Positions 1 through 32,223 of a stretch of 32,223 bases of DNA are shown here, piece by piece. The stretch spans positions 1 to 32,223 of the forward strand of contig JANXBA010000026.1 of NCBI GenBank assembly GCA_025062075.1. Reading direction: 5' to 3'. How positions within the stretch are numbered: position 1 is the first letter of the stretch; each line of letters opens with the position of its first letter. The position numbers were made by a program, and so were the translations under genes. A model generated the notes under the pieces. That model was not told the DNA's origin, did no database searches, and saw nothing but the letters and a program-made list of their open reading frames with translations. This stretch comes from Aquificaceae bacterium. Lineage in GTDB: Bacteria; Aquificota; Aquificia; Aquificales; Aquificaceae.

Positions 1-1
1 A

Positions 2-715
2 AGCGTAAAGAAAAAGCCTTGGGGCTTTGTGGTGCAGACCAACCGCGGAGACTACGAGGCCAAAAAAGTGGTGCTCAACACCACCATATGGAGGGCGGGA
101 GACCTGGTGGAAGAGCTTAGGGACTACTCTGAGCTTGCCAAGAGACGCTACGCTAAGCTCTGGGGAGCTTTTACCATCTACCTTACGGTGGAGGGAGACC
201 TCCCTCCGGACTTTGCTCATCATCACTTTATACTCCTGAGAGAGCCCATACCCTACACGGGGAGCAGGTCGCTCTTTCTGTCCGTATCCGAGCCGGATGA
301 CCCCGTGCTGAGCAAGGAAAGGACCAAAAGCGTTACTGTCTCCACCCATACCAAGCTGGAGCTTTGGGAAGGTCTGTCGCAGGAAGCTTACAGAGAGAAA
401 AAAGAAAAAGCCACTCAGCACTGCTTGGAAGTGATTTACGCGCACATACCCGCCCTGAGACATATAAAGAAAATAAAGGTCATGGCGGGCACGCCCCGGA
501 CCTTTGAGAGGTATACGAGCAGATACAGGGGCTCGGTGGGTGGCGTGCCGGTCACGAGGGAGAACTTCCCCTTCGGGTATCCCTCCCCCTTGACGCCGGT
601 GGAGGGAGTTTACTTGGTGGGCGATACGGTCTTCCCAGGTCAAGGCTGGCCAGGCGTGAGCATGGGCGTGGTAAACCTGCTTAAGTTCTTGGAGAGAGAC
701 TTTGAGCTATGCTAA
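2..715 (+). CDS. CrtI-type phytoene desaturase-like FAD oxidoreductase, 5' partial
   Basis: This is the C-terminal 237 residues of an FAD-dependent amine oxidase/phytoene desaturase-like protein. The reading frame is open from base 2, so the listed ATG at 29 is internal and the N-terminal Rossmann fold lies outside the window. The diagnostic part is the end, VYLVGDTVFPGQGWPGVSMG, the C-terminal FAD-contacting segment of the CrtI/carotenoid isomerase family. Such enzymes desaturate or isomerise carotenoid precursors, but relatives have other substrates, so the exact reaction cannot be read from this fragment. Its stop overlaps the start of the histidine kinase (ATGCTAA), implying co-transcription. 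Family is confident; substrate is inference. Confidence 0.8.
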   Translation, partial: SVKKKPWGFVVQTNRGDYEAKKVVLNTTIWRAGDLVEELRDYSELAKRRYAKLWGAFTIYLTVEGDLPPDFAHHHFILLREPIPYTGSRSLFLSVSEPDDPVLSKERTKSVTVSTHTKLELWEGLSQEAYREKKEKATQHCLEVIYAHIPALRHIKKIKVMAGTPRTFERYTSRYRGSVGGVPVTRENFPFGYPSPLTPVEGVYLVGDTVFPGQGWPGVSMGVVNLLKFLERDFELC

Positions 716-1695
716 AGGTTAGGCTCAGGGAGTGGCTCTACATACTGCTACTTGCCCTGCTTCTGGGCTTTTCTATTTCTGGGTTCGTGGCGAGCCTGCA
801 CGGCGAGGCGATAGGACCTGTGGTTGCCTTGGGAGTTCTCACCTCCTGCTACATCTTTGCCCTTTCCCTGATTACCACCGAGATATACAACCGCTGGCTT
901 ATAGCGTGGGTCCCAAGCCCGCTGAGGACGCCTTTCAGCCTTCTTTTTGCCTTTCTCTCCGGGTTCGTAGGAGCTCTGGGTGGCTACCTTAGCAACGAGC
1001 TTTTGGGCATAACCTCCATAAAACTCTCCTTCAAAAAAGCCCTTAGCCTGTCCTTTTTTTTGGGAGTTATGACCTCCTCTTTGGGCTACCTACTTTACAA
1101 GCTCCTGTCTTTGCAGAGAAAAGAGGAAGAGAGCCGGGGCCTCCTGCTGGAAGAGCACATAAGAAGTTTGGAGGCCCAGATAGCACCCCACTTTATGTTC
1201 AACACGCTCAACGCAGTGGCCGAGCTGGTCTGGCAGGACCCGGCAAGGGCAGAAAGGGCCATCCTGAGCCTTGCCCGGCTCCTGAGAAAGAGCCTCCACC
1301 TTGAACCCTACATAACTTTGGAGGAGGAGCTGGAGCTCTTGAAGGACTACTGGAGCCTAATGAGCCTGCGCTTTGTGGGCTCTATAAGCTTGGAGATTCA
1401 GACAGACCCGAAGATGCTGAACCTGAGAGTGCCCAAGTTCTCCCTGCAGGTGCTGGTAGAGAATGCGGTCAAGCACGGACTAAAGCTGAGACATGGTTAT
1501 GTGAAGGTGCGTGCCTACCGAAGAGACTCTGAGCAGGTGGTGGAGGTGGAGGACAACGGCGTAGGCTTTGAAACGCTGAAAGAGGGCGTAGGACTTAGAA
1601 ACCTCAGGAAACGGCTTGCCCTGTGTGGTGGTAGGTTGGACTACCGCTCCGAGGACGGGACTACCTGCTTTCGCATGCTTTTCAATGGAAGGTAA
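709..1695 (+). CDS. LytS/YehU-type membrane sensor histidine kinase
   Basis: The N-terminus has four hydrophobic segments (about residues 8-28, 38-59, 76-98 and 110-133), so the sensor is membrane-embedded with little periplasmic mass. A short coiled region follows, then the His_kinase (PF06580-type) signature QIAPHFMFNTLN with the presumed phospho-acceptor His161. The C-terminal ATPase domain shows an N box (VENAVKHG), a G1 box (EDNGVGF) and a G2 box (GVGLRNL). Length (328 aa) is normal for a compact member. The ATG overlaps the upstream stop by 7 bases. No response regulator is adjacent downstream, so its partner must lie upstream of the window or elsewhere. The signal is unknown. Confidence 0.85.
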   Translation: MLKVRLREWLYILLLALLLGFSISGFVASLHGEAIGPVVALGVLTSCYIFALSLITTEIYNRWLIAWVPSPLRTPFSLLFAFLSGFVGALGGYLSNELLGITSIKLSFKKALSLSFFLGVMTSSLGYLLYKLLSLQRKEEESRGLLLEEHIRSLEAQIAPHFMFNTLNAVAELVWQDPARAERAILSLARLLRKSLHLEPYITLEEELELLKDYWSLMSLRFVGSISLEIQTDPKMLNLRVPKFSLQVLVENAVKHGLKLRHGYVKVRAYRRDSEQVVEVEDNGVGFETLKEGVGLRNLRKRLALCGGRLDYRSEDGTTCFRMLFNGR

Positions 1696-1782
1696 AAAAA
1701 GACCCATCAAAGGTAAAGCGGTAGAGTACACCAGAGCAAGGCGCGCAGTAAGATTTACAAAAACCACAAGGAGGTGCGAGTC

Positions 1783-1884
1783 ATGCAACTGCCAGAAGCC
1801 TTCAGATTTATGAGGATAGGTTGGTGGGTAGTTCACATAGTGGGTATAACCTTGGTCTTTCTGCTGGGCAGATGGACCGCCTGA
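1783..1884 (+). CDS. 33-residue single-pass membrane peptide (not in ORF track)
   Basis: An ATG lies 7 bases after a strong Shine-Dalgarno sequence (AAGGAGG). It opens 33 codons ending in TGA: a short polar head, then a hydrophobic stretch (WWVVHIVGITLVFLLG) and a basic/polar end, RWTA. The stop overlaps the best start of the flavin-reductase-like gene at 1872 (13 bases), as expected for a coupled operon gene. The good ribosome site and the overlap are the evidence that it is translated. I do not recognise a family. It could be a small membrane subunit or regulator for the neighbouring kinase or membrane proteins, or a leader peptide; that is inference. Confidence 0.55.
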   Translation: MQLPEAFRFMRIGWWVVHIVGITLVFLLGRWTA

Positions 1885-2462
1885 AAAACGCCGACCATGC
1901 CTTGCCTCCCCCTGATGGGGTCCCTTCCACCCCTCGGGCCCCTTTCAAAACTCTGACGGAAGCTTACTTCTTAGGCTACGTGCCAAGGCCCTTGGCTCTC
2001 ATGTGCGTGGGGGAAAATCCTCTGGCGGTAGCCTGGCACGCGCCTATAAACAAAGACCCCTTCCTCTACGCAGTGGCCATCGACAGGACCAACCACAGCC
2101 ACCGCCTTTTAGAGGAGGGCAGAGACTTCACTCTGAACTTCCTCTCCGCAGACTACCTGGAGGACCTCCTCCTCTCTGGCCAGCACCACGGAGACAAGCT
2201 AGACAAGTGGAAACTCTTTAAAAGCCTAAAGCCCGTGAGGGCTCTGAAGGTCAACGCCCTGATGGTAGAGCAGGCCCTACTGGTGTACGAGTGCAGGCAG
2301 GAAGGCCTCATAGGCTTTGCGGACCACAGCCTGCTCGTAGGTAGGGTGGAGCTCTTGCACTACAAGAGGGGCAAGCTCAAGCCCGACAGGGTCAGGTACC
2401 CTCTCCACATGGGCAAGGGCTACTTTAGCAAAAACTCAAGAGCTTATACTCTTAAGAGATGA
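1872..2462 (+). CDS. Flavin reductase-like (FMN-binding split-barrel) protein
   Basis: This 196-residue protein resembles the flavin reductase-like split-barrel family. It opens a barrel with the typical YFLGYVPRPLALMCV strand-loop, followed by AWHAPINKDPFLYAVAI and a segment resembling the family's flavin/phosphate-contact region (FTLNFLS). The ORF track begins at a TTG at 1821, but that extension is translated through the 33-residue ORF in another frame. The ATG at 1872 overlaps that ORF's stop and is preferred. Members bind FMN and reduce flavin for partner oxygenases or act as ferric reductases; the partner here is unknown. Its stop overlaps the next ATG (ATGA). Confidence 0.75.
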   Translation: MDRLKNADHALPPPDGVPSTPRAPFKTLTEAYFLGYVPRPLALMCVGENPLAVAWHAPINKDPFLYAVAIDRTNHSHRLLEEGRDFTLNFLSADYLEDLLLSGQHHGDKLDKWKLFKSLKPVRALKVNALMVEQALLVYECRQEGLIGFADHSLLVGRVELLHYKRGKLKPDRVRYPLHMGKGYFSKNSRAYTLKR

Positions 2463-2710
2463 GGAGGAGCCTTTACAGGCTTTCAGGCTTTTCCTTCTTC
2501 GTGCTGGGAACGGCGGGCATATTTTTGCCCCTAGTGCCCACTGTGCCCTTTTACCTGCTTGCGGTGCTCCTGCTTAGCCGTTCCTCCAAGAGGGACATAG
2601 TAAGGCTCAAAAGGTTACCCTTCTTGGGTAAAAAGGTCTACCCCTACATAAGAAGGGCGGTAAAATTCCTCAGAAGATGGACTACGCAACCGCCAAGTTC
2701 CTCCACCTGA
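2459..2710 (+). CDS. DUF454/YbaN-family small inner-membrane protein
   Basis: The N-terminal half carries the DUF454 signature: a hydrophobic helix followed by GTAGIFLPLVPTVPFYLLA, then a basic segment (SSKRDIVRLKRLPFLGKK). At 83 residues it is shorter than the usual 110-130 of the family, which normally continues with further hydrophobic sequence. The tail here becomes polar (RRWTTQPPSSST) where it overlaps the next gene. It may therefore be a natural short form or a C-terminally shortened one. Two membrane helices are likely. Function is unknown for the family. The start overlaps the upstream stop by 4 bases, and the 3' end overlaps the DUF2269-like gene by 34 bases. Confidence 0.7.
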   Translation: MRRSLYRLSGFSFFVLGTAGIFLPLVPTVPFYLLAVLLLSRSSKRDIVRLKRLPFLGKKVYPYIRRAVKFLRRWTTQPPSSST

Positions 2711-3117
2711 TAGGCATCTTCGTGTGGGCCAGCGCCTCCTCCTCCCTGGGCCTTTTCCTGCTCTACTCTACCCACAGGCCTACCGGCTGTAGCCAGCAGG
2801 TCCTGAGAGACTTTTATCGCTGGATGACCAACTTGGAAATAGCTGGCTTCGTCCTTGCCCTAAGCATGGGCTTTTACATGCTTTACCTAATGGAATACCG
2901 CTTTGACCTGAGTTGGCTCAACAGAAAGCTACCGCTGGTGCTGGGTGTTCTCCTTCCCCTTGAGGTGCTGAACTTTTGGTTCGTCAACTTTCACATTCCC
3001 AGAGCTCCGGACAAGCCCCGTGCCTACAGGCACTACGACCTTTTCGTCTACGTGGTGGCCCTACCTCTGCTGGTAGTCTCCTTGCTGGTCATTTACCTGG
3101 CGGTGGTAAAGCCGTGA
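2677..3117 (+). CDS. DUF2269-like integral membrane protein
   Basis: This 146-residue protein has about four hydrophobic segments: FLHLIGIFVWASASSSLGLF near the N-terminus, a helix at about 58-73 (FVLALSMGFYMLYLM), one around 85-105, and a C-terminal one (VVALPLLVVSLLVIYLAVV). The first helix with HLIG near the start resembles the DUF2269 predicted integral membrane family. It overlaps DUF454 by 34 bases and its stop overlaps the photolyase GTG (GTGA), so it is part of one transcript. No enzymatic motif is visible. Function is unknown; the family assignment is from pattern recall. Confidence 0.6.
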   Translation: MDYATAKFLHLIGIFVWASASSSLGLFLLYSTHRPTGCSQQVLRDFYRWMTNLEIAGFVLALSMGFYMLYLMEYRFDLSWLNRKLPLVLGVLLPLEVLNFWFVNFHIPRAPDKPRAYRHYDLFVYVVALPLLVVSLLVIYLAVVKP

Positions 3118-4403
3118 GGGCGGTCTACCTCTTCAAGAGAGACCTGAGGGTGGAAGACAACAGGGGCTTTTCCTACGCCTGTCAAAGACACCAGGAAGTC
3201 CTCCCTCTCTTTATCTTTGACCCTCAGATTCTGGAAGAGCTCAAGGTCCAGGGAGAAAGACTCAGCTACTTAGTCAAAGCGGTAGAACAGCTCTCGGAGA
3301 AGATAAAGCTTTACTGCCTTTACGGCAAGACTGAAGACTGCCTGAGAGAAATCTTCAGAGTTTTCAGGCCTAGCCACCTCTATACTACTTCTTCCTACAG
3401 CTGGAGCGGGAGAGAGAGAAACCAGCTCGTAAGGCGAGTCTGTCATGATTTTGGAGTGGAGTACGTGGAGGTCTTTGAAAACTTTCTGGTAAGGCCGGAG
3501 AGCGTTCCCCCAAGGAAAGTTTACACGCCCTTCTACCAAGAGTGGAGCAAAAGGGTGGACGTGCAGGTGGCAGAAAGACCCAGCCCCAAGGTGCCCGAGC
3601 TCCCTCTGCCCACCTTAGAGCAGGTAAAGCCCCTGCTAAAGCTCCGACCCTTTGAGGCCTTTGACCCAAGAGCCTGCAAGGAAAGGCTGGAGAGCTTCCC
3701 CTTTGAGAGCTACGAGGAGCTTCGCAACTACCCTGCCCTTGACGGTGCTTCCAAGCTCTCACCCTGCATAAGGTTCGGCCTCTTGTCTTTGAGGGAGATT
3801 TACCGCCAGGCGCAGGGCAGGAGCGAGCAGTTCGTGAAAGAGCTGGGCTGGCGAGAGTTCTGGTATCACGTAGCCCTGCACTTTCCAGAGGTGAAAGACA
3901 CGGAGTTTCAGGAGAAGAGAAGGGGCATCCCTTGGGAGAACAGAGAAGAGCACATACAGGCCTTTCTGGAAGGGACCACCGGATACCCCATCGTGGATGC
4001 CGGAGTGCGCCAACTCCTGCAGGAGAAGTGGCTTCACAACAGGGTGCGCATGATACTTGCCAGCTTTCTCGCCAAGGTCCTGCTCGTAGACTGGCGCATA
4101 GGAGAGGCCTTTTTCAAGGAGCACCTGCTGGACTACGACGAGGTAGTCAACGTGGGCAACTGGCAGTGGAGTGCCTCCGTCGGGGCAGACCCCAAGCCCT
4201 TCCGGCTTTTCAACCCCATCCTCCAGGCCAGGCGATACGACCCAGACTGTGGCTACATGAAAAAGTACCTGCCTGAGCTGGCTCATCTGCCCTGCGAAGA
4301 GCTCCACGACCCGCTGAGCTACTCCCTGCCCTACCACCCGCCCGTGGTCAACTACTACCAGCGCATCAGCTTGGCCAAAAAGGCCTACGGCGTACCCTCG
4401 TAG
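3114..4403 (+). CDS. phrB: Deoxyribodipyrimidine photolyase
   Basis: This is a photolyase/cryptochrome-family protein of 429 residues, the expected length of class I CPD photolyases. The N-terminal antenna domain begins with VYLFKRDLRVEDN. The C-terminal FAD-binding domain contains LGWREFWYHVALHFP, TTGYPIVDAGVRQL, WLHNRVRMILASFLAK and NWQWSASVGADPKPFRLFNP, the core FAD and lesion-binding motifs, so repair activity is likely. The ORF track starts at 2976 inside DUF2269; the GTG at 3114 overlapping the DUF2269 stop gives the correct N-terminus. It repairs UV pyrimidine dimers using light. It converges with the queC-like gene, overlapping by 19 bases tail to tail. Confidence 0.93.
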   Translation: MRAVYLFKRDLRVEDNRGFSYACQRHQEVLPLFIFDPQILEELKVQGERLSYLVKAVEQLSEKIKLYCLYGKTEDCLREIFRVFRPSHLYTTSSYSWSGRERNQLVRRVCHDFGVEYVEVFENFLVRPESVPPRKVYTPFYQEWSKRVDVQVAERPSPKVPELPLPTLEQVKPLLKLRPFEAFDPRACKERLESFPFESYEELRNYPALDGASKLSPCIRFGLLSLREIYRQAQGRSEQFVKELGWREFWYHVALHFPEVKDTEFQEKRRGIPWENREEHIQAFLEGTTGYPIVDAGVRQLLQEKWLHNRVRMILASFLAKVLLVDWRIGEAFFKEHLLDYDEVVNVGNWQWSASVGADPKPFRLFNPILQARRYDPDCGYMKKYLPELAHLPCEELHDPLSYSLPYHPPVVNYYQRISLAKKAYGVPS

Positions 4404-5008
4404 GGAACAAGGCTTTCTAGGGCTTCTTCTCTTTCTTTGCACTTCTCACAGCGACCGCAGGGAACTATTCTGTCTCCTTGCCTGTGTGGAAGAATGCAGG
4501 AGAGGGTCTTCTCCAGAGGCACGTGCCCTGCAAAGCGTCTTACTACCTCTCTTTTGTCCATGCCCATGAAGGGCGTCAGGAGCTCCATGCCCAGGAGTTG
4601 TCTGAGGTTTTGCATGTACTGAGCGTTGTTGTCGGGAAAGGGATAGATGCCCAAGCTACCTATGGCCACGCGCTTGATACCCTTCGCACTTGCGTATATG
4701 CCTGCGCAGGTAACAAGGCCGAGGTTTCTCAGAGGTATGTAGAGGTCCTCCTCGTGCCTTCTGCGGTCCAAGGGTTCTGGGTTCAGAAGGTTTATAGCTC
4801 TCAAGGGTAGGAGGTTCCTGTAGCTCCTCTTTGCGTGTCGCCAGAGCCTCCTGGCATTCTCCAGCTCCAGGCTCTCCCAAAAGTAGCCTGCCCTCACATA
4901 GAGGGGGTAGACCAGCCAACCCTTTCGCAGGTACAGGTAGAGCAGGCAGGTGCTCTCCACCCCTCCGCTGAAGAGCACCACCACCTTAGGCACACTCTCC
5001 TGCCACAT
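4385..5008 (-). CDS. QueC-like 7-cyano-7-deazaguanine (preQ0) synthase family protein
   Basis: This PP-loop ATPase of about 207 residues has SGGVES near the N-terminus (residues 14-19, where QueC normally has SGGLDS or similar). It also has a C-terminal zinc motif with four cysteines (LSCILPH...VPCGRCEKCKE) matching the QueC spacing. QueC turns 7-carboxy-7-deazaguanine, ammonia and ATP into preQ0 for queuosine. The Asp-to-Glu change in the PP-loop and the lack of queD/queE neighbours leave room for a paralogous function. I prefer the ATG at 5008, which overlaps the SDR stop by 23 bases. The track start at 5038 would extend deep into the SDR gene. A GTG at 4990 is also possible. Confidence 0.7.
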   Translation of the reverse strand: MWQESVPKVVVLFSGGVESTCLLYLYLRKGWLVYPLYVRAGYFWESLELENARRLWRHAKRSYRNLLPLRAINLLNPEPLDRRRHEEDLYIPLRNLGLVTCAGIYASAKGIKRVAIGSLGIYPFPDNNAQYMQNLRQLLGMELLTPFMGMDKREVVRRFAGHVPLEKTLSCILPHRQGDRIVPCGRCEKCKEREEALESLVPYEGTP

Positions 5009-5717
5009 GCCGTCCGCTGTCGAGACAGATAATCTCACCTGTCATGCTCTCCACTTCCAGCAGGTACTTGCTCAGCTTAACCACGTCCTGCAAAGATACG
5101 GGCCTCTTAAGTGGCGTCTTGTTTATGTACTCTTCCCACTTGCTGTCAGGTATGTCAGGAGGCTTAAGGGTTGGTCCCAGGGCAATGGCGTTTACCAACA
5201 CATGAGGTGCAAACTCCTTGGCCAGCACCTTGACCGCAGTGTGCAGGGCACCCTTGGCCAAGAAGTAGGCGGAGTAGTTCCTGTAGGGGGTGGTGTTCGT
5301 AGCCCAGTCTCCAAAGGCCACTATCCTACCCTTTATCTGACCTTGGTTTCTCAGCATGCGGAGGTAGGCCTCCCTGCTCATCACCAGAAAGGCTTGGGCT
5401 ATGGGCTTGAAGTGGAGCTCTATATGCTCCTCCCGGAGTTCCTCTATGGGCGTGGGCTCGTAAGGGCTGGAAAGGTGCAGGAAAGCCTCTAAACTTCCCA
5501 GGGCTCTCAGGAGCTCTTCCATCGCCCTGCAGGCCTCTTCCCAACTGCTCAGGTCTGCCCTCGTGCTTACCACCCTGCCGGGAAACTCCTTCTCAAGGCT
5601 CTGCGCCACCCTTGCGGAGCTCTTGTAGACCAGACCTACGTGCCACCCCTCTTCTAAGAGCCCCCTGGCTACCTCGTATCCCACCCTCCGCACGCCCGTG
5701 ATGATGGCTCTTTTCAT
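4986..5717 (-). CDS. Short-chain dehydrogenase/reductase, pteridine-reductase-like
   Basis: This 243-residue Rossmann-fold SDR begins MKRAIITGVRRVGYEVARG. The cofactor loop TGVRRVG resembles the TGxxRRxG form of pteridine reductases (PTR1/FolM) more than FabG. The catalytic Tyr151-Lys155 pair is in YSAYFLAKGA. It reads directly into the queC-like gene. Both could belong to pterin/deazapurine metabolism, but the substrate is inference; a fatty-acid or sugar reductase role cannot be excluded. A TATAAT box ends exactly 7 bases before the ATG and there is no Shine-Dalgarno sequence, suggesting a leaderless mRNA. It is divergent from cimA. Confidence 0.75.
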   Translation of the reverse strand: MKRAIITGVRRVGYEVARGLLEEGWHVGLVYKSSARVAQSLEKEFPGRVVSTRADLSSWEEACRAMEELLRALGSLEAFLHLSSPYEPTPIEELREEHIELHFKPIAQAFLVMSREAYLRMLRNQGQIKGRIVAFGDWATNTTPYRNYSAYFLAKGALHTAVKVLAKEFAPHVLVNAIALGPTLKPPDIPDSKWEEYINKTPLKRPVSLQDVVKLSKYLLEVESMTGEIICLDSGRHVAGECA

Positions 5718-5724
5718 AGCTATA

Positions 5725-5730
5725 ATTATA
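5725..5730 (-). promoter_or_regulatory. -10 box of the SDR/queC-like operon, leaderless spacing
   Basis: Reading the minus strand, TATAAT is followed by TATAGCT and then the ATG: exactly 7 bases, so transcription would start on or next to the start codon. No good -35 at 17 bases is visible. Confidence 0.55.
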
Positions 5731-5788
5731 GGTCACAAGGTGGACAGCGGTTCTGACAAAAGACCCTATCGCTGATAAATTTTATGCA

Positions 5789-7372
5789 ATGGAAAAAGTT
5801 TTCATCTACGACACCACTCTAAGAGACGGCTCTCAGGCAGAGGGCGTGAGCTTTTCCATGGAGGACAAGCTCCGCATAATCCAAAAACTGGACGAGTTTG
5901 GCATAGACTACGTCGAGTGCGGATGGCCAGGGGCCAATCCTAAGGATACGGTGCTCTTTGAGCGGCTCAAAAAGTACAGAACACGGCACGCCAAACTGGT
6001 GGCCTTCGGCTCTACCAGAAGGCCCAACAAGAAAGTGGAAGAAGACCCGCAGGTGGAGAACCTAATAAAGTCCGGAGCCAGCGTGATAACCATCTTCGGC
6101 AAGAGCTGGGACTTCCACGTGGAGGAGGCGCTAAAGACCTCCCTGGAGGAGAACCTTTCCATGGTCTACGACACGGTGAGCTTTCTCAAAAGGCACGTGC
6201 AGGAGGTGATCTTTGATGCGGAGCACTTCTTTGACGGCTACAAGCGCAACCCTTCCTACGCCCTTGAAGTGCTGAGGTCCGCCTCAGAGGCAGGTGCGGA
6301 CTGGCTGGTGCTGTGCGACACCAACGGCGGGTGCCTGCCCCAAGAGGTGTACCACATCACAAAAAAAGTGGTAGAGGCCCTGCCCGGGGCAAAGATAGGC
6401 ATTCACGCCCACAACGACTCGGACACGGGCGTGGCAAACTCCCTCATGGCAGTGCTGGCAGGGGCCAGACAGGTGCACGGCACCATAAACGGCATCGGGG
6501 AGAGGACGGGTAACGCCAACCTCTGCTCAATAATCGCCAACCTACAGCTGAAGATGGGTTTTAGGGCGGTGCCAGAGAGCTCTCTGAAGAAGCTCACCGA
6601 GCTGAGCCACTTTATCTCCGAGATATCCCACATGCCCCTGCCCAGAAACATGCCCTACGTGGGTGAGAGTGCCTTTGCCCACAAGGCTGGCGTGCACGCC
6701 TCTGCGGTGATGAGACACGCCGGCACTTACGAGCACATAGACCCGGCTTTGGTGGGCAACAGGAGAAAAGTGACCGTCTCAGACCTCTCAGGCAGGAGCA
6801 ACGTACTCTACAAGCTCAAAGAAATGGGTATTCAGGTGGAGGAGAAGTCTCCAGAGCTCCTCAAGCTAGTGGAGAAGATAAAAGAGCTGGAAAAAGAAGG
6901 CTACCACTTTGAGGCGGCGGAGGCCTCCTTTGAGCTCCTCTGCAAGAGACACTTCGGTCTGGTCAGAGACTACTTCCAGCTGGAAGCCTACAGGGTGCTC
7001 ATAGCCAAGAGGAGCGGGGACAACCTGCCGGTGTCTGAGGCCACGGTAAGGCTGTCTGTGGAGGGCGTAAAACAGCACACCGTAGCGCTGGGCAACGGTC
7101 CGGTGAGCGCCCTTGACAGAGCTCTCAGGAAAGCCCTGGAAGAGTTCTACCCAAACCTGAAGGAAGTTCAGCTCATAGACTACAAGGTGAGAATAGTAAA
7201 CGAGTCCGAAGGGACGAAGGCTCGCGTAAGGGTGCTCATCGAGTGCACTGACGGCAACAGAAAGTGGGGCACGGTGGGCGTCTCGGAGAACATCATAGAG
7301 GCCTCTTGGATAGCCCTTACCGACGGCCTGGTCTACAAGCTCCACAAGGACGAAGAGGAAGGTATAATTTAG
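5789..7372 (+). CDS. cimA: (R)-citramalate synthase, CimA type
   Basis: This 527-residue HMGL-like TIM-barrel enzyme condenses acetyl-CoA with pyruvate to citramalate in the threonine-independent route to isoleucine. The N-terminus VFIYDTTLRDGSQAEGVSFS, with YVECGWPGANPKD, is typical of CimA rather than 2-isopropylmalate synthase LeuA. The barrel carries HAHNDSDTGVAN (metal-binding) and HKAGVHASAV, and the C-terminus (from about 395) is a LeuA-type allosteric dimer domain with RVRVLIECTDGNRKWGTVGVS. Length is typical. Upstream is a weak -10-like ATAAAT/TAAATT 7-8 bases before the ATG. Downstream it runs into a promoter for the next gene. Feedback control by isoleucine is known for the family, not shown here. 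Confidence 0.92.
   Translation: MEKVFIYDTTLRDGSQAEGVSFSMEDKLRIIQKLDEFGIDYVECGWPGANPKDTVLFERLKKYRTRHAKLVAFGSTRRPNKKVEEDPQVENLIKSGASVITIFGKSWDFHVEEALKTSLEENLSMVYDTVSFLKRHVQEVIFDAEHFFDGYKRNPSYALEVLRSASEAGADWLVLCDTNGGCLPQEVYHITKKVVEALPGAKIGIHAHNDSDTGVANSLMAVLAGARQVHGTINGIGERTGNANLCSIIANLQLKMGFRAVPESSLKKLTELSHFISEISHMPLPRNMPYVGESAFAHKAGVHASAVMRHAGTYEHIDPALVGNRRKVTVSDLSGRSNVLYKLKEMGIQVEEKSPELLKLVEKIKELEKEGYHFEAAEASFELLCKRHFGLVRDYFQLEAYRVLIAKRSGDNLPVSEATVRLSVEGVKQHTVALGNGPVSALDRALRKALEEFYPNLKEVQLIDYKVRIVNESEGTKARVRVLIECTDGNRKWGTVGVSENIIEASWIALTDGLVYKLHKDEEEGII
7363..7368 (+). promoter_or_regulatory. -10 box before the secreted hypothetical gene, leaderless spacing
   Basis: TATAAT lies in the last codons of cimA, followed by TTAGGGC (7 bases) and the ATG at 7376. 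The cimA stop TAG sits inside this 7-base spacer. The spacing predicts a leaderless transcript, although read-through from cimA is also possible. Confidence 0.5.
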
Positions 7373-7375
7373 GGC

Positions 7376-7750
7376 ATGAAGCGCATTCTCCTGCTCCTGC
7401 CTTTTCTGCTTTCCATGGCGGAGCCCCTCAAAGAGCAAAAGTTTAGAGTAGAGTTAGAAGACAAGGGTGGCACAAAGCACAGCCTGAGGGGGCTCGTCTG
7501 CGGTGGTAGAGCTTACCTCAAGGTCAGGGAGGGGAGCGTAGACTACTCGCTGGAGTTTTCCTCCATAAGAAGCATAGAGGTGCTCTCTCAAGAGGGACAG
7601 CAGATGAGAGTAAGGGTTTCTTTTAAAAACCGGAGCTCTAAGGAGTACACCCTGCCCTCGGACCTTTACTGCAAGGGTAACGCGCTTGGGGGCGAGGCAG
7701 GCTTTTTCCTGCGAGACATCAGGGCTATATTTATCACGGAGGAGAAGTAA
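7376..7750 (+). CDS. Secreted hypothetical protein upstream of ctpA
   Basis: This 124-residue protein begins with a typical signal peptide (MKRILLLLPFLLSMAEP) and then has a beta-rich body with two cysteines, LVCGGRAYLK and SDLYCKGN, which could form a disulfide. I do not recognise the family. It follows cimA by 3 bases and is followed 2 bases later by ctpA, so it is in one operon with the protease; a periplasmic or envelope role is inferred. The ATG is preceded by TATAAT at 7 bases and lacks a proper ribosome site. Other Aquificales genomes would show whether it is always next to ctpA. Confidence 0.65.
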   Translation: MKRILLLLPFLLSMAEPLKEQKFRVELEDKGGTKHSLRGLVCGGRAYLKVREGSVDYSLEFSSIRSIEVLSQEGQQMRVRVSFKNRSSKEYTLPSDLYCKGNALGGEAGFFLRDIRAIFITEEK

Positions 7751-7752
7751 AG

Positions 7753-9967
<2,215 letters not shown>

Positions 9968-10864
9968 TCACAGGAGCTTTCTCACCGAGTAGCCTCTTAG
10001 GAAGTCCTCCCCCGACATGCGTCTTCCCTTGGGCGAGATAAGTTCCAGAACCTCCACCGCCCCCTGACCACAGGCCACTACCATTCTTCTGTGCCCTATG
10101 AGCTCTCCCGGCGCACCCTGACCCTCTACTACTCTTACTTTAAGAACCTTGACCCTTTCTCCTCTGTCCGTGTAAGCGTAGCAGTTAGGATAAAGGCCTC
10201 TTACCCTGTCTTTTACGCTCTGGGCTTGGGCCTTCCAGCATATGCGGAGCTCTTCCTTGCTTACGGGCGGGGCGTAGGTGGCCAAAGAGTGTTCTTGGGG
10301 CTCTGGGGTGATTTTTCCCTCAAACCAGAGCTTGAGAGTGCTCAGCAGGAGCTCTGCCCCCTTGTGGGCGAGCCTTTCGGAGAGAGTCTCCAGGTTGTCC
10401 TCTGGGTCTATCTGCTCTTCCTGCCGGGAGAGTATGGGACCTGCGTCCATGCCCTCCTCCATCAGCATGACCGTGTTGCCCGTCACGGACTCGCCCGCCA
10501 TCAGAGCTCTCTGTATGGGAGCTGAGCCCCGGTAGCGAGGCAAAAGGCTGGCGTGCAGGTTTATACAGCCGTAGGGCGGGCGTCTGACCACCTCTGGGGG
10601 CAGTATCTTGCCGTAGGCGACCACCACCACGCACTGGGGGTCTAAGGCCTGCACGAGAGGGGCAATCTCGGGCTTTTTTTCTGGCTGGAAGACTGGAAGA
10701 CCCAGACCTTGGGCCAACACCTTAACGGGCGGTGGCGTAAGCCTCTGACCCCTGCCTGCGGGCCTGTCAGGCTGGCAGACAACTCCAGCTACTTCGAACT
10801 CCTGAGCGAGCCTCTGCAAAGAAGGGACTGCAAACTGAGGTGTGCCAAAGAAAAGAAGACGCAT
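9968..10864 (-). CDS. fmt: Methionyl-tRNA formyltransferase
   Basis: This 298-residue enzyme formylates initiator Met-tRNA using 10-formyl-THF. The N-terminal formyltransferase domain begins [16 protein letters not shown], with folate-site residues in [11 protein letters not shown] and the catalytic Asn/His in [19 protein letters not shown], followed by [10 protein letters not shown] with the catalytic Asp. The C-terminal tRNA-binding domain is present ([20 protein letters not shown]). The start is fixed by [15 protein letters not shown] sits 7 bases before the ATG, predicting a leaderless message. It is divergent from purC with only 41 bases between the start codons. Confidence 0.95.
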
Positions 10865-10871
10865 CCCCAGT

Positions 10872-10877
10872 ATTATA
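10872..10877 (-). promoter_or_regulatory. -10 box of fmt, leaderless spacing
   Basis: On the minus strand TATAAT is followed by ACTGGGG and the ATG of fmt, a spacer of exactly 7 bases. The 41-base fmt-purC gap therefore holds two divergent promoters. Confidence 0.6.
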
Positions 10878-10892
10878 GAGCCCCGGCTCCTT

Positions 10893-10898
10893 TATACT
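10893..10898 (+). promoter_or_regulatory. -10 box of purC, leaderless spacing
   Basis: TATACT is followed by AAAGCCC and the purC ATG at 10906, again exactly 7 bases. No Shine-Dalgarno precedes the ATG. Confidence 0.6.
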
Positions 10899-10905
10899 AA
10901 AGCCC

Positions 10906-11610
10906 ATGAGGGTCCTCTACGAAGGAAAAGCAAAAGTGCTCTACGAGATAGAGGGAGAGCCAGACAAGTGCCTCGTGCACTTCAAGGACACTGCCACCGC
11001 CTTTGACGCCACCAAAAAGGCCCAGATAGAAGGCAAGGGCGTCATAAACAACACCCTCTCCAGCCTCCTCTTCCGGCTTCTGGAAGAGAAAGGCATAAGA
11101 ACACACTTTATCAGGCAGGTCTCCGACAGGGAGATGCTGGTCTGGCGCGCCAAAAGGTACGAGCTGGAGGTGGTGGTGCGTAACATAACCGCCGGCAGTC
11201 TCTGCAAGAGACTGGGTTTAAAAGAAGGGCAGAAGCTAAAAAGACCTTTGGTGGAGCTCTTCTACAAGAGGGACGACCTGCACGACCCGCTCGTATGCAA
11301 GGAACATGTCCTCCTGCTTGGGCTCGCAAGCAGGGGAGAAGTAAACAGCATGGTCGCCATCGCCAAGAGGGTAAACAGGGTGCTCAAGAGCTTTTTCAAA
11401 GACCGTGGTCTTCTACTGGTGGACTTTAAGTTGGAGTTTGGTCTTCTGCCCGACGGGACGCTGGCGGTGATTGACGAGATTTCCCCCGACACCTGCAGGC
11501 TCTGGGACATAAAGACCGGGGAGAAGTTGGACAAGGACAGGTTCAGATTTGACCTTGGGGACCTGATGGAAGGCTACAGAGAGGTGCTCAGAAGGCTTCA
11601 AGGGGGGTAG
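10906..11610 (+). CDS. purC: Phosphoribosylaminoimidazole-succinocarboxamide (SAICAR) synthase
   Basis: This 234-residue single-domain SAICAR synthase joins CAIR and aspartate using ATP in purine synthesis. Family signatures are LYEGKAKVLYEIEGEPD at the N-terminus, KDTATAFDATKKAQIEGKG, VVVRNITAGSLCKR and IDEISPDTCRLWD. Length matches the short bacterial form. It is transcribed alone: other pur genes are not adjacent, and it is flanked by fmt (divergent) and the C39 peptidase gene (convergent, 13-base overlap). Upstream is a TATACT box at leaderless spacing. Confidence 0.95.
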   Translation: MRVLYEGKAKVLYEIEGEPDKCLVHFKDTATAFDATKKAQIEGKGVINNTLSSLLFRLLEEKGIRTHFIRQVSDREMLVWRAKRYELEVVVRNITAGSLCKRLGLKEGQKLKRPLVELFYKRDDLHDPLVCKEHVLLLGLASRGEVNSMVAIAKRVNRVLKSFFKDRGLLLVDFKLEFGLLPDGTLAVIDEISPDTCRLWDIKTGEKLDKDRFRFDLGDLMEGYREVLRRLQGG

Positions 11611-12080
11611 ACCAACAGCATGACCCTTCCCATCTTCTCCCACATCCTGTCCAACTCTCGCTCGCCTACCACCTTGGCCCTCTCGTAGCCCGTGTGTAGC
11701 AGAAAGCTCCTTTCCCTGTAGCCCACTACCACCACATAGTGGGGGTTGCTGGTGCCAAACCTTCCTGTCTCCAACAGCAGTATGGGAGGAATGCCCCTGT
11801 CTATGAGGCTTCTCAGGTCCGAGAGTTCTCCGCGACGAGTCTCTGCCCTTAGACCCTTCTCCTTGGCGTAGTTCTCCAGGTCCGTTATGAGAGCTCCTTT
11901 CAGCTTGGGGTGGTAGACCTTCTCCGCTATGGTCTCTTGAGGGACTTCTATGCCGTAAAAGCTCAGCACTGCGCTGAGGGAGGCAGGACCGCAGAGGCGG
12001 TCTTGCTGTCTTACGAAGGGCACCTGCAGTTCCTTCCCGTAGGCCAGAAGAGAAAAGACCAAGAGCAGAAAAGCTATCAC
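11598..12080 (-). CDS. PA2778-family C39-like cysteine peptidase
   Basis: This 160-residue protein has an N-terminal hydrophobic segment (MIAFLLLVFSLLAYG), probably a signal peptide, then a C39-type papain fold. The catalytic Cys is in QDRLCGPASLSAVL (about Cys30) and the catalytic His in SNPHYVVVVGY (about His114). C39 peptidases classically cleave after double-glycine leaders. This is the stand-alone PA2778 type that occurs next to a PA2779-family protein, as here: the GTG start overlaps the PA2779-like stop (GTGA). It probably acts outside the cytoplasmic membrane; its substrate is unknown. Unlike larger PA2778 proteins, it has no visible C-terminal TPR region. Confidence 0.75.
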   Translation of the reverse strand: MIAFLLLVFSLLAYGKELQVPFVRQQDRLCGPASLSAVLSFYGIEVPQETIAEKVYHPKLKGALITDLENYAKEKGLRAETRRGELSDLRSLIDRGIPPILLLETGRFGTSNPHYVVVVGYRERSFLLHTGYERAKVVGERELDRMWEKMGRVMLLVYPP

Positions 12081-12469
12081 CGTATGATAATCTCTTTGTT
12101 GAGGAGTTTGAGCAGGACCACGAGCAGGATGGCTATGAGCAGGATGCCTATGGCTACACCTATAGCATCGCCTCCTGCCAGCACCTTGTCGGAGGCTTTA
12201 GCCAGCATGTGCACCTGCTCGTCGCTCAGCTGGGAGAGCTTTTGCTCCACCTCCTCCTTGGTAAGACCGTAGCTTCTGAGCTTTTCTTGGAGCTCCTTGC
12301 TCTCAAGAGCTCTTCTGACCTTTGAAAGTTCCTGCTCTCTGCCGTGGGAGAGGTGCTCTGAGGCGGGCTTTGAGTCCACCAGACCTGCCAAGGCGGGGGC
12401 GGAGTTAGAGAAGAAAAACCACCCTGCCACGCAAAGGGCCAGAAAGGGTTTTCTGAAGAGCTCCAACAT
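12077..12469 (-). CDS. PA2779-family (DUF6627-like) membrane protein, partner of the C39 peptidase
   Basis: This 130-residue protein has an N-terminal signal-like segment (residues 8-28), then a polar helical region with the repeat-like LESKELQEKLRSYGLTKEEV and LSQLSDEQVHMLA. A Gly-Gly pair follows (LAGGD, residues 98-101) and then a C-terminal membrane helix (about 103-123) ending in a short basic tail. This architecture and the following C39-like peptidase match the PA2779/PA2778 pair of other Gram-negative bacteria. Role unknown. The ATG has a clear Shine-Dalgarno (AGGAGGT), and a TATAAT box 28 bases upstream overlaps the transporter stop, so the pair has its own promoter besides read-through. 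Confidence 0.7.
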   Translation of the reverse strand: MLELFRKPFLALCVAGWFFFSNSAPALAGLVDSKPASEHLSHGREQELSKVRRALESKELQEKLRSYGLTKEEVEQKLSQLSDEQVHMLAKASDKVLAGGDAIGVAIGILLIAILLVVLLKLLNKEIIIR

Positions 12470-12497
12470 GATTTACCTCCTGCGTTTTCTGGCTCTA

Positions 12498-12503
12498 ATT
12501 ATA
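12498..12503 (-). promoter_or_regulatory. -10 box of the PA2779-PA2778 pair embedded in the AEC stop codon
   Basis: Minus-strand TATAAT contains the TAA stop of the AEC transporter at its positions 3-5. It lies 28 bases before the PA2779-like ATG, leaving room for the AGGAGGT ribosome site. The candidate -35 (TTTCAT at 17 bases) is weak. Confidence 0.5.
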
Positions 12504-13374
12504 CTCCAAGGCGTTCCAGCATGAAAACCCAAAGAGGCACGCTGAAAAAGCTCACCACCACGCCAAGCCCTGAGCTGGCGAAGGCCAAGTGGTGGTTAAG
12601 ACCGTACTTTAGCACCAACGCACTGGCGGTCACCATAGTGGGCATGGAAGACTCCAGCACGGAGACCTTGTAAGCCACCGGCTCAAGAGGTAGGGGCATA
12701 AGAAGGAGCACCGCCAAGCTAGGCACCAAGAACATCTTCGTGCAGACCGCAAAAGCGAGCAGTCTCTTCTCCTTTAGCACGAAGGCAAAGTTCAGGGAAA
12801 TTCCCAAAGAGAAGAGCACTACGGGCAAGAGGGAAGCTGCTGAAAAGTCCACGAACTTCCAGACCTGCTCGGGCAAGGCATAACCCCTCAGGGCAAAGCC
12901 CATTACGAGACCCAAAAAGGGCGGAAAAAGAAAAAGACCCCTCAGGTCAAGTCTACCGCTTAGGATAAGAAAGCCCACGGAGGACACCGCCAAAAAAGAG
13001 CCCACGTTGTCGTAGATGATGGCGTACTCAAGACCCTGCTGTCCATAGTAGGCAAAGCTGTAGGGATAGCCCAGAAAGGCGGTGTTGCCGAAGGCGGAGA
13101 TAACCACCAGCGTCTTTAGGTCCTTAGGGTTCAGGCGCAAGAGCCTACCCAAAAAAAAGGCCAAGAGCAGAGAGCAGAGTATGACCAGCCAGGCCCCTGC
13201 ACCAACCAGAAGCACCTCTCGGGAGAGTCCCAGTCCATGTGCTATTTTGAAGCTAAGAAGGGGCAGGGCAAAGTAGAGCACGTAGTTGACCAGCACCCTT
13301 GCATGCTCTTCCGTGAAGACCCCCCACCTTTTGAAAAGGTAGGCCGTGCTCACCGTAAGGATGACCTCAAGCAT
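12499..13374 (-). CDS. AEC-family (auxin efflux carrier-like) membrane transporter
   Basis: This 291-residue polytopic protein has about ten hydrophobic segments in the two-half layout of AEC permeases. The N-terminus (VILTVSTAYLFKRWGVFTEEHARVLVNYVLYFALPLLSF) with the Asn/Pro elements in helix 2 and the matching NTAFLGYPY region support the family. AEC proteins export or import small organic anions such as malate or amino acids; the substrate cannot be read. Its ATG overlaps the end of the NurA-like gene by 8 bases, so it is in the obg transcript. Length is slightly below the usual 300-320. Confidence 0.8.
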   Translation of the reverse strand: MLEVILTVSTAYLFKRWGVFTEEHARVLVNYVLYFALPLLSFKIAHGLGLSREVLLVGAGAWLVILCSLLLAFFLGRLLRLNPKDLKTLVVISAFGNTAFLGYPYSFAYYGQQGLEYAIIYDNVGSFLAVSSVGFLILSGRLDLRGLFLFPPFLGLVMGFALRGYALPEQVWKFVDFSAASLLPVVLFSLGISLNFAFVLKEKRLLAFAVCTKMFLVPSLAVLLLMPLPLEPVAYKVSVLESSMPTMVTASALVLKYGLNHHLAFASSGLGVVVSFFSVPLWVFMLERLGV

Positions 13375-14302
13375 GGAAAAAGTCTTCTATCTTCCTCCTT
13401 ATGAGTCCATAAGCTCCAAGGTTGAGCCTGAGGAACTTCTCCAGACTACCTATGGGGAGCAAGTTTTGAGGAGACCTCCTGTCCTGAAAGGACTGGCTGG
13501 CAAAAAGGGGCAGTACGCCTGCGGACAGGTCTGCCAACCTCTTTACCAAGTCTATGTTCTGGGGGAAGACCTCCACCCGGGCAAGCCCGTGCAATCCTTC
13601 GTGGGGGGAGAGCTTTATGTACCAAGTGTACTTGTCCACCTTTTCCTCCTCTTCCTGCTGTCGCTGGTAGTGGACTTTCAGGATAGGGCTTCTTTGGCCC
13701 ACCTTGAGGCTATAGAGCAGGTTGAGGTTCACGCGGTCCATGTAGAGCCTTTTTATGCTCTTTACAAAGCCCAGACAGGAGGTGTGCCTGAGCTTGTAGC
13801 TGAGCGTGCCGTCGCACACCACCAAGGCATCAGAAGACTCTTTGAAAGCTCTCAGAGCCAAGCGTGTCTCCAGCTCTTCCTTCATGTACCTGTTTACCTC
13901 CTGGGTTATCTCTCTGTCTGTCTGTTTAGGTTTGAAGCCCAGCAAGGTCTCCAAGGTGGCACTGCCTCTGAAAAAGAGAATTCTCTCCACCTTCTGGTGT
14001 AGGAGGGAGTCTCCAACAAGGTTCAGCCTGCCGTAGTCCACCTTCAGAGCCCCCGCCCCCACGGATACGAAGGCTCCTTCAAAGCTCTCTCCCGTCTCTT
14101 CGTCCTTTATGTAGGCCACGCACTCTGTTCGTCGCACGCCGTCCACGAAGACCACGCTGAAAGTGTCCGGCTGGTGTCCACTGTAGGGCCTTGGCTCTTC
14201 CAAAAAGTCAACGAACTGGGAGCTCTCCTCTATGTCGGCGGACTCTATCTCCAACGGCTGGTGGGGGCTCAGGGAAAAGGTGTATCTGCCCACGCTCTTC
14301 AT
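13367..14302 (-). CDS. NurA-domain-like protein (putative nuclease)
   Basis: This 311-residue protein is not securely identified. Two acidic motifs, VVFVDGVRRTE (about residues 49-59) and ALVVCDGTLSYK (about 158-169), resemble the metal-binding Asp motifs of NurA nuclease domains. A C-terminal LPIGSLEKFLRLNLGAYGLIRR sits where NurA proteins have their last conserved helix. NurA acts with the HerA translocase in DNA-end resection; no herA is present here. It begins 1 base after the obg stop, which makes it part of that operon. The alternative is an uncharacterised Aquificales-specific family. Function is inference. Confidence 0.5.
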   Translation of the reverse strand: MKSVGRYTFSLSPHQPLEIESADIEESSQFVDFLEEPRPYSGHQPDTFSVVFVDGVRRTECVAYIKDEETGESFEGAFVSVGAGALKVDYGRLNLVGDSLLHQKVERILFFRGSATLETLLGFKPKQTDREITQEVNRYMKEELETRLALRAFKESSDALVVCDGTLSYKLRHTSCLGFVKSIKRLYMDRVNLNLLYSLKVGQRSPILKVHYQRQQEEEEKVDKYTWYIKLSPHEGLHGLARVEVFPQNIDLVKRLADLSAGVLPLFASQSFQDRRSPQNLLPIGSLEKFLRLNLGAYGLIRRKIEDFFHA

Positions 14303-14303
14303 C

Positions 14304-15293
14304 TCACTCTAACCTTCTGATTAAAGAGTATTTTAGAGCATCTAACCCTTCGCCCGTCAGGGCTGACACGGCCAGAAAGGCGTATCCTCTTTTTTCAAAC
14401 TCTGTGCGGAGCTCCTGCAGGTACTCTCTTTCCCTCAGCTGGTCTATCTTGTTGGCCACCACTATCTGGGGCTTGCGGAGTAGCTCTGGACTGTAGCTTT
14501 CCATCTCCTTGTTTACCACTTGAAAGGCTCGCAGAGGCTCTTCCAGCCTGCCCTCGGACACGTCTATCAGGTGAAGGAGTAGCCTGGTTCTCTCTATGTG
14601 CCTTAGAAACTCGTGTCCCAGCCCTTTGCCCTGACTGGCACCTTCTATGAGCCCAGGAATGTCTGCCAGCACCACCTGACGGTCTTCCACCTGCATAACC
14701 CCCAGCACGGGAGAGAGGGTGGTGAAGGGATAGTCTGCCACCTTGGACTTGGCCCGGGTGAGTTTGGATATGAGAGTGGACTTGCCCGCGTTGGGAAGGC
14801 CTATGAGCCCCACGTCTGCGATGAGCTTAAGCTCCAGTAAGAGCCACTTCTCTTCTCCCTCTTCGCCTTTCTCCGCATACCGCGGAGTCTGGTTGGTGGG
14901 CGTGGCAAAGTGGGCATTTCCCCTCCCGCCCCTTCCACCCCTTGCCACTACGCACCTTTGTCCCTCCTGGGTCAGGTCGCACAGGACTTGCCCCGTCTGT
15001 TCCTCTATCACCACCGTGCCCACGGGCACCTCTATGAGCAGGTCTTCACCCTTCTTTCCGTGCTGGTGCTTCCCTCTGCCGTGCTCACCCCTTTGAGCCT
15101 TGAAGTGTGCCTGAAACTTAAAGTCGTAGAGGGTGTGCTTTCTGCTTGTGGCCACCAGCACCACGTCACCTCCCTTCCCACCATCTCCGCCCGCGGGACC
15201 TCCGAAGGGTCTGTACTTTTCCCTCAGAAAGGCCACAGCTCCGTCGCCACCGTCGCCGGCTTTGACGTGTATTTTTACCCTGTCAACGAACAT
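14304..15293 (-). CDS. obg: GTPase Obg/CgtA
   Basis: This 329-residue ribosome-assembly GTPase has the glycine-rich Obg fold (VKAGDGGDGAVAFLRE and PAGGDGGKGGDVVLVA) over about residues 1-158. The G domain follows, with P-loop GLPNAGKSTLI, switch II DIPGLIEGASQGKGLG and NKIDQL. The C-terminal OCT domain of longer homologues is absent, as in many small genomes. The ORF track extends 22 codons upstream, but MFVDRVKIHVKAGDGG is the conserved N-terminus. TATACT ends exactly 7 bases before this ATG, which also argues for this start and for a leaderless mRNA. It heads a five-gene minus operon. Confidence 0.95.
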   Translation of the reverse strand: MFVDRVKIHVKAGDGGDGAVAFLREKYRPFGGPAGGDGGKGGDVVLVATSRKHTLYDFKFQAHFKAQRGEHGRGKHQHGKKGEDLLIEVPVGTVVIEEQTGQVLCDLTQEGQRCVVARGGRGGRGNAHFATPTNQTPRYAEKGEEGEEKWLLLELKLIADVGLIGLPNAGKSTLISKLTRAKSKVADYPFTTLSPVLGVMQVEDRQVVLADIPGLIEGASQGKGLGHEFLRHIERTRLLLHLIDVSEGRLEEPLRAFQVVNKEMESYSPELLRKPQIVVANKIDQLREREYLQELRTEFEKRGYAFLAVSALTGEGLDALKYSLIRRLE

Positions 15294-15300
15294 GAGAAAA

Positions 15301-15306
15301 AGTATA
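15301..15306 (-). promoter_or_regulatory. -10 box of the obg operon, leaderless spacing
   Basis: Minus-strand TATACT followed by TTTTCTC and ATG gives the 7-base spacing. It lies just upstream of the uvsE start at 15316 on the other strand, which argues against the longer uvsE reading frame. Confidence 0.55.
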
Positions 15307-15315
15307 TTTCCCGCT

Positions 15316-16194
15316 ATGCTGGAGATAGAAGGTATAAGGCTGGGCTTTTTCTGCTCCACTCAGGACGGGAAGGTCACCACCAACAGAAAGTTTCATCTGA
15401 AAAACCTCACCTTTGAGCGAGTTATGGAGGCCTTTGAGAAGAACTTGCGGGACTTTGAGCTCTTGCTTGACCTTTCCCTTTCTCTGGGCTGTGGCGTCTT
15501 CAGGCTCGGTTCAGACATGGTGCCCTTTGCCTCTCACCCCAACTTTAAGAGAGAGTGGCTAAGGCCCATAGAGGAGGCGCTGGTGGGCTTTTCCCGTAGG
15601 CTCAAGGACTACCCTATAAGAATTACCATGCATCCGGGCCAGTTTGTGGTGCTCAGCTCACCAAAGGAGCAGGTCCTGAGCGCCTCTCTTCGGGAGCTGG
15701 AGTATCACTTCTGGCTCTTGGACAGGCTGGGCGTAGGCAGAGAGGGCGTGGTGGTGGTGCATGTGGGTGGGCTCTTCGAAGGCAAAGAAGGAGCTCTCAA
15801 GAGGTTCAAGAAAGTGCTCAAAGAGCAAGGGTGGCTTACAGAAAGGCTCGTGGTGGAAAACGACGAGAGGCACTACACGGTGGAGGACCTCCTGAGGGCA
15901 GAGCTCCCCATCCCCATAGTTTACGACCACTACCACCACACTCTTAACCCCTCAAACTTCCAACCCGATGAAGTCCTGAGCACTTGGGGCGACAGAGTGC
16001 CTGAGTTTCACCTCTCTTCCAAGCCCGAAGGAAGGCACAGGTTTGGGGAGCACGGAGAGTGGGTAAAAAGGGAAGACTTCTTGGTCTTCTTGAGACTCTT
16101 CGGTGGTAGGCGCGTGGACCTGATTTTGGAAGCCAAGGCAAAGGAGAAGGCCCTTCAGAGACTTCTGACGGAGATAAAGTCCATTGGTTTATAA
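15316..16194 (+). CDS. uvsE: UV damage endonuclease UvsE/UVDE
   Basis: This TIM-barrel UV-damage endonuclease incises 5' to cyclobutane dimers, 6-4 photoproducts and other distortions. The signature order is visible: GIRLGFFCSTQDGKVTTNRK, LKNLTFERVMEAFEKNLRDF, FRLGSDMVPFASHP, RITMHPGQFVVLSSP, VVHVGG, LVVENDERHYTVEDLL and YDHYHHTLNP, which supply the metal-binding His/Glu residues. It has about 292 residues from the ATG at 15316. An upstream ATG at 15292 would overlap the obg ATG on the other strand. The track's 353-residue form is an antisense extension into obg. No clear Shine-Dalgarno is seen at either start. Together with the photolyase it gives two independent UV repair routes. Confidence 0.9.
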   Translation: MLEIEGIRLGFFCSTQDGKVTTNRKFHLKNLTFERVMEAFEKNLRDFELLLDLSLSLGCGVFRLGSDMVPFASHPNFKREWLRPIEEALVGFSRRLKDYPIRITMHPGQFVVLSSPKEQVLSASLRELEYHFWLLDRLGVGREGVVVVHVGGLFEGKEGALKRFKKVLKEQGWLTERLVVENDERHYTVEDLLRAELPIPIVYDHYHHTLNPSNFQPDEVLSTWGDRVPEFHLSSKPEGRHRFGEHGEWVKREDFLVFLRLFGGRRVDLILEAKAKEKALQRLLTEIKSIGL

Positions 16195-16195
16195 T
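16190..16195 (+). promoter_or_regulatory. -10 box of the tRNA-Leu/tig operon embedded in the uvsE stop codon
   Basis: TATAAT contains the uvsE TAA stop at its positions 3-5 and lies 10 bases before the first base of tRNA-Leu. A CTGACG element 19 bases upstream is a possible -35. Confidence 0.5.
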
Positions 16196-16205
16196 TGTGC
16201 CTTTA

Positions 16206-16289
16206 GCGGGTGTGGCGGAACTGGCAGACGCGCAGGACTTAGGATCCTGTGGGCATTAGCCCGTGAGGGTTCGACTCCCTCCACCCGCA
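16206..16289 (+). tRNA. tRNA-Leu (anticodon UAG)
   Basis: The 7-base acceptor GCGGGTG pairs with CACCCGC. The anticodon stem is CAGGA/TCCTG with loop CTTAGGA, giving anticodon TAG at 16240-16242 (reads CUN leucine codons). The long variable arm (class II) is formed around GGGCATTAGCCC, and the T arm is GAGGG-TTCGACT-CCCTC. The discriminator base is A and CCA is not encoded. It sits 19 bases before the trigger factor ATG and appears to be the first element of the tig-clpP-clpX transcript. Confidence 0.95.
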
Positions 16290-16308
16290 TTACGCTGAGG
16301 AGGTTTGG

Positions 16309-17595
16309 ATGAAAGTTAGCACGGAAGAGAGACAGGGACTTTTCAGAGCCCTTAAAGTAGAGGTGGAGGGCGACATAGTAAGGTCTGCCCTGGACGAGGT
16401 GTACAACTACCTAAAGCAAAACGCGGAGATAGAGGGCTTTAGAAAGGGCAAGGCACCCTTGTGGATAATAAGGGTAAAGTTTAGAGACTACGTGCAGGAA
16501 GAGGTGGGCAAGAAAGTGGCGAACGCCACCCTGTCCGCCGCCATACAGGAGAGCGGGCTAAAGCCGGTGGCGGATGTTTACTTAGAAAGCGTTCAGTTGG
16601 AAGAGCCCAATCAAAAGCTCAGCTACACCGTCTCCTTTGAAGTGCCCCCCGACTTCGAGCTTCAAAACATAGAAGGGTTGGAAGTGGAGATAAAAAAAGT
16701 AGAGTTCAGCGAAGAGATGGTGGCTAAACGCATAGAGGAGCTCAGAGAAGAGCATGCCCTGTGGGAGCCCGTGGACAGAGAGGTAAGAGAGGGCGACCTG
16801 GTGATGGTAGAATACAAGGTGCAGGACCTGGAAAGCCGAGAGAGCACCCAGGGGGAGACATCTGGAGTTATAGGGACCAATACCTTCAGAGAAGAGGTGG
16901 AAAAGGCCCTTCTTGGTAAGAAAGAAGGGGACACCCTCACGCTAGAAGAGCTCGCTCTCTACAACCTGCGGGGAGAGCCCGTAGGGAAGGCAAAGGTGGA
17001 GCTCAAGATAAAAAGCGTGAAAGAAAAGGTTCTACCAGAACTGGGCGACGACTTTGCAAAGGAGCTAGGTCTGGGCGAAAGCTGGGCGGAGGCCCAAGAG
17101 AAGATAAGACAGGAGGTAAAGGCAAGCCTTGAGAGCGTAAAAAAGGCCATGCTGGCAGAGGCTACCGCAAACAAGTTAGTGCAGATGCACAACTTTGAAG
17201 TCCCCCAGACCCTACTGCAGAGAGAGGTGGCTCTTCTGGTGGAGAGAAGGGTGAGCCAGCTTTCCCAGTGGGGCGTAGACCCAAAGTACGTGGACTACCG
17301 GGCTCTGGCCAAAGAAGTCACACCGCAGGCGGTCTTCAACATAAAGCTCAGGTTCATACTGGAAAAGTACGCCCGAGAGAAGGGCATTCAGGTAAGTGCG
17401 CAAGAGCTCCAAAAGCGCACGGAGGAGCTCGCCCAGAGCTACGAGAAGTCTCCTGAAGAGGTGAGAGACTTCCTGCAAAAAGAAGAGCTCCTGCCGGTCC
17501 TTGAAGGAGACCTAAGGAGAGAAAAGGCTCTGGAAGACATACTCTCCAAGGTGGTAGTAAGGGAGCTACAGGAGGAAGAGCATGAAAGCGTTTGA
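16309..17595 (+). CDS. tig: Trigger factor, ribosome-associated chaperone/PPIase
   Basis: This 428-residue trigger factor has the N-terminal ribosome-binding domain with the signature [12 protein letters not shown] (loop that docks on ribosomal protein uL23). The central FKBP-type PPIase region starts around residue 155 ([13 protein letters not shown]), and the long helical C-terminal chaperone domain completes it. The ATG follows a strong Shine-Dalgarno (GAGGAGG). It binds nascent chains at the tunnel exit. As in many bacteria, it is followed by clpP (14-base overlap) and clpX, forming a folding/degradation operon. Here a tRNA-Leu gene precedes it in the same transcript. Confidence 0.95.
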
Positions 17596-18178
17596 CCAGC
17601 TCGTGCCCATAGTCATAGAACAGACCCCGCGGGGTGAGAGAGCTTACGACATCTACTCAAGGCTTCTCCAGGACAGGATAGTGCTCTTGGGCTTTCCCAT
17701 AGACGACCACATCGCCAACCTGATAGTGGCTCAGCTCCTGTTCTTAGAAGCCCAAGACCCAGACAAGGACATATACATGTACATAAACTCCCCCGGCGGT
17801 TCGGTAACTGCGGGCATGGCCATATACGACACCATGCAGTACATAAAGCCGGACGTGGTCACCATATGCCTTGGGCAGGCGGCTTCTATGGGTGCAGTGC
17901 TTCTCTCTGCGGGCACCAAGGGCAAAAGGTACGCCCTGCCCCACGCACGAATCATGATACACCAGCCCATCGGAGGTATTTCTGGGCAGGCCACCGACAT
18001 CATCATTCACGCAGAGGAGATAAGAAGGATAAAGCACATGCTTAACCAAATTCTTGCCAAACATACGGGTCAGAGCTTAGAAAAAATAGAAAGGGACGTG
18101 GAGAGAGACTACTTCATGTCCGCCCAAGAAGCCCTTGAGTACGGCATAGTGGACAAGGTAATAGAAAAGAGGAGCTAG
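17582..18178 (+). CDS. clpP: ATP-dependent Clp protease proteolytic subunit
   Basis: This 198-residue ClpP has the intact triad Ser102 (GQAASMGA), His127 (RIMIHQP) and Asp176 (ERDYFM), plus the oligomer-groove motif [15 protein letters not shown]. It forms the tetradecameric peptidase chamber used by ClpX. The N-terminus [22 protein letters not shown] is canonical, so the ATG at 17582 inside tig is right. The start is coupled to tig, and clpX begins 1 base after its stop. Confidence 0.97.
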
Positions 18179-18179
18179 C

Positions 18180-19418
18180 ATGGCCAGGAAAAAGCAAGAA
18201 ACTCAATGCTCCTTCTGCGGACGCTCCCAGCACGAAGTTTTCATGCTTATAGCAGGGCCTAACGACGTGTTCATCTGCGACCGTTGCGTGGAAGCCTGCA
18301 GTAGCGTTATAAAAGACCACAAAAAGCAGATAAATCAGCAAATGCTTCAGGACATTCCCACGCCCGAAGAGATAAAACGTCATCTGGACCAGTACGTGAT
18401 AGGTCAGGAAAAGGCCAAGAAGGCCCTGTCGGTGGCCGTCTACAACCACTACAAGAGAATAAGAGCCAAGGAGACAGGCCTGAGACTGGAAGATGTGGAG
18501 GTAGAAAAGAGCAACATCCTGCTCATAGGGCCCACGGGCTCGGGCAAGACCCTTCTGCCCAAGACTTTAGCCAAGATTTTAGATGTGCCCTTCGCCATAG
18601 CGGACGCCACCACCCTCACAGAGGCGGGCTATGTGGGCGAGGACGTGGAGAACGTGCTGGTAAGACTTTTGCAAAACTGCGGCTACGACGTAAAGGCTGC
18701 CCAGAAGGGCATAGTCTACATTGATGAGATAGACAAGATAGCCAAAAAGTCAGGCATAAACCCTTCTATAACTCGGGATGTATCTGGCGAGGGCGTCCAG
18801 CAGGCACTCCTGAAGATTGTAGAGGGCACCATTTCTAACGTGCCACCGCAGGGAGGGAGGAAACATCCTCACCAAGAGTTCCTGCAGGTGGACACCACGG
18901 ACATACTCTTCATCTGTGGGGGGGCCTTCGTAGGGCTTGAGGAGATAGTCAAGCGCAGGCTCGGAAAGTCGGTCATGGGCTTTGAGTCTGAGATAAAACG
19001 CTTCGGCGAGGGCGAAAGCCCTCTGCACTTTGTGGAGGCGGACGACCTGATTCACTTCGGCCTCATACCAGAGTTCGTGGGAAGGTTTCCCGTGGTGGCA
19101 GTGCTGGAAGAGCTCACTCAGGAAGAGCTCGTGAGAATTCTCTCCGAGCCCAAAAACGCTCTAATAAAGCAGTACAAAAAACTCTTTGAGATGGAGGGAG
19201 TAGAGTTAGAGTTTACCCAAGAGGCCCTGGAGGAAATAGCCAAAGAGTCCCTAAGGCGTAAGACGGGGGCAAGAGGTCTAAGAGCCATCGTGGAAGAGCT
19301 CATGCTGGATGTGATGTTTGAGATTCCCTCCTTGAGGGATGTGCGAAAGGTGGTGGTAAGCGGAGAGACGGTGAGGAAGCGCCTGAAGCCCACCTACATA
19401 ATGAGGCAGGCGGTCTAA
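18180..19418 (+). CDS. clpX: ATP-dependent Clp protease ATP-binding subunit ClpX
   Basis: This 412-residue AAA+ unfoldase has an N-terminal zinc-binding domain (Cys10, Cys13, Cys33, Cys36), Walker [17 protein letters not shown], Walker [15 protein letters not shown], pore loop GYVGED, the RKH loop ([10 protein letters not shown]) and sensor/arginine-finger regions ([12 protein letters not shown]). It recognises tagged substrates and feeds them into ClpP. One oddity is a Pro directly after the Walker A LL, where most ClpX proteins have Ala. It is otherwise complete. It lies in the tig-clpP-clpX operon; 30 bases follow before skp. Confidence 0.97.
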
Positions 19419-19448
19419 AGTGTGCTATCCTTTTAGTAGGAGGTAAAC

Positions 19449-19934
19449 ATGAAGAGAGTGCTTGTAGTTTTCCTTCTTCTTCCCTTCTTGGGCTTTGCTC
19501 AGCAGAGGCTCGCCTGCGTGGACCCCGGTAAGATACTCTCCGAGTCCCAGCTGGTAAAGAGCAAAGAGAACGAGCTCAGGTCAAGAGCGGAGCAGTATCA
19601 AAAGCAACTGGACCAGATAAACAAAAGACTGGAGGACCTCAAAAAACAGATAGAGAGCAGAGGCATCGCCCAAAGCGTGCGGGAGCAGAGAATAAAGGAA
19701 TACCAAAAGACAGAAGCGGAAGGGGTGGAAATCCAGCAAAAGGCCCAGAGAGAACTCTCAGAACTCAAAGGCAAGATGGAAGAGGACATTATAAACAGGG
19801 TCAGAGCCATATCGGAGGACATAGCCAAAAAGCAGGGCTTTACCGCAGTGCTTGACTGCTCCGCCTTCGTCTACAAGTCTGCAGAAATGGACATCACCAA
19901 GGAGGTCATCCAGAGGTTAGACCAGCAGAGATGA
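19449..19934 (+). CDS. OmpH/Skp-family periplasmic chaperone
   Basis: This 161-residue protein has a signal peptide (MKRVLVVFLLLPFLGFAQ), then the OmpH start RLACVDPGKILSES and a long coiled-coil of Lys/Glu/Gln-rich helices (about residues 38-125). It ends with the conserved small beta-strand segment AKKQGFTAVLDCSAFVYKS. Skp trimers hold unfolded outer-membrane proteins in their tentacle cavity. It has a strong Shine-Dalgarno (AGGAGGT) and overlaps lpxD by 4 bases, the same skp-lpxD order as in E. coli; bamA is not adjacent here. Two cysteines are present, which is somewhat unusual for the family. Confidence 0.88.
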   Translation: MKRVLVVFLLLPFLGFAQQRLACVDPGKILSESQLVKSKENELRSRAEQYQKQLDQINKRLEDLKKQIESRGIAQSVREQRIKEYQKTEAEGVEIQQKAQRELSELKGKMEEDIINRVRAISEDIAKKQGFTAVLDCSAFVYKSAEMDITKEVIQRLDQQR

Positions 19935-20920
19935 ACCTCTGGGAGCTGTCTAAGCTTTTGGAAGGCCAACTGCGGGGCGACGGGGACTTTCAGGTGCAGG
20001 GGGTTTCCTCCCCAGAATACCCCAAAGAGGGGACGGCAATCTTCTGCAAACCCGAGCAGGTGGAAAAGCTAAAAGGCATGCAAGTGGCTCTGGTAGTCAC
20101 CGAGGAGGTGGACTTTCCAAGATACGTGAAGGTCAAAAACCTCAGGCTGGCCCTGGCCAAGTTTCTCTCCCACAGCTACCCAGAGAAGCACCCTTGTGGC
20201 GTTTCGCCCAAGGCCCACATAGAGGAAGAGGTTAAGATAGGTGAGAACGCTTATGTAGGACCCTTCGTCTTCGTGGGCAGGGGAGCGGTTCTGGAGGAAG
20301 GGGTCAAGGTCTATCCCTTCTGCTACGTAGGAGAAGGGGTGCGAATAGGCAGGGGGAGCGTGCTCTTCAGCGGTGTCCACGTATACCCGGGCTGTGTGAT
20401 AGGTCAGGGTGTGCGCATACACAGCGGTTCGGTCATAGGGGCGGACGGCTTTGGCTACTACGTGGGGCCAGAGGGCATATTCAAGCTCCCGCACGTAGGC
20501 AGAGTGGTCATAGAGGACTTTGTGGAGATAGGGGCCAACACCTGCGTAGACAGGGCTCTCATAGATGAAACAAGGATAGGTAAAAACACGAAGATAGACA
20601 ACCTGGTGCAAGTGGGGCACAACTGCGTCGTGGGAGAGGCTAACGTGATAGCCGGTCAGACGGGGCTTGCGGGTAGCGTGAAAACCGGCAAAAACGTGAT
20701 GCTTGCAGGTCAGGTGGCCGTGGCGGACCATGTGAGCCTCGGAGACAATGTGGTGGTATCTGGCAAGGCTGGTGTGAGCAAAAGTCTCGAGGGAGGAAAA
20801 GTTTACGGAGGAGTTATCCCCGCCATGGAGTGGTCCAAGTGGAAAAGGCTCTACGCTTATGTATTAAGGCTACCGGAGCTTTTTAAGGAGAAAAAGCGTG
20901 AGGATAAGGATAGCCCATAG
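19931..20920 (+). CDS. lpxD: UDP-3-O-(3-hydroxyacyl)glucosamine N-acyltransferase
   Basis: This 329-residue LpxD catalyses the third step of lipid A synthesis, adding the second hydroxyacyl chain. The N-terminal uridine-binding domain (about residues 1-95) is followed by a left-handed beta-helix of hexapeptide repeats. The active-site His is probably within NLVQVGHNCVVGE, and the segment GADGFGYYVGPEG is typical of LpxD. A C-terminal helix closes the protein. Its presence implies a lipopolysaccharide-bearing outer membrane. The ATG overlaps the skp stop (ATGA) and the mqnD GTG lies inside its 3' end. Confidence 0.95.
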   Translation: MNLWELSKLLEGQLRGDGDFQVQGVSSPEYPKEGTAIFCKPEQVEKLKGMQVALVVTEEVDFPRYVKVKNLRLALAKFLSHSYPEKHPCGVSPKAHIEEEVKIGENAYVGPFVFVGRGAVLEEGVKVYPFCYVGEGVRIGRGSVLFSGVHVYPGCVIGQGVRIHSGSVIGADGFGYYVGPEGIFKLPHVGRVVIEDFVEIGANTCVDRALIDETRIGKNTKIDNLVQVGHNCVVGEANVIAGQTGLAGSVKTGKNVMLAGQVAVADHVSLGDNVVVSGKAGVSKSLEGGKVYGGVIPAMEWSKWKRLYAYVLRLPELFKEKKREDKDSP

Positions 20921-21743
20921 TCCGGACTCTGACGACGCCTTTATGTTCTACGCCTTAACTGCGGGCAAGGTAGAGACGGGCAATCTCCAGATAGAGCACG
21001 TGCTGGCGGACATAGAGACCCTTAACCGAGAGGCCCTAAAGGGCACCTATGAGGTCTCCGCACTTTCTTTTCATGCCTATCCTTACGTGGCAGAGCTCTA
21101 TCTGGTTTTGCCAAGCGGGGGCAGTGTGGGAGAGGGCTATGGGCCCGTAGTGGTAAGCAGGGAGCCCCTTACTACCCTGAAGGGTAAAAAAGTGGCGGTG
21201 CCTGGTACTCTCACCACCGCCTACCTGGTCCTTAAGCTCTACGAACCGAACTTTAAGGAAGTTCTTATGCCCTTTGACCAGATTCTTCAGGCGGTAGGAG
21301 AAGGGCAGGTAGAGGCGGGGCTTGTCATACACGAGGGACAGCTCAGCTACCAAGACAGAGGTCTTAGAAAGGTGGTTGACTTAGGCCAGTGGTGGAAACA
21401 ACAAACGGGCCTTCCCCTTCCGCTGGGCTGTAACGTGGTAAGGAAAGACCTCGGGCTTGAACTCGTAAGGAAAATAGAAAGTCTCGTGAGGGCGAGCGTC
21501 CAGTACGCCCTAGACCACAGGGAGGAAGCCCTGACCTACGCAATAGAGTACGCAAGGGACATAAGGGAAGACCTCCAAAAAACGGACAGGTTTGTGGGCA
21601 TGTACGTAAACAGGAGAACCCTTGACTACGGAGAGGACGGCAGACAGGCGGTAAGATTACTGCTCCAGAAAGGCATAGAAAAGGGTATAATTGGGGCACC
21701 GATGCCCGAGACTATATTCAGCGACGAGGTGAGAGGTCCATGA
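20898..21743 (+). CDS. mqnD: 1,4-dihydroxy-6-naphthoate synthase (futalosine pathway)
   Basis: This 281-residue periplasmic-binding-protein-like enzyme of menaquinone synthesis converts cyclic dehypoxanthine futalosine to 1,4-dihydroxy-6-naphthoate. Recognisable segments are IAHSPDSDDAFMFYAL at the N-terminus, VLADIETLNREALKGTYEV, VSALSFHAYPYVAELYLVL, GEGYGPVVVS and the catalytic-His region GLVIHEGQLSYQ. The family normally has SPCPNDTF-like sequence at the start, so the SPDSDDAF form is a mild variant. The GTG start overlaps lpxD by 23 bases. No other mqn gene is nearby. It fits a menaquinone-type quinone feeding from Complex I. Confidence 0.85.
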   Translation: MRIRIAHSPDSDDAFMFYALTAGKVETGNLQIEHVLADIETLNREALKGTYEVSALSFHAYPYVAELYLVLPSGGSVGEGYGPVVVSREPLTTLKGKKVAVPGTLTTAYLVLKLYEPNFKEVLMPFDQILQAVGEGQVEAGLVIHEGQLSYQDRGLRKVVDLGQWWKQQTGLPLPLGCNVVRKDLGLELVRKIESLVRASVQYALDHREEALTYAIEYARDIREDLQKTDRFVGMYVNRRTLDYGEDGRQAVRLLLQKGIEKGIIGAPMPETIFSDEVRGP

Positions 21744-22210
21744 GCTTGCTACCGGAGGAGCTCTCAAAGAGACTGCAGGCACACGCGGAGTACTTTCCAC
21801 GCAGAGAGCAGGCCATACTCCTGTGCCTTCACGAAGTGCAGGACTACTACGGACACATACCCGCCTTTGCCCTGCAGGAAGTGGCTCGCGTGCTGGACCT
21901 GCCGCTGAACCATGTGGAGAACGTGGTCTCCTTCTACGACATGTTTGACAGGGGAGAGCCCGCCAGACACAGGATAAGGGTGTGCGTAAGTGTGGTATGC
22001 AACCTAATGAATTCAAACAAGGTGCTCCTCGCCCTAAAGGAACTGCTAGGCATCTCCTTGGGTGAGACCACCAAGGACCGCAGGTTCAAGCTCGTAGGCG
22101 TTCAGTGCATCGGTGCCTGCTCGGAGGCCCCCTGCTTTATGGTGGACGAGGACACATACAAGTTCCAGTCAAAGGAGAAGCTCCATGAAGTCCTATCCCG
22201 TTACACCTGA
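21740..22210 (+). CDS. nuoE: NADH-quinone oxidoreductase subunit E (NuoE)
   Basis: This 156-residue thioredoxin-like [2Fe-2S] subunit has cluster ligands in CVSVVC (Cys-x4-Cys) and CIGAC (Cys-x3-Cys), the standard NuoE spacing. The N-terminal helical part with ALQEVARVLDLPLNHVENVVSFYDMF is typical. It forms the NADH-oxidising module with NuoF. It overlaps mqnD by 4 bases and nuoF by 26 bases. No other nuo genes are in the window. Confidence 0.95.
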   Translation: MSLLPEELSKRLQAHAEYFPRREQAILLCLHEVQDYYGHIPAFALQEVARVLDLPLNHVENVVSFYDMFDRGEPARHRIRVCVSVVCNLMNSNKVLLALKELLGISLGETTKDRRFKLVGVQCIGACSEAPCFMVDEDTYKFQSKEKLHEVLSRYT

Positions 22211-23462
22211 GATATACGCGGAGACCACGCTAAACCTACTCCTGAAGAGGGCCAAAAGGCCCAAGGTTCACACCCTTGAGGACTACCTAAAGGACGGAGG
22301 CTACAAGGCTCTGGAGAAGGCCCTGAGCATGACACCGCAGGAGATAGTAGACTGGGTGGACAAGAGTCAGCTCAGAGGCCGTGGCGGTGCAGGGTTCCCC
22401 ACAGGTCGCAAGTGGAAGTTTGCGGTGCAGAACCCCGCACCCAGATACCTCATATGCAACGCGGACGAGTCCGAGCCGGGCACCTTCAAAGACCGCATAC
22501 TGATGGAGCGAGACCCACACCTTCTTCTGGAAGGTATGGCCATATCCGCCTACGCCATCGGTGCCAATCAGGCTTTTATATACGTAAGAGGAGAGTACAC
22601 TACCAGCTACTATGTGCTCAGGGACGCCATAGAGGAAGCAAAGCGTGCAGGTTTTTTAGGGAAAAACATTCTTGGCTCGGGCTTTGACTTGGAGATATAC
22701 GTGGCAAGGGGTGCGGGTGCCTACATATGCGGTGAGGAGAGTGCCCTGATTGAGTCCTTGGAGGGCAAGAGAGGCTTTCCCCGCATAAAGCCACCCTACC
22801 CCGTGCAGTACGGCCTCTTTGGAAGACCCACCGTGGTCAACAACGTGGAGACCCTGTGCAACATACCATTAATTGTGGGCATGGGTTGGGAGGAGTACCG
22901 CTACATAGGGCCCAGCGACTACCCAGGACCCAAGCTCTTTCCCGTCAGCGGAAAGGTGAAAAAGCCCGGCGTTTACGAGCTTCCCATGAACACCACCCTG
23001 CGAGAAGTGATATTCAAGCACGCAGGTGGCACCTTGGGGAACAAAAAGGTAAAGGCGGTCTTCTCCGGAGCTCTGGACTGCTTCTCCGCAGAGGAGCTGG
23101 ACACCCCCATGGACTACTCGCCTTTTGGCTTTGGTGGAACGGGCACTGTCATCGTGTTGACCGAAGAAGACGACATAGTAAAGGCCTGCCTGTGGGTGGC
23201 GGAGTTTTACGCCCACGAGAGCTGTGGCCAGTGCACTCCCTGCAGAGTAGGCACTCACGAGCAGGCACACCTGCTGGAGAAGATTCTCCACGGCCAGGCC
23301 CAAGAAAGAGACTGGGAGGGCTTTGACTTCGTAAACGGCCACATCCAGCCTACCTCCATCTGCGGTCTCGGTGCGGTGGCGGGAAGGCTCATCCGCCAAA
23401 CCATGCAGAAGTTCCCGGAAGAGTGGGAAAACTACAGAAGCAAGCTGCGAGTACAGGTTTAA
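22185..23462 (+). CDS. nuoF: NADH-quinone oxidoreductase subunit F (NuoF)
   Basis: This 425-residue flavoprotein binds NADH and FMN and carries a [4Fe-4S] cluster. Motifs are GRGGAGFPTGRKWKF (NADH loop), ICNADESEPGTFKDR (FMN), CGEESALIESLEGKRG, and cluster cysteines in ESCGQCTPCRVGT with the fourth in TSICGLG. The ORF track starts at 22113 by extending through nuoE; MKSYPVTPEIYAETTLN at 22185 is the sensible start, inside nuoE by 26 bases. It is the last intact gene of the plus block. Instead of nuoG, a broken recR follows. Confidence 0.95.
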   Translation: MKSYPVTPEIYAETTLNLLLKRAKRPKVHTLEDYLKDGGYKALEKALSMTPQEIVDWVDKSQLRGRGGAGFPTGRKWKFAVQNPAPRYLICNADESEPGTFKDRILMERDPHLLLEGMAISAYAIGANQAFIYVRGEYTTSYYVLRDAIEEAKRAGFLGKNILGSGFDLEIYVARGAGAYICGEESALIESLEGKRGFPRIKPPYPVQYGLFGRPTVVNNVETLCNIPLIVGMGWEEYRYIGPSDYPGPKLFPVSGKVKKPGVYELPMNTTLREVIFKHAGGTLGNKKVKAVFSGALDCFSAEELDTPMDYSPFGFGGTGTVIVLTEEDDIVKACLWVAEFYAHESCGQCTPCRVGTHEQAHLLEKILHGQAQERDWEGFDFVNGHIQPTSICGLGAVAGRLIRQTMQKFPEEWENYRSKLRVQV

Positions 23463-23477
23463 TCCGCCCAAAGAATA

Positions 23478-23766
23478 CACACGGACGCAGAAATCTGCTC
23501 CGTATGCGTGGTGGAAGAACCCCGATTGGAGGGAGTCTCCCCAAGAGACCTACGCACAGAAGAGCTCATAGACAGGGTGGAAAGATACAAGGTAAAGGAA
23601 GTTATACTGGCAAGCCACCGCTAACTACATAGCCAAGCTCTTAAAGAAGCGGTCCCTCGGCCTGAAAGTGACCAGAATATCCTATGGTCTGCAGTTTGGC
23701 TCTTTTGTGGAGCTGGCGGACGAGCTGTCGCCGGAGAAGTCCATAGAAAACAGAAAGTCCTTCTGA
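23478..23766 (+). pseudogene. recR: recR remnant: N-terminally truncated, three internal deletions, one frameshift
   Basis: Directly after the nuoF stop, translation shows collinear blocks of the recombination mediator RecR. HTDAEICS (zinc-finger end) is followed by VCVVEEP (Toprim start), then LEGVSPRDLRTEELIDRV and KVKEVILAS, all in the frame that ends at TAA 23622-23624. After a frame change come ANYIAKLLKK, LKVTRISYG, FVELADELS and ENRKSF, ending at TGA 23764-23766. Against typical RecR, the HhH N-terminus and first zinc cysteines are missing. About 10, 25 and 8 residues are lost between consecutive blocks, including the VEGEAT segment of Toprim. It cannot encode a working RecR. Its 3' 85 bases lie antisense to chaN. 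Confidence 0.85.
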
Positions 23767-24482
23767 AAGTCCTCTCTTCTCAGGATTTTTATGCTTGCCT
23801 GCGGTCTCAGCACCTTGAGCCTTCTGGGTATTCCCGTGCTGTAATCCTGCGCATGCCCTCTACCTACCAAAACCACCACTTTGTAGTCAGGGTGTCTGTC
23901 CAAGAGCTTGTTTATGGCGTAAGCCATCCCGTTGTCCCAGGCGTTCTGCACATCAAAAAAACTCTTCTCCTCCACCTTAGGATGTGAGGCCAACACCTTT
24001 TGGAGCTCCCGCCTTTCCCTCTCTGTGTATTCGATTATGGGATTAGGTAGGCTCTCGTCCCGCACCTTTTCCAAACCCTCCCGCCTTATCCTCTGGACCA
24101 GCTCCGAGGAGATATTTATGGCCACCATTCTTATGCCCCTTTCCTTTGCGAACCGCCATATACTGCGGTACATGGCGGGGTCGTAGCCCCACCTTTGGAA
24201 GTACTCCGTTCTCCTCAACAGCTCTTCCTCTTCTATCCTGCAATCCACATACTCGTCAAGGACTCTTTGAAAGGGTTGTTGAAACATCTCCATAGCTATG
24301 AAGAACTTATGACCTCTGAAGTGCAAGGTTTTTATGATTTCAAGCTGAAAGTGGTGGTCCTCTCTGCTCGTGTGCTCTTCGGGTAGGAATATTACCTGAT
24401 GCTTGTCGATAATAACCCATGGAAACTCTCGGGCGGTCGTAGAAGGTATCAGAAGAACAAGAAAACACAAAAGTAAAAACAT
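23682..24482 (-). CDS. ChaN-like (Tiki/heme-binding uptake superfamily) secreted protein
   Basis: This 266-residue protein has a signal peptide (MFLLLCFLVLLIPSTTA). The ChaN/PF04187-like order of motifs follows: VIFLPEEHTSREDHHFQLEI, FIAMEMFQQPFQRVLDEY, MVAINIS, NAWDNGMAYAI and VVVLVGRGHAQ (conserved His). ChaN-like proteins are proposed to bind heme or act like Tiki-type metalloproteases; the activity here is unknown. The last about 28 residues (after RREDFQKD) are encoded antisense to the recR remnant and become Ser-rich and unlike the family, so the natural C-terminus has probably been replaced or extended. The start is preceded by TATAAA 8 bases away, suggesting a short or absent leader. 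Confidence 0.75.
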   Translation of the reverse strand: MFLLLCFLVLLIPSTTAREFPWVIIDKHQVIFLPEEHTSREDHHFQLEIIKTLHFRGHKFFIAMEMFQQPFQRVLDEYVDCRIEEEELLRRTEYFQRWGYDPAMYRSIWRFAKERGIRMVAINISSELVQRIRREGLEKVRDESLPNPIIEYTERERRELQKVLASHPKVEEKSFFDVQNAWDNGMAYAINKLLDRHPDYKVVVLVGRGHAQDYSTGIPRRLKVLRPQASIKILRREDFQKDFLFSMDFSGDSSSASSTKEPNCRP

Positions 24483-24484
24483 GC

Positions 24485-24496
24485 TATAATTTTATA
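24485..24496. promoter_or_regulatory. Overlapping divergent -10 elements of chaN and the RHH-hisC operon
   Basis: The 42-base gap contains plus-strand TATAAT (24485-24490) for the gene at 24525 and minus-strand TATAAA (24496-24491) ending 8 bases before the chaN ATG. The two boxes abut. The plus transcript would have a leader of about 28 bases carrying AAAGGAGG. Confidence 0.5.
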
Positions 24497-24524
24497 TCTG
24501 AAAAACTTACAAAGGAGGAACAAA

Positions 24525-24770
24525 ATGGCCAGAAAACCCAAGAAAAAAGGCGGTGCTAGGTATAAGAGGGTTGTTCTCTCTTTGCCAAAGAGGCTCTACT
24601 ACGTGCTCAACGGTATAGCCATGGGGGACGAACGCAAACTCAACAGACTCATAAAGGGCATTCTTGAAGACAAGCTTATGGAGTCTACCGTGTCAGAGCT
24701 TGAGCTCTACTTAGGAAGAGGAGAGGAAGAAGAAGAGGAAGAGGAGAAGAACACCCAAGAGCAGGCATGA
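24525..24770 (+). CDS. Small basic/acidic protein with ribbon-helix-helix-like core
   Basis: This 81-residue protein has a Lys-rich head (ARKPKKKGGARYK), then a strand-helix-helix stretch (YKRVVLSLPKRLYYVLNGIA and ERKLNRLIKGILEDKL) that looks like a CopG/Arc ribbon-helix-helix DNA-binding fold. It ends in a poly-Glu tail (GRGEEEEEEEEKN). The strong ribosome site (AAAGGAGG) and the 4-base overlap with hisC show it is a real operon gene. It may be a regulator or nucleoid-type protein, but no database family comes to mind. The acidic tail could mimic DNA or bind a partner; that is inference. Confidence 0.65.
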   Translation: MARKPKKKGGARYKRVVLSLPKRLYYVLNGIAMGDERKLNRLIKGILEDKLMESTVSELELYLGRGEEEEEEEEKNTQEQA

Positions 24771-25822
24771 TAAGCGACAGGGTCAGGTCTCTTTCTCCCT
24801 ACAAGACGGAGACCACGCCTGCCCGCATCAAACTCTCCTCCAACGAACTGTCCCTGGAATTGCCCGAGTTCGTAAAAAAACGCCTGGCGGAGGAGGTCTC
24901 CCGCATCCCTTTCCACCGATACCCAGACCCAGAGGCAAGACTTCTGAAAGAGGCCATAGCCCAGAGGTTCGGCCTAAGAGAAGAAAACCTTCTTCTGGGC
25001 AACGGCTCGGATGAGCTCATCTACTACCTTTCCATGGCGGTAGGTGAGTTCAGCAGGGGCATCTTCTACCCCGTGCCTACCTTTTCCATGTACGGCATCT
25101 CCGCGCAGGCGCTGGGCAGAGAAAGGGTGGAAGTCAGACTGAAAGAAGACCTGAGCATAGACCTCCAAGAGAGCCTGCGGGCAATCAGAGAAAAGAGGCC
25201 AGCCCTTGCCTACTTTGCTTACCCCAACAACCCCACGGGCAACTGCTTCGAGGAGGACAAGATAAAGAGCATCGCAGAAGAAGTCCCCTTTACGGTGGTG
25301 GACGAGGCCTACTACCACTACTCGGGAAAGAGTTTCGTGGAGCGAGCCCTCAGCAGACAGGACACGGTCGTACTACGCACCTTGTCCAAGATAGGCATGG
25401 CGGGTCTGAGAGTGGGCTTCATGGTAGGAAATGAAGAAGTAGTCAGAGAGCTCAACAAGCTCAGGCTGCCCTTTAACATAACCTTTCCTTCTCAAGTTAT
25501 GGCCCGGCTCATGCTGACCGAGTTCTACTGGCTTATAGAAGAGCACGTAAAGGAAGTAGTCCGTGAAAGGGAAAGGGTCTACAGAGAGCTCCGGAGAATG
25601 GAGGGCATAAAGGTCTATCCTTCGGAGGCAAACTTCATCCTCTTTAAGAGCCTACTTTTGCCTGCGGAACAGCTTCACATAAGGTTGGTGGAGGAGGGGG
25701 TGCTGATAAGGGACTTCTCCCACATGGTGCCCCAGTGTCTCAGGGTAAGCATAGGCAAGCCTTGGGAAAACGACGCCTTCCTTGAGGCCTTGGAGAAAGT
25801 GTTAAAAACTCTTGACAAGTGA
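24767..25822 (+). CDS. hisC: Histidinol-phosphate aminotransferase
   Basis: This 351-residue class I/II PLP aminotransferase converts imidazole-acetol phosphate to histidinol phosphate. The segments IKLSSNELSLELP, LLGNGSDELIYYL, YPNNPTGNCFE, VVDEAYYHYSG and the PLP-lysine site RTLSKIGMAGLRVGF (Lys208) are all present, with a C-terminal Arg in LRVSIGKPWEND for substrate phosphate/carboxylate binding. Length is typical. It overlaps the RHH-like gene by 4 bases. No other his gene is adjacent. A closely related aromatic aminotransferase role cannot be fully excluded. Confidence 0.88.
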   Translation: MISDRVRSLSPYKTETTPARIKLSSNELSLELPEFVKKRLAEEVSRIPFHRYPDPEARLLKEAIAQRFGLREENLLLGNGSDELIYYLSMAVGEFSRGIFYPVPTFSMYGISAQALGRERVEVRLKEDLSIDLQESLRAIREKRPALAYFAYPNNPTGNCFEEDKIKSIAEEVPFTVVDEAYYHYSGKSFVERALSRQDTVVLRTLSKIGMAGLRVGFMVGNEEVVRELNKLRLPFNITFPSQVMARLMLTEFYWLIEEHVKEVVRERERVYRELRRMEGIKVYPSEANFILFKSLLLPAEQLHIRLVEEGVLIRDFSHMVPQCLRVSIGKPWENDAFLEALEKVLKTLDK

Positions 25823-25840
25823 GAATTATTTTCATATAAT
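25812..25840 (+). promoter_or_regulatory. Perfect-consensus sigma-70 promoter of the DUF3501 gene
   Basis: TTGACA (25812-25817), a 17-base spacer and TATAAT (25835-25840) match the sigma-70 consensus at all 12 positions with ideal spacing. The hisC stop (25820-25822) lies in the spacer. A strong ribosome site (AAGGAGGTG) follows before the ATG at 25869. Confidence 0.85.
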
Positions 25841-25868
25841 AAAAAGTAAACTCTAAGGAGGTGAAGTC

Positions 25869-26456
25869 ATGAGAAAGGTAAGCAGAGAGGAGATACTCAA
25901 CATATACGAGTACGAGAAGGTGCGTCCTCAGAAGGTGCAGGAGATAATCGAGCTCAAAAAGCACAGGAGGGTTTTCATAGAGCCTTGGGTGCACCTCGTT
26001 TTTGAAAACAGGGATACGGTGTGGTTTCAGGTTCAGGAGATGATAAGAGCGGAGCGCATGGTCCGGGAAGAGGAGATACAGCATGAGCTGGAGGTCTACA
26101 ACGAGCTCGTGCCCGACAGGGGAGAGCTCTCGGTGACCATGTTCATAGAGATACCAGAGGCCAGCGAAAGGAGACGCATACTGCCACAGCTGGTGGGCAT
26201 ACACGACCACCTTTACTTCCACATCGGAGGTAAGCACACGGTCAGGGCGTTGCCAGACGAGAGGAGCAAAGAGGACTACGAATACGGGAAGGCGGCGGTG
26301 GTGCACTTTCTCAAGGTTAAGTTTACAGACGAGCAGGTAGAGGACTTCAAAAGAGAGGAGGTCCGCATAGAGATAAGCCACCCCAACTACAGAGCCCTAA
26401 CCATTCTACCGCAGGAGGTAAAGGCGGAGCTTATAAAAGACCTGACCTCCGAGTAA
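25869..26456 (+). CDS. DUF3501 family protein
   Basis: This 195-residue protein matches the DUF3501 pattern throughout: an N-terminal helix with EEILNIYEYEKVRPQKVQEI, then KKHRRVFIEPWVHLVFENRDTVWFQVQEMIRAERM, ELEVYNELVPDRGELSVTMFIEIP, RRRILPQLVGI and KAAVVHFLKVKF near the end. The family has no established biochemical function. In other bacteria it often neighbours rubrerythrin/iron-sulfur redox genes, but none is here. It has its own perfect sigma-70 promoter and Shine-Dalgarno, suggesting strong constitutive expression. It ends at TAA inside the putative corA -10 box. Confidence 0.8.
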   Translation: MRKVSREEILNIYEYEKVRPQKVQEIIELKKHRRVFIEPWVHLVFENRDTVWFQVQEMIRAERMVREEEIQHELEVYNELVPDRGELSVTMFIEIPEASERRRILPQLVGIHDHLYFHIGGKHTVRALPDERSKEDYEYGKAAVVHFLKVKFTDEQVEDFKREEVRIEISHPNYRALTILPQEVKAELIKDLTSE

Positions 26457-26459
26457 AAT
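26454..26459 (+). promoter_or_regulatory. Putative -10 of corA embedded in the DUF3501 stop codon
   Basis: TAAAAT begins with the DUF3501 TAA stop and ends 8 bases before the corA ATG at 26468, close to leaderless spacing. There is no Shine-Dalgarno before corA. Confidence 0.4.
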
Positions 26460-26467
26460 ATTCTCTT

Positions 26468-27409
26468 ATGATAAACGTCTATGCCAGCGTGGGGGGCGTC
26501 TTTAAAAAGTTTGGTCTTGACCAGTTTGGAGACATAAGGCAGGAGGCGGTTATATGGCTTGATGTGGAAAAGCCCGGGGATGCGGAGATAGACTGGCTTA
26601 GAAGCGCCATAGGTTTCCAGATGCCCCCCAGGGAGGTCTTTGGAGACATAGAGATAAGCAGTAAGTACAAGGAAGAGGGCGAAGCCATATACATGAACTT
26701 GTCTTTTGTGATACAGCAGAAGGAGGACATAAGCGTAGAGCCCGTGCTCTTTTTCATAAAGGGCAGGTACATGGTGAGCATACGCTACAGGGACATACCC
26801 AGTATGCTCATCTTCGTAAAAAGGATGGAGCAAGCTCCGGCCAGCTTCCAGTTTCCCGAGGCCATCTTTTCCCAGATAGTGCACATCGAGGTGGACAGGC
26901 TCGGAGACAGGCTGGAGATACTGGGAAGGAGGATAAGAAACCTCCGGAAGGAGGTCTTCGTAGAGCAGTCAGAGGAAATCATAAGGGAGATATCCTACTA
27001 CGACGAGCTCAACATCACCATAAGGGAGACCATAAACGAAAAGCTCAGAATACTGAGCCACTTTGTGAAAAGCCCCAAGGTAAACGCCCAGACAAAGAGG
27101 GACATAAAGATTGCCCTGGACGACCTGCACACCCTTTTGGACTACACAAGCTTTTACATGGACAAGCTGGACAGCATTCAAAACTCCCTGCTGGGGCTTA
27201 TCTCCATAAAGCAGAATGAGGCGGTAAAGGTCTTCACCGTGCTTGCCACCATATTCCTGCCAGCCACCTTAATAGCCAGCATCTTTGGCATGAACTTTGA
27301 AAACATGCCAGAGCTCCACTGGCGATACGGTTATCCCTTTTCCCTTCTTCTTATGCTGGGGACTACCCTGTCCCTCATATACTGGGTCAAAAGAAAAGGT
27401 TGGCTATGA
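26468..27409 (+). CDS. corA: CorA-family magnesium/divalent metal transporter
   Basis: This 313-residue CorA-family channel has a large N-terminal cytoplasmic alpha/beta domain and a long stalk helix (about 190-260). Two C-terminal membrane helices flank the signature GMN motif in ASIFGMNFENMPEL. The second helix is FSLLLMLGTTLSLIYWV, followed by a short basic tail. Length and layout are standard for the pentameric family. Magnesium is the probable ion, though cobalt or nickel is possible in this branch. Its stop overlaps the next ATG (ATGA within ATGATAA). Confidence 0.93.
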   Translation: MINVYASVGGVFKKFGLDQFGDIRQEAVIWLDVEKPGDAEIDWLRSAIGFQMPPREVFGDIEISSKYKEEGEAIYMNLSFVIQQKEDISVEPVLFFIKGRYMVSIRYRDIPSMLIFVKRMEQAPASFQFPEAIFSQIVHIEVDRLGDRLEILGRRIRNLRKEVFVEQSEEIIREISYYDELNITIRETINEKLRILSHFVKSPKVNAQTKRDIKIALDDLHTLLDYTSFYMDKLDSIQNSLLGLISIKQNEAVKVFTVLATIFLPATLIASIFGMNFENMPELHWRYGYPFSLLLMLGTTLSLIYWVKRKGWL

Positions 27410-27858
27410 TAAAGAGCTACAGCAGGGAAGACTTACTGATAGGTTTTTTTGTCCTCTTTGCCCTGCTCTACCCTTTCTTTATAACCTTGCTCATTTTTTT
27501 GGAGGAAGTGCGGGAAAAGAACAACAAAATGCAAGAACTGCGCGCCTTTTACAGCTTCCTGCTTGGTTTGGAAGAGTGTAGGCAAGAAAGGGCACAGGAG
27601 CTCTCAGGGCTTATGGCAGAGAGACTTTCTCAAAGCATGGGAGGTGCGGAGGGCCTGCTGAAAACCTGCAACGCCTACAGGAAGGCTTACCCCTCCGCCC
27701 GTGCGGAGGAGAAAACCCTCAGGGAAGGTGAGCTCCAGGTAGAACTCATAAAAAAGGAAAAGGGAATGACCCAGAGGCTCCTCTCCGTGCGCCTCTACTA
27801 CGGCGGTGAGGGAGAGAGTCTGAAGATAGAAAAAGTAGAGTATGAAAAAGGGAATTGA
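27406..27858 (+). CDS. Hypothetical single-pass membrane protein
   Basis: This 150-residue protein starts best at the ATG overlapping the corA stop, not the TTG two codons earlier. One N-terminal membrane helix (LLIGFFVLFALLYPFFITLLIFL) is followed by a helical, charged soluble part (EEVREKNNKMQELRAFYSFLLGLEECRQERAQ) and a beta-like end (LQVELIKKEKGMTQRLLSVRLYYGG). Topology suggests a membrane-anchored protein with an outside or coiled-coil domain, somewhat like pilin-type or septal proteins, but I recognise no family. It overlaps the ROK kinase by 17 bases. Confidence 0.55.
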   Translation: MIKSYSREDLLIGFFVLFALLYPFFITLLIFLEEVREKNNKMQELRAFYSFLLGLEECRQERAQELSGLMAERLSQSMGGAEGLLKTCNAYRKAYPSARAEEKTLREGELQVELIKKEKGMTQRLLSVRLYYGGEGESLKIEKVEYEKGN

Positions 27859-28714
27859 CATAGGGGGGACTTTCGTAAAGGTCTTCTGGGAGGACGGCAC
27901 TAGGGAAAAGCACTACATAAAGGAGCTGTCCAAAGACAGACAGGCCTTCCTGACGAAGGTCAGAGAAATAGCCCTCTCGGGAGAGCCGGAAGCGGTAGGC
28001 GTGGCGGTGGCAGGCTTTACCTCCACGGAGGGCGTGGTCTACAGGTCACCCAACATACCTGCGCTGGACGGCGTAAACCTACGAGAACTTTTCAAGGGGT
28101 TAAAGGTCAAGGTGGTCAATGACGTGTCCGCAGGGGCTTACGGCGAGTGGTTTTACGAGCACAGAGACAGCAAGGTGCTACTCTTCGTGGCGATAGGCAC
28201 AGGATTGGGCGGGGGGCTGGTGGTAGAGGGAAGGCCCTTTTTGGGCGCTTGCGGGTGCAGTTTGGAGCTGGGGCACCACACCATAAGGGTGGGAGGTGAG
28301 AGGTGTAGCTGTGGTAGGTTGGGCTGTTGGGAGGCCTACTGCTCCTCCTACGGGCTGGAGAGGACCTACCAGAGGCTCTCCGGCGAGACCCTGAAGGACT
28401 TTCACATAGTCCAGAGAGCTCTACAGGGAGAGCCTTACGCTCTCAAGGCGGTGCAGGAGTTCAAAGAGCACCTCCTGACAGGGCTCATGAACGCGGTCCA
28501 CCTTTTTAACCCAGACAGGGTGGTGCTGGGGGGTGGTCTGATAGACCTCATGGCGGGCCTGCTGGAGGGCCTTGAGGAGGAGCTGAAAGCTACATGCGAA
28601 AGCTTACCTGCTAAGTGCCTTCGCCTGTTCTTTTCCCGGTGCGCGGAGTACTGTATGGCACGGGGTGCTCTGGCTCTGAGCCTGACGGACGACACTCAGG
28701 CCAAGTTGGCGTAA
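27842..28714 (+). CDS. ROK-family sugar kinase (glucokinase-like)
   Basis: This 290-residue actin-fold kinase of the ROK family has the N-terminal phosphate loop GIDIGGTFVKVFWEDG, the catalytic-Asp region VVNDVSAGAYGEWFY and ATP site AIGTGLGGGLVVEG. The ELGHHTIRV segment is followed by the zinc motif CSCGRLGCWEAYCS typical of ROK proteins, and VVLGGGLIDLMAGLLE comes near the end. It probably phosphorylates glucose or another hexose, but ROK substrates vary and there is no DNA-binding domain, so it is an enzyme rather than a repressor. It converges with the minus-strand hypothetical, overlapping by 19 bases. Confidence 0.88.
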   Translation: MKKGIDIGGTFVKVFWEDGTREKHYIKELSKDRQAFLTKVREIALSGEPEAVGVAVAGFTSTEGVVYRSPNIPALDGVNLRELFKGLKVKVVNDVSAGAYGEWFYEHRDSKVLLFVAIGTGLGGGLVVEGRPFLGACGCSLELGHHTIRVGGERCSCGRLGCWEAYCSSYGLERTYQRLSGETLKDFHIVQRALQGEPYALKAVQEFKEHLLTGLMNAVHLFNPDRVVLGGGLIDLMAGLLEGLEEELKATCESLPAKCLRLFFSRCAEYCMARGALALSLTDDTQAKLA

Positions 28715-29154
28715 GCCCTTCTTGCCAGCACTATCTGGTACTTGAGGAAGTTGGAAAAGTCCCGGAGCTCTTGGGCTATTTGCATCATGCGGTGGTGCCC
28801 TCCCGTGCGGTAGGTCTCCTCAAGACCCCCAAGAATGAGTCCTATTCTCTGGAGAGGCTCTCTCGGACCTACGCCTTCTAGGAATATGGGACACGCACTC
28901 TCTATGGTAGGTAACACTACGCCTATCCAGGATAGGGCCTCCAAGGCTAGACTCAGAGAGTAGTCCACGGGGTAGTCCTCCGTTTCAGAAGAGGCAAGAA
29001 GCTGACTTATAAGGTCAAGGAGCTCCACGTTGTAGTAAAGCAGGTCAAAGGCAGTGTTGGTGCTAACCCTTGCTCTGTGAGAGAGCAGGAGCAGGTTTAT
29101 CAACCTTTCCTGCATGTGCAAGAGCTCTTCAATTCTCTCTACGAGCCCTTTCAT
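28696..29154 (-). CDS. Hypothetical all-helical protein downstream of hslU
   Basis: This 152-residue protein appears entirely alpha-helical, with leucine-rich segments ([51 protein letters not shown]) and no signal peptide or membrane segment. I do not recognise it. Its ATG overlaps the hslU stop (ATGA), so it is co-translated with hslU and could be an adaptor or an unrelated soluble factor; that is inference. Its 3' end overlaps the ROK gene tail to tail by 19 bases. Confidence 0.6.
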
Positions 29155-30497
29155 AGTATGTACTTGGAAAGCTCCGCGTCCTTGACTATGCCTTCTAGCT
29201 TCGCCTTTACGAAGCGAGCGTCTATTATGATTCTCTGACCTGAGAGCTCCGGGGCGTTGAAGGATATGTCCTCAAGGAGCTTTTCCATCACCGTGTGAAG
29301 CCTTCGGGCTCCGATGTTCTCCGTGCGGTCGTTGGCCTCCTCCGCTATGCGGGCAATCTCTTCTATGGCCTCCTCCGTAAACTCCAGCTCCACTCCCTCC
29401 GTCCTGAGGAGCTCCGCGTACTGCACCGTCAGGGCGTTTTTGGGCTCGCGCAGGATTTTTACGAAGTCCTCCCGCGTGAGCGGACTCAGCTCCACTCTGA
29501 TGGGAAAGCGACCTTGGAGCTCGGGCATCAGGTCTGAGGGCTTGGACATGTGAAAGGCACCCGCGGAGATAAAAAGAATGTGGTCGGTGCGCACGGGACC
29601 GTACTTGGTCTTTACTACGGTTCCCTCCACTATGGGAAGCAGGTCCCTCTGCACGCCCTCTCGAGACACGCCAGGACCGGGGCCGGGCGTCTTGACCGCT
29701 ATCTTATCTATCTCGTCTATAAAGATTATTCCGAAGTTCTCCGCCCTGTAGATGGCCTCGCGGGACACCTCTTCTTGGTCTATGAGTTTCTCTGCCTCTT
29801 CTGACTCAAAGACCTGTAAGGCCTCCTTTACCTTCAGCTTTCTCCTTTTTCTGCCTCCTAGATTGCCAAGCATGTTTTTGAGTTGTTCCTCCAGCTCTTC
29901 CAGGCCGGGCGGTCCTGCGATACCTATAAGGGGCACAACCCTTTCTTGAACCTCCACCTCCACTATCTTGTCTTCCAACTCGCCTCTTCTGAGCCTTTCC
30001 CTGTACTCTTCTCGCTTACCCAGTTCCTGCGCTCCTCTAATGCCAAAGCTCAGTTGCTGGGGTAGTATGTAGTCCAGAAGTCTCTCTTCGGCCAACCTTT
30101 TTGCCCTTTCCCTCACCTCTTGCATCTTCTCCTGCTTGACCATCTGGTAGGAGACCTCCACCAGCTCCCTCACCATGGACTCCACGTCTCTGCCCACGTA
30201 GCCCACCTCCGTGTACTTGGTGGCTTCCACCTTCACGAAGGGAGCCTTTATGAGCTGGGCTATGCGCCGGGCTATCTCCGTCTTTCCTACACCCGTAGGA
30301 CCTATCATCATAAGGTTCTTAGGAGCCACCTCGTCTCTGATGTATTCGGGCAATTTCTGCCTTCGCCAGCGGTTTCTCAAGGCTATGGCTACAGCCTTTT
30401 TAGCCCTTTCCTGACCTACGATGTACTTGTCTAACTCCTCTACGATTCTTTTCGGAGTTAGCTCCTCCAGAAGGTCAGAAGGGTATCTCGTCGTCAT
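29151..30497 (-). CDS. hslU: ATP-dependent protease ATPase subunit HslU
   Basis: This 448-residue AAA+ unfoldase of the HslVU (ClpYQ) protease starts with [32 protein letters not shown]. It has Walker [14 protein letters not shown], pore loop [10 protein letters not shown], the HslU-specific I-domain (about residues 110-240, highly charged), Walker [12 protein letters not shown] and the C-terminal [12 protein letters not shown] and [12 protein letters not shown] segments. The C-terminus KYIL resembles the HslV-contacting tail. The peptidase HslV is not adjacent; it must be elsewhere in the genome. The ATG lies 23 bases inside the upstream hypothetical. Confidence 0.95.
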
Positions 30498-30942
30498 CCA
30501 CCTTCTCCCACTCTATGGTTTCCACTTCTACGCTCTTTACCACGTCTTCCAGAAAGCTTTTGAGGTCCTCCGGGAAGGGGAGGGGCTTGTAGCTGAGAGG
30601 AAAAACCCTGCGCACCACCTCCGGGGGTGGGTTTCCCAGACCCAGTGCGGGTTCTATGACCTTGGGCAGGCGCTTGGAGGCCTCCAGACAGGCCATTCTG
30701 TAGGCCTCCGAGAGTGCAGTCTCTATGTCGGAGAAACGGGCTATCTCCTCCCCGCACTCGTAGAGGACTATTTGGTAAGCCCCCCGCTTAAAAGCCTCCC
30801 AATCAGGGACTTCTCTTATGTACTGCTTGCCTTGCCATTCAACGGTCCTGACACAGCTCCTGTCTTTCAACCTAAAGGAGATGACGTAGGTGTCCACCAG
30901 ATACCTGTCTGCGTAAACATCTGGGAAAAGGTAGAATTCCAT
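30475..30942 (-). CDS. Hypothetical protein leading the hslU operon
   Basis: This 155-residue soluble protein starts at [20 protein letters not shown]. The track's longer start (30990) would run through the promoter, and the TATTAT box 7 bases before the ATG at 30942 supports the shorter form. The N-terminal half looks like a beta-rich domain ([21 protein letters not shown]), the second half is helical, and the end is strongly acidic ([12 protein letters not shown]). I do not recognise a family. Coupling with hslU (23-base overlap) suggests a role in proteolysis or simply shared regulation; that is inference. Confidence 0.6.
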
Positions 30943-30948
30943 AGGTCT

Positions 30949-30955
30949 TATAATA
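30949..30955. promoter_or_regulatory. Bidirectional -10 box shared by tsaE and the hslU operon
   Basis: TATAATA reads TATAAT on the plus strand (30949-30954; 9 bases before the tsaE GTG) and TATTAT on the minus strand (30955-30950; 7 bases before the hypothetical ATG). Both start codons lie within 24 bases of each other, so one symmetric AT-rich element appears to fire both ways. Confidence 0.5.
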
Positions 30956-30963
30956 TAACACTG

Positions 30964-31395
30964 GTGCAGGTCTTTTCCAATTCTGAGCAAGAGACGCTAA
31001 AACTGGGGGAGCTGATAGCCAGCTTTCTAAAGGGTGACGAAGTTCTGTGTCTGGTGGGCGAACTGGGTGCGGGCAAAACCACGCTGGTCAAGGGCATAGC
31101 CAGAGGCATGGGTCTTTTAGAAGGCTATCAGGTCAGGAGTCCCACCTTTACGCTGGTGAACGAGTACCCTACCAAGAAGGGCCCCCTCATTCACGCAGAC
31201 CTCTACAGGGTCCGCAACTTAGACCTGTGGGAGTTTGTGGGAAAGGGTGTTTTAGTGGTAGAGTGGGCAGAAGGCCTACCCTTTTGCCACTGCACCATAC
31301 GTATCCAAATCCTGCAAGAGGGACGCCTCTTGAGCTTCTCCGGCTGTCAGGAGCTCCTTGAAGGGCTCTCCTCTAAACTTACTCAAAGAGACTAA
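30964..31395 (+). CDS. tsaE: tRNA threonylcarbamoyladenosine biosynthesis ATPase TsaE
   Basis: This small P-loop ATPase of about 143 residues has Walker A GELGAGKTTLVKG, then VRSPTFTLVNEYPT, LIHADLYRVRN and LVVEWAEGLPF, the family's conserved order. TsaE drives turnover of the TsaBDE complex that makes t6A37. The track's 324-residue ORF is an antisense extension over the neighbouring hypothetical. GTG at 30964 fits the domain start and lies just after a TATAAT box; CTG at 30961 is an alternative. TsaD is also encoded in this window (8963). The stop is 52 bases before the MglB-like gene. Confidence 0.92.
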   Translation: MQVFSNSEQETLKLGELIASFLKGDEVLCLVGELGAGKTTLVKGIARGMGLLEGYQVRSPTFTLVNEYPTKKGPLIHADLYRVRNLDLWEFVGKGVLVVEWAEGLPFCHCTIRIQILQEGRLLSFSGCQELLEGLSSKLTQRD

Positions 31396-31447
31396 CTACG
31401 CAGATTGTGTAAGCATATATTATATTTATTTATGGTGGGGGAAAAAA

Positions 31448-31933
31448 ATGGAGCTTGATTTAGTAGAATACGAATTAGACGAGCAGATAAAGAAGCAGGT
31501 AGAGGCGACAATGCAGAACCTTCTAAAGAAAACATCCGCAAGCGTGGTAATACTGACCGACGACGCAGGCAGAATAATAGACATAAGAGGCAACGTAAAA
31601 AACCACGTAGAAACCGAGTTCATCGCTACCCTCGTAAGTGGCCTTTTCAGTGCCGCTGTGGAGATGAGTAAACTCCTAAACATAGGCCAGCTTGATTTCT
31701 TGAATTACGAGAGCAAAGACACGGAAGTGGTGATGAAGCACATACCACCAAGGTTCCTTTTGGGAGTAATAGCCACGAAGAAAACTTCCCTCGGTGGCCT
31801 CAGACTCTTCCTGAAGGAGGCTAGTCTAATCCTTAGTAAAGTGTTAGAAAATGCTCAGATGCTGCCTGCAAAGACGGTAAAAATCGACGTAGCGGAGCTG
31901 GAGAGAAGGCTAAACCAAATCCTTTCGGAGTAG
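31448..31933 (+). CDS. Roadblock/LC7-domain protein, MglB-like
   Basis: This 161-residue protein has a Roadblock/LC7 domain: an N-terminal helix (ELDEQIKKQVEATMQNLLKK), then SASVVILTDDAGRIIDIRG, the Roadblock strand-turn typical of MglB, and TEFIATLVSGLFSAAVEMSKLLN. The core ends with LFLKEASLILSKVLE. MglB proteins activate the GTPase MglA and set cell polarity in motile bacteria. The next gene encodes an MglA-like GTPase, supporting this role. The track extends upstream to 31358; the ATG at 31448 follows a GGTGGGGG ribosome site. The AT-rich upstream region (TATTAT at 31418-31423) probably holds the promoter. Confidence 0.8.
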   Translation: MELDLVEYELDEQIKKQVEATMQNLLKKTSASVVILTDDAGRIIDIRGNVKNHVETEFIATLVSGLFSAAVEMSKLLNIGQLDFLNYESKDTEVVMKHIPPRFLLGVIATKKTSLGGLRLFLKEASLILSKVLENAQMLPAKTVKIDVAELERRLNQILSE

Positions 31934-31937
31934 CGCC

Positions 31938-32223
31938 ATGAAGCTCAAGATTGTCTACTTTGGCTCAAGCCTTGCGGGCAAAAGCACAAACGTAAAAAAA
32001 CTCTACGAGATACTAAAGAAAAAGGGGCTGGTCAAGGGCGACATGATGGTCATGGAAACTGAAGAGAAGAGAACCCTATTTGTGGAGATGTTCATAAGCT
32101 CTATCAGCATAAATGGCTACGAGCTTGAGCTGAAGGTGCTGACCACGCCCGGCCAGTTCAGACTGCATCCTCTTAGAAAGACAATAATGAAGGGGGTGGA
32201 CGGTTTGGTCTTCGTGGTGGACA
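31938..32223 (+). CDS. MglA-like Ras-type small GTPase, 3' partial (not in ORF track)
   Basis: The frame opens 4 bases after the MglB-like stop and runs off the window end with 95 codons visible. The P-loop is GSSLAGKST (residues 9-17), followed by NVKKLYEIL, the usual MglA continuation. The switch II-type motif TTPGQ is at about 69-73 and GLVFVVD (beta-strand before the nucleotide base site) comes at the break. MglA controls front-rear polarity or motility machinery together with MglB. The order mglB-mglA is that of known cassettes. It is missing from the track only because no stop is present. Confidence 0.85.
   Translation, partial: MKLKIVYFGSSLAGKSTNVKKLYEILKKKGLVKGDMMVMETEEKRTLFVEMFISSISINGYELELKVLTTPGQFRLHPLRKTIMKGVDGLVFVVD

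Follow-up and report, generated by a model that had tools for sequence, protein, structure and literature searches.

Peptidases of the C39 family are otherwise known almost only as the cytosolic, leader-cutting domains of ABC exporters, and the one studied periplasmic case is FapD of the Pseudomonas Fap amyloid system, whose active-site Cys is essential and which had no proven substrate when described (PMC5557850). The FapD case shows that a C39 can be enzymatically active in the periplasm after export (PMC5557850). Exported proteins of the GlyGly-CTERM/rhombosortase system carry a Gly motif ahead of a membrane helix at the C-terminus and are served by a dedicated protease (PMC3237569, PMC6219818). 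The PA2778/PA2779 gene pair (NF033920 and NF033919; DUF6627) is already named by NCBI, and no function is described for it in the searchable literature; C39 processing as such is known.

The pair studied here lies in a window of 32,223 nucleotides from an Aquificaceae bacterium (contig G000:C55 in the Aquificota genome set). It resembles PA2778/PA2779 in having a PA2779 protein above the family cut-off, an adjoining C39 gene and the same gene order, and differs in that the peptidase is the C39 half alone, the TPR half being a separate lipoprotein gene. With FapD it would share, by description, a Sec-exported stand-alone periplasmic C39 and a possible GG/GA target site in the operon partner; FapD sits in an amyloid secretion operon, whereas the partner here is a predicted membrane-anchored helical protein, and no fap-like genes were found beside the pair. 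The C39 domains of ComA, PCAT1 and LahT are transporter-linked and cytosolic, while here there is no transporter, the peptidase appears to be exported, Ser or Thr replaces the catalytic Asp, the loop before the His is longer and the candidate substrate runs on into a membrane helix. Rhombosortase is a rhomboid serine protease with many targets, whereas a C39 cysteine peptidase with one or few targets and an Ala-Gly-Gly/Ala motif would be at work here; no rhombosortase partner was found beside PA2779, whose constant neighbour is the C39 gene. The Ala-Gly-(Gly/Ala/Ser) pattern, the joint loss of the parts, the Ser or Thr in the active site and a TPR lipoprotein encoded by its own gene seem not to have been reported before. 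The system offers a widespread, putatively exported C39 with one obvious, always co-inherited candidate substrate and one candidate site.

The PA2779 and C39 genes of the window

Both open reading frames were found where the initial annotation had placed them (Table 1), and the pair it described was confirmed. The PA2779 protein scores 83.2 bits against NCBIfam NF033919 (cut-off 40) and 30.6 against Pfam DUF6627 (cut-off 27). It is composed of a signal peptide read in the sequence (residues 1-28, ending in ALA before a G), a helical domain (about 40-97), an AGGDA break (98-102) and a single membrane helix (103-128), which the LAGGD motif (97-101) directly precedes. In the AlphaFold2 model (mean pLDDT 74) the last domain helix (83-97) is separated from the membrane helix by residues 98-102, the sole interruption between the two. 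No significant PDB match was obtained for a known fold, the query model being of moderate confidence, and a plasmid search with PA2779 gave no match.

The C39 protein matches PF13529 (6.6e-15; 56.4, cut-off 24) and PF03412 (1.7e-12; 47.8, cut-off 22), both above the curated cut-offs, and has Q25, C30 and H114, with T130 where Asp is usual. Its N-terminus is hydrophobic (MIAFLLLVFSLLAYG) as read by eye. The proposed naming as a PA2779/PA2778-type pair stands for the first protein; the second reaches 90 bits against the PA2778 equivalog NF033920, whose cut-off is 150, because the match (positions 4-147 of 255) covers the N-terminal C39 half alone. No genome among 136 Aquificota exceeds that cut-off.

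Table 1. Positions of the PA2779/C39 pair and of the associated lipoprotein gene
Feature	Position	Strand	Remarks
PA2779/DUF6627 protein	12077-12469	-	ATG start, 130 aa; NF033919 and Pfam match
Stand-alone C39 peptidase domain, putatively exported	11598-12080	-	GTG start, 160 aa; Pfam match
Stop of PA2779 / start of C39, 4-bp overlap GTGA	12077-12080	-	within CGGTGA
Codons of L97-A98-G99-G100, putative C39 site (P4-P1)	12170-12181	-	sequence and alignment
TPR lipoprotein of the window genome (family f1)	G000:C19:40096-40527		beside ffh

The 4-bp overlap makes translational coupling of the two genes plausible. In genus g5 (L043:~858, L047) the C39 gene is without ATG, GTG or TTG at the expected place and its frame seems to start at an ATA that shares bases with the stop of PA2779 (ATAA), in the place of the GTGA of the window; initiation at ATA, or a gene in the course of being lost, is possible.

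The neighbours of the pair in the window are purC, an auxin-efflux-type carrier and NurA. The purC gene (10906-11610, plus strand) and the C39 gene are convergent, with 3' ends overlapping by 13 bp (11598-11610), and the NurA-domain protein (13367-14302, minus strand; Pfam 4e-11) is bacterial. Elsewhere in the window, a gene for a CrtD/carotenoid isomerase-like protein is cut by the contig end, so that 29-715 encodes its C-terminal half only, and the open reading frames 7376-7750, 20898-21743 and 23682-24482 (124, 281 and 266 aa) have no NCBIfam match at 1e-5.

Distribution of the pair and of a TPR lipoprotein

The survey covered 136 Aquificota genomes and an even sample of 399 Pseudomonadota, with the C39 half of NF033920 counted in the Aquificota at 50 bits or above. 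PA2779 (NF033919) is present in 47 of the 136 Aquificota genomes, in one copy each, and the C39 half in 46, which are exactly the same genomes minus G054. In G054 (L198, G054:C50) stop codons interrupt the PA2779 frame, and both the C39 and the TPR lipoprotein are absent, so that in this one genome the whole module is lost. PA2779 is above the cut-off in 39 of the 399 Pseudomonadota genomes, with the C39 gene directly downstream in all 39. When 80 loci were picked by the C39 alone, and the Gly motif therefore had no influence on the choice, PA2779 was found just upstream in 79. The exception (L086) comes from genome G146, whose three PA2779 genes are all on other contigs and have no C39 gene nearby, and in G031 PA2779 and C39 are on different contigs; adjacency is thus almost general, not obligatory. 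By these counts PA2779 and the C39 are obligate partners, which supports the pairing in unrelated Gram-negatives put forward initially. Among 96 flanking proteins from the Pseudomonadota loci no family is common beyond three occurrences; the module therefore stands alone.

Co-occurrence of further genes, a point raised by the initial annotation, revealed a third component that it had missed. In two Pseudomonadota peptidases (Azoarcus and Eleftheria) a lipobox (LAAC or LTGC) is present and a TPR domain lies behind the C39 domain, and in Aquificota the TPR half is encoded as a separate lipoprotein, whose gene follows that of the C39 in family f2 but is unlinked in f1. Its profile separates the 136 Aquificota genomes into two clear score groups (at least 98 bits and at most 71). 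The gene was found in 43 of the 47 genomes with PA2779 versus 2 of the 89 others. The four PA2779 genomes without it include G054, with its broken PA2779, and G089, where a contig end truncates the C39; G035 and G090, which carry it without PA2779, have completeness values of 69% and 78%. From this distribution the TPR lipoprotein is assigned to the PA2779/C39 system. That PA2779, C39 and the TPR lipoprotein form a functional module is near certain, because the parts are co-inherited, co-lost, and fused or split. The C39-TPR gene of L138 (in G269) is split into two frames (1065-1508 and 519-1040), possibly by a frameshift; G269 also carries another operon that is intact (L172).

Conservation of the motif and of the active site

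Conservation was determined on 180 aligned PA2779 homologues (effective number 94, weighted percentages). Ala98 (97%) and Gly99 (98%) are nearly invariant in both phyla, a level reached otherwise only by Gly68 in a domain turn (100%) and by the signal-peptidase residue Ala28 (97%). Position 100 is Gly in just 57%, followed by Ala (35%), Glu (5%), Ser (2%) and Gln (1%). A conserved Gly-Gly before the helix had been expected; the first Gly fits this, strict Gly-Gly conservation is rejected, and the motif is better written Ala-Gly-(Gly/Ala). Since C39 leaders may end in Gly-Gly, Gly-Ala or Gly-Ser (PMC6363468), the departure is mostly within C39 tolerance, Gly, Ala or Ser accounting for about 94% (weighted) and Glu or Gln for about 6%. 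The lineages with Glu or Gln at this P1 position (L064, L099, L127, L140, L142, L144, L177) retain Gln, Cys and His in their C39. The motif is also kept in PA2779 paralogues without a C39 neighbour (L159, L164, L165, L166, L194, L195 and the second copy in L168). Of the leader-helix positions known from LahT (-4, -7 and -12, hydrophobic in C39 leaders), -12 is Leu in 74% of PA2779 proteins, -7 is Asp and -4 mostly Pro (Leu in Aquificota). An origin of PA2779 among the Nif11/NHLP leader peptides, hinted at by LSDxE...GG, was considered and rejected, as 41 members gave no NCBIfam or Pfam match.

In 168 C39 sequences the Gln, Cys and His are invariant (100%), and the position of the catalytic Asp is Ser in 68%, Thr in 25% and Asp in 3%. 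Alignment with NHLP- and ABC-type reference C39 domains, which have HDP or NDP there, confirms the replacement. The best Foldseek matches of the AlphaFold2 model of the window C39 (mean pLDDT 92.7) are ComA (3k8u) and LahT (6mpz), both active double-glycine peptidases, and degenerate C39-like domains (HlyB 7sgr, 3zua) rank lower. Papain-like families with a full core yet without a triad have been described (PMC10318531), and by this analogy catalytic activity is plausible despite the Ser or Thr.

Residue coupling between PA2779 and C39 is dominated by the split between phyla and is uninformative on the site; the P1 column showed no coupling with any C39 column. Four lineages (L140, L142, L144, L158) combine an unusual PA2779 motif (PVGED, PTGEG, AAGT) with an unusual active-site triplet in the C39 (HTD, HGG). 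Such a triplet is found in 4 of 7 motif-deviant lineages versus 5 of 160, two of these five merely being without the stretch. A correlated change of motif and triplet is possible, the case coming from about two lineages.

Proposed processing of PA2779 and alternative readings

We infer the following topology, docking, cleavage and product. PA2779 would be exported by Sec, lose its signal peptide and be held in the inner membrane by the C-terminal helix, its small helical domain facing the periplasm. The C39, a TPR-fused lipoprotein in Pseudomonadota and a free domain with a separate TPR lipoprotein in Aquificota, would be the periplasmic enzyme; it would dock on the last helix of the PA2779 domain, like C39 enzymes on leader helices, and cut after Ala-Gly-(Gly/Ala), freeing the ~72-residue domain from its membrane anchor. 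A cut at this motif most simply accounts for where it lies and for which residues it tolerates. Release of the domain by such a FapD-like peptidase is in our judgement evenly poised between right and wrong. The exact pairing and co-loss, the location of the motif at the helix break, the invariant Gln, Cys and His, the ComA/LahT-like model and the precedent of FapD (PMC5557850) count for it. Counted against it are the Glu or Gln at P1 in several lineages, canonical C39 sites being Gly, Ala or Ser; the replacement of the catalytic Asp; the leader positions of LahT type, hydrophobic at -12, Asp at -7 and mostly Pro at -4; the P1 column uncoupled to the C39; and the motif in paralogues without a C39 neighbour, which a C39 elsewhere in the genome could serve. 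Of the initial suggestion that PA2779 is the substrate or partner of the C39, the pairing, the peptidase residues and the near-invariant Gly at the helix survive, and the strict Gly-Gly does not.

The same pairing and co-loss would fit equally well if PA2779 were a membrane anchor or activator of the C39, with its helical domain binding the peptidase and keeping it at the inner membrane, the substrate another envelope protein and Ala-Gly-(Gly/Ala) a flexible joint of small residues. The Glu or Gln at the second position and the missing coupling suit a joint better than a cut site, and the free Aquificota C39 domains have no other anchor except the TPR lipoprotein. A joint leaves the near-invariant Ala and first Gly across phyla unexplained, however, and the C39 of the two Pseudomonadota records, already a lipoprotein, needs no anchor; the paralogues without a C39 neighbour also suit substrates better. 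We regard this role of PA2779 as possible, though doubtful. Were the C39 catalytically dead or nearly so, it could be a binding domain of the HlyB type that presents PA2779 to another protein, and the Ser or Thr found in 93% at a position where reference C39 domains have Asp points in this direction. To our knowledge, dead C39-like domains lose the Cys, whereas the Cys, the His and the oxyanion Gln are all kept here; with the record of triad-less papain-like families having a complete core (PMC10318531), this makes a dead domain improbable.

A cut at the motif may also be read in reverse, with the C-terminal membrane peptide (about 30 residues) active and the helical domain its leader, as in double-glycine bacteriocins and pheromones. 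Classical double-glycine substrates do yield their product from what lies behind the site (PMC6363468), and the C-terminal stretch of PA2779 is well conserved inside clades (e.g. TDILGLTKVFPFTRSVR). Between clades, however, what follows the motif differs in sequence throughout (NKEIIIR, FPFTRSVR, WYFAFRR, or ending at the helix), whereas the domain before it is conserved in Aquificota and Pseudomonadota, and PA2779 is without a match to the leader families of NCBIfam or Pfam. An active membrane peptide is quite unlikely, and the soluble domain is favoured as the product because it stays conserved while the segment after the motif varies by clade.

Release of the PA2779 domain may belong to a wider scheme, a hitherto undescribed three-part envelope processing machine in which a Ser/Thr-modified periplasmic C39 and the TPR lipoprotein would release the domain of this one dedicated protein at Ala-Gly-(Gly/Ala), or transfer it to an acceptor in the manner of a sortase. 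We put this forward tentatively, with its prospects somewhat below even; if true, the machine would be the C39 counterpart of the sortase and rhombosortase systems, in Aquificota and about a tenth of Pseudomonadota. In P. stutzeri a PA2779 gene ranks among the 3% of genes with the highest expression in each of four samples (PMC10155442), which fits an abundant substrate or product. As Pseudomonas relatives are easily cultured and the partner gene is highly expressed, the targets of a periplasmic C39 are directly testable there.
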